Source of the DNA: an uncultured Lachnospiraceae bacterium
Lineage (GTDB): Bacteria; Bacillota; Clostridia; Lachnospirales; Lachnospiraceae
Assembly: GCA_947174185.1 (NCBI GenBank)
Contig: CAMWHY010000002.1
Span: 1-54,211 of the forward strand
Length of the DNA: 54,211 nt
Reading direction: 5' to 3'
Shown: positions 1 through 54,211 of the stretch, one piece after another
Numbering within the stretch: position 1 is the first letter of the stretch
Layout of the letters: every line of letters starts with the position of its first letter
Program-made: the position numbers and the translations under genes
The notes under the pieces: generated by a model
Database searches by the model: none
What the model saw: only the letters and a program-made list of their open reading frames with translations
Told to the model about the DNA's origin: nothing

Positions 1-99
1 GTGCGAATAAGGTGAATTTCTTTTTGGTTATTTTGCATATCAGTGAATTAAGAAATCGGGAGAAGCCAAAGTGAAAGATGCTTCGGAATGGAGGAAAAG

Positions 100-1191
100 A
101 TGATTTCAAATCAGATATTGCAGGGCACTCTGGATGGTATGATGAGCATTGCCCATGTAGAACTCTGTGTAACAGATACAGAGGGGAAAAGCGTTGTATC
201 TACCATGTCGGAAAAAAAGGATTTTGGGAATGCAGTAGTAGAGTTTGTGAAATCACCGGCTGACAGCCAGGAGATCCAAAACTGTCAGTTTTTTAAAATC
301 TTTGACGAGCAGCAGTTAGAATATATACTGATTGCATCAGGCGTTAGTGAGAATGCATATCTGGTTGGAAAGATGGCGGCATTTCAGCTGCAGAGTCTTC
401 TGGTGGCATATAAGGAACGTTTTAATAAAGACAATTTTATTAAAAATCTTTTGTTGGATAATCTGCTTCTGGTAGATATCTATAGCAGGGCGAAAAAACT
501 GCATCTCCAGATTGATATGAAGAGAGTGGTCCTGATTGTGGAAACAGCTTCCTGTAAAGACAGCAATACGTTGGAGTATGTGAAGGATTGTGTAGGTCTC
601 AGCGGCAGCAAAGAAATCGTTACTGCTGTGGATGAGAATAATGTGATCATTGTGAAGGAGCTTCCTGACAAACAGGATAAGGCGGAGATTGAAAAGACGG
701 CGCAACAGATCGTGGCTTATCTGAACAAGGAGGGCATTGAAGGAGTGCGTCTTGCGTATGGCACTACGGTGGGTGAGATCAAGGAAGTCAGCCGTTCCTA
801 TAAAGAAGCGAAGATGGCGTTGGATGTTGGAAAGATATTCTTTTCTGACAAGGTGATCATTCCTTATAGCGAGCTTGGAATCGGCCGTCTGATCTACCAG
901 CTTCCGATCCCTCTCTGCAAAATGTTCATCAAGGAGATTTTTGCCGGGAAGAGCCCGGATGAATTTGACGAGGAAACCCTAATGACGATCAACAAGTTTT
1001 TTGAAAACAGCTTAAATGTTTCAGAAACTTCAAGACAGCTTTTTATCCACAGAAATACTTTGGTGTACCGGCTGGATAAACTGCAGAAAAGCACCAACCT
1101 TGACCTAAGGGTGTTTGAGGACGCCATTACATTCAGGATTGCATTGATGGTTGTCAGGTATATGAAATATATGGAAGATCAGGAATTTTAA
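100..1191 (+). CDS. CdaR/PucR-type transcriptional regulator
   Basis: Predicted DNA-binding regulator of about 363 residues. The N-terminal part resembles the sugar-diacid recognition domain of CdaR (ILQGTLDGMM, then a CVTDTEGK-like strand). The C-terminus carries the PucR-type helix-turn-helix (LNVSETSRQLFIHRNTLVYRL, about residues 308-327). I chose the ATG at 100 because GGAGG at 90-94 lies 5 nt before it; the in-frame ATG at 88 has no ribosome binding site. The gene ends 24 nt before ftsE, so read-through is possible. The effector is unknown; family members sense sugar acids such as glycerate or glucarate. Bases 1-99 hold no recognisable gene. Confidence 0.8.
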   Translation: MISNQILQGTLDGMMSIAHVELCVTDTEGKSVVSTMSEKKDFGNAVVEFVKSPADSQEIQNCQFFKIFDEQQLEYILIASGVSENAYLVGKMAAFQLQSLLVAYKERFNKDNFIKNLLLDNLLLVDIYSRAKKLHLQIDMKRVVLIVETASCKDSNTLEYVKDCVGLSGSKEIVTAVDENNVIIVKELPDKQDKAEIEKTAQQIVAYLNKEGIEGVRLAYGTTVGEIKEVSRSYKEAKMALDVGKIFFSDKVIIPYSELGIGRLIYQLPIPLCKMFIKEIFAGKSPDEFDEETLMTINKFFENSLNVSETSRQLFIHRNTLVYRLDKLQKSTNLDLRVFEDAITFRIALMVVRYMKYMEDQEF

Positions 1192-1215
1192 CGGAAGAGA
1201 CATTAGGAGGCACAG

Positions 1216-2337
1216 ATGGCGGATAAGAATTTATTAAATAATACGGAAGATCTGCGCGCAGCGATTGCGGAGCTGCAGATGAGGATGGAAGCCCGTGACC
1301 GGCAGAAGGAAGAAAGCGATAATCTTGAGAATTCTTGGATTCATAAAGAGGATAATGCCGAGGAGGAAATGGAAGAAGAGAATTACGACGCTCCATACCA
1401 GGAATTGTACGACGATGCAAATGAAAGCGCGCTTACAGAAAGAAAAAAACGTATCATCCGGGAAACGACAGGAGAAGATGGGAATCCGGGACTGGAGACG
1501 GAATATAGGGACGTTATGGTAAGGGAGAGGCGGAGTGAGAAAGTAAGGACCGAGTCTCACGTACCAAAGGAACAGCCATCCCATGAGACAAGGAGCACAC
1601 ATTCAAATCCCGGCGGAAAAAGAAGAAGGAACAGAGCTGACGGAGACGTGATTATCTCTTTAAAGAATGTCAGCAAGTCTTACGTTAAGGATGTACCCGC
1701 TCTATCCAATGTTAATATCCAGATCCGGAGAGGAGAATTTGTATTTATCGTAGGCAGCAGTGGCTCCGGCAAATCTACGCTGATCAGGCTTCTGCTTCGG
1801 GAACTGAAACCCACATCAGGTTCCATCATGGTCAACGGTCTGCAGGTGGATAAACTTAGGCGCGGCAAGATACCGAAGCTTCGCCGGAGTATGGGCGTCG
1901 TATTTCAGGATTTCAGGCTGTTAAAAGACCGAAACGTCTATGAGAATGTGGCATTTGCGCAGCGTATTATACAGACACCGCTGAGGGAGATGAAGCGTAA
2001 TGTGCCTAATATGCTGGCGACAGTGGGACTTGCCGGAAAGTATAAAGCCAATCCGGATGAACTTTCCGGAGGAGAGCAGCAGCGTGTGGCGATAGCGAGA
2101 GCTCTTGTAAATAGACCGCCCATTCTTGTGGCAGATGAGCCGACCGGAAATCTGGATCCTAAGAATACAATGGAGATCATGCATCTGTTAGAGAAGATTA
2201 ATGAGAGCGGCACCACGGTGATCGTGGTGACACATGATGATAAGATGGTGGACGAGATGAAAAAGCGGGTGATCACGATCCGCAAGGGCGTTGTGATCAG
2301 CGATGAGGAAAAGGGTGGATACAGCAATGAAGGTTAG
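1216..2337 (+). CDS. ftsE: Cell-division ABC ATPase FtsE with long N-terminal extension
   Basis: ATPase half of FtsEX, which couples cytosolic ATP hydrolysis to activation of wall hydrolases outside the cell. Walker A (GSSGSGKST, from residue 180), signature LSGGEQQR and Walker B (ILVADEP) are intact. The ABC domain starts only near residue 143, whereas FtsE is usually about 220-230 residues in all. The first 140 residues are a charged region of low complexity: a short predicted coiled coil ([13 protein letters not shown]), a very acidic stretch (EEEMEEEN), then a basic KRRRNR. Start ATG 1216 has AGGAGG upstream. The ftsX start overlaps its end. Confidence 0.92.
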
Positions 2338-3223
2338 CACATTATTTTATGTAATTTATCAGGGATTTCGGAATACAATTAAAAATAAGTGGTTTACGCT
2401 TGCGTCGGTTGCAACCATTGCGGCTTGTCTGTTTTTGTTCGGTATTTTTTATGCGGTGATCACCAATTTCCAGAATATTGTAAAAACTGCGGAAGAAGGG
2501 GTTTCCGTAACCGTATTTTTTGAAAAGGGGACGCCGGATGAGAGGATTGCCCAGATTGGGGATCTGATAAAGAATCATACGGCAGTTGCAAGCGCCAATT
2601 ATATCTCCGCGTCGGAAGCATGGGAGGAATTCAAGGTAGAATATTTGGAGGGATATGCGGATGGATTTACGGAGAATCCGCTTGCCAATTCCATGAATTA
2701 TGAGATTTACTTAAATGATGTATCGCGTCAGGCGGAGCTGGTCGCTTATCTGGAAGGGATCGAAGACGTCAGACGTGTCAATCGTTCGGAGGTGACTGCA
2801 AATACTTTAATGGGCGTGAATTCACTGGTTGCCTATGTATCGATCGGCATGATTGCGATTTTGCTGGCGGTATCGATCTTCCTGATTTCCAATACGGTCA
2901 TGATCGGAATTTCCGTACGGAAGGATGAGATTGCGATCATGAAATATATCGGTGCGACGGATTTCTTTGTACGGTCGCCATTTGTAATCGAGGGTATTCT
3001 TATCGGTGCATTGGGATCTCTGGTGCCGCTGGGCATTATCTATCTTTTGTATAATGAGATGCTTGTTTATATTATGGAACATTTTTCGGTTCTGACCAAA
3101 CTTTTGGCATTTGTGCCGGTGGATGAGGTATTTCATTATCTGGTGCCGATTTCACTGGGAGTGGGGATTGGAATCGGATTTATCGGAAGTTATGTAACGG
3201 TTAAGAGACATATTAAAGTCTAG
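2327..3223 (+). CDS. ftsX: Cell-division permease-like protein FtsX
   Basis: Membrane partner of FtsE, about 298 residues. An N-terminal cytoplasmic segment and TM1 ([20 protein letters not shown]) precede an extracellular domain of about 110 residues (the site that contacts the hydrolase in the family). Three C-terminal membrane helices follow, with the FtsX/MacB-type [17 protein letters not shown] loop between the second and third. ATG 2327 overlaps the last codons of ftsE, the usual coupled arrangement; an upstream in-frame ATG at 2303 would add eight residues inside ftsE and is less likely. Confidence 0.92.
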
Positions 3224-3236
3224 TGTGGAGGTACTT

Positions 3237-4457
3237 ATGAAGGTAAGGTACAGGTTATGCATGGGACTTTGTCTGGCAGTGCTGATGATCTTAAATGTCA
3301 GTGCGGTCAGCAGGGCGGACAATGACGAATATATTGACGGACTGCGGGAAAGCATCAGTGAAAAGGAAAATGAATTGGATGGACTGGAGAGTCAGAAAGC
3401 GGCGCTGCAAAGCGGGCGCAGTAATCTGCAGAGAATCGTAAACGGTCTGGAAGCTACCAAAAATGAGATGGCATCCTATGTTGCGGAGCTGGATGCCCAA
3501 GTTGCGGAGATTCAGGGCAATATTGATTCCCTGAATGAATTGATCGAAGCAAAAGAAGCGGAGATCGTGCAGACACAGGAAGAACTGGCTCAGGCGGAGC
3601 AGGTGGCGGCAGATCAGTATGAGGCGATGAAGGAGCGTATCCAGTTTATGTATGAACAGGGCGATACGCTGTATCTGGAGATGCTTCTGAATTCGGATTC
3701 CTTTGCGGATATGTTGAATAAAGCAGATTATATTGAACAGTTGTCTGCTTATGACAGAAGAAAACTGGAGGAATACCAGTTGGTAATTGAATATACGGAA
3801 CTCTGCAGGCAGGAACTGGTGGCGGAGCGGGAACTATTGGAGGAGGCAAAGGTAGCAGCCCAGGAAGAGCAGAACAATCTGAATGCATTGATCGATGAAA
3901 AGGAAGTTCAGATCACTGCGTATGAGTCGGATATTGCGACCAAGGAGCAGGCGATCCGGGAATATGATGCGGAGATTGCAGAGCAGAATCAGATTATTGC
4001 TGCGCTGGAGGCGCAGATCGCTGCAGATCAGGCGGCTTTGGCGGAGGCAACAAGACTAAAATACGATGGCGGTATATTTATCTGGCCGGCACCAAGCTAT
4101 ACCAGAATTTCAGATCCCTTTGGATGGCGTATGCATCCGACTCTGGGGGTGGAAAAATTCCATAACGGATTGGATATGGCGGCACCCGGAGGTTCTCCGA
4201 TCCTGGCGGCATATGACGGCAAGGTGGTGGCTGCCGGTTATTCTTCCAGTATGGGTAATTATATTATGATCGATCACGGCGATAAATTATATACGATCTA
4301 TATGCATGCTTCAGCACTGTATGTATCGACTGGGGAATATGTAACAAGAGGACAGAAGATTGCCGCGGTGGGAACGACAGGGAGAAGTACAGGCAATCAT
4401 CTGCATTTTGGGGTGCGTCTGAACGGACAGTATGTGGATCCGAGAAGTTATCTTTGA
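3237..4457 (+). CDS. Secreted coiled-coil M23 peptidase, probable FtsEX-dependent murein hydrolase
   Basis: About 406 residues. A signal peptide (LCMGLCLAVLMILNVSAVSRA) is followed by a long coiled-coil region (about residues 28-270, heptad-rich Glu/Leu/Gln) and a LytM/M23 domain with zinc-ligand motifs HNGLDMAAPGG and HLHFGV. This is the EnvC architecture; partners of FtsEX in other Firmicutes (PcsB, CwlO) share the coiled coil but carry CHAP or NlpC/P60 catalytic domains instead. Position directly after ftsX (13 nt) makes it the likely FtsEX client. ATG 3237 was chosen because GGAGG at 3227-3231 is 5 nt away; the GTG at 3225 overlaps that site. The M23 motifs look complete, so it should be an active endopeptidase rather than only an activator. 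Confidence 0.88.
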   Translation: MKVRYRLCMGLCLAVLMILNVSAVSRADNDEYIDGLRESISEKENELDGLESQKAALQSGRSNLQRIVNGLEATKNEMASYVAELDAQVAEIQGNIDSLNELIEAKEAEIVQTQEELAQAEQVAADQYEAMKERIQFMYEQGDTLYLEMLLNSDSFADMLNKADYIEQLSAYDRRKLEEYQLVIEYTELCRQELVAERELLEEAKVAAQEEQNNLNALIDEKEVQITAYESDIATKEQAIREYDAEIAEQNQIIAALEAQIAADQAALAEATRLKYDGGIFIWPAPSYTRISDPFGWRMHPTLGVEKFHNGLDMAAPGGSPILAAYDGKVVAAGYSSSMGNYIMIDHGDKLYTIYMHASALYVSTGEYVTRGQKIAAVGTTGRSTGNHLHFGVRLNGQYVDPRSYL

Positions 4458-4504
4458 TAGGATAGACAGATAATAAGAATGACAGGAAAGGTGTGGAGTG
4501 GGAT

Positions 4505-5752
4505 ATGAATAAAAAGGACTACTGGATTGGACTGTTGTCGGGACTGTTAATTTCAGTGTTTATCGTCTGCTGCGTTTTGTGCGGCAGGATGCTTTTGATG
4601 CCGGCTGACAAGTATGAGCAGAGTAGTGCGCGGGCATCGGGCAGAACGAATGGACTGATGGATAATATCGGTCGGGGAAATTTTGATTCGGAAGAATTTG
4701 ACGATGATGTCATAGACAAAATAAATTTATTAAAAAATGCAATAGAATATTATTATGTGGAGGATCTGGATGAGGAGATTCTGGCCGACGGTCTCTACAG
4801 CGGTCTGATGAACAGTCTGGGAGATCCGTATGCAGAGTATTATACTCCGGAACAGTGGATCGCCATGCAGAATTCTACAGAGGGGATCTATTACGGTATC
4901 GGCGCTTATATGAAGAAGGATACAGTTACCGGATATCCGTTGATCACAGGCGTCATCCGTAATACGCCGGCAGAGGAAGCGGGGATTCTGATCGATGACT
5001 ATATCTACAAAGTAGACGGCACGGATGTATATGATATGAATCTGACGGATGTGACCGGTATGATCAAGGGACCGGAAGGGACTACGGTGACGCTTGACGT
5101 CGTAAGACCGTCTACCGGCGAGGAGTTTGTGATGACGCTAGAGCGTCGTAAGGTGGAGACACCGACAGTTGAGTATGAAATGCTGGAAGGCGGTATCGGA
5201 TATATCAGTATCGCAGAATTTGATACCGTGACGGTAGACCAGTTTGCAGAAGCTTTGGCTACGCTAAAGGGTAACGATATGGAAAGTCTGATTCTGGATC
5301 TTAGGGGTAATCCTGGCGGAAGCCTGTCCGTAGTGGTTGAGATTGGAAGGATGCTGCTGCCGAAAGGTCTGATCGTGTATACGGAAAATAAATATGGGGA
5401 AAGAAGTGAATATACCTGCGATGGTTCAAGATGTATTGACGTACCCATGGTTGTTCTTGTCAATGGGGGCAGCGCCAGCGCATCGGAGATCCTTGCGGGA
5501 GCGATCAAGGATTATGGGATCGGGACGCTGCTTGGAACGACAACGTATGGAAAAGGAATTGTACAGCGCTTGATTGCATTAGATGACGGTTCGGCGATCA
5601 AACTGACAGTGAGTCATTATTATACACCGCTGGGTAATGATATTCATAAGGTAGGCATTGTGCCGGATATCGAGTTGGAGTTTGATTCGGAGGCTTACAA
5701 GGAGGATGCAACGGATAATCAGCTGGAACACGCGATAGAACTGCTACAGTAG
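4505..5752 (+). CDS. S41 carboxyl-terminal processing protease with PDZ domain
   Basis: About 415 residues: one N-terminal membrane anchor (WIGLLSGLLISVFIVCCVLC), a linker, a PDZ domain (about residues 115-200, GIGAYMKKD through VTLDVVRP), and the S41 peptidase core. The catalytic Ser lies in GGSASASEILAGAIKDYG and the Lys in TTYGKGIVQ, so the Ser/Lys dyad is present. It matches CtpA/CtpB proteases that process exported or wall proteins. Co-orientation with ftsEX and the M23 gene suggests it trims or degrades wall hydrolases, as Ctp enzymes do elsewhere (inference). Start ATG 4505 follows a GGAGTGG-type site. Confidence 0.88.
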   Translation: MNKKDYWIGLLSGLLISVFIVCCVLCGRMLLMPADKYEQSSARASGRTNGLMDNIGRGNFDSEEFDDDVIDKINLLKNAIEYYYVEDLDEEILADGLYSGLMNSLGDPYAEYYTPEQWIAMQNSTEGIYYGIGAYMKKDTVTGYPLITGVIRNTPAEEAGILIDDYIYKVDGTDVYDMNLTDVTGMIKGPEGTTVTLDVVRPSTGEEFVMTLERRKVETPTVEYEMLEGGIGYISIAEFDTVTVDQFAEALATLKGNDMESLILDLRGNPGGSLSVVVEIGRMLLPKGLIVYTENKYGERSEYTCDGSRCIDVPMVVLVNGGSASASEILAGAIKDYGIGTLLGTTTYGKGIVQRLIALDDGSAIKLTVSHYYTPLGNDIHKVGIVPDIELEFDSEAYKEDATDNQLEHAIELLQ

Positions 5753-5805
5753 AAGATATGATAAAGACCGATGTCAATAAAATACACTTAAAAATAAGAA
5801 AATAC

Positions 5806-5834
5806 GTGACAATTGAAAAGGTTAAGAGTATAAT
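5806..5834 (+). promoter_or_regulatory. Sigma-A promoter of leuS
   Basis: GTGACA at 5806-5811, a 17-nt spacer and a perfect TATAAT at 5829-5834. Transcription would start near 5841 and leave a leader of only about 38 nt, so there is no room for a T-box. The leader carries GGAGG at 5862-5866. Confidence 0.75.
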
Positions 5835-5870
5835 ATCCGCGTAAGGTAAGCATTACGATACGGAGGTCAA

Positions 5871-5882
5871 ATGTTACAATGA
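5871..5882 (+). other. Three-codon upstream ORF (Met-Leu-Gln) overlapping the leuS start
   Basis: GGAGG at 5862-5866 stands 4 nt before ATG-TTA-CAA-TGA. The stop overlaps the leuS start codon (ATGA). The only strong ribosome binding site therefore sits better for this mini-ORF than for leuS, which is 12 nt away. Its middle codon is leucine. It may be chance, or it may couple leuS initiation to leucyl-tRNA supply. Confidence 0.35.
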
Positions 5883-8284
5883 GGCATGATTTTAAGAAGA
5901 TAGAGCCCAAGTGGCAGACAAAATGGGAAGAAGCCGGGATTTTCCGCGCGCAGGATGGGGACAAAAGCCGTAAGAAATTTTACGGGCTGATCGAGTTTCC
6001 TTATCCCAGCGGAGCGGGGATGCATGTAGGCCATATCAAGGCATATTCCAGTATGGAGGTGCTTGCCAGAAAGAGGCGGATGGAAGGATATAATGTATTG
6101 TTCCCCATCGGGTTTGATGCATTTGGACTTCCTACGGAGAATTATGCGATCAAGACGTCTACCCATCCGAGGGTCATTACGGATCAGAATATTGCAAGAT
6201 TTTCCGAGCAGTTAAAGAAGGTAGGATTTTCTTTTGACTGGAGCCGTACGATCGATACGACGGATGAGGATTTTTATCACTGGACGCAGTGGATCTTTCT
6301 GAAGATGTTTGATGCGGGACTGGTATTTCAGGATAAGGCGCTGGTTAATTACTGCCCGTCTTGTAAGGTGGTGCTTTCCAATGAAGACAGTCAGGGAGGC
6401 AAATGCGATATCTGTCACAGCGACGTTGTACAGCGTTCTAAGACGGTATGGTATCTGAGGATCACAGAGTATGCGGACAAACTGTTAAGCGGTCTGGATA
6501 CGGTAGATTATCCGGAAAATATCAAGCAGCAGCAGGTGAACTGGATCGGTAAATCCACAGGTGCATTTGTGGATTTTAAGATTGCGGGTGCAGAGGATAA
6601 ATTACAGATTTATACCACCAGACCTGATACGTTGTTTGGCGTTACGTTTATGGTTATTGCACCGGAACATCCCCTGATCGATCAGTATGCAGCGAAGATC
6701 AAAAATATGGACGCTGTAGAGGCGTATCGTCAGGAATGCGTCAAGAAGACGGAATTTGAAAGAACGCAGCTGGTGAAGGAAAAGACGGGTGTGAGGCTGG
6801 AAGGCATTGAGGCGGTCAATCCGGTGAATGGCGTGAACATTCCGATTTTTATTGCGGATTATGTTATGATGGGATATGGTACTGGCGCGATTATGGCAGT
6901 TCCGGCGCATGACCAGAGAGATTATGATTTTGCGAAGAAGTTTGGCATAGATATTATTGAGGTCATCAAGGGTGGCGATATTGACAAGGAAGCTTATACC
7001 GGCGACGGCGAGATGATCAACTCTGATTTTCTGAATGGATATACCAATAAAAAGGACTCTATTGCACGGATGATCAAGGAACTGACGGAAAAGGGCATCG
7101 GCAGTGCAGGCATCCAGTTCAAAATGAAGGACTGGGCATTTAACCGCCAGAGATACTGGGGCGAGCCAATCCCCATCGTACATTGTCCGGACTGCGGTAT
7201 CGTTCCCGTACCTTATGAAGAGCTGCCGCTCAGACTGCCTAAGATAGAGAACTTTGAGCCGGGGGAGGAAGGAGAATCACCCCTTGCAAAGATTGACTCC
7301 TTTGTCAACTGCAAGTGTCCTAAATGTGGGAAAGATGCGAAGCGTGAGACAGATACCATGCCGCAGTGGGCAGGTTCTTCATGGTATTTTATCCGTTATG
7401 TGGACCCGCATAACAAGAATTGCTTTGCAGATCGTGAAAAGATTGATTACTGGATGCCGGTTGACTGGTACAACGGCGGTATGGAGCATGTGACAAGGCA
7501 CATGATCTATTCCCGTTTCTGGCATCATTTCTTATATGATATCGGAGAGGTAAACACACCAGAGCCGTATGCAAAACGTTCCGCACAGGGTCTGATTTTA
7601 GGCGCGGACGGTGAGAAGATGAGTAAATCCAGAGGAAATGTTATTGATCCTTTGGTGATCGTAGAGGAATATGGTGCAGATACCCTTCGTACTTATATCC
7701 TGTTTATGGGTGATTATGCCGCGGCATCCCCCTGGAATGACAGTTCTGTAAAGGGCTGCAAGCGTTTTCTGGAGCGTGTTGCCGTGATGGCGGATATGAT
7801 CGATGACAGCGAACCTTCTGCGGAACTGGAAAGCAGATTCCACAAAGCGATCAAGAAGGTATCCTCTGATATTGAGGAGACAAAGTTCAATACGGCGATT
7901 GCTACGTTGATGGCGCTCGTCAATGATGTTTATCAGGAAGGAAAGCTGACCAGAGATGAGATGCTCATCTTTATCAAGCTGCTGAACCCCTTTGCTCCGC
8001 ATCTTTGTGAAGAGATCTACGAGACGATGGGTGGAGAGGGATTTTTGTCACAACAGGCATGGCCTGCATATGATGAAGAGAAGACAAAAGATGCGGTAAT
8101 AGAGATCGGCGTACAGGTCAATGGCAAACTTCGCGGCACAGTAAAGATCGCTGCGGAAGCAACGAAGGAAGAGGCTCTTCAGACTGCTAAGGAGGATGCG
8201 AAGGTTGCGGAATTCTTAAGCCAGGGCTCGGTGGTAAAGGAAATCTATGTACCGGGAAAGATTGTAAACTTTGTCGTAAAATAA
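5879..8284 (+). CDS. leuS: Leucyl-tRNA synthetase
   Basis: Class I synthetase charging tRNA-Leu; 801 residues, normal for bacterial LeuRS. Begins RHDFKKIEPKWQTKWEE, followed by the HIGH-type motif HVGHIK (near residue 50), a CP1 editing domain (TTRPDTLFGVTFMV, GAIMAVPAHDQRDYDFA), zinc-binding cysteine pairs (CPSC, CDIC) and KMSKS in GEKMSKSRGNV. The C-terminal anticodon-binding and tail domains are complete. ATG 5879 is the only start that keeps the conserved N-terminus. It is expressed from its own promoter. Confidence 0.97.
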   Translation: MRHDFKKIEPKWQTKWEEAGIFRAQDGDKSRKKFYGLIEFPYPSGAGMHVGHIKAYSSMEVLARKRRMEGYNVLFPIGFDAFGLPTENYAIKTSTHPRVITDQNIARFSEQLKKVGFSFDWSRTIDTTDEDFYHWTQWIFLKMFDAGLVFQDKALVNYCPSCKVVLSNEDSQGGKCDICHSDVVQRSKTVWYLRITEYADKLLSGLDTVDYPENIKQQQVNWIGKSTGAFVDFKIAGAEDKLQIYTTRPDTLFGVTFMVIAPEHPLIDQYAAKIKNMDAVEAYRQECVKKTEFERTQLVKEKTGVRLEGIEAVNPVNGVNIPIFIADYVMMGYGTGAIMAVPAHDQRDYDFAKKFGIDIIEVIKGGDIDKEAYTGDGEMINSDFLNGYTNKKDSIARMIKELTEKGIGSAGIQFKMKDWAFNRQRYWGEPIPIVHCPDCGIVPVPYEELPLRLPKIENFEPGEEGESPLAKIDSFVNCKCPKCGKDAKRETDTMPQWAGSSWYFIRYVDPHNKNCFADREKIDYWMPVDWYNGGMEHVTRHMIYSRFWHHFLYDIGEVNTPEPYAKRSAQGLILGADGEKMSKSRGNVIDPLVIVEEYGADTLRTYILFMGDYAAASPWNDSSVKGCKRFLERVAVMADMIDDSEPSAELESRFHKAIKKVSSDIEETKFNTAIATLMALVNDVYQEGKLTRDEMLIFIKLLNPFAPHLCEEIYETMGGEGFLSQQAWPAYDEEKTKDAVIEIGVQVNGKLRGTVKIAAEATKEEALQTAKEDAKVAEFLSQGSVVKEIYVPGKIVNFVVK

Positions 8285-8307
8285 AAGGTTATATTGGGAA
8301 GAATACA

Positions 8308-8346
8308 AGAGCTATAGTCGAAATGTCGGTGACGGACTATAGCTCT
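8308..8346 (+). terminator. 12-bp perfect inverted repeat after leuS, possible terminator
   Basis: Arms AGAGCTATAGTC (8308-8319) and GACTATAGCTCT (8335-8346) are perfectly complementary around a 15-nt loop. There is no run of T after it, so it is either a weak terminator, an RNA processing or stability hairpin, or an operator for the following gene. Confidence 0.45.
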
Positions 8347-8409
8347 CTGTTGTAAAGAGGTAATAGAATATTTTGATCGTTTCACTGTTCTGATATGGAG
8401 AATGAATGG

Positions 8410-9183
8410 ATGGAAATTGTAGTAGACGGTTATAAAATCAGTTATAAGATCACAGGAGAAGGGGAAGAAACAGTAGTCATTTTGCAGGGCTGGGGCACAG
8501 AACTTTCAGTATATGATTCGGTTGCTGCCTGTATCAGCAGCCAATACCGCGTCGTGCAGTTTGATCTTCCGGGATTTGGCGCAAGTGAGGAACCGAGGGA
8601 AGCATGGGATGTGGATGCGTATGCTGACTTTTTCCTGAAACTGATGGATGCGCTGAAGATCAGGAAAGCCGTTTTGCTCGGACATTCTTATGGCGGCAGA
8701 GTGATTATTAAGCTTGCCTCAAGAGAAAATCTTCCGTTGGAGATCAGCAGAATCGTTCTGGTGGACAGTGCCGGTATTCTTCCAAAAAGGACTTGGCGGC
8801 AGAACATGAAGATCAGGCGTTATAAGATGTTAAAAAAACTTGTCAATCTAAAACTGATCTATAAAATCTGCCCGGAATTGATCGACGAATGGAAAAGCAA
8901 ACAGGGCTCTGAGGATTATCGGAACGCAACGCCTATGATGCGCCAATGCATGGTAAAGGCTGTCAATGAAGACCTGACAGAGCTGCTTCCCAAGATCAGG
9001 CAGGAGACGCTTCTGATCTGGGGAGATATGGATACCGCAACGCCCATCGCAGATGCAAAGCTGATGGAAGAACGACTTCCGGATGCAGGGCTGGCGGTCA
9101 TTCCAGGGACAGGACATTTCTGCTTTTTAGAGAAGCCAGGGCAGTTCGCAGGGATTATGAGGTCATATTTTCATATTGGGTAA
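8410..9183 (+). CDS. Alpha/beta-fold hydrolase
   Basis: About 257 residues, a single hydrolase domain without signal peptide. The nucleophile elbow is GHSYGG, the likely acid is Asp in LLIWGDMDTATP and the His lies in GTGHFCFLEKPGQF, so the Ser-Asp-His triad is present. The oxyanion-strand motif LQGWGTE is also seen. Start ATG 8410 is preceded by GGAG 9 nt upstream; ATG 8395 has none. The substrate cannot be read from sequence. It is followed 28 nt later by the MurF-like gene and then ddl, so a role in peptidoglycan precursor or wall metabolism is a reasonable guess. Confidence 0.82.
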   Translation: MEIVVDGYKISYKITGEGEETVVILQGWGTELSVYDSVAACISSQYRVVQFDLPGFGASEEPREAWDVDAYADFFLKLMDALKIRKAVLLGHSYGGRVIIKLASRENLPLEISRIVLVDSAGILPKRTWRQNMKIRRYKMLKKLVNLKLIYKICPELIDEWKSKQGSEDYRNATPMMRQCMVKAVNEDLTELLPKIRQETLLIWGDMDTATPIADAKLMEERLPDAGLAVIPGTGHFCFLEKPGQFAGIMRSYFHIG

Positions 9184-9211
9184 GAATTATATTTTGAGGA
9201 GGAACTAAGAT

Positions 9212-10867
9212 TTGCTGCAATTGGCAGAAGTGATCATAAGCATTATATTGGCGATCCCTGTTTTTTATCTGGTGATGCGCTATAATCTCCATATGTTTCA
9301 GTTAAACGGCTATAAGAACAATGAGCAGCGGTCATGGATCAAAAAAAACCTGCGGAAACAGCTGATGCTTATTTTTCCGGGATTGGCAGGCGTTTTTTTG
9401 ATGATATTCCCGGCAGACTGGTTGAGGATTGTCCTTTGCATTTATTGGCTGATCGTCATAAAGTATTATAGCTATTTAAAGAAAAACAATTCGAAAAAAA
9501 AGCTGGTATTTACGAAAAGGGTGCAGAGACTGATCATTACGGATCTGATATTAAATCTGATCGTGATTATCCCGGTAATTTATTTTCTCGGATATCTATA
9601 TCTGCCCGCAGTTATGGGACTGCTGATTCCATTGCAGGCGGTTCTTCTGATTCCTGTCAATGTGATCAACCGTCCGATAGAGAAGGCAGTCAATCGGTAT
9701 TTTATCAATGATGCAAAGAAAAAACTGAAACAGGTATCCGGTCTTACGGTGATCGGTGTGACAGGCAGCTATGGAAAGACCAGTGTGAAATTTTATCTAC
9801 AGGCATTGCTGCAAGGACGTTTTCATGTGCTTGTGACGCCTGAAAGTTACAATACGCCCATGGGGGTGGTAAAGACGATCCGGGAGTCGCTACAGCCGAC
9901 GCATGAAATCTTTGTGTGTGAAATGGGCGCGAGATATGTGGGAGACATCAAGGAAATCTGTGAGATCGTTCACCCGGCGCATGGTGTGATCACGTCCATC
10001 GGACCACAGCATCTGGAGACATTTGGCGGGATGGAGCATATCGTGGATACGAAATTTGAACTGGCGGATGCGCTGCCGGAAGGCGGATTCTTATTTCTGA
10101 ATGGCGATAATGAGTGGATTGTTGAAAGAAGTAAACGCTATCATAGGACAGAAGCCGGCAATGCAGGAACCTTCGAAGAATTCTCCAAAGAAGGCAAACG
10201 GAAAGATCAGACGGCGATTAAGGGGGATCGAAAGGTCATATTCTACAGAAATCAGGTTTCAGGTGAAGGCTATCAGGCGGGAAATCTTCATCTGTCGCAG
10301 CTGGGTACGGAATTTGATGTGACTGCACCTGATGGAGAAACAGAGACTTTTCAGACCAGACTTGTGGGGGAGCATAACGTCATCAACATCATCGGCGCGA
10401 TCGCGGTGGCGCATACCCTTGGAATTCCTTTGAAGGAATTAAAGGTTCCTGTCAGACGGTTACAGCCGATTCCGCATAGAATGCAGATGTTAGAACAGGG
10501 CAATGTAACGATCATCGATGATGCCTATAATTCCAATCCTGTCGGCTCCAAAGCCGCAGTAGAGACACTTGCTCTGTTTGACGGAATCAGGATACTGATT
10601 ACGCCGGGAATGGTGGAACTGGGAAAGGAAGAAGACTTGTATAATTATAAATTCGGTACTTATGCGGCAAAGTGCTGCGACTATATCCTTCTGGTTGGCA
10701 GGGAGCATGTACGTCCGATTCAAAAGGGTGCAGTGGAGAGCGGCTTTGATGAGAAGAGATGTCTTATGTATGACGATCTAAAGGATGCGCTTGCCTTTGC
10801 ATATAGTATGAAAGGTGATGGGCATAAGTATATTCTGTTGGAGAACGATTTGCCGGATAATTATTAA
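9212..10867 (+). CDS. Membrane-embedded MurF-like Mur ligase
   Basis: 551 residues. The central and C-terminal Mur ligase domains are MurF-like: P-loop GVTGSYGKTS (about residue 184), EMGARYVGDIKEI, SIGPQHLETFGG, GEHNVINIIGA and the MurF-type IDDAYNSNPVGSKAAV. The usual N-terminal MurF domain that binds the UDP-MurNAc-tripeptide is missing. In its place are about 150 residues with roughly five hydrophobic helices (about 4-26, 48-66, 68-86, 108-127, 130-150). It may therefore act on a membrane-linked acceptor instead of the soluble nucleotide precursor. The start is TTG 9212 with GAGGAGG 9 nt upstream. Adjacent ddl would supply a D-Ala dipeptide. Confidence 0.8.
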   Translation: MLQLAEVIISIILAIPVFYLVMRYNLHMFQLNGYKNNEQRSWIKKNLRKQLMLIFPGLAGVFLMIFPADWLRIVLCIYWLIVIKYYSYLKKNNSKKKLVFTKRVQRLIITDLILNLIVIIPVIYFLGYLYLPAVMGLLIPLQAVLLIPVNVINRPIEKAVNRYFINDAKKKLKQVSGLTVIGVTGSYGKTSVKFYLQALLQGRFHVLVTPESYNTPMGVVKTIRESLQPTHEIFVCEMGARYVGDIKEICEIVHPAHGVITSIGPQHLETFGGMEHIVDTKFELADALPEGGFLFLNGDNEWIVERSKRYHRTEAGNAGTFEEFSKEGKRKDQTAIKGDRKVIFYRNQVSGEGYQAGNLHLSQLGTEFDVTAPDGETETFQTRLVGEHNVINIIGAIAVAHTLGIPLKELKVPVRRLQPIPHRMQMLEQGNVTIIDDAYNSNPVGSKAAVETLALFDGIRILITPGMVELGKEEDLYNYKFGTYAAKCCDYILLVGREHVRPIQKGAVESGFDEKRCLMYDDLKDALAFAYSMKGDGHKYILLENDLPDNY

Positions 10868-10970
10868 TTTGTCTAGGGAAGCACTGATTAAATCAGCATT
10901 TCCTTTGTATAAAGCTGTGCGGCAGAATCAGAATAGCGATGAGGAATTTGCAGAAAGGTGGAAAAGGATC

Positions 10971-12152
10971 ATGAAAACAAGAGTAGCAGTCATGTTTGGC
11001 GGAAAGAGCGTGGAGCATGAGGTATCTATCATTTCCGGCATCCAGGCGATTTTAAACATGGATCAGGAAAAATATGAGATCATACCAGTCTATATTGATA
11101 AAACAAACGAGATGTACATAGGAGAAGGAATTGGTAAGATCGAATCTTATCAGGATATCAAGAAACTGCTGGCTGAGTCGCAGAGGGTGATTCTGATTAA
11201 GGAAGGCAGCGCGGCCCACCTGATCCCGTACCCGAAAAAACGTTTTGGCGGAAAAAAGCCGATAGAGATCGACGTAGTATTTCCCATCGTGCATGGAACC
11301 AATGTGGAGGACGGTACGCTTCAGGGGTATTTAAAGACGATCGGTATTCCGTTTGTCGGCTGTGATGTGACTGCATCCGCTGTCGGTATGGATAAATATG
11401 TGACAAAGGTGATCCTGAAGGATCACGATGTGCCGGTACTTGATTGTAAATGCTTTACAACTTCCGATTATGCCGATGTGGATGGTATTGTAAAACAGAC
11501 GGAGGAAAGCATCGGCTATCCTGCCATCGTAAAGCCTTTGAACCTGGGCTCCAGTGTGGGGATCAGCGTGGCGAATGACCGTTTGGAGCTGATCCGCTCC
11601 ATTGACGGGGCATTTACCTATGCGAGAAAAATACTGATAGAACATGCGATCAGCAATTTAAGGGAGATCAACTGCTCCGTACTTGGCGATGAAAATGACG
11701 CCGCAGCCTCAGAATGTGAGGAACCGTTACATTCCAAGGAGATTCTCAGTTATGAGGATAAGTATCTGAGCAATTCCAAGAATGGTGCTTCCAAGGGGAT
11801 GGCAGGAGTGTCCAGAAAGATTCCTGCGGAGTTATCTTCGGATAAGAGGGAAGAAATCAGGGATATGGCTGTAAAGTCTTTTAAAGCATTAGGATGTAAC
11901 GGAGTAGCGAGGATTGATTTTATGATCGACGAAGAGACCGGTCGTCTTTATTTTAATGAGATCAACACGATTCCGGGTTCGCTGGCATTTTATCTTTGGG
12001 AGCCGGTGGGCGTCTCTTATAAAGAGTTGTTGGACCGGATGATCCAGCTTGCCTTGAAACGCAGACGCGAGGAGGATGCATTGACCTTTTCTTTTGATAC
12101 GAATATTTTAAATCAGAATTCCCTGTCAGGATTGAAGGGCGGAAAGCTGTAA
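10971..12152 (+). CDS. ddl: D-alanine--D-alanine ligase
   Basis: ATP-grasp ligase of about 393 residues. The N-terminal motif GGKSVEHEVSIISG carries the catalytic Glu. KPLNLGSSVGIS is the phosphate-binding loop, and the metal-binding end reads FNEINTIPGS. In the omega-loop region it has SYEDKYLSNS, so the Tyr associated with D-Ala (rather than D-lactate) as second substrate is kept. A short insertion (DENDAAASECEEP) lengthens it slightly. I chose ATG 10971, after AGGTGGAAAAGG; the open frame continues upstream into the preceding gene but is not ligase-like there. It follows the MurF-like gene by about 100 nt. Confidence 0.93.
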   Translation: MKTRVAVMFGGKSVEHEVSIISGIQAILNMDQEKYEIIPVYIDKTNEMYIGEGIGKIESYQDIKKLLAESQRVILIKEGSAAHLIPYPKKRFGGKKPIEIDVVFPIVHGTNVEDGTLQGYLKTIGIPFVGCDVTASAVGMDKYVTKVILKDHDVPVLDCKCFTTSDYADVDGIVKQTEESIGYPAIVKPLNLGSSVGISVANDRLELIRSIDGAFTYARKILIEHAISNLREINCSVLGDENDAAASECEEPLHSKEILSYEDKYLSNSKNGASKGMAGVSRKIPAELSSDKREEIRDMAVKSFKALGCNGVARIDFMIDEETGRLYFNEINTIPGSLAFYLWEPVGVSYKELLDRMIQLALKRRREEDALTFSFDTNILNQNSLSGLKGGKL

Positions 12153-12159
12153 TAGAAAA

Positions 12160-13095
12160 ATGAAAGAAATAAAAGTGAGAAACACTTTTCTACTGCTTCT
12201 AACGGCTTTTATCTGGGGCGTAGCATTTGTTGCCCAGAGCGCTGGAGGGGCTGCGGTAGGACCATATACATTTAATTGCATTAGGATGATTTTAGGAGGC
12301 ATTTCATTGCTTCCGGTAATTGCTATCTTGGATCATGTGAAGCCATCTACGCGCAGACCGGCGACAAAGGAGCAGAGAAAGGAGCTTCTGCTGGGCGGCG
12401 TCAGCTGCGGTGTGATCCTCTTCGTTGCCAGCAGTTTTCAGCAGATGGGGATTTTTCTGGGTACGTCTGCCGGAAAAGCGGGATTTCTCACTGCCTGTTA
12501 TATCCTGCTGGTTCCGATCATTGGTCTTTTCTTTCATAAAAAGTGCAGATGGAATATCTGGGCAGGAGTAGTACTGGCGGTTTTGGGTCTTTATCTTCTT
12601 TGTATGACCGGATCTTTTTTGCTGCAGTTATCAGATGGTCTGGTGCTTCTGTGTGCGCTTTGTTTTTCGTTTCATATTATCGTGGTGGATCATTTTGCAC
12701 CTAAAGTAGATGGTGTAAGAATGTCCTGTATTCAGTTTTTTACCTGCGGTATCTTGGGAATCTTCCCGACTGTTTTGATGGAAATGGGACTCACGCAGGA
12801 AAGCGTAAGGATTTGGCTGTCGGGATTTGCTGCGTGGGATGCATGGATCACGATTCTTTATGCGGCGGTTCTTTCCTGTGGAGTGGCATATACCTTGCAG
12901 ATCATAGGGCAGGAGGGTCTGCATCCGACAGTGGCTTCCCTTTTGATGAGTATGGAATCCGTATTTTCCGTGATTGCGGGGTGGGTCATCCTGGAGGAAG
13001 ATATGAGTCCCCGGGAATTGAAGGGCTGTATTATTATGTTTATTGCTATTAGTCTGGCACAGGTGGAGTTTGACAGAAAGTGGCAGGAGAAATAG
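12160..13095 (+). CDS. EamA/DMT-family membrane transporter
   Basis: 311 residues with about ten hydrophobic helices arranged as two EamA repeats. The first begins LLLTAFIWGVAFVAQSAGG and ends near GLYLLCMTG; the second runs from LSDGLVLLCALCFSFHIIVV to a C-terminal SLLMSMESVFSVIAGWVILEE, the typical family signature. Members move metabolites, amino acids or drugs; the substrate here is unknown. It starts 7 nt after ddl, so it is probably in the same transcript. Confidence 0.88.
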   Translation: MKEIKVRNTFLLLLTAFIWGVAFVAQSAGGAAVGPYTFNCIRMILGGISLLPVIAILDHVKPSTRRPATKEQRKELLLGGVSCGVILFVASSFQQMGIFLGTSAGKAGFLTACYILLVPIIGLFFHKKCRWNIWAGVVLAVLGLYLLCMTGSFLLQLSDGLVLLCALCFSFHIIVVDHFAPKVDGVRMSCIQFFTCGILGIFPTVLMEMGLTQESVRIWLSGFAAWDAWITILYAAVLSCGVAYTLQIIGQEGLHPTVASLLMSMESVFSVIAGWVILEEDMSPRELKGCIIMFIAISLAQVEFDRKWQEK

Positions 13096-13180
13096 CTTGC
13101 ATCATATGGGGATTATGAAGTAGAATATAGATACATATTCATTGCCAACGCATATGAAAAAAGAGAGGAAGGTACATATT

Positions 13181-14995
13181 ATGAAGAAAACTTCAAGATT
13201 AACGCACTTTACTCGGATGCTGGCGTTGCTTCTGATTATTGTGCTGATGTTTCCGATGTTTTCCTTAAAGTCTGATGCTGCCGTCAATGCAAGTCAGGCA
13301 GGAGCTGTCGGAATTGATGTATCGAAATATCAGGGTAATATTGACTGGAATGCAGTGCGGGCAAGCGGCATAACATTTGCATTTATCAAGGCGTATAGCT
13401 CCTACAGTGGAGTAGATCCTTATTTTGATAGAAATATCAGAGGGGCCAATGCAGTTGGCATCCGTACCGGTGTTTATGTGTATTCTTATGCAACCACGCC
13501 GGAGGCGGCAGCAGCAGAAGCGGCGGCGGTAATTAATCTGCTGCAGAATTATACGGTAAGTTTTCCGGTGGTGATCGATATCGAGGATTCTTGCCAAAAG
13601 CCACTTTCTCCTGAAATGCTGGCTGCGATTGCGAACGTATTTTGCGCAACGGTAGAGAATGCGGGATATTATCCGATGGTATATTCCAATACTAACTGGT
13701 TTACAAACAAGATCGGTCCGGTTGGTTATGATAAATGGGTGGCACAGTATGCATCAGCATGCGCTTATGCACAGACGCCCGCATTTTGGCAGTATACATC
13801 GAAGGGAAGCGTACCGGGGATTGCCGGTAATGTGGATATGAATTACCAGTATAAGGATTTTTCATTCCTGATACCTTATGGATTCTCGCAGCGCGGGGAT
13901 AACGTTTATTTCTATAATAATTACCGCTGGCAGAAGGGCTGGATCGACTATAACGGCGCGAAGTATTTCTGTAATGAGCAGGGACACAGGCTGACAGGCT
14001 GGCAGAATCTGGGAGGTCCTGTTTACTATTTTGGGGAAGATGGCGCCATGCGGACAGGATTCCAGCAGATCAATAACAACACCTATTATTTTGGCGATGA
14101 CGGTGTAACCCGTACCGGATTGGTAGCGGTTGGCGGAGAACAGTATCTCTTTGGTGCGGATGGTATCATGTTTACAGGATGGTGCCCTGCAGGAGAAGGA
14201 ATGACATATTACTTCGCTGCGGACGGTCATATGCATCACGGTTGGTATGCGGAGGATGGCCAGACCTATTATTTTGACGAGAACGGTCTGATGACGATTG
14301 GCTTTAAAAAGATCGACGGCAATACTTATTTCTTCAATGCGGAAGGAAAGAGACAGTCCGGCTGGGTTGCTCTGGAGGGCATGAAGTTTTACATGAGCCC
14401 GGAAGGCGTTATGCAGTATGGCTGGCTGACGCTGCCGGATGGCGTATATTATCTGAATCAGGAAACAGGTGTGATGCAGCTTGGCTGGATGACGCTGGAT
14501 AAGAATACATATTGTTTCGATCCTGCGACGGGAAAGATGATGACGGGACTGGTTACGGTAGGTGCAGAGCAGTTCTACTTCAATCCTGAGAACGGTGTCC
14601 GTATGACAGGAATGCTGCAGATCGGCGCAGACAGATATTATTTCAATCCGGAGTCCGGCGCTATGCATCATGGACTGCTGACGAAGGATGGCAACACATG
14701 GTATTTTGATCCGGCTTCAGGGAAGATGCAGGTAGGCTGGGTGAAGATCGGAGAGAGCCAGTTCTATTTTGAGCCGGTGACGGGAGCCTTGTTTAAAGGT
14801 ATGTTAAATGATGGCGTCGGTATAAAATATTGTTCGCCTGAGGATGGACATCTGATGACAGGATTTGTGACGATAGACGGGCAGATGTATTACTTCGATC
14901 CTGCGACGGAATATATGCTTGCCAATACGGTGATCGAAGCGGCAGGAGGAGTATTTGCGATCAATGAAGTGGGAATCGTGACGCAGGTGCAGTAA
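13181..14995 (+). CDS. Secreted GH25 lysozyme with cell-wall-binding repeats
   Basis: About 604 residues. A signal peptide (MLALLLIIVLMFPMFSLKSDA) precedes a GH25 muramidase domain (about residues 38-225: GIDVSKYQGNIDW, FIKAYSSYSG, catalytic acidic pair in VVIDIED, FWQYTSKGSVPGI). The remaining roughly 370 residues are tandem aromatic and glycine-rich wall-binding repeats of about 20 residues (GWQNLGGPVYYFGEDGAM-type units), as in choline-binding or clostridial toxin repeats. It should cleave peptidoglycan glycan strands outside the cell. Start ATG 13181 sits 8 nt after GAGAGGAAGG; in-frame ATGs upstream would spoil the signal peptide. A strong terminator follows. Confidence 0.92.
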   Translation: MKKTSRLTHFTRMLALLLIIVLMFPMFSLKSDAAVNASQAGAVGIDVSKYQGNIDWNAVRASGITFAFIKAYSSYSGVDPYFDRNIRGANAVGIRTGVYVYSYATTPEAAAAEAAAVINLLQNYTVSFPVVIDIEDSCQKPLSPEMLAAIANVFCATVENAGYYPMVYSNTNWFTNKIGPVGYDKWVAQYASACAYAQTPAFWQYTSKGSVPGIAGNVDMNYQYKDFSFLIPYGFSQRGDNVYFYNNYRWQKGWIDYNGAKYFCNEQGHRLTGWQNLGGPVYYFGEDGAMRTGFQQINNNTYYFGDDGVTRTGLVAVGGEQYLFGADGIMFTGWCPAGEGMTYYFAADGHMHHGWYAEDGQTYYFDENGLMTIGFKKIDGNTYFFNAEGKRQSGWVALEGMKFYMSPEGVMQYGWLTLPDGVYYLNQETGVMQLGWMTLDKNTYCFDPATGKMMTGLVTVGAEQFYFNPENGVRMTGMLQIGADRYYFNPESGAMHHGLLTKDGNTWYFDPASGKMQVGWVKIGESQFYFEPVTGALFKGMLNDGVGIKYCSPEDGHLMTGFVTIDGQMYYFDPATEYMLANTVIEAAGGVFAINEVGIVTQVQ

Positions 14996-15028
14996 AATCA
15001 AATTAAATATGGTATTGTTGTAAAGCGG

Positions 15029-15081
15029 AAATATGCGTTGCTGTCTGTGCTTAGGCAAATGACAGCGGCGCATATTTTTTT
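15029..15081 (+). terminator. Rho-independent terminator after the GH25 gene
   Basis: The left arm 15029-15045 pairs with 15061-15077 over 17 positions, including two T-G wobbles, with a 15-nt loop. It is followed directly by a T run to 15081. Confidence 0.88.
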
Positions 15082-15155
15082 AAGTATGATATGTTGGTAG
15101 ATGGAAATACTGAAAGTAAGAGAATGCGTCTTTATTTGATCATTAGGAGGATTCT

Positions 15156-16634
15156 ATGGGTTTATCAGTGGTTCTGAAAGAAAACATTGCAGTATTGAAA
15201 GAAAAACTTCCCATCGGTAAAAGTTTTGATATTGTGACAAGGGAAATGACGCTATGCGGAGTGGATGCGTACTGGGTTGGCATCAATGGTATGTGTAAGA
15301 CAGATACTTTGCAGAAGCTGTTCGGCTATCTACAAAACCCTGCATATCTTGCGATACAGTCGGAATTTTCCAGTAAAGAGGGAGAACTGCTGGAAAGCAT
15401 CCAAAGGTTTGCGGCATCTAAGATCGGATATGTTCAGACGGAACTGTGTGATGATTGGGATACCATATGTAAAAATATTGTCAGCGGTCCGACGGCGCTT
15501 TTTTTAAATGGATGTGCCCAGGCGGTGATCCTGGATGTGCGTACTTATCCTACCAGAGGGATCGAGGAGCCGGATGTTGAGAAAGTAACAAGAGGTTCCA
15601 GAGACGGATTTGTGGAAACGATGCTTTTTAACACAAACCTGATCAGACGTCGGATCAGAAGCAATCATCTGACGTTTGAGATCATGAGCGTAGGGACGGA
15701 TTCCAAGACAGATGTGGCGCTTGCCTATGTCGGCGGCTTGGTGGAGAAGCAGCTTCTGAACAAAGTGAAGGAGGTGATCAGTAACCTCAAAGTTTCTTCC
15801 CTCACGATGGGTACGAAAAGTCTTGAAGAACTCCTGTTAAGGAAGCACTGGTATCATCCGCTGCCTGTAGTTCAGGTAACGGAACGGCCGGATGTGGCAT
15901 GCAGCTATCTGATGGAGGGACACATGATCATCATTGTGGACAATACGCCATCTGTCATTATCCTGCCTACGACCATATTCCAGTTTACACAGAATGTGGA
16001 GGATTATTATAAAAGCCCGCTGGTGGGCAATTATTTGAGGTGGATGCGGTTTGCCTGCGTATGGATCAGTCTTTTGCTTCTTCCGGTATTTATGCTGGTC
16101 GCAGGGTTTTATCCTGAGTTGGCAGATCAGATTAAGCTGATGGAGACAGAACCGTTGACAAAGGAACGGCTGTTTTTCTATGTACTTGCAGTGGATTTCG
16201 GACTGGACCTGTTCCGGTATTCTTCCGCCCATTCTACCAGCCGGTTTTCCGGCGCAATGTCCATCGTGGGCGGTCTGATCATCGGAGATATTGCGGTACA
16301 GCTGAACTGGGCTTCCGTGGAAGTGATATTTTATGCGGCGTTGACTTTGCTGGCTACGATGTCCCTGCCGAGTATCGAGTTTGGAGAAGGTTTACGGATC
16401 TACAGACTCTTTTTGATTCTGACAACAGGATTTTTCGGACCTGTTGGTTTTTGGATCGGGCTTGCGCTGGTTCTGCTGTCAACTGTGACGACGCCTACCT
16501 TCAGCCATAAGAGTTATTTGTGGCCGCTGGCGCCGTTTAACTGGAAGGCATTAAAAACACTGCTCTGGAGATGTCCCACATTCAAGGCGCAGCCGAGCAA
16601 GGTGTGGGACCGGACGGAGAAAAAAAGCGCATAG
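15156..16634 (+). CDS. GerA/SpoVAF-family spore germination protein
   Basis: 492 residues. It has the GerABKA family layout: a cytoplasmic N-terminal half (residues 1-290, including VLDVRTYPTRGIEEPDVEK, the conserved GPTALF and PEPD-like motif, and RGSRDGFVETMLFNTNLIRRRIR) and then about five membrane helices (around 295-460). SpoVAF and GerAA-type proteins act in germinant response or dipicolinate release in the spore inner membrane. No other spoVA or ger gene adjoins it, so I cannot tell SpoVAF from a germinant-receptor A subunit with certainty. ATG 15156 follows TTAGGAGG. Confidence 0.85.
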   Translation: MGLSVVLKENIAVLKEKLPIGKSFDIVTREMTLCGVDAYWVGINGMCKTDTLQKLFGYLQNPAYLAIQSEFSSKEGELLESIQRFAASKIGYVQTELCDDWDTICKNIVSGPTALFLNGCAQAVILDVRTYPTRGIEEPDVEKVTRGSRDGFVETMLFNTNLIRRRIRSNHLTFEIMSVGTDSKTDVALAYVGGLVEKQLLNKVKEVISNLKVSSLTMGTKSLEELLLRKHWYHPLPVVQVTERPDVACSYLMEGHMIIIVDNTPSVIILPTTIFQFTQNVEDYYKSPLVGNYLRWMRFACVWISLLLLPVFMLVAGFYPELADQIKLMETEPLTKERLFFYVLAVDFGLDLFRYSSAHSTSRFSGAMSIVGGLIIGDIAVQLNWASVEVIFYAALTLLATMSLPSIEFGEGLRIYRLFLILTTGFFGPVGFWIGLALVLLSTVTTPTFSHKSYLWPLAPFNWKALKTLLWRCPTFKAQPSKVWDRTEKKSA

Positions 16635-16682
16635 TCGGGTCCTCACATATTGATAAAGACGAGTTGTTTTTAATTTTTTATT

Positions 16683-16709
16683 TTGAATTGGATTATGATA
16701 TGATATAAT
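16683..16709 (+). promoter_or_regulatory. Probable promoter of pepD
   Basis: TTGAAT at 16683-16688 and a perfect TATAAT at 16704-16709 with a short 15-nt spacer. The following leader (16710-16774) contains complementary GCGATG/CATCGC and GCTGC/GCAGC segments before GGAGG. Confidence 0.5.
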
Positions 16710-16774
16710 AACCGCAAAAGAAAAACAAGCGATGCGAAGCTGCTCTGACATCCATCGCAGCATGGAGGCAAAAA

Positions 16775-18259
16775 ATGGCAATTTTAGAGAATTTAGAACC
16801 GAAAGAAGTATTTCATTATTTTGAGGAGATCTGTAATATTCCACATGGTTCAGGCAATACTGCGGCAATCAGCAATTATCTTGTGGAGTTTGCCAAGAAG
16901 AAGGGATTGGAGTATCAGCAGGACGAGCTTGGGAATGTGATCATGATCAAGGAGGCAACAGCGGGATATGAAGCGGCTCCCCCTGTCATGATACAGGGGC
17001 ATATGGATATGGTGGCTGTTTCCGACAGGGACTGTGATATTGATATGAGGACAGAAGGTCTGAGACTGGCTGTTGACGGGGATCAGGTCTATGCAAAGGG
17101 TACTTCCTTAGGCGCGGATGACGGTATTGCGGTTGCTTATGCGCTGGCGATTCTATCCTCTGATACGCTGAAGCATCCGAGGCTTGAAGTGGTGGTCACG
17201 GTGGAGGAAGAGGTTGGTATGGAAGGTGCAAGCGGGATCGATCTTTCGATGTGCCGTGCAAAGAGACTGATCAATCTGGACTCTGAGGAAGAGGGCTATC
17301 TTCTGGCGGGCTGTGCAGGCGGCGCAAGTTTTCTGATCGACTATCCATTACAGTTTCAGGAATATGAAGGGATTGACTGTCGTCTGTCCATTTCAGGTCT
17401 GCAGGGCGGTCATTCCGGTTCGGAGATTCATAAAGGGACGGCCAATGCCAATCTGCTGATGGCCAGAGTAATCCATGGACTTATGAAGCTGGAGGGAGTA
17501 CATCTTCTAAGGATCGATGGCGGCAAGAAGGATAATGTCATTCCGAATGCTGCATGTGCGGATCTTCTGATTGAAAAGGATTCCTATGGGAAGGTATATC
17601 AGGAATTTTTGAAATGGCAGAAAATCATCCTTGGGGAATCCAAACTTCGAGATCCGGAAGTGATCATGGAGTTTAAATCAGCGGATGGCGGATCAGCTCC
17701 GGCAGATTGTGGACAGGCTGAGGTGGCTGTTCATAAAGCGGTAGAAGACCGGTGCGCTGAAAAACTGCTGTCTCTTATTCAGACCATGCCCAGAGGAGTA
17801 TGCGAAATGAGCCCAGCTGTCAGCGGACTTGTAGAAACGTCTTTAAATCTTGGAACGCTTACGATGGATGAACAGGCGGCGATCCTCGGATATGCCGTGC
17901 GAAGTTCTGTGGCATCCAAGAAAGAGGAGCTTTTGGAACGTATGATATTGCTTTGCGACGCTTATCATGCTGCGTGGACTATAAAGGGTGTTTATCCGGG
18001 ATGGGAATATCAGCCGCAGTCGCCCCTTCGCGATGCGGTGTGCGGACTCTACCAGAAGATGTATGGTAAGGAAATGGTGGTGCAGGCGATCCATGCAGGA
18101 TTGGAATGCGGATTTTTTGCAGAGAAGATAGAAGGTCTTGACTGTATTTCCATTGGACCGGATATGCAGGATGTCCATACGACGAAAGAACGTCTCAGTA
18201 TTTCTTCCACAGAACGGGTCTATCGTTTCCTGATCCGTTTGCTTGAGGAATTGAAATAA
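16775..18259 (+). CDS. pepD: Aminoacyl-histidine dipeptidase (M20 family)
   Basis: 494 residues, the usual length for PepD, a cytosolic zinc dipeptidase. M20 metal-site motifs are present: QGHMDMVA, SLGADDGIAVAYAL, and the catalytic pair in VTVEEEVGMEGASG. The lid-domain motif GLQGGHSGSEIHKG is also present. It begins LENLEPKEVFHYFEEICNIPHGSGN, characteristic of the family. ATG 16775 is preceded by GGAGG. It is transcribed from its own promoter. Confidence 0.93.
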   Translation: MAILENLEPKEVFHYFEEICNIPHGSGNTAAISNYLVEFAKKKGLEYQQDELGNVIMIKEATAGYEAAPPVMIQGHMDMVAVSDRDCDIDMRTEGLRLAVDGDQVYAKGTSLGADDGIAVAYALAILSSDTLKHPRLEVVVTVEEEVGMEGASGIDLSMCRAKRLINLDSEEEGYLLAGCAGGASFLIDYPLQFQEYEGIDCRLSISGLQGGHSGSEIHKGTANANLLMARVIHGLMKLEGVHLLRIDGGKKDNVIPNAACADLLIEKDSYGKVYQEFLKWQKIILGESKLRDPEVIMEFKSADGGSAPADCGQAEVAVHKAVEDRCAEKLLSLIQTMPRGVCEMSPAVSGLVETSLNLGTLTMDEQAAILGYAVRSSVASKKEELLERMILLCDAYHAAWTIKGVYPGWEYQPQSPLRDAVCGLYQKMYGKEMVVQAIHAGLECGFFAEKIEGLDCISIGPDMQDVHTTKERLSISSTERVYRFLIRLLEELK

Positions 18260-18361
18260 TTTAGGCATTTGAGGCATTGAAATAATAAAGGTCAAGATAG
18301 ATCCTTGCAAACAGCATTCATATACAGTAAATAGCATTGAGGGTGGCATCTATGACTCAAA

Positions 18362-19093
18362 ATGAGAGATTCAATATCAGTTCATTTACTGGCTATGGGG
18401 CTGATGCTGTGCGATCATGCATGGGCAACACTTTTTCCGGCGGAAGAATGGCTGACGTGTATAGGGCGGATAGCGTATCCTATTTTCGCGTTTATGATTG
18501 TAGAAGGCTATACTCATACACATGATTTGCGCCGCTATCTGCTGCGTATCCTTTTGTGGGCATGTTTATCTGAAATACCATTTAACATGATGTATGGCGG
18601 CAGTGCATTTTATCCATATCACCAAAATGTACTCTGGACGTTTTTAGAGAGTTTGCTGCTGATTATCTTGATTGAGAAATGCAGAACACATTTTAAAAAA
18701 GTATTAGCAACGGTGATCATTGCGGGTATTATCGTTTTGGGATTTATTCTTGGTTACGCAACCATGGTTGACTACTATGGAATTGGCATTTTAACTGTTT
18801 TGACATTTTATTTTTTCCGGGGACAAACTTGGAAAATCCGGTTACTACAGTTTATATGCCTGTATATTTTGAATATAAAGCTTTTGGGAGGATATTACTA
18901 TCCTTTCCAAATATTTGGATATGAAATAGAACTTTTTCAGCAGGGATTTGCTTTGATATCATTGATTCCTATTTGGTTATATCAGGGGCGTCAAGGGTTC
19001 CATAATAAGATATTTCAATACACTTGTTATGCATTTTACCCTGTTCATATCATGATATTGATTTTTATGCAATATTGGTTGTTCAAACCATGA
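18362..19093 (+). CDS. TraX-family membrane protein, N-terminus in another frame
   Basis: Multi-span TraX-like protein (about 8 helices) with the family hallmarks AMGLMLCDHAWATLFP, RIAYPIFAFMIVEGY and the C-terminal YAFYPVHIMILIFMQYW. TraX was named for F-pilin acetylation; chromosomal homologues in clostridia are of unknown role. The frame that encodes these helices opens at ATG 18362, which has no ribosome binding site. The only good start, ATG 18352 after GAGGGTGG, is in a different frame: it encodes TQNERFNISSFT and then runs out of frame to a stop at 18525. The natural N-terminus was probably the 18352 peptide joined to LLAMGLML. This looks like a small indel near 18395 (frameshift), a sequencing error, or less likely recoding. 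Confidence 0.7.
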   Translation: MRDSISVHLLAMGLMLCDHAWATLFPAEEWLTCIGRIAYPIFAFMIVEGYTHTHDLRRYLLRILLWACLSEIPFNMMYGGSAFYPYHQNVLWTFLESLLLIILIEKCRTHFKKVLATVIIAGIIVLGFILGYATMVDYYGIGILTVLTFYFFRGQTWKIRLLQFICLYILNIKLLGGYYYPFQIFGYEIELFQQGFALISLIPIWLYQGRQGFHNKIFQYTCYAFYPVHIMILIFMQYWLFKP

Positions 19094-19129
19094 CAATGAC
19101 AAAGAATTTAGAAGATGAGGAGCGAGAAA

Positions 19130-20140
19130 ATGGCTATTTTGGTAACAGGGGGAAGCGGCTTTATAGGAAGCCATACCGTAGTAGAATTGTTAGAGGCCGG
19201 CAGGGAAGTTGTGGTGATCGATAATCTTAGCAATTCTTCCCCGGTGGCATTAAAACGGGTAGAGGAAATTACCGGAAAGCATGTTGTCTTTTATCAGGCG
19301 GATATTAGGGACAGGGAAGCTCTGGAGAAAGTGTTCGCCAAGGAAAAGATAGAGAGCTGTATACATTTTGCCGGGTTAAAGGCCGTGGGAGAATCCGTAG
19401 AAAAGCCGTGGGAATATTATGATAATAATATTACAGGTACATTGACGCTGGTGGATGTTATGCGGAATCATAATGTAAAGAATATCATCTTTTCATCTTC
19501 TTCAACGGTATATGGCGACCCGGACAGCGTGCCGGTGACGGAAGAAAGCCCTTTGAAGAAATGTACGAATCCTTACGGATCTACAAAGTTTATGTTAGAG
19601 CAGATCCTGACAGATATCCAGACGGCAGATCCTGAGTGGAATGTGGTGCTGCTGCGATATTTTAATCCAATCGGCGCGCATAAGAGCGGCAGGATCGGAG
19701 AAAATCCCAACGGTATTCCGAACAATCTGATGCCCTATATTACGCAGGTGGCCGTAGGAAAGAGGGAACGGCTTGGCGTATTTGGCAATGATTATGATAC
19801 GCCGGATGGCACGGGAGTCAGGGATTATATCCATGTGGTGGATCTGGCAAAGGGACATGTAAAGGCGTTAAAGAAGATCGAAGAGAAAGCAGGACTGTGT
19901 ATTTATAATCTGGGCACCGGTCAGGGTTACAGCGTGCTGGATGTGGTGAAGAACTTTGAGGAGGCTTCCGGTGTGAAGATTCCATATGAGATATTACCCA
20001 GAAGGGCAGGAGATATCGCTGCAAACTATGCAGATGCATCCAAAGCGCTGCGCGAACTTGGATGGAAGGCGGAGTATACACTCAAAGATATGTGCGCAGA
20101 CAGTTGGAACTGGCAGAAAAATAATCCGGATGGTTACTAA
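19130..20140 (+). CDS. galE: UDP-glucose 4-epimerase
   Basis: 336 residues, the standard GalE length. It has the NAD-binding motif [10 protein letters not shown], a Ser in [10 protein letters not shown], the catalytic Tyr-Lys in NPYGSTK, and the substrate-region motifs RYFNPIGAH and [12 protein letters not shown]. It interconverts UDP-glucose and UDP-galactose in the cytosol, for the Leloir pathway and for sugar-nucleotide supply. The start is ATG 19130; the ATG at 19115 overlaps the GAGGAG ribosome binding site. An unusual structured spacer follows. Confidence 0.96.
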
Positions 20141-20159
20141 TCCTAAATATAGAGTATAG

Positions 20160-20404
20160 TCGTTTGCGAAACTACTGATTTTCCATAACCAATTGAAATT
20201 GGTTTAACCAGTTTCAGTTGGTTATAACTAGTTGTGCAATGCAGACAATATCATACGCCGGGTGCTTGTGCGCTCGCCGGCACTTAGATGCCGTATTGGG
20301 GCATCTTATGTGCTGCTGCAGAGCGCGCGCAGCGGAAGCGTGCCCGGCGATGATATGTCTGTGTTGCGCAACGGAAATATGCCAAAATTGAGTTTCGCAA
20401 TTAT
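20160..20404 (+). ncRNA. Candidate structured RNA: long nested inverted repeat between galE and the HD gene
   Basis: Outer arms TTGCGAAACT (20164-20173) and AGTTTCGCAA (20391-20400) are perfect complements. Inside, AACCAATT-GA-AATTGGTT (20187-20204) is followed by a related copy at 20206-20223. Then a long imperfect stem pairs about 20231-20275 with about 20321-20372, capped by a GCACTTAGATGCC / GGCATCTTATGTGC hairpin (20280-20314). The substitutions I could align between arms are T/C or G/A changes that leave G-U pairs on the + strand. Near-repeats CTAAATATAGAG (20143) and CTAAAATATAGAG (20405) flank it. It could be a leader, a small RNA or an MITE-like insertion. Confidence 0.5.
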
Positions 20405-20436
20405 CTAAAATATAGAGCAAAAAGCGAGGTTTTACA

Positions 20437-21222
20437 TTGAAGATAGATCGTGAGAAAGTGAGAAAGGTCTTTGCGGAATATGTAAGGCATTATGATGCGG
20501 AGGATCCAAAGATACGTCTCAAGATTCTTCATACATATAAGGTGAGTGAATTGTGCGAAGAAATAGCGCGTGATTTGTTTGGTACGACGGAAATGACGGA
20601 AGTGTCGGCACAGGAGAATATCGACCTTGCATGGCTGATTGGAATGCTTCATGATATCGGGAGATTTGAACAGGTGAAGCGGTATCATACCCTGCTTGAT
20701 GCAGAGTCCGTTTCCCATGCCGCACTTGGAACGGAGATATTATTTGAAGAAGGGATGCTGACGAACTTCATCACGGTGGAGCCCGAAGATCCGGATGTCG
20801 AAGTGCTCCGTGCGGCAATTGCTTACCATAGCGATTACCGGATTCCGGGAGACCTGGACGAACGGACAAGGATGTTTAGCCAGATCTTGAGAGATGCGGA
20901 TAAGATCGATATTTTCCGGGTAAATTGCGAAACGCCTCTGGAGGATATCTATCATATTACGAGAGAGGAACTGATGCATGCGGAGGTGTCGGAAGATGTG
21001 ATGGATAATTTCATGCAGCGTCAGGCGACACCCAGGGAGATCAGAAAGACGCCGGTGGATTATGTTGTGGGAATGATCTCTATGGCATTTGAGTTGGTCT
21101 ATCCCATTAGCAGGAAGATTGCGGCGCGTCAGGGATATCTGGAACACCTGCTTGATTTTCCTTCTGAAAATGAAAAAACAAGGCAGCAGTTTGCAATGAT
21201 GAAAAGACAATTGGCACTATAA
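20437..21222 (+). CDS. HD-domain phosphohydrolase
   Basis: 261 residues. The HD superfamily metal site is seen as a His near residue 29 (ILHTYKVSELC), HD in WLIGMLHDIGRFEQ, a further His in AAIAYHSDYR and an Asp in ILRDADKIDIFRVN. Such proteins hydrolyse nucleotides or cyclic nucleotides, but the substrate is not evident here. The start is TTG 20437, 9 nt after GCGAGG; no ATG fits the conserved N-terminus. It lies directly downstream of the folded element at 20160-20404, which may be its leader. Confidence 0.82.
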   Translation: MKIDREKVRKVFAEYVRHYDAEDPKIRLKILHTYKVSELCEEIARDLFGTTEMTEVSAQENIDLAWLIGMLHDIGRFEQVKRYHTLLDAESVSHAALGTEILFEEGMLTNFITVEPEDPDVEVLRAAIAYHSDYRIPGDLDERTRMFSQILRDADKIDIFRVNCETPLEDIYHITREELMHAEVSEDVMDNFMQRQATPREIRKTPVDYVVGMISMAFELVYPISRKIAARQGYLEHLLDFPSENEKTRQQFAMMKRQLAL

Positions 21223-21289
21223 AATGTGGTTTCCAAAAAATAAAACACAAAATATATGAAAAAGGGATACCATTTCTCTGAAAATCGTG

Positions 21290-21295
21290 TATAAT
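21290..21295 (+). promoter_or_regulatory. Promoter -10 element before the PolC-like gene
   Basis: A perfect TATAAT, but the -35 region is poor. Transcription would start near 21302, which excludes the ATG at 21301 and favours the GTG at 21337. Confidence 0.4.
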
Positions 21296-21336
21296 AGAAA
21301 ATGTGTGGACAAGACACAGATTTGAGGAGAAGATTG

Positions 21337-21912
21337 GTGAGAAATCGAGGATATAAATATATCGTTAAGCGCAGACAGGAAGGCTATTGGCTTTATTGCG
21401 TCAATGCGATATGGATCAATCAAATGTTAAAGGAACACGGTATACGCCCCAAGGATTTCAGGCAGCTGACATGGCAGGATCTTGCGGAAGTTCAGGATAC
21501 TGCATTTGGTAGAAGGCTGTTTTTGGAGACGAAGCCGAAGAATTTCTGGCAGATGGCCGATACGCTTTCCCTCAAGTATGTTTCCTATGATTTGGAGAAG
21601 GGTAGCTGTCTCTATGAGCAGGATTGGTTTTTGCGATATCCTTTGTTCGCTCAGGAGGATGTATATGAGATTCTTCGGGATAATGGTCTTAGGCAGGAGG
21701 ATGCAATACGCATCATGGAAGTAGTCCGCAGGGGACAATGCGACACGGATCTGAAATGGCGTGAATTTATCGAGCTTTATGATGTGCCGGAGGGGATGGT
21801 AGAGGCGTTTTCCAGATGTATCTATCTGCCGCCCCGGGAAAAAGTGGTCAAGGATTTGCTGGATATTATTTCGCTGGCGATCCGGTGTAAAGCCCGTGGG
21901 AAAATTGATTAG
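21337..21912 (+). CDS. Small stand-alone protein resembling a segment of DNA polymerase PolC
   Basis: About 191 residues, no membrane segment. In order, LETKPKNFWQMADTLSL, ILRDNGLRQEDAIRIMEVVRRG, YDVPEGMVEAFSRCIYLPPREK line up with a segment of the Gram-positive replicative polymerase PolC recalled from memory ([59 protein letters not shown]), with similar spacing of about 60 residues. PolC is about 1,400 residues; the catalytic Asp residues are not in this segment, so this protein cannot be a polymerase. The start is GTG 21337 after GAGGAGA. It could be a domesticated clamp or template-binding piece, or a decayed fragment. Its function is unknown. Confidence 0.55.
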   Translation: MRNRGYKYIVKRRQEGYWLYCVNAIWINQMLKEHGIRPKDFRQLTWQDLAEVQDTAFGRRLFLETKPKNFWQMADTLSLKYVSYDLEKGSCLYEQDWFLRYPLFAQEDVYEILRDNGLRQEDAIRIMEVVRRGQCDTDLKWREFIELYDVPEGMVEAFSRCIYLPPREKVVKDLLDIISLAIRCKARGKID

Positions 21913-21948
21913 GTGCCGGCGGGTGTAGTAGTAGTTGGGAAATTTATT

Positions 21949-22004
21949 GCGAAAAGTATATTGCTGAAAGTATATTACTAAAAGTATAATACTGAAAGTA
22001 TTTT
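21949..22004. repeat. Four tandem copies of a 14-bp repeat
   Basis: AAAGTAT recurs at 21953, 21967, 21981 and 21995, an exact 14-bp period, within units like CTGAAAGTATATTA. It lies between the convergent PolC-like and degV genes. Confidence 0.7.
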
Positions 22005-22044
22005 ACCGCGTGGAAGAAGCTTCTGACGCGGTATTCGTACTTTT
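22003..22044. terminator. Hairpin between convergent genes
   Basis: TACCGCGT and ACGCGGTA form an 8-bp stem with an inner AAG/CTT. Outside it, AAAGTAT from the last tandem repeat can pair with GTACTTT, extending the stem. The + strand is followed by ACTTTT, so it may terminate the PolC-like transcript. Confidence 0.5.
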
Positions 22045-22079
22045 AAATGAAAAGATGATAAAAGGGAAATTGTGATTGG

Positions 22080-22970
22080 TCATTTTGTCCAGTACCGTCG
22101 ATCCTGACCAAAGAAAAAGATGGCGATCGTTCCGGGGCCTACGTGTGTGCCGGTGCAGATATCATAGTAACGTATGATGATTTCTTTTACAGGACATTTG
22201 GCGCGGATCGTGTCAGCGACAAACTGCGCATCCTCCGGGGCGTCACAGTGAGCGATAGCAACATATTCTTCTGATGGATTGGTTAGTCTGGCAATTGTAT
22301 GATCGGCTAGCGCCTGTAAAGAGCGTTGGCGGCTGCGAACTTTCTCATGTACGACGATCTTGCCGAGCTCATTGCCCTTCAGAATGGGTTTTATGGAAAG
22401 AAGGCTGCCGATGGCGGCTTCCGCCGCAGAGATACGGCCTCCGCGTTTTAGATATTTCAGATCGCCCACGGTAAAGATCTGGTTCATGTTCATTTTTTCC
22501 CGTTCAAAATAGGCAAGGACTTCATCAATAGAAGAACCCTGTTCGCGCAACTCGGCGATCCGGATTGCCCAGATACCTTCCGCAAGGGAGGCGGATAATG
22601 TATCAATGACGGCGATACGCCGGTCCGGATATTTATCTTTCAGATCATCGGCTGCGATTCTGGCTGCCTGAGCTGTGCCGGAGATGCCGCTGGAAATGCT
22701 GACAAATATAATATCTTTGCCAGCTGCTAAAAACGGCTCGAAAGATTTAGAAAATTTGTCAGAATTGATTAAAGATGTGGAAACGGCGGCGCCATTTCTC
22801 ATCTGATCGTAAAAATTTTTCCCTGTGGCGGCAAAATCCCTATTTTCGTCGTAACAGAGAAAATCTTTTCCGTTTATATTGACGGTATAAGAGACGATAT
22901 GGATATGATATCTGTCAGTCAAATCCTTTGTCAGATTGCTGGCGGAATCGGTAATGATTTCATACAACAT
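22080..22970 (-). CDS. DegV-family fatty-acid-binding protein (FakB type)
   Basis: About 296 residues. It opens with YEIITDSASNLTKDL, the DegV signature. It has TSLINSDKF and ISSGISGTAQAARIA, the residues that wrap the fatty-acid carboxylate, plus LSASLAEG and the LKYLKRGGRISAAEAAIG motif. DegV proteins present bound fatty acids to a FakA kinase for phospholipid synthesis. The start is the ATG complementary to 22968-22970, preceded by AAGGAG; the longer frame upstream is not DegV-like. Its promoter region carries two related palindromes, consistent with control by a lipid-responsive repressor (inference). Confidence 0.9.
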   Translation of the reverse strand: MLYEIITDSASNLTKDLTDRYHIHIVSYTVNINGKDFLCYDENRDFAATGKNFYDQMRNGAAVSTSLINSDKFSKSFEPFLAAGKDIIFVSISSGISGTAQAARIAADDLKDKYPDRRIAVIDTLSASLAEGIWAIRIAELREQGSSIDEVLAYFEREKMNMNQIFTVGDLKYLKRGGRISAAEAAIGSLLSIKPILKGNELGKIVVHEKVRSRQRSLQALADHTIARLTNPSEEYVAIAHCDAPEDAQFVADTIRAKCPVKEIIIRYYDICTGTHVGPGTIAIFFFGQDRRYWTK

Positions 22971-23025
22971 GGCTTGCAACTCCTTGAGAATGTAATATGG
23001 TATTTGATAATTGTAAAAATGCATG

Positions 23026-23046
23026 ATGTAGTTATCAAAACTACAT
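23026..23046. promoter_or_regulatory. Operator-like palindrome 2 in the degV leader
   Basis: A 21-bp palindrome: arms ATGTAGTTAT and AAAACTACAT around a central C, with one mismatch. Its core, read on the minus strand, is TAGTTTTGATAACTA, the same pattern as the upstream site. It lies downstream of the -10. Confidence 0.6.
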
Positions 23047-23056
23047 ATTAAATATT

Positions 23057-23085
23057 TTATAACATAGTATTGAATACTATGTCAA
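23057..23085 (-). promoter_or_regulatory. degV promoter overlapped by operator-like palindrome 1
   Basis: On the minus strand TTGACA (23085-23080) is followed by TATAAA or TTATAA after an 18- or 17-nt spacer. A perfect 21-bp palindrome (23062-23082; arms ACATAGTATT and AATACTATGT around G) fills the spacer. A bound protein would block RNA polymerase. Confidence 0.7.
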
Positions 23086-23153
23086 GAGTAAATGGAGCCA
23101 AAACCGAAAATTATAGATAATTAGCTTGTTTTATGCAGAAGGATACAAATGAT

Positions 23154-24608
23154 ATGGTTTTTTCCGGTTTAGAGTTTATACTATATTTTTTGCCGATATT
23201 TTTGGCTGTATATTATATCATTCCACAAAACAGAAGTTTTAGCATTCCAGTAAAAAATTTTATTTTACTGGTGGGAAGCCTATGCTTTTACGCATTTGGC
23301 GAGCCAGTCTATGTTTTTCTGATGGCAGGCTCTGTCGTTATCAATTTTCTGTTTGCTCAGGGATTAGATTATTTGTATGGAAAGCCTGCTTATGTTAAAT
23401 TAAGGAAGAAATTATATGTTTTTACGCTGATCTTTAATGTGGGGATCCTGTTTTTCTTTAAATATTGCGGATTCTTTGCCTTAAACATAAATATCCTTTT
23501 GTATAAGGTATTCCATATCACATGGATCACCCTGCCGGTCATTTCGGAAGAATCGCTGCCTCTACCCATCGGCATTAGTTTTTATACCTTTCAGATCCTT
23601 TCCTATGTGACCGACGTATATCGCCGCAGTTATCCGGCGGAGAAAAATTTTCTTCGTCTTGGAGCTTATATCACCATGTTTCCGCAACTTGTGGCAGGAC
23701 CGATTGTAAAATATACAGAAGTGAAGAAACGGCTGATAAATCGCCGTACGACGATGGTCGGATTTGATCACGGATTGAAACTTTTCATTCTGGGGATGGG
23801 CTTCAAAGTACTGATTGCCAATCAGATCGGTATTCTTTGGACAGACATAGAACGGATCGGATATGAAAGCATTTCCACACCTCTTGCCTGGATGGGGGCG
23901 TGGGCATATTCGTTTCAGATCTATTATGATTTCTTTGGTTATTCCATCATGGCGGTGGGACTTGGAAAAATGCTGGGATTTTATCTGCCGGAAAATTTTC
24001 GGGATCCTTATGCTTCCAAAAGCGTGACAGAGCTGTGGCAGAAATGGCATATTACATTGGGCAGATGGTTTCGGGAGTATCTATACTTCCCGCTGGGCGG
24101 CAGTCGATGCAGCAGGATGCGCATGATCAGGAATCTTTTGGTGGTCTGGGCGGTGACCGGTTTTTGGCATGGGGCTGACTGGAACTTTATCTTCTGGGGA
24201 CTGGGTTGGTTCGTCTTTATTATGCTGGAGAAGCTGTTCCTGAAAAAATATCTGGATTCGTCCAGAGTGCTGGGCAGATTTTATATGCTGTTTCTCATAC
24301 CGGTATCGTGGATAATATTTGCCATTACGGAGCCTGACAGGCTTGCGATCTATCTGAACAGGATGTTCCCTTTTGTGAAAATGGATTATGTGCCAAACGT
24401 CAATCCGGAGGACTATCTTCGTTATGGAAAAACCTATGCGCTGTTATTTGCGGTATCGATTCTTATCTGTGTACCAAAGGTGAGAAAAAGCCTTATGCTG
24501 ATCCAGAGGAGCAGATTTGGGACATTGGCGGCATATGTTATTTTTCTGCTGTGCCTATACTGTCTGGCTCTTGGAATGGATAATCCGTTCCTGTATTATA
24601 AATTTTAA
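23154..24608 (+). CDS. MBOAT-family O-acyltransferase
   Basis: About 484 residues with around ten membrane helices. MBOAT motifs are WQKWHITLGRWFREYLYFPL and the catalytic His region in VTGFWHGADWNFIFWG. AlgI, DltB and PatA-type members pass acyl groups across the membrane to polysaccharide, teichoic acid or peptidoglycan. The start is ATG 23154 (MVFSGLEFILYFLP), after AAGGA; an ATG at 23133 lacks a site. The following SGNH protein is the usual partner, so this pair probably acylates an extracellular polymer. The polymer itself is unknown. Confidence 0.9.
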   Translation: MVFSGLEFILYFLPIFLAVYYIIPQNRSFSIPVKNFILLVGSLCFYAFGEPVYVFLMAGSVVINFLFAQGLDYLYGKPAYVKLRKKLYVFTLIFNVGILFFFKYCGFFALNINILLYKVFHITWITLPVISEESLPLPIGISFYTFQILSYVTDVYRRSYPAEKNFLRLGAYITMFPQLVAGPIVKYTEVKKRLINRRTTMVGFDHGLKLFILGMGFKVLIANQIGILWTDIERIGYESISTPLAWMGAWAYSFQIYYDFFGYSIMAVGLGKMLGFYLPENFRDPYASKSVTELWQKWHITLGRWFREYLYFPLGGSRCSRMRMIRNLLVVWAVTGFWHGADWNFIFWGLGWFVFIMLEKLFLKKYLDSSRVLGRFYMLFLIPVSWIIFAITEPDRLAIYLNRMFPFVKMDYVPNVNPEDYLRYGKTYALLFAVSILICVPKVRKSLMLIQRSRFGTLAAYVIFLLCLYCLALGMDNPFLYYKF

Positions 24609-24710
24609 TGTTATCGTCTATGAATAATTTGAAGTTGGCGTTATAATATGAAGTAAAAAAATATAATTTTATAAATAAATTTTTTAAATTTATATTTTAT
24701 ACAAAGGTAA

Positions 24711-24800
24711 AATTTGAGCCAGAGCCTCAAATTGCTTTGATCGCAGATGAGAAACCGCATGCGCGGATTTCTCATCGCGTGTCATCGCAGTAAAACTGCT
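24711..24800 (+). other. Leader with three consecutive hairpins before the SGNH gene
   Basis: Hairpin 1 pairs AATTTGAG (24711-24718) with CTCAAATT (24726-24733). Hairpin 2 pairs GATGAGAAA-CCGC (24746-24758) with GCGG-A-TTTCTCATC (24763-24776), a 13-bp stem with one bulge. Hairpin 3 pairs GCAG (24787) with CTGC (24796). The GGAGG and ATG of the next gene follow. Confidence 0.5.
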
Positions 24801-24818
24801 CTGACAAGGAGGATTTGT

Positions 24819-25880
24819 ATGAATCAGAAAGGGAATTATGGAATTTCCCTTGGTATTTTGATCCTGCTCACGATATGGTTTCTACAGGGATATGGCATAT
24901 GGGTCTCTAATATGGGCTATAGTAACCTTATGGTACAGGGCTATGGTGAGAAAGTAGCATTGGCAGTTTTAGCCATTCGGGATGGATTTGTTCCGTGGAA
25001 CGTACTTCCTGGAGAATCATCGGAGACGGGCAGTTTTTACTATGGAGAAAATAGACTTAGTCATTCCTCCTATTTTGCTGCAGCAGGTTTTGCGGAAGAA
25101 ATAGAACATTGGGGCTTGCAGGAGATTGTAGAACAGGAACGTATGACAAATGAACGTCGTCTGACGACGGAATATGTGACGGATCATCTGCTGCGTCATA
25201 CCCTGCTGGAAGAAATGATAGAATATAATGACATGGCGGGGGTGTTCGGAGAGGAGGATTCCATTCCTTCTTTGGTATTTACAACGGTAGATGATTCGTA
25301 TTTTGCAGATGCCGTTTTTATTGGTGATTCCAGAATGCAGGGAGTATATGAATATGCCGGAATGGAGGAGGCCGATTTTCTTGCTAAGGTGTCCATGACG
25401 ATTTATAATATGATGAATACAAAAGTTTCTACAAATGGACATAATGAAACGATAAGGGAAGCGTTGACAAAGCGTCAGTATGGAAAGATTTATATCATGG
25501 TAGGTATAAATGAGCTAGGGACAGCCGATACGGAATATTTTATCCGGCACTATCAGGCTGTTTTGGAAGAGATCAGGACGTTGCAGCCTGATGCACTCAT
25601 CGTGATTCAGGCGATCATGCATGTGACCGGTGAAAAGGACAGAGAGGATCCTATTTTTAACAATACGAATATCAATGAACGCAATGAGGCGTTAAAAGAA
25701 CTTGCTAATGGACAAAATATTTTTTATATTGACGTCAATGAGGTTTATGATGACGAGAACGGTAATCTCAGGCGAGAAATGTCGGCGGATGATGTCCATC
25801 TTTTGGGCAACTGCTATGAGCTTTGGCATACATTTTTTTTAGAGCATGGGATTGTATATGGAAGCTTTGGGGAAGAATAA
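24819..25880 (+). CDS. SGNH-type hydrolase/transferase, membrane-anchored partner of MBOAT
   Basis: About 353 residues: an N-terminal anchor (ISLGILILLTIWFLQGYGIWV), then an extracytoplasmic domain with SGNH blocks. Block I is FIGDSRMQGVYEY (nucleophile Ser), block III GINELG, and block V is DDVHLLG with Asp and His. This fits the AlgX/DltD-like proteins that complete transfer of an acetyl or acyl group delivered by MBOAT. ATG 24819 stands after AAGGAGG; the upstream frame (from 24747) runs through the hairpins and is not coding. It sits 210 nt after the MBOAT gene and 19 nt before the lipoprotein gene. Confidence 0.82.
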   Translation: MNQKGNYGISLGILILLTIWFLQGYGIWVSNMGYSNLMVQGYGEKVALAVLAIRDGFVPWNVLPGESSETGSFYYGENRLSHSSYFAAAGFAEEIEHWGLQEIVEQERMTNERRLTTEYVTDHLLRHTLLEEMIEYNDMAGVFGEEDSIPSLVFTTVDDSYFADAVFIGDSRMQGVYEYAGMEEADFLAKVSMTIYNMMNTKVSTNGHNETIREALTKRQYGKIYIMVGINELGTADTEYFIRHYQAVLEEIRTLQPDALIVIQAIMHVTGEKDREDPIFNNTNINERNEALKELANGQNIFYIDVNEVYDDENGNLRREMSADDVHLLGNCYELWHTFFLEHGIVYGSFGEE

Positions 25881-25899
25881 ATTCAAACGGGAGGATGGA

Positions 25900-26499
25900 A
25901 TGGTGAAAAGATGTTGCGTTATATTGTCGCTGATGCTATGTCTTGTGACGGTGTGTTCCTGTAATAAAACGGATGCTGATAATCCGCCGATGACTGTATC
26001 GCAGGAGATTGCCGCAGGAATTTCAGAAAATATCGTGCCGGCGGAGGCGATGGAATATTCTTTGTTATCCTATCCGGTTCCGGCGGGATTTGTGCCAGCC
26101 AGTGATAACACGGACATGCAGGCAATTTATGTCAGTGAAACACAGCAGGATTTTTCGTATATCAGTTATATTAGGCAGACAAATGATCATATGGTGGACT
26201 ATATGAATATGACTGCCGAGAATTATAAAAATATGTTTGCTTTAAGTCTGGAAACGGAAATCGGTCTGGAAGAATGTACCCAAGAGGAAAAAGACGGCTG
26301 GCAGCAGGTAGAGCTGATCCTGACTTATGAGAAAGATGGAATTTCTTGTAAGACATGGCAGTATTATTATATTACGGACAAATTTATTTTCAGCATAGCT
26401 TATGTCCAGGCGGGAGACGCTGATTGGGAAAATGCATTTTTGGAGGCTGCGGCACAGACGATACCTAAGAGTATTGTGGAGTCGGCGTCAGGAAACTGA
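25900..26499 (+). CDS. Predicted lipoprotein
   Basis: About 199 residues. The N-terminus is a lipoprotein signal (CCVILSLMLCLVTVCSCNK) with Cys in VCSC as likely lipidation site. The rest is a small exported domain (about residues 40-195) ending with SIAYVQAGDADWENAFLEA, reminiscent of PsbP-like lipoproteins, but I do not assign it. ATG 25900 follows GGAGG by 5 nt, 20 nt after the SGNH stop, so it is probably the third gene of the MBOAT cassette. Confidence 0.72.
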   Translation: MVKRCCVILSLMLCLVTVCSCNKTDADNPPMTVSQEIAAGISENIVPAEAMEYSLLSYPVPAGFVPASDNTDMQAIYVSETQQDFSYISYIRQTNDHMVDYMNMTAENYKNMFALSLETEIGLEECTQEEKDGWQQVELILTYEKDGISCKTWQYYYITDKFIFSIAYVQAGDADWENAFLEAAAQTIPKSIVESASGN

Positions 26500-26572
26500 C
26501 AGTGGTAATTTATTCCAATGAATGTTATACTTAAACTGAAAATTTATGATATAAAAAAGGAGAATATCTAGT

Positions 26573-27493
26573 ATGTCACTCAAACCTACATTAGTTATTT
26601 TGGCGGCAGGTATGGGCAGCCGTTACGGTGGATTAAAACAGATCGATCCGATCGATGAGAATGGACATAAGATCATAGACTTTTCTATTTATGATGCGAT
26701 GCGGGCAGGCTTTGGAAAGGTCGTTTTTATCATAAAAAAGGAAACAGAACAAGACTTCAGAAGCTGCATTGGCGACGCGGTCAGTAGGAAAATACCGGTG
26801 GAATATGTATTCCAGAATCTACAGGACGTACCGGCGGGATTTTCTATTCCGGAAGGCAGAGTAAAGCCGTGGGGGACGGCACATGCGGTTCTGGCGTGCA
26901 GAGATGCGGTGAAAGAGCCATTTGCAGTCATCAATGCGGACGACTATTATGGTGTGAGTGCCTATCAGTCTTTATATGATTATTTGACTAATGTACCGGA
27001 GCAGGAGAAAATGCCGTTTTGTATGGTAGGTTATAAGCTGCAGAATACTCTGACTGAGTATGGTTCTGTGGCAAGAGGATGCTGTCAGATGGATGCTGCC
27101 GGATATTTGGAGACGATCGTAGAGCGTACTAAGATCATTAAGACAGAAGATGGAGCCTCTTATTCTGAGGACGACGGTGCAACATATCATCCACTTCCGG
27201 AAAATATGTTGGTTTCTATGAACATGTGGGGCTTTACGCCCGGGATTTTTCAGGAGCTGCAGGCATCAATGGACCGTTTTTTTGCTTCTGAAGTAGAAAA
27301 AAATCCGCTGAAATCAGAATGTTATATTCCTATGGAGGTCGGCCGCATGATCAAGGAAGGAAAAGCAACAGTCAAGGTGCTTTCCTCCAAGGATCGATGG
27401 TTTGGGGTAACTTACAAAGAGGATAAACCGTTTGTCATGGAATCCATCAGGCAGTTGAGGGAGCAGGGGGTTTATCCGGATATTCTTTGGTAA
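26573..27493 (+). CDS. Sugar-phosphate nucleotidyltransferase family protein
   Basis: 306 residues. It starts with the NTP-transferase signature LVILAAGMGSRYGGLKQ, followed by AVINADDYYG as the metal-binding Asp loop, and FCMVGYKLQNTLTEYGSVARG. Members join a nucleotide to a sugar phosphate for glycan or lipid synthesis. There is no left-handed helix domain, so it is not GlmU or GlgC. The exact sugar is unknown; neighbours suggest extracellular polymer synthesis. ATG 26573 follows AAAAAGGAG. Its stop is 5 nt from the end of convergent queT. Confidence 0.82.
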   Translation: MSLKPTLVILAAGMGSRYGGLKQIDPIDENGHKIIDFSIYDAMRAGFGKVVFIIKKETEQDFRSCIGDAVSRKIPVEYVFQNLQDVPAGFSIPEGRVKPWGTAHAVLACRDAVKEPFAVINADDYYGVSAYQSLYDYLTNVPEQEKMPFCMVGYKLQNTLTEYGSVARGCCQMDAAGYLETIVERTKIIKTEDGASYSEDDGATYHPLPENMLVSMNMWGFTPGIFQELQASMDRFFASEVEKNPLKSECYIPMEVGRMIKEGKATVKVLSSKDRWFGVTYKEDKPFVMESIRQLREQGVYPDILW

Positions 27494-27498
27494 ACATT

Positions 27499-28008
27499 TT
27501 AAGCTTTATTAAAAATTTGTTGGGCGTGTTTTTCTAACCCCAACAGCAGAAGCATACCAAGGATTCCGCAGGAGATCAATTCGCCTGCACCGACGGTCAG
27601 CATAAAATAAGGAATAGAACCTTCCAGTTGATATGCAATGGACAGGACCCATGGTATGATTAGTGTATTGGAAATAATGGGAGAAAGTGGCGCAAGCCAC
27701 TTTTTGCCTTTAAAAGAAAGTTTCCCTGCGGCATAAGTTCCGATCGCACCAAGAAGCGTAGCAATGCTTCCGAAGATGATATCCCAGATGATGGCGCCGG
27801 TTAAGAGATTGGCTAAAATACAGCCGATAAACAATCCTGGGATTGCCGCCGGTGTAAAGAAGGGAAGAATCGTAAGAGCTTCGGAAAAGCGGACCTGAAT
27901 GGCCTGACTTGCCAGCCCGAGGCGGTTGGCAAGATCGGTCAATACGACGTACAATGCAGCAATCAAAGCTGCCTGTACAAGAAACAGTGTCTTGTTTGAT
28001 GTTTTCAT
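27499..28008 (-). CDS. queT: Queuosine-precursor transporter QueT
   Basis: 169 residues with about five hydrophobic helices. The family pattern is present: ALIAALYVVLTDLANRLGL, then VQVRFSEALTILPFFTP (here AIQVRFSEAL) and AAIPGLFIGCILANLLTG. QueT is the substrate-binding component of an ECF-type vitamin transporter that imports preQ1 or a related deazapurine. A preQ1-I riboswitch precedes it, which strongly supports the assignment. The start is the ATG complementary to 28006-28008, after AAGGAG. Confidence 0.93.
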   Translation of the reverse strand: MKTSNKTLFLVQAALIAALYVVLTDLANRLGLASQAIQVRFSEALTILPFFTPAAIPGLFIGCILANLLTGAIIWDIIFGSIATLLGAIGTYAAGKLSFKGKKWLAPLSPIISNTLIIPWVLSIAYQLEGSIPYFMLTVGAGELISCGILGMLLLLGLEKHAQQIFNKA

Positions 28009-28017
28009 TTTTATGAT

Positions 28018-28060
28018 CTCCTTAGTTTTGTTTTACGTGAGGATGGTTTCGAACTCACGG
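28018..28060 (-). promoter_or_regulatory. preQ1-I riboswitch of queT
   Basis: Read on the minus strand, stem CGTGAG/CTCACG encloses loop TTCGAAACCATC, and a 3' A-rich tail TAAAACAAAACTAAGGAG contains the ribosome binding site. This is the preQ1 class I H-type pseudoknot layout in which the tail pairs back into the loop. Ligand binding should hide AAGGAG and reduce QueT translation. Confidence 0.85.
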
Positions 28061-28090
28061 TGTTAGATTGAAAAATCAATGATTTTTCAT

Positions 28091-28168
28091 AAACGAATTT
28101 TTTCGTTTTGCAATTATTGTGCCTGCGGCCCAAATCGCAGGTTGTGGAAAGGCATGGTTATTATTATG
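28091..28168 (+). repeat. Dispersed leader cassette, copy A
   Basis: Hairpin AAACGAA-TTTT-TTCGTTT (28091-28108), then GCAATTATTGTGCCTG, hairpin CCTGCG/CGCAGG (28122-28127 with 28136-28141), GGAAAGG at 28146-28152 and ATG at 28166. The cassette is on the + strand although both flanking genes are on the minus strand, so here the ATG opens only an eight-codon ORF. See copies at 36541 and 54112. Confidence 0.7.
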
Positions 28169-29351
28169 AATGATCAGCTTTATACTGATTAACCAACGTC
28201 TGGATACGCTCGCTGGGATTTAAAAAATCACTGATGGAAGCGTCGTGGTTCAAGGTATCGATCAGATAAGCGATATATTTGCTCATGTCGCAGGTTGCAT
28301 ACCACTGGCTGTCCAACAATTCAGGGGGCTGATAAATTAAGTTTGTGGTAAGGACTTTCGTAATCAGACCCTTATCGTAAGCCTCATCAAATTTCTTTAA
28401 GCCGTTGGTGAACAAACCGAAGGTGGCGAAGACGAAGATTCTGTTCGCATTGCGCGCTTTCAGTTCGGTAGCTACTTCAATTACGCTGTCGCCGGAAGAT
28501 ATCATATCGTCGATGATAATCATGTCTTTGCCGGCCACGCTGGTGCCGAGGAACTCATGGGCAACGATCGGGTTGCGTCCGTTGACGATCCTTGTGTAAT
28601 CGCGTCTCTTATAAAACATACCCATATCAAGACCGAGTACGTTGGCAATATAGATAGCACGTCCCATACCGCCCTCATCGGGGCTGATCACCATCATGTG
28701 GTCAGAATCAAGCTTCAGGTTATCTACATTTTTGAGTAGTCCTTTGATAAACTGATAGGAAGGCTGCACTGTTTCAAATCCATTTAAAGGTATTGCATTT
28801 TGTACACGTGGGTCATGGGCATCAAAAGTAATAATATTATCCACGCCCATCTGTACCAGCTCCTGCAGTGCAAGTGCGCAATCCAAAGATTCCCTTGCAC
28901 TCCTTTTATGCTGGCGGCTTTCGTACAAAAACGGCATAATGACCGTAATCCTTCTTGCTTTACCGCCGACGGCAGCGATGATTCTCTTGAGATCCTGATA
29001 ATGATCATCGGGAGACATATGATTCTGTCTGCCAAACAGGGAATACGTCAGGCTGTAGTTTCCAACATCAACCAGTAGATAAAGATCGGTTCCTCTGACG
29101 GATTCCATAATAACGCCTTTGGCCTCGCCGGAGCCAAACCTTGGAACTTTGGCGTCCAGTATGTAGCTGTCCCGCTGATATCCTACAAAGGAAAGAGTAT
29201 CTGCGTGGGCATGTTCTCTCTCAATACGCCATTTGACAAGGTATTGATTTACCTTTTCTCCAAGATGGCGGCAGCCCTCCAGTGGGATAATCCCAAGAGT
29301 GCCTACCGGAATCGTCTCCAGATTACGAACTTCCTGTTTACGCATTGGCAT
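28164..29351 (-). CDS. prs: Ribose-phosphate pyrophosphokinase, long form
   Basis: 395 residues, longer than the usual 310-320 of PRPP synthetases. It makes PRPP from ribose 5-phosphate and ATP. The flexible catalytic loop is MPFLYESRQHKRSARESLD, FDAHDPRV and SPDEGGMGRA form the active site, and the PRPP-binding loop is IIDDMISSGDS. The extra length is an N-terminal extension of about 60 residues and a C-terminal tail (PSERIQTLVNQYKADHS). The start follows GCGAGGAA. It lies 58 nt after the helicase-loader gene and is probably in the same transcript. PRPP feeds nucleotide synthesis. Confidence 0.93.
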   Translation of the reverse strand: MPMRKQEVRNLETIPVGTLGIIPLEGCRHLGEKVNQYLVKWRIEREHAHADTLSFVGYQRDSYILDAKVPRFGSGEAKGVIMESVRGTDLYLLVDVGNYSLTYSLFGRQNHMSPDDHYQDLKRIIAAVGGKARRITVIMPFLYESRQHKRSARESLDCALALQELVQMGVDNIITFDAHDPRVQNAIPLNGFETVQPSYQFIKGLLKNVDNLKLDSDHMMVISPDEGGMGRAIYIANVLGLDMGMFYKRRDYTRIVNGRNPIVAHEFLGTSVAGKDMIIIDDMISSGDSVIEVATELKARNANRIFVFATFGLFTNGLKKFDEAYDKGLITKVLTTNLIYQPPELLDSQWYATCDMSKYIAYLIDTLNHDASISDFLNPSERIQTLVNQYKADHS

Positions 29352-29409
29352 ATGATGTGTTCCTCGCTTTCTGAATTTGCATTGTGAAATACCTATAAAA
29401 TGTAATTGT

Positions 29410-30387
29410 TCAGTCGTTCCTTCTCTGTTGTATGCGAATATCTGTTCCTGTAAGTTTCAGAAATGCATAGTGCCTAAAAACGCGGGAAAACATACGGTCA
29501 GAGTAATGAGTCCTGATCTCATCCGGAGTTGTAAAATTGGTGGATATAATCACTGCTTTGCGGTTACACATGCGTTCATTTACAATATTGAACAGATGTG
29601 ACTTTGTAAAATCCGTGGCATATTCCGCTCCTAGATCATCAATGATCAAAAGATCGGAATGATAGAGCGCATCAAGCAGTTGGTCCGACAGTTCTTTCGT
29701 ATACATTTTGGATGAAATACTTTCAAAAAGTCTGATGGCACTGAAATAAATTACAAATTTGCCCTGGTCAATCAGTTCTTTTGCAACACAGCCGGAGAGA
29801 AAAGACTTTCCCGTACCTACTGTACCATAAAAGAGGAGATTTTGGTAGTCTGAATCGAAGTTATTTATGAATTTTTTACAAGTTTCTACAGCATTTTGAA
29901 ACAGCGCCAGATCATCACCCTGATAATAATCATAGGAAAGATGGGAAAAATTGTTGGTTTCAAGGAGATCTCGTATCTGGGAGGCATCATATAACAGTTC
30001 AACCTCCAACCTGCGAAAGCAGGAACATTTTCTGCCGTCTATATATCCGGTATCCTGACAGGCATCACAGGTATAGTGCGGTTCCAGATAATCCTTGGGA
30101 TATCCTGCGTCTGTAAGGAGCTGTAGTTTATACGATTTCATATTCTCCAGCTTCTGATGAAGCGCATCCAGCAATTCTTTTCGGGACAGCTGCCGGTTGC
30201 TCTGCGGATCAAGAAGTATGTGGGCATGCTCCATGGAAGTAGAAATGATCTTTTGATCAAGTTCCTGAAATTCGGGAATCTTCTGATAGACTTCCGTCTT
30301 GCGCTGCTCCAGCTGATAATCATTTTCCGCCCGCCGTTTTTCGTAGGTGCGGCTGATAAAGTTATATTGCTGATTGGTTAAAGGCAT
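29410..30387 (-). CDS. DnaC/DnaI-like helicase loader ATPase
   Basis: 325 residues. An N-terminal region with a zinc-ribbon-like segment (CDACQDTGYIDGRKCSCFRR, about residues 109-128) precedes an AAA+ domain with Walker A GTVGTGKSF and Walker B LLIIDDLGAEY, plus VISTNFTTPDEIRTHYSDR. It fits DnaI/DnaC proteins that load the replicative helicase. It is 20 nt downstream of the dnaD-like gene, the classical primosome pairing in Firmicutes. IstB-type transposition ATPases share the fold, but there is no transposase nearby. Confidence 0.88.
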   Translation of the reverse strand: MPLTNQQYNFISRTYEKRRAENDYQLEQRKTEVYQKIPEFQELDQKIISTSMEHAHILLDPQSNRQLSRKELLDALHQKLENMKSYKLQLLTDAGYPKDYLEPHYTCDACQDTGYIDGRKCSCFRRLEVELLYDASQIRDLLETNNFSHLSYDYYQGDDLALFQNAVETCKKFINNFDSDYQNLLFYGTVGTGKSFLSGCVAKELIDQGKFVIYFSAIRLFESISSKMYTKELSDQLLDALYHSDLLIIDDLGAEYATDFTKSHLFNIVNERMCNRKAVIISTNFTTPDEIRTHYSDRMFSRVFRHYAFLKLTGTDIRIQQRRND

Positions 30388-30407
30388 AGAAAACCCCTTT
30401 CTATGGT

Positions 30408-31496
30408 TTAATTACCGGCCAACGCTTTTTTTACTTTCTCTAACGCCACAGCTTCCAACTCGGCAAAGTCATAGTCGTGCTGTTCAATATTGCAGAAGGA
30501 ACCGGATGGTTTCTTCGGGGCTGCGTAGGCGGACTGACGGGCAGTATTGATCTTGGATTTCCGGGCTGCTTCAGCAGTATTTAATTCCTTTAGGGACCGG
30601 ATGTTGTCATTTTGCCAGGATTCCAGAATGGAGTTGGCATAGGAAAAACGGTTTGTGTCCGTCTTCATGACAGTGCGGTTGCAGGCTTCTTCAATCAGTT
30701 CCATGGGATAAGCACATTCCATGATCCAGCGGTTGATATATTCCTGCTCTTTTTTTGCGGGAAGTCCCTGCTTCCCAAGCAGCTTCATGATCTCAATGCT
30801 GGTATTTTGGCTGGCAGCGGAGCGTTGTGCCTGTTGGAAGGATTTTGCCTGTTTGATATTGACGATGCCTTCTTCATACCAGCGGATGGCAGTCTGTTCT
30901 ATGGCGCGGAAGCTTTTCTGGCCTTGTCCGATACAGTATTGCAGAAGGTAATCCGTCAGATCCAGTCCAAAACCAAGACGGTCGTAGATAAACAGCAGCG
31001 TCTTGATTTCCGGTCCGCTGATAGTGCGTTTGGTGTATTGCTGCGCAGCAAAAAGGAGCTGTCTGCTTTCGGGATTTTCCTGAAAAGCGGCAATATCTTC
31101 TAAAGTATAAGCATTTTTTTCGGCAGTATAATCCAAAGGAACCGACTTTGGTTTGTCGGGGACAATTTCCAAAACAGGAGGAGCTGCCGCGGCTTCCGTC
31201 AAGGAGGAGTTGCACAGCCGAATGCCGGTAATGTTCTGGCGGCAGTCATAATCAATAGAAAGCAAATGCAGTTTTTCCCAATAAGAAAGCGCACGGACAA
31301 TATCTTTCTCCGTGTGATTAAACTTATCCGCTATTTCCGTAATATCAGTAGGAAGGTTGGCGCTGACCATGCGGAGCAGATAAAGATATACTTTGATCTG
31401 TGCATCGTTGGCATCCTTCATGTACTGATCGATGAAACGATTAGATAACACCGTGTATCCGTCAGAGGAATCCGATGTGATGTTTAATGGTATCAT
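30408..31496 (-). CDS. DnaD-domain replication initiation protein
   Basis: About 362 residues. The N-terminal winged helix (FIDQYMKDANDAQIKVYLYLLRMV, DITEIADKFNHTEKDIVRALSYWEKLHLL) is followed by DnaD-type C-terminal domains (TLEDIAAFQE, LIEEACNRTVMKTDTNRFSYANSILESW). DnaD/DnaB proteins remodel origin DNA and recruit the helicase loader. The start is the ATG complementary to 31494-31496 after GGAGAG; the longer frame adds nine residues without a site. A promoter lies at 31557-31584, and an inverted repeat sits in the leader. Confidence 0.87.
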   Translation of the reverse strand: MIPLNITSDSSDGYTVLSNRFIDQYMKDANDAQIKVYLYLLRMVSANLPTDITEIADKFNHTEKDIVRALSYWEKLHLLSIDYDCRQNITGIRLCNSSLTEAAAAPPVLEIVPDKPKSVPLDYTAEKNAYTLEDIAAFQENPESRQLLFAAQQYTKRTISGPEIKTLLFIYDRLGFGLDLTDYLLQYCIGQGQKSFRAIEQTAIRWYEEGIVNIKQAKSFQQAQRSAASQNTSIEIMKLLGKQGLPAKKEQEYINRWIMECAYPMELIEEACNRTVMKTDTNRFSYANSILESWQNDNIRSLKELNTAEAARKSKINTARQSAYAAPKKPSGSFCNIEQHDYDFAELEAVALEKVKKALAGN

Positions 31497-31515
31497 GTTT
31501 ACTCTCCATGCGATA

Positions 31516-31533
31516 ACTTCCAAAACTGGAAGT
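31516..31533. promoter_or_regulatory. Inverted repeat in the dnaD leader
   Basis: ACTTCCA-AAAC-TGGAAGT, perfect 7-bp arms, between the promoter and the start of dnaD. It is either an operator or an RNA hairpin. Confidence 0.45.
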
Positions 31534-31556
31534 CCGGTAACGATTTCTGTATGAAA

Positions 31557-31584
31557 ATTATATCACATCGAAAGAAAAAATCAA
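31557..31584 (-). promoter_or_regulatory. Promoter of the dnaD-dnaI-prs transcript
   Basis: On the minus strand TTGATT (31584-31579), a 16-nt spacer and a perfect TATAAT (31562-31557), about 60 nt before the dnaD start. Confidence 0.75.
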
Positions 31585-31632
31585 TAGCTGCAAATTGGCG
31601 GAAAGCCTTATTTTATGGGGTTTTCAAGGGAA

Positions 31633-31815
31633 TGTGGATATTGTGGATATTGTGAATTGGGCATCGACATAATATGTAGAATTTTGGCGATGGATGCCTG
31701 TTTTCCAAAGAATAATTCAATTTGTTTTTTGGGAGGATTCAATGTTATGTAAATAAAAATATCCACATTTTTATCCGTCGCAATGGACGTTTAAAGATGT
31801 AGATATTGTGGAAAA
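31633..31815. promoter_or_regulatory. Cluster of DnaA-box-like 9-mers in the dnaD-murC gap
   Basis: The 320-nt gap 31497-31816 contains no gene. It has TGTGGATAT twice head to tail (31633-31641, 31642-31650), the same 9-mer inverted at 31759-31767, and TGTGGAAAA at 31807-31815, which on the other strand fits the DnaA consensus TTWTNCACA. The first three differ from TTATCCACA at one position. Binding by DnaA is inference. Confidence 0.4.
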
Positions 31816-31816
31816 G

Positions 31817-33196
31817 TTATTTGCCGAGAAGAGATTCGCCGATTTTAACTACATCACCGGCTCCCATAGTTATCAACAGATCGCCTTCGCTGCAATTTTG
31901 TAAAATAAAATTTTCAATGTCATCAAACAGAGGATAATAGTAACATTCTGTTCCCAGAGCATCCAGTTTACTTTTTAAATCTTTTGAAGAGATACCGATG
32001 GTGTTTTTCTCTCTTGCCGCATAGATATCGGTCAGGATAACCAGATCCGCCATGGAGAGCGTCTCTGCAAAATCATCTAAAAATGCATTTGTGCGCGTAT
32101 AAGTGTGCGGCTGGAAAACGCATACAAGCCGTTTGTGAGGGTAGGCTTTCGCTGCGTCCAGAGTGGCGCGGATCTCAGTGGGATGGTGTGCATAATCGTC
32201 AATGATCGTAATGCCGCCGAGATCACCTTTGTGTTCAAACCGCCGATCAGTTCCGCTAAAAGAGGACAACCCTTTTTTAATTGTTGCCATGTCAAATCCT
32301 AAGAGTTCCGACAGAGCAATGGCTGACAGGGAATTGTATACATTGTGGACGCCGACAACGGAAAGCTGTATGGTTTCGGGCTCACTGTCCGGACGGTGGA
32401 GGACATAGGAAACGCAGCCATTTTCTGAAAATGCAATATCAGACGGATAATAGTCGCTTTGGCTGGTGCTACCAAAAGTGATAATTCTGCAGGGAAGTCC
32501 TTCCGTGATCTCATCAAGTCGTTCGATATCTCCATTGATGATCAGCGCACCGTCTGCTGGTAGAAGCGATGCAAAACGATGGAAGGAATTGCGGATATCA
32601 TTGATATCCTTAAAAAAGTCCATATGGTCTTCTTCTATATTAAGTATGATAGCAAGCTTTGGGAAAAAGCTTAAGTAGCTGTTTGTGTATTCGCAAGCTT
32701 CCGTAACAAAATATTCCGAATGCCCTATCCGTAGGTTGCCGCTGATGGTTTTTAAGATCCCTCCAATGGAAAGTGTGGGGTCCGTGTCCGCGGTAAGAAG
32801 AATTTCCGAGACCATGGAAGTTGTTGTTGTCTTCCCGTGAGTGCCGCTGATGGCGATAGGGATTTGATAGTTTAGCATGAGCTGTCCCAACAGTTCAGCA
32901 CGGCTTAGAGAAGGAATGTTACGTTGATGGACTTCAACAAGCTCAGGATTATCTTCCCGGATTGCAGCAGTATATACGACAAGATTTATGCCGTCCTTGA
33001 TATTGTCGGCGCGCTGTCCATAATATATGGTAGCTCCAAGAGATTCCAGATGCTCCGTCAGGGGAGAGGACTGACTGTCGGAGCCGCTGATTGTAAATCC
33101 TCTGGATAAAAGAATCTCCGCCAAACCGCTCATGCTGATGCCGCCGATTCCGATGAAGTGAACATGGATGGGACTTTTAAAATCAATTTGGTACAT
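31817..33196 (-). CDS. murC: UDP-N-acetylmuramate--L-alanine ligase
   Basis: 459 residues, normal for MurC. It adds the first amino acid of the peptidoglycan stem in the cytosol. The N-terminal nucleotide-binding motif is HFIGIGGISMSGLAEIL, the P-loop is AISGTHGKTTTTSM, and EACEYTNSYL, NIEEDHMDFF, GVHNVYNSLSA and DDYAHHPTEI are the MurC-type motifs. The ribosome binding site AAGGAG is about 14 nt from the ATG, a rather long spacing. It has its own promoter at 33298-33325 and is divergent from glgC. Confidence 0.96.
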   Translation of the reverse strand: MYQIDFKSPIHVHFIGIGGISMSGLAEILLSRGFTISGSDSQSSPLTEHLESLGATIYYGQRADNIKDGINLVVYTAAIREDNPELVEVHQRNIPSLSRAELLGQLMLNYQIPIAISGTHGKTTTTSMVSEILLTADTDPTLSIGGILKTISGNLRIGHSEYFVTEACEYTNSYLSFFPKLAIILNIEEDHMDFFKDINDIRNSFHRFASLLPADGALIINGDIERLDEITEGLPCRIITFGSTSQSDYYPSDIAFSENGCVSYVLHRPDSEPETIQLSVVGVHNVYNSLSAIALSELLGFDMATIKKGLSSFSGTDRRFEHKGDLGGITIIDDYAHHPTEIRATLDAAKAYPHKRLVCVFQPHTYTRTNAFLDDFAETLSMADLVILTDIYAAREKNTIGISSKDLKSKLDALGTECYYYPLFDDIENFILQNCSEGDLLITMGAGDVVKIGESLLGK

Positions 33197-33297
33197 AGTG
33201 CAGATATGCTCCTTCTTGCTATATTCTTTACATGATCATTATATTCTTGAAATGGTATTTATTGCCTGAACGATGATCTGGACCATCGCTATCATTT

Positions 33298-33325
33298 ATT
33301 ATACTCGTAAAAAAAAGGATGTAAA
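33298..33325 (-). promoter_or_regulatory. murC promoter
   Basis: On the minus strand TTTACA (33325-33320), a 16-nt spacer and a perfect TATAAT (33303-33298). The leader of about 100 nt holds a small CGATG/CATCG inverted repeat near 33270-33290. Confidence 0.65.
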
Positions 33326-33688
33326 GTCAATCCGATGAAAACGTAAATGGGAGATAAAGTTAAAAGTAACAATTTTTCTTCGCATAATTTGTGTTTATTA
33401 GACAATTTGTATATGTATAGATAGTGGTGACAAACTCGTGGTGTAGAATGCAAATTTGGCAATATTCACAAAAATTGGACAACACTTTATGGCAAAATAA
33501 TGCAAAATAAGTATGAAAAATGTGGATATAATTATGTAAAACTAACAAAAAAAATTACAAACTGAGAAAATATTTTTTAAAAAATATTCACTTTCACAAA
33601 AAGCTATGTTATAATGGAAAAGGTAATTACTGGTAAGAAATTTATAAAATGGTTAGGGTTACAAATTTACTATGACAGAGGTGATGAC
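33326..33688. promoter_or_regulatory. AT-rich gap between murC and glgC with glgC promoter
   Basis: The murC-glgC gap (33197-33688) has no convincing gene. Its right part holds a perfect 20-bp AT palindrome (arms AATATTTTTT/AAAAAATATT, 33568-33587), a DnaA-like TGTGGATAT near 33521, and the probable glgC promoter TTCACT (33587-33592), 17 nt, TATAAT (33610-33615). The glgC leader would be about 65 nt. Confidence 0.55.
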
Positions 33689-34963
33689 ATGATCAAGAAA
33701 GAAATGATTGCCATGTTGCTTGCCGGCGGTCAGGGCAGCAGATTGGGCGTACTGACAAGGAAGATGGCGAAACCGGCAGTTTCTTTTGGCGGAAAGTACA
33801 GAATCATTGATTTTCCGTTGAGCAACTGTATTGATTCAGGCGTTGATACAGTAGGCGTGCTGACGCAGTATCAGCCGCTTCGACTGAATACGCATATCGG
33901 TATCGGTATTCCGTGGGATCTGGACCGTAATATCGGCGGTGTGACAGTGCTTCCTCCGTACGAGAAGAGTACGAACACAGAGTGGTATACCGGAACAGCG
34001 AACGCAATTTATCAGAATATTGCATATATGGAAAGCTTCAATCCTGAATATGTGCTGATCTTATCAGGCGACCATATCTATAAGATGGATTATGAGGTTA
34101 TGCTGGATTTCCACAAGGCGAATGGCGCAGAGGTAACGTTGGCGGTTATGCCGGTTCCCCTTGAGGAAGCAAAACGTTTTGGTATTGTAATTACGGATGA
34201 TAATCACAAGATCGTTGATTTTGAGGAAAAACCGGAACACCCGCGCAGCAATCTGGCTTCTATGGGTATCTATATCTTCACATGGAAGACATTGAAGGAA
34301 GCGTTGATCGCCAAGGCGGAACAGCCGGCGCTTGACTTTGGTAAGCATGTTATTCCTTACTGCCATCAGAAGCAGGCTCCGATCTATGCTTATGAGTACA
34401 ATGGATACTGGAAGGACGTTGGAACTCTTCATTCTTATTGGGAAGCCAATATGGAATTGATCGACATCGTTCCGGAGTTTAATCTTTATGAAGAATATTG
34501 GAAGATTTATACCAAGTCAGACGCACTGCCGCCGCAGTATATTTCAGCAGACAGTGTGGTAGAGCGAAGTCTGATCGGCGAAGGCGCAGCGATCTATGGC
34601 GAGGTGTATAACTCCATCATCGGATGTAATGTTGAGATCGGAGAAGGCACGATCGTACGGGATTCTATCATTATGAATGAGACGGTGATTGGCGCTCATT
34701 GCGAATTAAATAAGACAATTATAGCAGAGAATACTACGATAAAAGATAACGTCCAGACCGGTATTGGCGAGGAAGTGGATAATGAAACAGATCCGCATAT
34801 ATACAATCATGGACTTGTCTGCATCGGAGAACATACCACGATTCCTGCAGGCGTTACGATCGGTAAGAATACGGTTGTATTTGGTGAGACGGATGCATCC
34901 GATTATCCTGATCAGACCCTTGCCAGTGGTAAATCTCTGATAAAGGAGGGCGATAAAGCATGA
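33689..34963 (+). CDS. glgC: Glucose-1-phosphate adenylyltransferase
   Basis: About 424 residues. It makes ADP-glucose for glycogen. N-terminal nucleotide-binding motif [16 protein letters not shown], then [32 protein letters not shown] and [10 protein letters not shown]; the C-terminal half is a left-handed beta-helix of hexapeptide repeats. The start is ATG 33689 after AGAGGTGAT; an upstream ATG at 33614 lies inside the promoter. It overlaps glgD by 4 nt (ATGA), so the two are translationally coupled. Confidence 0.96.
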
Positions 34964-36084
34964 GAGCGATGGGTATCATTTTAGCCGGCGGCGGCGCAAA
35001 ACAGAGCAGAATGGGAGAACTTGCCGGCAGACGAGCCGTGGCTGCAATGCCGATTGCGGGCAGCTATCGAAGCATTGATTTTTCACTTAGCAATATGACA
35101 AACTCCCATATCCAGAAAGTTGCAGTCCTGACACAGGATAATGCGAGAAGTTTAAATGAACATCTGAGTTCCTCCAAATGGTGGGATTTCGGCAGGAAGC
35201 AGGGCGGTCTGTATGTATTTACACCGACCAGAACGGCAGAAAACAGTGACTGGTATCGTGGTACGGCGGATTCTATTGCGCAGAATCTGGAGTTTTTGAA
35301 GGACAGCCATGAGCCTTATGTGGTGATCGCATCTGGCGACTGTGTTTATAAGATGGATTACAATAAGGTGCTGGAGTATCATATTGAGAAGAAAGCTGAT
35401 ATTACGGTTGTATGTAAGGAATTTGGCAATGAAGTCAATGTTGAGCGATTCGGCTGTGTAAAGACAGACGAAGATGGAAGGATCCGGGAGTTTGAGGAGA
35501 AGCCGGTTAAAGCAAACTCGCACACGATTTCCTGCGGTATCTATGTGATACGTCGGAGGCAGTTGATCGAGATGATCGAAAAGGCTGCCGGAGAAGGACG
35601 GTATGATTTTGTAAATGATATTCTGATCCGTTATAAAGACTTGAAGAGGATCTATGCGTACAAGATGACGGATTACTGGAAGAATATCTCTACAGTTCAG
35701 GATTATTATGATACCAACATGGATTTCCTGAAACCGGAAATAAGAAATTATTTCTTTAAGCAGTATCCGGATATTTATTCCAAAATTGATGATCTTCCGC
35801 CTGCAAAGTACAATGTGGGAGTACAGGTACGCAACAGTCTGATTTCCAGCGGAAGCATTATCAACGGAGAAGTTGAAAACTCAGTCATTTTCAAGAAGGT
35901 ATTTGTAGGGAATAACTGTACTATAAAAAATTCTATCATCTTAAATGATGTATATATTGGGGATAACACGCATATTGAAAACTGCATCGTGGAGAGCCGT
36001 GATACAATACGTGCAAATTCATTCCACAAGGGAGAGGACGGAATCAAGGTAGTAGTAGAGAAAAACGAAAGATATGTCATCTAA
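34960..36084 (+). CDS. glgD: ADP-glucose pyrophosphorylase subunit GlgD
   Basis: 374 residues. A GlgC paralogue that partners GlgC in many Firmicutes to give a more active enzyme. It keeps the fold ([52 protein letters not shown]). The glycine-rich loop differs from GlgC ([12 protein letters not shown] against [10 protein letters not shown]), so catalysis probably depends mainly on GlgC. The C-terminal helix repeats are shorter. The start overlaps the glgC stop. Confidence 0.95.
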
Positions 36085-36136
36085 AGATGGAACATCAAAA
36101 GATAAACCATCTTTGCTAGTAAGGGGGTAAGCGGAT

Positions 36137-36400
36137 ATGACAATAACCGATGTTAGGGTTCGCAAAGTTGAAAGAGAAGGGAAGATGAAAGCCGTTGCTT
36201 CTATCACGATTGAGGGTGTGTTTGTAGTGCATGACATCAAGATCATTGAGGGAGACAGGGGATTATTTATCGCTATGCCTAGTAAGCAGGCGCAGGATGG
36301 TACTTATCGGGATATTGCTCATCCGATTACCACAGAGACCAGAGAGATGATACAAAACATGGTAATTAGTAAGTACAATGAAGCGCTGGCAGAAGAGTGA
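36137..36400 (+). CDS. spoVG: SpoVG regulatory protein
   Basis: 87 residues, near full family length. The family pattern is [40 protein letters not shown] and YRDIAHPIT. SpoVG is a small nucleic-acid-binding regulator, first known from sporulation and cell division. ATG 36137 follows AAGGGGG. It is 52 nt after glgD and ends at a strong terminator, so it may share that transcript. Confidence 0.95.
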
Positions 36401-36430
36401 TTACAGATTAGTTTTGCCGGAGCAATGCGG

Positions 36431-36459
36431 AGGGCTGCCAAATGGCAGCCCTTTCTTTT
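36431..36459 (+). terminator. Rho-independent terminator after spoVG
   Basis: AGGGCTGCCA-AA-TGGCAGCCCT, a perfect 10-bp stem with a 2-nt loop, followed by TTTCTTTT. Confidence 0.92.
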
Positions 36460-36540
36460 ATGTGATTTCGGGTAAATTATTTATAGATATACAGCTCGGT
36501 TTATGCTAATATAAGTAAAGTATAAACGCCCCATAAACGA

Positions 36541-36617
36541 TATGAGGCAATGCCCGCGGCATAGCACTAAAGTGCATTAAGATTCGCAGGTTATGGAAAG
36601 GTATGGTTACTCGTATG
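36541..36617 (+). repeat. Dispersed leader cassette, copy B (leader of pth)
   Basis: A variant copy: GGCAATGCCCGCGGC, an extra GCAC-TAAA-GTGC hairpin, then GATTCGCAGGTTATGGAAAGG with GGAAAGG at 36595-36601 and ATG at 36615, again 13 nt apart. Here the ATG is the natural pth start. The AAACGAA hairpin of copies A and C is missing or decayed. Confidence 0.65.
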
Positions 36618-37184
36618 TATATTATAGCGGGCTTGGGGAATCCGGGCGGTCAGTATCGTAATACAAGGCATAACATAGGATTTGCGGCGGTCGATTGCCT
36701 TGCAGGTCAGTATCAGATCGATATTGGCGAGGTCAAACATAAAGCGTTATCCGGCAAGGGAAGGATCGGTAGTGAACGCGTGGTTCTTGTAAAACCCATG
36801 ACATTCATGAATCTGAGCGGGGAAGCGATACGTCAGATTACGGATTATTATAAGATCGACGTGACGGAGGAACTGATCGTGATCTATGACGATATCAGTC
36901 TGCCGCCGGGGCAGCTTCGGGTGCGGAAGAAAGGAAGCGCAGGCGGACATAACGGGATCAAGAATATCATTGCGCAGCTTGGTACGGAGGAATTTAAGAG
37001 GATCAGGATCGGCGTAGGTGAGAAGCCGGGAGGCTATGATCTGGCGGATTATGTGCTGGGACATTTTTCTAAAGAAGAAAGCGTGCTGATGGAAGAAAGC
37101 TGTCAGCGGGCGGCGGAGGCAGTATGCATGATCATAGAGCAGGACATTGATGCCGCGATGAATGCATATAATAAGAAAGTTTAA
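36615..37184 (+). CDS. pth: Peptidyl-tRNA hydrolase
   Basis: 189 residues, the normal length. It frees tRNA from stalled peptidyl-tRNA. Motifs: IIAGLGNPGGQYRNTRHNIGF with the catalytic His, VKPMTFMNLSGEA, IYDDISLPPGQLRVRKKGSAGGHNGIKNI and RIRIGVGEKP. I place the start at ATG 36615, where family homology begins; ATG 36603 would add four residues. mfd follows after 40 nt, the common pth-mfd order in Firmicutes. Confidence 0.96.
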   Translation: MYIIAGLGNPGGQYRNTRHNIGFAAVDCLAGQYQIDIGEVKHKALSGKGRIGSERVVLVKPMTFMNLSGEAIRQITDYYKIDVTEELIVIYDDISLPPGQLRVRKKGSAGGHNGIKNIIAQLGTEEFKRIRIGVGEKPGGYDLADYVLGHFSKEESVLMEESCQRAAEAVCMIIEQDIDAAMNAYNKKV

Positions 37185-37224
37185 TGAACATATCAATTTA
37201 TTAGCTGCAACATGGAGGCTGACT

Positions 37225-40200
37225 ATGGAATTGCTTCATTTTCCGCTGCAGGGTGCGGAATGGTATCTGCGTATGCAGGAACAATTATATAAGGATCGTG
37301 TCCGTATTGCGGTAGGAGGCTGCGTGGATGCGCAGAAGCTCCATCTGATCTCTGCATGCAACGCATCATTTCAGACAGGGCTCATCATTACCTATAGCGA
37401 ACTGCGGGCCAGAGAGATTTATGAGGAGTACCGCTTCTATGATAAGAACGTCTATCTGTATCCGGCAAAGGATCTGATCTTTTATCAGGCGGATGTGAAC
37501 GGCAAGCAGATGGTGATTGACAGGATGCGGGTATTCAGGGCGATCCTTTCCGGCGAACAAATGGTGATCGTTACCACATTTGATGCGCTGATGGAGCCGG
37601 TTTTGCCCAAGGAAGTGCTGGAGGATCATGTAATTACCATAGTAAAGGGCGGTATCGTGGAAGAGAAGGCAGTTGCGCTCAAACTGACCGCCATGGGATA
37701 TGAGAGAAATTATCAGGTAGAGGGACCTGGTCAGTTTTCTATCCGTGGCGGTATCATCGATATCTTTGATCTGACCCAGGAGAATCCCTGCCGTATTGAG
37801 CTGTGGGGAGATGAGGTGGATTCTATCAGAAGCTTTGACGTTTTAAGTCAGCGTTCCATAGAAACGCTGGATGAAATTGCAATCTACGCTGCGACGGAGA
37901 TGATCCTTTCAGGAACACAGAAGGCAGAGGGTTTTCATAAGATCGAAGCAGATGCTAAACAATTGATGGAGCGTTACAGGGCAGAGTTTAAGACGGAAGA
38001 AGCGCACCGGACCGGCCTCCTGTTGAAGGATCTGGAACACCAGCTTCTGGAAATGGATCAGATGACCAATCTGGAAGGATATATCCATTATTTTTATCCG
38101 GATACAATCACGTTTTTAAAATTGTTTGATAAGAAGCAGCTCTGTGTTTATCTGGATGAGCCGGCGCGGATCAAGGAACATGCGGCGGCTGTAGAGCTTG
38201 AGTTTCGCGAGAGCATGATGCATCGTCTGGAAAAGGGATACATCCTGCCTGGACAGATGAATATCCTAAGGGGAGCGGAGGAGACGATTGCGGAGCTTTC
38301 GGGAAGACGCAGTATCTCATTTTATGGATTGATGGGAAGTGATGGGCTTTTCGATTATGATGATTCTTATACATTAAATACAAGGAGCGTGCCATCTTAT
38401 CATGGCAGTTTTACAGGTCTTTTGGAACATCTGACAGGCCTGAGAAAACAGGGCTACCGGGTGGTCATCTTATCTACCTCCAGAACCCGTGCGCAGCGTC
38501 TTGCGAAAGATATTACGGAAGAAGGCGTGGTTGCCAGTTATACGGAAAATGGGGAAAAGAAACTGCAGCCGGGCGAGATCGTCACATATTATGGAAGGCT
38601 CAGGACGGGATATGAGTATCCGGGACTGAAGTTTACGGTGATTGCCGAGACGGATATCTTCGGGCAGGAGGTTAAAAAGAAGAAAAAGCGTGTTAAATAC
38701 ACCGGCGGGACGAAGATCCGCAGCTTTGATGAGCTGCATGTAGGCGATTACGTAATCCATGAGGATTATGGGATCGGCATCTACCGGGGCATTGAGAATA
38801 TCGAGGTTGCGCATGTGCGCAAGGACTATATGAAGATAGAGTACCGGGATGGCGGCATCCTTTATGTCTTGGCGACTGCACTGGATATCATCCAGTTTTA
38901 TGCCGACCGCGATGCGAAAGCGCCGAAGCTGAACAAGCTGAATACCCAGGAATGGAAAAAGACCAAGGCAAAGACAAAGTTAGCTGTCGGCGAAGTCGCA
39001 AAGGAGCTGGTGTCATTATATTACAGGCGTCAGCAGAAGACAGGATACTGTTATTCCAAGGATACGGTATGGCAGAAGGAATTTGAGGAGATGTTTCCCT
39101 ATGAGGAGACGGAAGACCAGTTAAATGCTATCATAGCTGCCAAAGACGACATGGAAAGCAACAAGATCATGGACCGTCTGATCTGTGGGGATGTGGGCTT
39201 TGGTAAGACAGAGATTGCGATCAGGGCGGCATTTAAGGCGGTGCAGGAGGGCAAGCAGGTTGCGTATCTGGTGCCGACTACGATCCTTGCACAGCAGCAT
39301 TTTAATACCTTTCTTGGACGGATGAAGGAGTATCCGGTCAGGATAGATATGCTTTCACGTTTTTGTACGGCAAAAGAGATCCGGACGACTTTATCTGATT
39401 TGAAAAAGGGCCTGGTGGATATTGTGATTGGAACACACCGGCTGCTTTCTAAGGATGTGGAATTTGCGGATTTGGGACTCCTGGTCATTGACGAGGAGCA
39501 GCGTTTTGGCGTGACGCATAAGGAAAAGATAAAACAAATGAAGGAAAATGTCGACGTGCTTACCCTGACGGCGACACCGATTCCCAGAACTTTGCACATG
39601 AGTATGATCGGCGTGCGCGATATGAGCGTTTTAGAGGAAGCGCCTCAGGACCGTCTTCCGATCCAGACATATGTGATGGAGTACAATGAAGAAATGGTTC
39701 GGGAAGCAATCGTACGGGAGCTGGCAAGGAAAGGACAGGTATATTATGTCTTTAACCGTGTGGAGGGGATCGAAGAAATGACGAATAAGATCACTAAGCT
39801 CGTGCCGGAGGCAAGGGTCGCATTTGCCCATGGTCAGATGAAGGAGACAGAACTGGAAAATATCATGATGGATTTTATCAAACAAAAGATAGATGTTCTT
39901 GTTTCGACTACGATCATAGAAACAGGACTGGACATCCCTAATGTCAATACGATGATCATACATGATTCTGATACCTTCGGACTCTCGCAGCTTTATCAGC
40001 TCCGGGGAAGGGTAGGACGTTCCAATCGGACTTCCTATGCGTTTCTGATGTACCGGAAGGATAAGCTGTTAAAGGAAGTTGCAGAGAAAAGACTGACAGC
40101 GATCCGTGATTTTACGGAGCTTGGCAGCGGCTATAAGATCGCCATGCGCGATCTGGAGATCCGAGGGGCGGGAACCTTGCTTGGAAAACAGCAGCATGGG

Positions 40201-40776
40201 CATATGCAGGCGGTTGGTTATGATCTGTACTGTAAGATGCTGGAGGAAGCGGTCAGAGAGGAGCAGGGATTGGAAAAGGTTTCTGATACCGCAGTCTCCA
40301 TCGATCTGGATGTGGATGCATATATTCCGCAGGAGTATATTGTCAATGAGGTGCAGAAGCTGGATATCTATAAGCGGATTGCATCGGTGCGCAGCGAGGC
40401 GGACTGCGATGAGATGCGTGACGAACTGCGCGACCGCTTTGGCGCAGTGCCTGATCAGGCGGAAAATCTTCTGCGGATCGCCTGGCTTAAAGTGATGGCG
40501 GGAGAGCTTTATATTACAGAGATTCGCGGAAAGGCGGGCAGGGTGCGTATCATTATGCAGCAGAAGGCTCCGGTTACGATTGAAGAGATTCCGGTTCTGC
40601 TCAATGAATATGCAGGCGATCTGAAGATGCAGCCGCAGGGGCTTCCGGAGTTTATCCTGACCTATGAGATCGACGGACTTGTGGAAAAGGATGAAAAGCT
40701 TTTATTAGACCAGACGGAGCGGCTTCTGCAAAATATGAGGATGTTGTATTCCGGGCGGAAGGTAGCTGAAATATAA
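37225..40776 (+). CDS. mfd: Transcription-repair coupling factor
   Basis: 1,183 residues, full length. Mfd removes stalled RNA polymerase and recruits UvrABC. The N-terminal UvrB-like region (GPGQFSIRGGIIDIFDLTQENPCRIELWGDEVDSIR) is followed by the RNA-polymerase-interacting domain (HVGDYVIHEDYGIGIYRGIE) and the SF2 translocase with Walker A GDVGFGKTEIA, DEEQRFG, TATPIPRTLHMS and QLRGRVGRS. A C-terminal TRCF domain closes it. ATG 37225 follows ATGGAGG; the longer frame starts inside pth. Confidence 0.97.
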   Translation: MELLHFPLQGAEWYLRMQEQLYKDRVRIAVGGCVDAQKLHLISACNASFQTGLIITYSELRAREIYEEYRFYDKNVYLYPAKDLIFYQADVNGKQMVIDRMRVFRAILSGEQMVIVTTFDALMEPVLPKEVLEDHVITIVKGGIVEEKAVALKLTAMGYERNYQVEGPGQFSIRGGIIDIFDLTQENPCRIELWGDEVDSIRSFDVLSQRSIETLDEIAIYAATEMILSGTQKAEGFHKIEADAKQLMERYRAEFKTEEAHRTGLLLKDLEHQLLEMDQMTNLEGYIHYFYPDTITFLKLFDKKQLCVYLDEPARIKEHAAAVELEFRESMMHRLEKGYILPGQMNILRGAEETIAELSGRRSISFYGLMGSDGLFDYDDSYTLNTRSVPSYHGSFTGLLEHLTGLRKQGYRVVILSTSRTRAQRLAKDITEEGVVASYTENGEKKLQPGEIVTYYGRLRTGYEYPGLKFTVIAETDIFGQEVKKKKKRVKYTGGTKIRSFDELHVGDYVIHEDYGIGIYRGIENIEVAHVRKDYMKIEYRDGGILYVLATALDIIQFYADRDAKAPKLNKLNTQEWKKTKAKTKLAVGEVAKELVSLYYRRQQKTGYCYSKDTVWQKEFEEMFPYEETEDQLNAIIAAKDDMESNKIMDRLICGDVGFGKTEIAIRAAFKAVQEGKQVAYLVPTTILAQQHFNTFLGRMKEYPVRIDMLSRFCTAKEIRTTLSDLKKGLVDIVIGTHRLLSKDVEFADLGLLVIDEEQRFGVTHKEKIKQMKENVDVLTLTATPIPRTLHMSMIGVRDMSVLEEAPQDRLPIQTYVMEYNEEMVREAIVRELARKGQVYYVFNRVEGIEEMTNKITKLVPEARVAFAHGQMKETELENIMMDFIKQKIDVLVSTTIIETGLDIPNVNTMIIHDSDTFGLSQLYQLRGRVGRSNRTSYAFLMYRKDKLLKEVAEKRLTAIRDFTELGSGYKIAMRDLEIRGAGTLLGKQQHGHMQAVGYDLYCKMLEEAVREEQGLEKVSDTAVSIDLDVDAYIPQEYIVNEVQKLDIYKRIASVRSEADCDEMRDELRDRFGAVPDQAENLLRIAWLKVMAGELYITEIRGKAGRVRIIMQQKAPVTIEEIPVLLNEYAGDLKMQPQGLPEFILTYEIDGLVEKDEKLLLDQTERLLQNMRMLYSGRKVAEI

Positions 40777-40820
40777 TATTTTCTTCTGATATGGAAAAAA
40801 ATAGAAAAAATGTAAAATTA

Positions 40821-40850
40821 TTAACTTTATGCTGAAAAGTATGCTATACT
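40821..40850 (+). promoter_or_regulatory. Probable promoter of the zinc-ribbon repeat protein
   Basis: TTAACT (40821-40826), an 18-nt spacer and TATACT (40845-40850), about 90 nt before the start codon. Confidence 0.45.
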
Positions 40851-40941
40851 GAATATATTATACAAAACAGATGATCGAATACAGACCGGACGAAGGGGTT
40901 GTTTCGAGGCAGCCTGTTATCAAAAAGGTGGGAGGATAGAG

Positions 40942-43332
40942 ATGGACAGTATGGATAATATGAAAGATTGTCCTCAATGTGGAGGTAAAGTTCAAAGTAC
41001 AGCTAAGTTTTGCGGGAATTGCGGATATCGTTTTCCGGTAGAGGAGACAGTGCAATCGCCTGTGAAAACAGATTCTATTGGTGAGGTGAAGATTCCTGCG
41101 CCGCCAGCGATCGAAAGTTTTGTCACACCGACGCTGGAGCCGCCGACAAATAGCGGTCTTGGGGTGTCTACACCGGAGCAGCCGACAAATAACAGTCTTG
41201 AGGCAACGACACCGGAGCAGCCGACAAATAACAGTCTTGAGGCAACGACACCGGAGCAGCCGACAAATAACAGTCTTGAGGCAACGACACCGGAGCAGCC
41301 GGTAAATAACAGTCTTGAAACCTCTACACCGGAGCAGCCGATAAATAGCGGCCTTGGGGTGTCTACACCAGAGCAGCCGACAAATAGTGGGCTTGGAGTG
41401 TCTATGCCGGCACAGCCGATGAATGGGAGTCTTGGAGCGTCTACGCCGGTACAGCCGATGAATGGAGATCTTGGCACACCGACGCCGGTACAGTCTGCAA
41501 GCGGAAGTTTTGGAACATCAACTTATACACAGCCCTCCTATCCGCCATATTCTCCGGTGCAGCCGCCGCAGAAGAAAGGCAAAGGCGGTCTGATCGCACT
41601 CCTTTCTATACTGGGCGTACTGGTGCTGGCGGCGACTGTTCTTGTTTTGGGAGTACTGCTTGGATGGTTCAAGAAGAAAGAGATTGAACTTTCAGATTCG
41701 AAAGTTACCGTAGTTGTGGATGAAGAGGTTACTATAGAAGTCGAAAATTACAAAGAGATTGGTGAACCCGAACTGACGGCCACCGTTCAGGAGGGGAAGG
41801 AAGATTATATAGAGGTAGAAGTAAAGGATGAGGAGATCATTATTACCGGTATTGAAGAAGGTAAGAACATTACTGTGACGATCTCCGCAAAGGGTTGTGA
41901 GGATGCTTCCTTTAAGGTTACGGTAGAAGAACCTGAAGAAGTAGTGGAAGTGGAACTGAGCGGAACGGCATGGAATGCGGAAGGTTTCCGGTATTACTTC
42001 CTGGAAAATGGAACAATGTATATGATCAGTGAAGAACAGGAAGATTATATCAAGGGGACATATACGGTCAGCAGCATCACACAGGAAAAAGCGGAAAATT
42101 ATTCCGGAGGCGAAGATATTCTTAATAATAGTATTTCTGGAGGCGATTATTTCCTGGTAGAAGTGGATGTTGAACTGGAATTATATTATGGCAACGAATA
42201 CCAAGAAGACGATTATTATCTGATTGTTTGTACGGATGGAAGAAACTGTGCAATTTATGATTCCGGCTGGGATTATGTGATGGTAGGAACTTCTACGAAT
42301 ATGGAGAGTGATCTGGACAGCTACTTTGAGGCAGCTTTATCTGGCGATCCTTCCGGAAGCGTTGTTGTGGGAAGCGTTCAGGGGATCAGTTTTGGAGCTC
42401 CCATTAATGTGAAGGAGACCTGGCATATTGCAGAATATAAATCTAACAATGGTGATATCCTGATCTTTAAAAAGGACGGAAATCTTTGGGGCATCAATGA
42501 AAATGGCGGCAATGCAGTACAGCTCACATCGCTGGGAGAAGGAATGCAGGTTACAATTTTTGCGGTCTATAAGGATTACCTTTTCTATGGCGTTGGTCAG
42601 AAAGAGGAAGGGGGAGAGGCAGTCTTTTATGCCGATACGGAAGCGTTTTATAAGGTCGATCTGACGAATGATGATGTCGAGATGATTTCTGATGATATTG
42701 CGCTCAAAGATTTTGTCATTTACGATGACTATATTTATTACACGGATTATTCCACATTATATAAAATGGATTTCGAGGGCAATACAGAGACGTTGTATGA
42801 TTATGGCGTGTTTACGTTTGAAGTGTCTGACGAGTATATCTTTGTATTTGATGGATATGAGTGGGAGGTAGTCGATCCGGACGACGGAACAGATTATGGT
42901 TATATGACGATCACGAATGGAGAATATGAGGCGGACGTTGTCAGATATGAGGATGAAATGATTTTCTTTACTGCTTATAATTATGATGATTCCAATATTT
43001 ATCTGTATGCTATGGATTATGATGGCAATGTCACACAGATCGGCGATGCTGACTGGGGTGAGTCATGGGATACCTATAACGTCGCTTTTGACGGCAAGTA
43101 TGTCATTTATACGGTAAATGGCGGTGAAATGATCGTGAAGACAGATATTTCGAGTGGTAAGTATGAGACAATGTCTTTATCGGATTACGATTACTATTAT
43201 GCTACCGGTATGGTGCAGTGTGGTGATGATATCTATCTGTATGCACGGGATAATAATGGCAATGCGTATTATCTGGAATTGGATGCGGATGATCTTTCCG
43301 TAGAGGAGATTCCGGGAGTAACTGCACAATAA
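40942..43332 (+). CDS. Membrane-anchored zinc-ribbon protein with repeat linker and beta-propeller-like outer domain
   Basis: 796 residues. A zinc ribbon (CPQCGG and CGNCGY, cysteines at about 10, 13, 24, 27), ten 13-residue repeats (residues 64-193, consensus TPEQPTNNSLEAT), a Pro-rich stretch, one membrane helix (about 217-239, LIALLSILGVLVLAATVLVLG) and a large acidic outer part. The last 300 residues contain YWTD-like strands (DILIFKKDGNLWGINENGG, YDDYIYYTDYSTLYKMD), resembling DUF5050 beta-propellers. Such proteins are common and uncharacterised in Lachnospiraceae. The ribbon is cytosolic, so it may signal across the membrane (inference). ATG 40942 follows GGGAGG. Confidence 0.8.
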   Translation: MDSMDNMKDCPQCGGKVQSTAKFCGNCGYRFPVEETVQSPVKTDSIGEVKIPAPPAIESFVTPTLEPPTNSGLGVSTPEQPTNNSLEATTPEQPTNNSLEATTPEQPTNNSLEATTPEQPVNNSLETSTPEQPINSGLGVSTPEQPTNSGLGVSMPAQPMNGSLGASTPVQPMNGDLGTPTPVQSASGSFGTSTYTQPSYPPYSPVQPPQKKGKGGLIALLSILGVLVLAATVLVLGVLLGWFKKKEIELSDSKVTVVVDEEVTIEVENYKEIGEPELTATVQEGKEDYIEVEVKDEEIIITGIEEGKNITVTISAKGCEDASFKVTVEEPEEVVEVELSGTAWNAEGFRYYFLENGTMYMISEEQEDYIKGTYTVSSITQEKAENYSGGEDILNNSISGGDYFLVEVDVELELYYGNEYQEDDYYLIVCTDGRNCAIYDSGWDYVMVGTSTNMESDLDSYFEAALSGDPSGSVVVGSVQGISFGAPINVKETWHIAEYKSNNGDILIFKKDGNLWGINENGGNAVQLTSLGEGMQVTIFAVYKDYLFYGVGQKEEGGEAVFYADTEAFYKVDLTNDDVEMISDDIALKDFVIYDDYIYYTDYSTLYKMDFEGNTETLYDYGVFTFEVSDEYIFVFDGYEWEVVDPDDGTDYGYMTITNGEYEADVVRYEDEMIFFTAYNYDDSNIYLYAMDYDGNVTQIGDADWGESWDTYNVAFDGKYVIYTVNGGEMIVKTDISSGKYETMSLSDYDYYYATGMVQCGDDIYLYARDNNGNAYYLELDADDLSVEEIPGVTAQ
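41131..41520 (+). repeat. Ten 39-bp tandem repeats inside the zinc-ribbon gene
   Basis: Ten in-frame 39-bp units; units 2 to 4 (41170-41286) are identical at nucleotide level, the others diverge toward the 3' end. The array encodes a flexible Thr/Pro/Asn linker and is likely to vary in copy number between strains. Confidence 0.9.
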
Positions 43333-43357
43333 GTACTTTAAAGTGTTACAATATAGA

Positions 43358-43400
43358 AATGACCGGACTTAATTCCCATGGAAAAGTCCGGTCATTTTTG
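43358..43400. terminator. Bidirectional terminator between convergent genes
   Basis: AAATGACCGGACTT pairs perfectly with AAGTCCGGTCATTT around a 13-nt loop, with a T run after it on + and A-rich sequence before it, so it can serve both the zinc-ribbon gene and the GH5 gene. Confidence 0.88.
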
Positions 43401-43423
43401 TGCTGCAATAAAATATGTCCCTG

Positions 43424-44386
43424 CTATAATGTATTCACCATTAATTTAACGAATTCTTTACCTGTAGGAGTAAGATCCTCCTCTGTAAACCCGGAGGTTT
43501 TGTTGCAGGTGGAGACAATGATCGCTGAAGTTTCATCCTTATTTGACAGATTCCACATAATATAGCTGATGCCGTGGCGGTTCAATGTACGAAGCCATAG
43601 ATTCGTTTCTTCCAGATTAATGGCACCGGCGCCGTCGGCAGCGCATATGCCGAATTCAGTTACAAAGATAGGAAGCCCGTCCTGAATAGCTTTCTCCATA
43701 ATGGAACGGAGTTCATTTTTATGAGTATCCGCATAAAAATGAAGCGTATAGATCAGGTTATCATAGGAAAGCGGAGCCGCGGCCGCCTCATCCACACGCT
43801 GTGACCATATAGGTGTACCAACAACGATCACCTTGTCTTTATCGATTGCTTTGATTGCGGGAATAACAGTATCAGCATATCTGCAGATATCTTTCCATGT
43901 GGTGTCGCCATTTGGTTCGTTGCATATTTCATAGATAATATGGTCATAATCCTTTAAGACAGGGCACATCTTTTGAAAAAAGTGTACCGCCATGTCGCTA
44001 TAAGTATTGGGATCCGGATCTAACAGGCAGTGCCAGTCGATGATCAGATAGATGCCTAATTTGGCAGTAATCTCAGCTGCCTTTTGAATTAAGGCTTCCA
44101 GAAATTCCCGATGTGCATCGTCTCCGGTGGCATACCCCTGAAATCCGTCGGCATCTCCGGAATACATGGCAAGGCGGAAGACATTGATCTTCCATTCGTC
44201 CACCATCTGGGTAATAGCCGCTTCATTAACAAATTCCGGATAGTTGGAAAGATTGTGGGTGCTTAGACCCCGAAGCTGGCAGGGATTATTGTGTTCATCC
44301 AGAAGCTGCGTCCCTTGAACATGGAGTTTTCCATGTAGTCCGAATGGGGTTGCCGTGTTGTTCCGTATCGTTACACAAGTGGTCAT
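43424..44386 (-). CDS. GH5-family glycoside hydrolase, apparently intracellular
   Basis: 320 residues. A TIM-barrel endoglucanase-type enzyme. The acid/base Glu lies in IIYEICNEPNG and the nucleophile Glu in PIFVTEFGIC; LHVQGTQLLDEHNNPCQLRGLSTH, YLIIDWHCL and YTLHFYADTH are other GH5 blocks. There is no signal peptide or binding module, so it probably acts on imported oligosaccharides inside the cell. The start follows AAAGGA. It is a single gene, convergent with the zinc-ribbon gene. Confidence 0.9.
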   Translation of the reverse strand: MTTCVTIRNNTATPFGLHGKLHVQGTQLLDEHNNPCQLRGLSTHNLSNYPEFVNEAAITQMVDEWKINVFRLAMYSGDADGFQGYATGDDAHREFLEALIQKAAEITAKLGIYLIIDWHCLLDPDPNTYSDMAVHFFQKMCPVLKDYDHIIYEICNEPNGDTTWKDICRYADTVIPAIKAIDKDKVIVVGTPIWSQRVDEAAAAPLSYDNLIYTLHFYADTHKNELRSIMEKAIQDGLPIFVTEFGICAADGAGAINLEETNLWLRTLNRHGISYIMWNLSNKDETSAIIVSTCNKTSGFTEEDLTPTGKEFVKLMVNTL

Positions 44387-44531
44387 AATAGTATCCTTTC
44401 TTGGAGATATATTTGCTATGATAAACTATTTGGAATCTCTGTTTCTACCTATAACTAATATTGCGCAAAATAGCGATAATACTTTACAATATATAATAAA
44501 TTATATAAGGGAGTTTTGCAACTAAAAAAGC

Positions 44532-44560
44532 TGGAAATTCATATTATTTTCCGTTATAAT
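44532..44560 (+). promoter_or_regulatory. Promoter of the PAP2 gene
   Basis: TGGAAA (44532-44537), 17 nt, perfect TATAAT (44555-44560). The 80-nt leader contains short GC inverted repeats (ACGG/CCGT near 44576). Confidence 0.5.
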
Positions 44561-44642
44561 AGATGTGGCTTTCGGACGGTAGGCCGTGTGAAGCGGCAGG
44601 TTTGTCAGACAGCGACAGAAAGGCAGGGCATCAATAACAGCA

Positions 44643-45323
44643 ATGATAAAATATATTCCGGAAGGAAAAATATGGCGTTTGATTTCTATTATCCTATATG
44701 CGGTATTTTATTTGAGTATTTTTTTTAGTCTGGAAAACAGGACGTTAGAGTCGTATCATATTATAGAATGTGGGATTGACAGGATGATCCCATATTGCGG
44801 TATTTTTATCGTGCCATATCTGATATGGTTCCCATATCAGTTTGCTCTTCTTGGATATTTTTTTATGGTAGGGTTGGATCATAAGGAATTTTACCGATTC
44901 ATGTTATATATCTGTGGCGGGATGACCTGTTTTCTTCTAGTGTCATGGTTATATCCGAACGCATTGGAGTTGCGGCCGGCATTGCCGCCAGATGGTACTG
45001 TCTTTGACCGTATGGTGCAGGGATTATACCTGATTGACACGCCGACCAATGTTCTGCCCAGTATTCATGTGTTTAATTCTGTTGTATTTCATATCACATT
45101 TTGTCGGGGATTGGAGCGGGGAACCGGGCTTGGATGGAAGCGGCTGTCTCTTGCGCTGATCACCCTGATCATTATATCAACAGTATTGATCAAGCAGCAT
45201 TCTGTGATCGATCTCGTACTCGGATTTGTAATGGCGGGGATCGGGTATCTTTTGATCTATCAGCGGATGCTCCGTCGGGTTGTTCTGGCGAGACTGGCAA
45301 AGCAGAGTTATCCGGTTGCATGA
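44643..45323 (+). CDS. PAP2-superfamily membrane phosphatase
   Basis: 226 residues, about six hydrophobic helices. Active-site motifs of the superfamily are LPSIHVFNS and KQHSVIDLVLG (His residues), arranged as in inositol-phosphoceramide synthase-like members. The first PAP2 motif (KX6RP) is replaced by ELRPALP. It probably cleaves a lipid phosphate or transfers a phospho-headgroup at the membrane. The ribosome binding site is weak; ATG 44643 is the first usable start. The downstream gap holds two inverted repeats. Confidence 0.78.
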   Translation: MIKYIPEGKIWRLISIILYAVFYLSIFFSLENRTLESYHIIECGIDRMIPYCGIFIVPYLIWFPYQFALLGYFFMVGLDHKEFYRFMLYICGGMTCFLLVSWLYPNALELRPALPPDGTVFDRMVQGLYLIDTPTNVLPSIHVFNSVVFHITFCRGLERGTGLGWKRLSLALITLIIISTVLIKQHSVIDLVLGFVMAGIGYLLIYQRMLRRVVLARLAKQSYPVA

Positions 45324-45341
45324 TATTTTTTGATAGGTAAT

Positions 45342-45376
45342 TATGGAACAATAGCTTTATAAATATTTGTTCCATA
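45342..45376. promoter_or_regulatory. Inverted repeat with GGAACA half-sites
   Basis: TATGGAACAA (45342-45351) and TTGTTCCATA (45367-45376) are perfect 10-bp arms around 15 nt. No T run follows, so it is either an operator or an RNA hairpin. Confidence 0.5.
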
Positions 45377-45389
45377 GGCTTGCTCGTGA

Positions 45390-45488
45390 GGTTTACATAA
45401 CTCGAAGTTTGAACATCTATGTTCCAAAAATGATTGCATTTATGCTTTTTTTGGAACATAGATGTTCAGACAAAGAGTTATGTAAGCC
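45390..45488. promoter_or_regulatory. Long inverted repeat before the flavodiiron gene
   Basis: GGTTTACATAACTC (45390-45403) pairs with GAGTTATGTAAGCC (45475-45488), and inside it a 21-bp arm ending in AAAAA (45410-45430) pairs perfectly with 45448-45468. Each arm contains its own palindrome, GAACAT-NN-ATGTTC. About 35 bp are paired in all. It could be a terminator for the PAP2 gene, a leader structure, or a double protein-binding site. Confidence 0.6.
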
Positions 45489-45553
45489 GAATAAAACTGT
45501 TTTGCTATGATCCGAAAATTTTATGATACAAAGTATAAAGGAGGAAAATTTTA

Positions 45554-46723
45554 ATGAGTACAAATGTTACAGATGAGGTAAGGTATATCGGAGTCAATGA
45601 TCATGAGATCGACTTATTTGAGGGACAGTACATAGTGGAGAATGGAATGGCGTACAATTCGTATGTGATTCTGGATGATAAGATCGCGGTCATGGATACT
45701 GTGGATCAGAATTTCGGAGAGGAGTGGCTTTCCAATCTGGAGGCGGCTTTGGCGGGGCGGAAACCGGATTATCTGGTGATCCAGCATATGGAGCCGGATC
45801 ACTCAGCAAGCATTGCCGCATTAATGGAAAAGTATCCGGAGACAACAGTGGTGGCGACAGCAAAGGCATTTACGATGATGAAGCAGTTTTATGCCAATGA
45901 ATATGAGGCACAACGTGTGGTAGTGGCAGAGGGAGATACGCTGGAACTCGGCAGGCATACGCTGACCTTTGTGATGGCGCCGATGGTACACTGGCCGGAG
46001 GTTATGATGACGTATGATTCCTGCGATAAGATCTTGTTTTCCGCCGATGGATTTGGGAAATTCGGCGCGCTTGATGTGGAAGAAGACTGGGCTTGTGAAG
46101 CGAGGCGGTATTATTTCGGTATCGTCGGCAAATATGGCATGCAGGTACAGAATGTCCTAAAAAAGGCGGCAGGTCTGGAGATCCGGATGATCTGCCCGCT
46201 GCATGGTCCTGTGCTTAAAGAAGATCTTGGATATTATCTGAATCTTTATCAGACGTGGTCCTCCTACGGCGTGGAGACGGAGGGGATCGTAATCGCGTAT
46301 AATTCCGTCTATGGCAATACTGAAAAAGCGGCAATGCTTCTGGCGGATGCATTGGAAGAAAAAGGATGTCCGAAGATTGCGGTCAATGACCTTGCAAGAT
46401 GCGACATGGCGGAAGCGTTAGAGGATGCATTCCGTTATGGGACGCTGGTGTTGGCTGGAACGACGTACAATGCGGATATGTTTCCCTGTATGAAGACTTT
46501 TATTGCGCATCTGGTGGAACACGGATACCGGAACAGGACGGTTGCATTTATGGAAAATGGTTCCTGGGCGGCAACCGCCGCGAAATGTATGCGGCAGGAA
46601 ATGGAGAAATGCAAAGATATTACATTTGCAGAGAATACGGTAAAGATCATGTCCGCTGTTAATGAAGAGAGTCTGGCACAGATCGACGCATTGGCAGAGG
46701 AACTTTGCGCAAACTATAAGTGA
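45554..46723 (+). CDS. FprA-family flavodiiron protein
   Basis: 389 residues. An N-terminal metallo-beta-lactamase-like domain with the diiron motif HMEPDHSAS and further His ligands (MVHWPEVMMTYD, CPLHGPVL), then a flavodoxin domain (YNSVYGNTEKAAMLLADAL, TYNADMFPCMKTFI, ENGSWAATAAKCM). It reduces oxygen to water or nitric oxide to nitrous oxide and protects anaerobes. ATG 45554 follows AAAGGAGG. It stands behind an unusual repeat-rich leader. Confidence 0.94.
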   Translation: MSTNVTDEVRYIGVNDHEIDLFEGQYIVENGMAYNSYVILDDKIAVMDTVDQNFGEEWLSNLEAALAGRKPDYLVIQHMEPDHSASIAALMEKYPETTVVATAKAFTMMKQFYANEYEAQRVVVAEGDTLELGRHTLTFVMAPMVHWPEVMMTYDSCDKILFSADGFGKFGALDVEEDWACEARRYYFGIVGKYGMQVQNVLKKAAGLEIRMICPLHGPVLKEDLGYYLNLYQTWSSYGVETEGIVIAYNSVYGNTEKAAMLLADALEEKGCPKIAVNDLARCDMAEALEDAFRYGTLVLAGTTYNADMFPCMKTFIAHLVEHGYRNRTVAFMENGSWAATAAKCMRQEMEKCKDITFAENTVKIMSAVNEESLAQIDALAEELCANYK

Positions 46724-46751
46724 CTGAAAAAAGAAAAGCGATGAGTAGGAT

Positions 46752-47960
46752 ATGTTCATAAAAAATGTCAGAATATATACAGAAGAAAAGAGATTTCGCA
46801 CTGGCAGCATAGAAGTGCAGGATGGCAGGATTGCCGCAATACGGTATGATGGGGATGAGGGTGCAGATGCGACGGTGGATGGCGGTGGATGTTATGCGCT
46901 GCCGGGAATGATCGATATGCATTTTCACGGCTGTAAGGGATGGGATATCTGTGATCTTCCCGATGGGGAAAGAGGCGAAGAATCGGCAGCCATATTCAAG
47001 ATGTGGCAGGAAATTGCGGATTATCAGGCGTCTATTGGCGTGACGGGGATGTCGCCAGCAACGATGACTCTGCCGGTGGATCGATTAAAAAAGACCTTAA
47101 AATACGTGTCTGATTTTGCAAAACTGCAGGAAAACGGAAAGATGCAGGGATCGCATCTGGCAGGAATCAACATGGAGGGGCCCTTTATTAGCCCCGTCCG
47201 CTGCGGTGCACAGGATGCTTCCCACATCCTACCCTGCGACAAAGACGCAATGACACAGTTTTTAGAAGTCAGCGATGGGTTGGTCAAAGTTGTGGGTATT
47301 GCTCCGGAAAAGAAAAATGCCCTCGTACTGATCAGACAGATGAAAAACCAGGTCAGATTCAGTCTTGCCCATACGGATGCAGATTATGAAACGACGAGAC
47401 AGGCGCTGGAAGCCGGCGTTTGTCATGTGACGCACCTTTTTAATGCGATGCCGCCATGGCATCATAGGGAGCCGGGAGTGGTCGGTGCGGTGCTGGATGC
47501 GGCGGCAGAGGGAAAAGAGCTGATGGCAGAGCTGATTTGTGACGGTTTCCATGTTCATCCGTCTGTGATAAGGACGGCGTTTCAATTTCTTGGAGAGGAC
47601 CGTATTGTATTGATCAGCGACAGTATGCGCGCTGCCGGAATGCCGGAAGGGGAATACACTTTGGGCGGGCAGGAGGTAGTGGTGCAAAATGTACGGGAGA
47701 GAGGAAGCATTGCGGTTTTAAAAAAGAATGGTTCCCTGGCTGGTTCCACCGCATCTTTGCCGGATTGTGTGAGAACGGCAGTGCAGAAAGCGGGCGTTCC
47801 CCTAGAGCAGGCAGTGGCAGCGGCGACGATCAATCCTGCAAGGTGTCTTGGCATTGAGAAGGAGCAGGGGACGATCAGCTTAGGAAAGTGGGCTGACATT
47901 GTTCTGTGGGACCAGAGTTTGGCACAGCGGATGGTAATCTGTAGAGGAAAAATTTTGTGA
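46752..47960 (+). CDS. nagA: N-acetylglucosamine-6-phosphate deacetylase
   Basis: 402 residues. It converts GlcNAc-6-P to GlcN-6-P, for amino-sugar use and wall recycling. Amidohydrolase motifs: PGMIDMHFHGCKGWD, GINMEGPFISP, LAHTDADYE, HVTHLFNAMPPWHHREPG and ISDSMRAAGMPEGEY (catalytic Asp). The ribosome binding site is weak (TAGGAT). It lies 28 nt after the flavodiiron gene, possibly in one transcript; no nagB is adjacent. Confidence 0.93.
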   Translation: MFIKNVRIYTEEKRFRTGSIEVQDGRIAAIRYDGDEGADATVDGGGCYALPGMIDMHFHGCKGWDICDLPDGERGEESAAIFKMWQEIADYQASIGVTGMSPATMTLPVDRLKKTLKYVSDFAKLQENGKMQGSHLAGINMEGPFISPVRCGAQDASHILPCDKDAMTQFLEVSDGLVKVVGIAPEKKNALVLIRQMKNQVRFSLAHTDADYETTRQALEAGVCHVTHLFNAMPPWHHREPGVVGAVLDAAAEGKELMAELICDGFHVHPSVIRTAFQFLGEDRIVLISDSMRAAGMPEGEYTLGGQEVVVQNVRERGSIAVLKKNGSLAGSTASLPDCVRTAVQKAGVPLEQAVAAATINPARCLGIEKEQGTISLGKWADIVLWDQSLAQRMVICRGKIL

Positions 47961-48027
47961 TTTTAGTAACAAATATAAAAATTTGTAATGAATGGTTTTT
48001 TTGGATAAAAATTTTTGAATTTAATAC

Positions 48028-48056
48028 TTGCTTTTTAAAATAAACTATAGTATAGT
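48028..48056 (+). promoter_or_regulatory. Promoter of the grcA-like gene
   Basis: TTGCTT (48028-48033), 17-nt spacer, TATAGT (48051-48056). A small palindrome GTAA-TAG-TTAC (48071-48081) lies just downstream of the start point. Confidence 0.65.
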
Positions 48057-48117
48057 AGTTTTAGAAAACAGTAATAGTTACTATTTTTAAAATAATCATT
48101 ATTAGGAGGTATTTATT

Positions 48118-48357
48118 ATGGGAAGTTCAGCACAGGTTGATAACTTAGTAAATCTTTTAGACGGGTATGCAGAAAAAGGAGGTCATCATCTGAATGTCAA
48201 CGTATTGAACAGAGATACTCTTTTAGATGCACAGAAACATCCGGAGAATTATCCGCAGCTGACGATTCGTGTATCAGGATATGCGGTGAATTTTATTAAG
48301 CTGACGCCGGAACAGCAGGCAGACGTTATCAGCAGAACATTCCATGAGGCGATCTGA
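48118..48357 (+). CDS. Short autonomous glycyl-radical protein (GrcA/YfiD-like)
   Basis: 79 residues. From residue 21 it matches the C-terminal domain of pyruvate formate-lyase and Grc[48 protein letters not shown]. The radical-bearing Gly is Gly54 in RVSGYAV. GrcA replaces the oxygen-cleaved end of pyruvate formate-lyase and restores activity; E. coli GrcA is 127 residues, so this form is reduced almost to the radical domain. ATG 48118 follows TTAGGAGG. It has its own promoter. The placement near a flavodiiron protein fits oxygen tolerance (inference). Confidence 0.9.
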
Positions 48358-48431
48358 TGCATTAATAGGCATTGGAGTCTTATAACACCGGAATGCCGGA
48401 AGGAGACTCTTTAGAAGAGGGAGCAATACCA

Positions 48432-48896
48432 ATGAAAATGACGACACTCTGCTATATAGAGAAAGATGACCGGTATCTGATGCTGCATCGTGTGAAGAAA
48501 GAGAAGGATATCAACGCGGGCAAATGGATCGGCGTAGGTGGACATTTTGAGGAAGGAGAAAGCCCGGAGGAATGTCTGCTCCGCGAGGTGAAAGAGGAAA
48601 CCGGACTGACATTGACTTCGTGGCAGTTTCGCGGACTGATTACATTTATCAGTGATCAGTGCGAACCGGAAGGGATGTGCCTGTTTACGGCGGATGGATT
48701 TACAGGAGAGCTTGCTGAATGTGAGGAAGGGGAGCTTTGCTGGATTCCTAAGAGCGAAGTGCCGGATCTGCCCACATGGGCAGGGGATGCCATTTTCTTA
48801 AAATATCTATTGGAGGATGAAAAGCGTTTCTTTACCATGAAGCTGGTGTACGATAGGGAGCAGCTGGTGGAACATGAGACGAGGATTTACGGATAA
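48432..48896 (+). CDS. Nudix hydrolase (MutT-like)
   Basis: About 154 residues. The Nudix box is complete: GGHFEEGESPEECLLREVKEETGL region (split here as GGHFEEGESPEE and CLLREVKEETGL). The C-terminal WIPKSEVPDLPTWAGDAIFL fits 8-oxo-dGTP diphosphatase-type members. It probably cleans oxidised nucleotides, though the substrate is not proven. The start is ATG 48432 after GGGAG; the longer TTG frame from 48372 lacks a site. A terminator follows. Confidence 0.87.
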   Translation: MKMTTLCYIEKDDRYLMLHRVKKEKDINAGKWIGVGGHFEEGESPEECLLREVKEETGLTLTSWQFRGLITFISDQCEPEGMCLFTADGFTGELAECEEGELCWIPKSEVPDLPTWAGDAIFLKYLLEDEKRFFTMKLVYDREQLVEHETRIYG

Positions 48897-48908
48897 AAAT
48901 TATTAAGG

Positions 48909-48945
48909 AGCCGGAACCGGACGAGTGTACAGTTCCGGCTTTTTG
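48909..48945 (+). terminator. Rho-independent terminator after the Nudix gene
   Basis: AGCCGGAAC (48909-48917) and GTTCCGGCT (48932-48940) form a perfect 9-bp stem followed by TTTTT. Confidence 0.9.
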
Positions 48946-49065
48946 ATTGCTATTGAAAAATATTTAAAATTGTAATTACAGTTATATTATGTTAAAATTA
49001 GCATGTCCGGCGACAGTAAGCCGGCGTTTACGAATAAGTTGAGAAGGTGGTTGGGGGTATATACT

Positions 49066-49884
49066 ATGAATGAAAAACTGAAGAGTATTGTTGATAATCT
49101 TGATCTTATAAGACAGTTGTATGACAAAGATGTGATTATTTCTGTTATGGACAGGGATAAGGTAGTGCAGGGCTTTTCACTGCCGGAGGGAATGGCGCCG
49201 CAGGCGGAAGTTGGCTCCGTGTTTGAAGATCCAAGCGGAATCTTTGATGAGGTGATTGCCAAGGGCATTACAAAACATAATTATCTTCCTAAGGAGGTCA
49301 TGGGCTTTCCGGTGGAGGGCAATCTGGTCCCTGTAAAGGACGATGGGAAAGTTGTGGGATGTGTTATATGCACTTATTCCGTGGAAGGGAAGGAGAAGGT
49401 CAAGGAGATTGCCACACGATTCCAGGAATCCATGCAGGAGATCGACAGTTCCGTTCAGGACTTTGTCAACGGTGTTGAGACATTATTCGGCATGCTTACA
49501 AGTATGAATAAGATGACTTCGGATGTAGAACAGGATGTCAACGGGGCGTCTGATGTTGTAAATAAGATCAGCAGTAATGCATCCCATTCCAATATCCTTG
49601 CGCTGAACGCATCGATCGAGGCGGCACGAAGCGGAGAAGCAGGGAGGGGATTTACCGTTGTTGCTACAGAGATGGGAAAACTTGCAAAGGACAGCGGCAA
49701 TTCCGCAACGGAGATCAAGGCTACCCTGTCCGCCATCGTAAGCCATCTGGAGGCCATCATGAAATCCATTAAAGAAGCCAATGACGTGGCGGAAAGTTAT
49801 ATGGATAACATAAGTTCCATCAAAACGGTATTGGAACAGACGATTGCCATTGCGAACGAACTGGAGAACGACGTAAAATTATAA
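49066..49884 (+). CDS. Soluble methyl-accepting chemotaxis-like protein
   Basis: About 272 residues, no membrane helix. The N-terminal half (residues 1-120) is a sensor-like domain (MDRDKVVQGFSLPEGM, KGITKHNYLPKEVMGFP), perhaps PAS/GAF-like. The C-terminal half is a short MCP signalling hairpin with the conserved tip NILALNASIEAARSGEAGRGF. The helices are much shorter than in classical chemoreceptors. It could signal to CheA/CheW elsewhere or to another partner; no chemotaxis gene lies nearby. The start is ATG 49066 after GGGGG; the longer frame from 49003 lacks support. Confidence 0.82.
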   Translation: MNEKLKSIVDNLDLIRQLYDKDVIISVMDRDKVVQGFSLPEGMAPQAEVGSVFEDPSGIFDEVIAKGITKHNYLPKEVMGFPVEGNLVPVKDDGKVVGCVICTYSVEGKEKVKEIATRFQESMQEIDSSVQDFVNGVETLFGMLTSMNKMTSDVEQDVNGASDVVNKISSNASHSNILALNASIEAARSGEAGRGFTVVATEMGKLAKDSGNSATEIKATLSAIVSHLEAIMKSIKEANDVAESYMDNISSIKTVLEQTIAIANELENDVKL

Positions 49885-49920
49885 CTTTCTGTCGGTCGTT
49901 TCGCAGGCGGAGGGAGCAGT

Positions 49921-50358
49921 ATGATAGTGAGAATAGAACCATATATCCACAAAGTGCAGTATTATGAAACGGACAAGATGGGAATTACCCACCATTCTAA
50001 TTATATTCGCTGGATGGAGGAAGCAAGGACGGATTTTTTAGAGCAGATCGGCTGGCCCTATGACAGGACAGAAAAGGAGGGGCTGCTCTGCCCGGTACTC
50101 TCGGTATCCTGCGAATATCACGAACATACGACATTTTCTGACCAGATCAGGATAGAGGTAAAGATCCGGAAGTTAAATCCCATAAAATTTACCGTAGGGT
50201 ACGAGATGTATCATATGGACAGCGGACATCTGGTGGTGACAGGCACATCGGAACATTGCATGTTGAATAAGGATATGAAAATCGTTCGTTTTGCCCGGGT
50301 ACAGCCGGAACTATACCAGATCTTTGAGGAACTGGCAAAAGAGGCGGAGAATGAATAA
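49921..50358 (+). CDS. YbgC/FadM-type acyl-CoA thioesterase
   Basis: 145 residues, one hotdog domain. The 4-hydroxybenzoyl-CoA thioesterase signature is YYETDKMGITHHSNYIRWME, with the catalytic Asp in ETDKMG. Members hydrolyse short or medium acyl-CoA or acyl-ACP. ATG 49921 follows GGAGGGAG. It lies 36 nt after the MCP-like gene. Confidence 0.9.
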   Translation: MIVRIEPYIHKVQYYETDKMGITHHSNYIRWMEEARTDFLEQIGWPYDRTEKEGLLCPVLSVSCEYHEHTTFSDQIRIEVKIRKLNPIKFTVGYEMYHMDSGHLVVTGTSEHCMLNKDMKIVRFARVQPELYQIFEELAKEAENE

Positions 50359-50412
50359 ATATAATATAATTTAATTTAATTATCAGATGTTAAGTTAGGG
50401 GTGGAAAAGACG

Positions 50413-51099
50413 ATGGATGAACTAAAGATTGTAAAACTGGCGGAGCTGAGAAGCCGGATGGGAGGTATTCCGGGAAAACTGTTGTTTGCCTTTCTGATTG
50501 TTGCCGGCGCTATGTGTCAGTTTAGTTTGGATAGATTTAAGGAAAATATCCTGGAGAGTATTGTTGCCTTTTTTATGATTTATGGTGTCCTTTCTTATTT
50601 TTGGCTTTTTATTAAAATGACCGGTAATTATCTTATTGGCATCATATTTGGCGTCGTTCTAATCGGTGTCTGGCAATACAATACGGAAAAAATGGGGGAA
50701 GTATGGAATACACTGATCGGGGCAGTGATCTGCTTTGGCGGACCAGTGTTGGATGTTTTTACGGTTATTCGATATTTCATTTTGAAAAAGAATTTATTTT
50801 CTCAAATGGCGAATTATGAAGCTTACGGCGATGAGGATGATGAGGAAGTAGATGAGGCATATGAGGAATATCAGAGACAGCAGGCAAGAAGGGAATGGCA
50901 GGAACGCCAGATGCAGGAACGTAAGAAAGCGGAAGCGCCTTCTCCGGGATTTTTTAACGGCTGTAAGGACGCCGCAAGCATTAAGCGGCGTTACAGGGAT
51001 TTGTGCAAAGTCTATCATCCGGATGCCGGAAATGGATCTTCAGAGGTTTTTAATAAAATTACGGAAGAGTATAACAAGCTGATGGAAGAAGCGCAATAG
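50413..51099 (+). CDS. Membrane protein with C-terminal J domain
   Basis: About 228 residues. Roughly four membrane helices in the first 125 residues (LLFAFLIVAGAMCQF, IVAFFMIYGVLSYFWLFI, YLIGIIFGVVLIGVW, LIGAVICFGGPVLDVF), an acidic and Gln/Arg-rich linker (GDEDDEEVDEAYEEYQRQQ), and a J domain at the very end (IKRRYRDLCKVYHPDAGNGS) with the HPD motif that stimulates Hsp70. It may bring DnaK to the inner face of the membrane. The client is unknown. ATG 50413 is favoured over GTG 50401. Confidence 0.8.
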   Translation: MDELKIVKLAELRSRMGGIPGKLLFAFLIVAGAMCQFSLDRFKENILESIVAFFMIYGVLSYFWLFIKMTGNYLIGIIFGVVLIGVWQYNTEKMGEVWNTLIGAVICFGGPVLDVFTVIRYFILKKNLFSQMANYEAYGDEDDEEVDEAYEEYQRQQARREWQERQMQERKKAEAPSPGFFNGCKDAASIKRRYRDLCKVYHPDAGNGSSEVFNKITEEYNKLMEEAQ

Positions 51100-51144
51100 G
51101 AGATTATGGTATTGTGATATTGTTTTACCCAACAGGATGATGAT

Positions 51145-51180
51145 AACGGGCAGGAAGGTTCCTGCCTGTTATTTTCTTTC
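51145..51180 (+). terminator. Terminator after the J-domain gene
   Basis: AACGGGCAGGAA-GG-TTCCTGCCTGTT, a 12-bp stem with one G-T pair, followed by ATTTTCTTTC. It isolates the sigma-factor unit. Confidence 0.87.
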
Positions 51181-51213
51181 AAAACTAAATTTTTTAAAAA
51201 ATTAAAACAAAAT

Positions 51214-51243
51214 CCCAACCTTTTATGCAAAATTGGAATCTAT
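51214..51243 (+). promoter_or_regulatory. ECF-type promoter of the membrane sigma-factor gene
   Basis: CCCAACCTTTTAT (from 51214) resembles an AACC-type ECF -35; TCTAT at 51239-51243 follows after exactly 18 nt. The same motif pair with the same spacing is at 54021-54050. No sigma-A hexamers are apparent. Autoregulation is inferred. Confidence 0.65.
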
Positions 51244-51262
51244 AGAATAAAAGGAGGAAAAG

Positions 51263-51283
51263 TTGCCAAAGGCTAACAAATAG
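51263..51283 (+). CDS. Short upstream ORF in the sigma-factor leader
   Basis: GGAGG (51253-51257), 5 nt, TTG and five further codons to a TAG stop (Met-Pro-Lys-Ala-Asn-Lys if the TTG is read as start). A second ribosome binding site, AAAGGAGG, then serves the sigma gene. The same layout occurs at 54070-54087, which argues for a used leader peptide, but the peptides differ. Confidence 0.4.
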   Translation: MPKANK

Positions 51284-51306
51284 GCAGAACCTGAAAGGAG
51301 GATCAA

Positions 51307-52995
51307 ATGGATAAAGATCAGTTAAGTAAGTTAGTTGAGAAGATCAGGCAGGGTGATCAGGCGTCGTTTGAGGAACTGTATTCCATCAGCAGCAGGTCGA
51401 TATATTTTACCTGCATCAGCTTCCTGCGTAATGAGGAGGATGCAAAGGATGTAATGCAGGACGTTTATATCACTGTTTATGAGAAGATCAACTCGCTTAA
51501 CGATGCGGAAAAACTTATTTCGTGGATGAACAAGATCGCGATAAATAAGTGTAAGAAGCTACTGATGAAAAGAACAGTTGTTTTTAAGGACGTTGAAAAT
51601 CCAGGTGATGAGCCGACGGAGGAAAACGAAAATTTCCTGCCTGAGGAGTTCATCACCCAAAAGGAGAAAAGGAAACTGGTAATGGATATCATGAGGAACA
51701 CCCTTTCCGATATCCAGTACAAAACGGTCATACTTTATTATTTTAACGGATTGTCAATAGAGGAGACCGCGAACATTATGGAATGCCCGCCCGGAACGGT
51801 AAAGTACAGACTGAGCGTTGCCCGTGCCAAGATCAGGGATGGTGTGGATGCATATGAAAACAGAAGTGGTGACAAACTCTACTCTATCGTGGGACTGCCG
51901 CTGCTGATGAGGCTGCTTTGTGAGGAAGCGGAATCTATGGAAGTTCCGGATATGCTTCAGGAAATGATGGAAGCCGTCAGCTCACATCTTGCGACAGGGG
52001 CGGCGGAAAGCGCTGCAGCCGCGGGAGAAACGGCAGGAAAAAGTGCTTTCATGGTTAAAATCGGAATAGCGGCAGCTGTGGTGGCGGCAATCGTCGTAGG
52101 CGCGGTATTCTTCATTAAAAACAGCGGTGCCGGGGAAGAAGACGCACCGGAGCAGTCTTCAGTAAGTGAAGATATACAGGAGGAGGTATCAGTAAGCGAA
52201 GACACACCGGAGCAGGCATCCGTATCATCCGTTGACTGGTACGCTGTTGAGGATTATGGCTGCCTCCCGTTCTATTTAAAGTATGCCGATTTAGGATCGC
52301 TGGAGGAGAATGATTTTAGCAGTCTTATGATCAATGATACGTTTGCTTATGGCGCAAGTCTGGAGGAGATATTACCATCGTATCAATATATTCTGGTTGA
52401 CGGCGAGGAATGCGATTTTTCCACAGGACAGACGGGATATGCAGATGATCATACGCTGGGTGCAAATGAGATGGTGGAGCTAGATTGTTATACTGAGGAG
52501 GGAAACTATAACAATAATATAACCATAGCAATTTGTAATCTGTCAGATTCCGAGGCCACGATCAGGGAGTGTATAGAAAATGATTGGTTTATCTGTAATG
52601 CAGAAAACGACATGCTTGGTACGTTACTTGACCTTGATAAAAGAGAGGAACTTGCAAAGCTGGTAGGGATTTTGGGAAAACCAACCATGGTAACATATGA
52701 CAGTAATTCTTGGTGGGAGGTGAGAGATGAAGAGGAAGAGACATTTGCTGAGACTGTCTCTAAAGGCGGCGGATATATTAACTATAATATAGTATATATC
52801 AAAGGAGATCATATCCTGAGCCTAAATATTGCTGAATCTAATACCCCGGCGGGAGTTGATACCTGGGTGTATTTGCTATATCTGACGCAGGACGTTTATG
52901 ATTATCTGCTGGAGAACGACAGCGTTATCAATTCAGCTTCATATATTTATGAAGCTTCATATATCATGAGCGACAAGATTTATGATTTTGAATGA
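51307..52995 (+). CDS. ECF-type sigma factor fused to a membrane helix and extracytoplasmic domain
   Basis: 562 residues. Sigma region 2 (about 10-80: GDQASFEELYSISSRSIYF, RNEEDAKDVMQDVYITVYE) and region 4 (about 125-180: LSDIQYKTVILYYFNGLSIEE, CPPGTVKYRLSVARAKIRDG) are complete. A linker of about 65 residues, a membrane helix (about 250-273, IGIAAAVVAAIVVGAVFFI), a Ser/Glu-rich stalk (VSEDTPEQASVSS) and about 260 residues outside follow. Sigma factor and sensor are thus one chain; no separate anti-sigma gene is seen. Release by proteolysis or direct action from the membrane are both possible. ATG 51307 follows AAAGGAGG. Its own ECF-like promoter suggests autoregulation. Confidence 0.88.
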   Translation: MDKDQLSKLVEKIRQGDQASFEELYSISSRSIYFTCISFLRNEEDAKDVMQDVYITVYEKINSLNDAEKLISWMNKIAINKCKKLLMKRTVVFKDVENPGDEPTEENENFLPEEFITQKEKRKLVMDIMRNTLSDIQYKTVILYYFNGLSIEETANIMECPPGTVKYRLSVARAKIRDGVDAYENRSGDKLYSIVGLPLLMRLLCEEAESMEVPDMLQEMMEAVSSHLATGAAESAAAAGETAGKSAFMVKIGIAAAVVAAIVVGAVFFIKNSGAGEEDAPEQSSVSEDIQEEVSVSEDTPEQASVSSVDWYAVEDYGCLPFYLKYADLGSLEENDFSSLMINDTFAYGASLEEILPSYQYILVDGEECDFSTGQTGYADDHTLGANEMVELDCYTEEGNYNNNITIAICNLSDSEATIRECIENDWFICNAENDMLGTLLDLDKREELAKLVGILGKPTMVTYDSNSWWEVRDEEEETFAETVSKGGGYINYNIVYIKGDHILSLNIAESNTPAGVDTWVYLLYLTQDVYDYLLENDSVINSASYIYEASYIMSDKIYDFE

Positions 52996-53012
52996 TTAAG
53001 GAGGATAAAATA

Positions 53013-53918
53013 TTGAAAGCAAAGGACGTTTATTTTGGGACGATGAAGTTCGTCTGGATAAAACTGGGGATGGGGGTTGCAGTAACGCTTGTGGGAGCTA
53101 TTCTGCTTGCGCTCTTTATGCTGCTTGGTTCGCTTTTTGGGGGAGCAGGTTTATACATAATGTTTATTGTATGGATGGCATGTATTGGGGTTATATATAA
53201 TGTTTTCATGCACTATTTTGGGTATCTTGTCAAGGCCGGGCATGTTGCGGTGATTGCGGAAGCAGTAACAACCGGGAAGCTGCCGGAGAACCAGTTTGAG
53301 TATGGTAAGGAGATGGTGAAGTCCCGTTTTGTTGCAAGCAATGTATATTTTGTGGTTGACCGTCTGGTGAGCGGGGCAGTAAGCCAGCTGAAAAAGGCTG
53401 TCGGCAAAATCGGCGGGATGCTGGATGCCATTCCGGGAATGGATACGCTGACTAAATTTCTGCAGACGTTTATTGGAATCGCCCTTGGTTATGTGGATGA
53501 ATGTTGTCTGGGATACTGCTTTATCAAAAAAGAAGAAGGCGCATTTAAGGCGTCCTGTGACGGCGTGGTGATTTATTTCCAGAATGCAAAGAAGTTGTTA
53601 AAGGATGCGCTCATTACCACAGTGATTGTGATGATTGGGACATTTTTATGCTGGGTGGTTCCCTTCGCGCTCTTTGGAGCAGCCTTCCGCGCATTTGATT
53701 GGAATATGTTAGGCGCGGTATTACTTGCGCTGATGTTTGCCATAGCGTTAAAATCTGCGTTTATCGACAGCTGGATGTTGGTTAAAATGATGGTATCTTA
53801 TATGGAGGTTGCACCTTCGACCCAGATAACATATGATCTTTATGATAAACTGTGTAAATTATCCGGTAAATTCAAGGAACTTTTCGGAAAGGCAAAAGAG
53901 GAAGATCCGGCATTATAG
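53013..53918 (+). CDS. Uncharacterised multi-span membrane protein co-transcribed with the sigma factor
   Basis: About 301 residues. Two hydrophobic helices near the N-terminus (LGMGVAVTLVGAILLALFML, LYIMFIVWMACIGVIYNVF), an amphipathic middle (VVDRLVSGAVSQLKKAVGKI), then helices near residues 190-245 (ALITTVIVMIGTFLCWVVPF, LGAVLLALMFAIALKSAFI) and a Lys-rich tail. I do not recognise the family by function. The best start is TTG 53013, 8 nt after AAGGAGG; ATG 52992 overlaps the sigma stop. It is probably in the sigma operon, so it may be a partner or target of that regulator. Confidence 0.7.
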   Translation: MKAKDVYFGTMKFVWIKLGMGVAVTLVGAILLALFMLLGSLFGGAGLYIMFIVWMACIGVIYNVFMHYFGYLVKAGHVAVIAEAVTTGKLPENQFEYGKEMVKSRFVASNVYFVVDRLVSGAVSQLKKAVGKIGGMLDAIPGMDTLTKFLQTFIGIALGYVDECCLGYCFIKKEEGAFKASCDGVVIYFQNAKKLLKDALITTVIVMIGTFLCWVVPFALFGAAFRAFDWNMLGAVLLALMFAIALKSAFIDSWMLVKMMVSYMEVAPSTQITYDLYDKLCKLSGKFKELFGKAKEEDPAL

Positions 53919-53970
53919 CTATATCATAAAAGAAGGAGTGTCATATTATACAATAGGCTATTAGAAAAGG

Positions 53971-54005
53971 ATCCCTATGCTGAAGTAAGGCATAGGGATT
54001 TTTTA
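53971..54005 (+). terminator. Terminator of the sigma-factor operon
   Basis: ATCCCTATGC (53971-53980) and GCATAGGGAT (53990-53999), a perfect 10-bp stem with a 9-nt loop, followed by a T run. Confidence 0.92.
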
Positions 54006-54020
54006 GTAAAAAATAAAAAA

Positions 54021-54050
54021 CCCAACCTTTTATTAAATAAAAGAATCTAT
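54021..54050 (+). promoter_or_regulatory. Second ECF-type promoter, matching that of the sigma gene
   Basis: CCCAACCTTTTAT (from 54021) and TCTAT (54046-54050) with the same 18-nt spacing as at 51214-51243, followed by a similar leader. It should drive the gene that starts at the window edge. Confidence 0.6.
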
Positions 54051-54069
54051 CTATATAAAGGAGGTAAAA

Positions 54070-54087
54070 TTGCGTAATATGGACTAA
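54070..54087 (+). CDS. Short upstream ORF in the second ECF leader
   Basis: GGAGG (54060-54064), 5 nt, TTG and four more codons to TAA. AAAGGAGG at about 54102-54109 follows, as in the sigma leader. Confidence 0.35.
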   Translation: MRNMD

Positions 54088-54111
54088 ATTCGCAGACCAT
54101 GAAAGGAGGTA

Positions 54112-54191
54112 AAAACGAATTAATTCGTTTTGCAAATATTGTGCCTGTGGCCCAAATTCGCAGGTTACGGAAAGGCAAGGTTATTAAGATG
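54112..54191 (+). repeat. Dispersed leader cassette, copy C
   Basis: AAAACGAA-TTAA-TTCGTTTT (54112-54131), GCAAATATTGTGCCTG, a CCTGTG/CGCAGG hairpin (with a G-U in place of the C-G of copy A), GGAAAGG at 54169-54175, 13 nt, and ATG at 54189. It sits directly after the normal AAAGGAGG site, as if inserted between that site and the gene. Confidence 0.7.
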
Positions 54192-54211
54192 AAAATGGAA
54201 GAAAATCGATT
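54189..54211 (+). CDS. Start of a gene cut by the window edge
   Basis: ATG AAA ATG GAA GAA AAT CGA and two more bases; only about seven residues (MKMEENR) are visible, so no function can be given. It begins at the ATG supplied by cassette copy C and is presumably under the ECF-type promoter at 54021. Confidence 0.4.

Follow-up and report, generated by a model that had tools for sequence, protein, structure and literature searches.

Two promoter-like sites and the genes around them

The window analysed here, a stretch of 54,211 nucleotides that makes up the entire contig C2 and ends 7 codons into its last gene, carries two copies of one promoter-like sequence on the forward strand, which raises the question of what sigma factor recognises them and which genes they control. 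The reading that we regard as probable from the sequence analysis is that both are ECF-type promoters of the form AAC-N17-AATCTAT, and that each drives one tandem copy of a gene for a membrane-tethered, autoregulated and possibly cross-activating ECF sigma factor. Direct reading of the window placed the starts of CCCAACCTTTTAT at 51214 and 54021 and those of TCTAT at 51239 and 54046, with a gap of 18 nt between AACC and TCTAT at both sites, exactly as a preliminary description of this DNA had reported; CCAACCTTTT-N14-TCTAT spans 51215-51243 and 54022-54050. The -10 block shared by the two sites is GAATCTAT, which is longer than TCTAT alone and gives the geometry AAC-N17-AATCTAT in the window. 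Based on the sequence, the alignment and the conservation between the two copies, promoter A consists of a -35 block CCCAACCTTTTAT (51214..51226) and a -10 block GAATCTAT (51236..51243), and promoter B of the same two blocks at 54021..54033 and 54043..54050, respectively. In L018 and L019, which are contigs of the relatives G018 and G008, the spacer of promoter B is 1 base longer, so the identical 18-nt spacing is not a family-wide property.

The pattern occurred in none of 100 dinucleotide shuffles of the window, although it had been picked post hoc, after both sites were noticed. In the whole genome (2,963,768 bases in 200 contigs), the strict motif CCAACCTTTT-N(12-16)-TCTAT has 2 matches, both inside the window, and the reversed-pattern control has none in the same 2.96 Mb. 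When up to 3 mismatches were allowed in the extended pattern, 6 sites were found in the genome, compared with 2 for the control. One of them, C164:5051 (2 mismatches), is a convincing extra site, which was located by the motif alone and lies ahead of the first codons of another sigma-gene copy. Three other sites with 3 mismatches, to be set against the 2 control sites, are not convincing as targets.

All the features described below are on the forward strand. Promoter A lies about 40 nt past the intrinsic terminator of the preceding DnaJ-domain gene (51142..51173, a 14-pair stem with a T-rich tail) and is followed by sigma gene A (51307..52995), the product of which (562 aa) combines, by Pfam and hydropathy, an ECF sigma factor, a transmembrane helix and an ectodomain in one chain. 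Its sigma module (51394..51834) comprises regions 2 (aa 30-89) and 4 (aa 135-176) by Pfam, and the closest solved structures, which match over the sigma part, are SigW (5wuq being the nearest), SigH and RpoE. Sigma70_r2 and Sigma70_r4_2, and no other sigma regions, were found by Pfam in 12/12 members of the family. The protein has one strong hydrophobic segment, a transmembrane helix predicted from hydropathy only at aa 252-270 (52060..52116), and about 290 residues without any Pfam family lie beyond it, including the predicted ectodomain at aa 308-562 (52228..52992). After a short gap comes a gene with a TTG start, read from the sequence (53013..53918), which encodes a membrane protein of 301 aa without a Pfam match above the cut-off. 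The terminator scan gave no terminator above chance between the two genes, and they probably share a transcript. The 301-aa protein is present in 6/60 genomes, in three of which (G000, G018 and G008) its gene stands directly behind the sigma gene; G011 has it without any sigma homologue, and G022 has both genes on different contigs. Ahead of promoter B, a terminator-like hairpin, ATCCCTATGC...GCATAGGGAT followed by Ts, was read from the sequence at 53971..54004; it was missed by the terminator scan, its loop being longer than the limit of the scan.

Each promoter is followed by an early Shine-Dalgarno sequence and a possible leader ORF, namely AGGAGG at 51252-51257 with TTG..TAG at 51263-51283 (MPKANK) behind promoter A (51252..51283), and a Shine-Dalgarno sequence at 54059-54064 with TTG..TAA at 54070-54087 (MRNMD) behind promoter B (54059..54087). 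In 12/12 close family members GGAGG lies 8-9 nt past the -10 element, and the predicted transcript would start nearly at the Shine-Dalgarno sequence; a start codon (TTG in 11 members, ATG in 1) and a short ORF of 2-16 codons follow. In G012 this ORF continues in frame into the sigma gene. The early ORF may be a leader peptide or an upstream start. In addition, an insert with small hairpins (54088-54188) separates the early ORF from sigma gene B. It has differing lengths at L019 10140-10310 and on C164 (L033 2130-2240), and is absent from L018.

Distribution of the motif and the sigma factor that may read it

Among 60 genomes the exact motif was found at 7 places in 4 genomes, all seven ahead of family genes, and the reversed control at 2 places. 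The relaxed pattern AA[CT]-N(16-18)-NN-TCTAT is present upstream of 16/17 family members read, a count that excludes C99, G018 C3b, G051, G055, G079, G149 and G163, whose upstream DNA is missing or unread; the sole exception is G023, a distant homologue without the motif. In 300 rounds of shuffling the 17 upstream regions, a mean of 0.80/17 and a maximum of 4/17 had a relaxed match. The -35 element of the 16 matching regions is AAC in 11 and AAT in 5 (C109_3, G012, C1, C182 and C3a). The -10 element is AATCTAT in the A- and B-type copies and in G022, TATCTAT in five other close copies and CGTCTAT in four distant copies, the last having been chosen by eye from the relaxed matches, with a second match under a looser pattern in one of the regions.

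A sequence model built from 12 promoters was run on six genomes, with the best 150 candidates per genome scored. It returned its own 12 training sites at E ≤ 1.7e-7 and the next match at E 0.15; since it is circular for the training sites, it is informative only on the absence of more strong sites. When 12 genomes (5 with the family and 7 without it) were searched with a model of 7 promoters, 4/5 held-out promoters were recovered (C164, 5.1e-5; C1, 6.8e-4; G012, 0.014; C94, 0.0155), and C109_3 was missed at E ≤ 0.5. A site in G015 outside the family (E 0.013) outscored two of the four recovered ones, G012 and C94, and only C164 and C1 clearly exceed the background in this test. No convincing target outside the family came out of the exact, 3-mismatch, 12-promoter and 7-promoter searches, which weaker targets could escape. 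The refuting condition set in the preliminary description, a motif without enrichment ahead of genes across the genome, thus has an intermediate outcome, as the motif belongs to one gene family and did not turn up convincingly elsewhere.

With their AAC-type -35 element, ECF-like spacing, blocks kept amid diverged flanks and presence ahead of nearly all members read, the sites have been described rightly as ECF-like, and the prediction that they represent the sequence recognised by this sigma family stands as the simplest explanation. They might also be real promoters that are read by another sigma factor, either another ECF or a master paralogue, so that control would come from outside and not from the family itself. 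This genome has 10 more sigma-factor-like genes outside the family (L008-L017, from a protein search), one of which, L016, is the only one of the ten with a relaxed-pattern match upstream, and hierarchical control among ECF paralogues is known, as described for EcfG (PMC8103513). Nevertheless, we consider such outside control unlikely, because the exact search of 60 genomes found the motif confined to those that carry the family, because the -10 variants go along with the sigma clade, and because no housekeeping-type promoter was listed at either site by a simple scan. It should be borne in mind that the co-occurrence of promoter and sigma module is partly linkage, since the two adjoin and have been duplicated together.

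Conservation of the promoter blocks

Comparing the two sites of the window, the -35 block is identical at 11/11 and the -10 block at 8/8 positions (19/19 together), whereas identity elsewhere is 5/11 in the spacer, 3/8 in the 8 bases downstream and 18/40 in the 40 bases upstream. In the tandem pair on L018, the -35 and -10 blocks are identical at 18/19 positions and the fourfold sites of the sigma module at 35/49. Block identity amid such diverged surroundings argues for constraint beyond common descent. It could be objected that the similarity is a mere relic of recent duplication, in which the copied block took in upstream DNA and the motif is functionless, as the terminator, promoter, leader and sigma module look duplicated as one block in several paralogues. 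This is highly improbable, however, in view of the full identity of the blocks against 38-71% for spacer, flanks and fourfold sites; moreover, AA[CT]-N17-NNTCTAT is found in 4/4 distant paralogues with sigma modules 42-55% identical, which was equalled in 0/300 shuffle rounds.

The gene behind promoter B

Gene B of this genome is readable for 7 codons only (MKMEENR, 54189..54211) before it is cut at the contig end. L018 and L019 have the same gene order, and in both a tandem sigma paralogue starting with MKMEGNRLG or MKMEENRLG stands behind promoter B; the codons in the window fit its start in L018 (7085) and in L019 (about 10310), where gene B is likewise cut by the contig end. The second unit of what had been called a two-unit regulon is, by comparison with these two contigs, a tandem sigma paralogue with its own copy of the promoter. 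Therefore, promoter B does not name an independent target, at least one of which had been claimed, and no convincing site outside the family turned up in the searches made. From the window alone, which stops 7 codons into the second gene and leaves its identity unreadable, one could take the second site as the mark of an independent target gene that forms a regulon with the sigma gene. This reading is largely refuted and deserves hardly any credence, given that MKMEENR and its position match the tandem paralogue in both relatives and that the last 55 nt of the window (54157-54211) are the first 55 nt of contig C99, which codes for a family member.

C99 was also considered as the plain continuation of the window. 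The same 55 nt also form the end of contig C164, and the later genes of C99 match the DNA behind the aldo/keto-reductase gene of the relative, a gene which in this genome is located on C164. Because C164 ends identically and the gene order favours a C164-C99 junction, C99 is not simply the continuation of the window and more probably continues C164. The occurrence of the same 55 nt at the end of two contigs (the window and C164) and at the beginning of a third (C99) may reflect recombination among copies within the population sampled, or a break of the assembly where the sigma gene is repeated. In L018, a gene (5902-6891) for a transmembrane segment and an ectodomain without a sigma module stands between sigma genes A and B; it might act as a decoy or a regulator, or be a remnant. 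In L019, an apparent insertion-sequence remnant, read by eye, lies just upstream of promoter B (9410-10019); the left half of the terminator hairpin there has given way to it, while promoter B is intact.

Ectodomain exchange and distribution of the family

Pairwise identities among the paralogues give differing histories for sigma modules and ectodomains. In its sigma module, C94 shares 78-86% identity with the close clade and 53-55% with C182/C3, while in its ectodomain it shares 41-50% with C182/C3 and no more than 30% with A/B. Similarly, C109_3 and G012 share 95% identity in their sigma modules, which are 72-86% identical to those of other close members and 49-50% to that of C21, and their ectodomains are 54% (C109_3, over 177 aa) and 84% (G012, over 66 aa) identical to that of C21; compared with the ectodomains of A/B, matches are absent or limited to short or weak stretches (36-100 aa). 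These identities indicate that ectodomains have been swapped between paralogues. In C94, C109_3 and G012 the promoter type follows the sigma module, which would be expected under autoregulation, and which adjacency alone could yield too.

The family is present at E ≤ 1e-40 in 5/35 genomes of the genus and at E ≤ 1e-45 in at least 4/397 genomes of the family-level group (best 3 candidates per genome), this genome being counted in both cases; the close relatives are Lachnospiraceae MAGs. Furthermore, all 4 members with CGTCTAT have D as the last residue of the region 2 motif NKCK[KDQ] (aa 80-84), and the 10 close members (AATCTAT/TATCTAT) with both features read have K or Q there. That this residue reads the -10 element is a testable lead, and the pattern may go back to no more than one or two evolutionary events. 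The second residue of the same motif (K vs L/R/H) tracks AAT versus TAT, unless C99 belongs to C164.

A proposed model of tethered sigma factors

For the autoregulated, membrane-tethered sigma factor that we favour, the following course can be proposed from the domain layout and the promoters. At rest, the fused C-terminal part would keep the sigma module inactive at the membrane, until a signal at the ectodomain releases or exposes it. The most likely route of release would be proteolysis in steps, which has been shown for IutY and proposed for ECF52. G000, G018 and G008 have a site-2 protease family member, but 14/14 control genomes have one as well, so it does not discriminate and shows only that this route is possible. 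The freed sigma module would then read the promoter of its own operon, containing the sigma gene and the membrane-protein gene at 53013, in a positive feedback. It would probably also read the promoters of its paralogues, because the sigma modules and the promoters of the copies are so similar. More tentatively, and with rather less than even confidence, we consider a closed cross-activating network, in which one promoter code would serve several tethered ECFs with exchangeable sensors, signals would converge, and the sigma operons themselves would be the main detectable targets; new sensors would be acquired through recombination behind a conserved cassette of promoter and sigma module.

Comparison with known systems

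ECFs usually have AAC -35 boxes and positive autoregulation, about 55% of them being predicted to be autoregulated, and a CGT-type -10 element is also usual but no longer defining (PMC8103513). The close members lack this CGT in their -10 element (AATCTAT/TATCTAT, n=12), and the four distant ones have it (CGTCTAT). Like canonical ECFs such as SigW (5wuq), the family has a sigma2-sigma4 module and an AAC-type -35 element; canonical ECFs, however, have a separate anti-sigma gene, no fused membrane part and a CGT-type -10 element. A closer likeness is seen in ECF52 (SCO4117 of Streptomyces coelicolor), ECF48 and ECF53, which combine an N-terminal ECF, a transmembrane segment and an extracellular part in one chain, have a motif at their own promoters that suggests autoregulation, and are proposed to be released by proteolysis (PMC5826349, PMC8999054). 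ECF52 is described there as occurring in Actinobacteria exclusively and as carrying a carbohydrate-binding module and a zinc-finger anti-sigma domain, whereas the present family has a Lachnospiraceae-type host and an ectodomain without a Pfam family; the zinc-finger anti-sigma domain is absent among the 25 Pfam families listed for 12 members (E ≤ 0.5).

IutY of Pseudomonas putida (ECF243) is likewise an ECF fused to a membrane anti-sigma part and is activated by proteolysis, and the same is expected for ECF48, ECF52 and ECF53 (PMC8999054). Unlike the present family, IutY as described in that source belongs to Gram-negative siderophore signalling, with an unrelated ectodomain and no tandem family with swapped sensors (PMC8999054). 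The SigI/RsgI systems of Clostridium thermocellum resemble the family in having several paralogous sigma factors per clostridial genome, each with a different extracellular sensor, and in their autoregulation, and cross-talk among SigI factors is limited and set by promoter sequence (PMC6056542, PMC12203970). However, SigI does not belong to this ECF family and the RsgI sensor/anti-sigma is a separate protein (PMC6056542, PMC12203970). Here, a single chain contains both sensor and sigma factor, and close paralogues have almost the same promoter. No separate RsgI is found beside sigma gene A, the next gene being the membrane protein without a Pfam match. We recognised no membrane-fused ECF family of Lachnospiraceae or Firmicutes in the literature searched that matches this one, and the ECF re-classification (10.1093/nar/gkaa1229) could describe it.

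Autoregulated AAC promoters ahead of ECF genes are ordinary and membrane-fused ECFs are known; what is unusual is that the fused proteins form a family whose sensors have been exchanged. Most of the known sigma factors that combine sigma module and membrane tether in a single chain come from Actinobacteria and from a small number of Gram-negatives, and little has been done to characterise them. A small family in a Lachnospiraceae-type genus, with near-identical sigma modules, matching promoters and swapped ectodomains offers a natural set of variants for studying the switching of fused sigma factors, cross-talk between paralogues and the residues that read the -10 element. If the closed network is true, different extracellular signals would converge on the same promoters.
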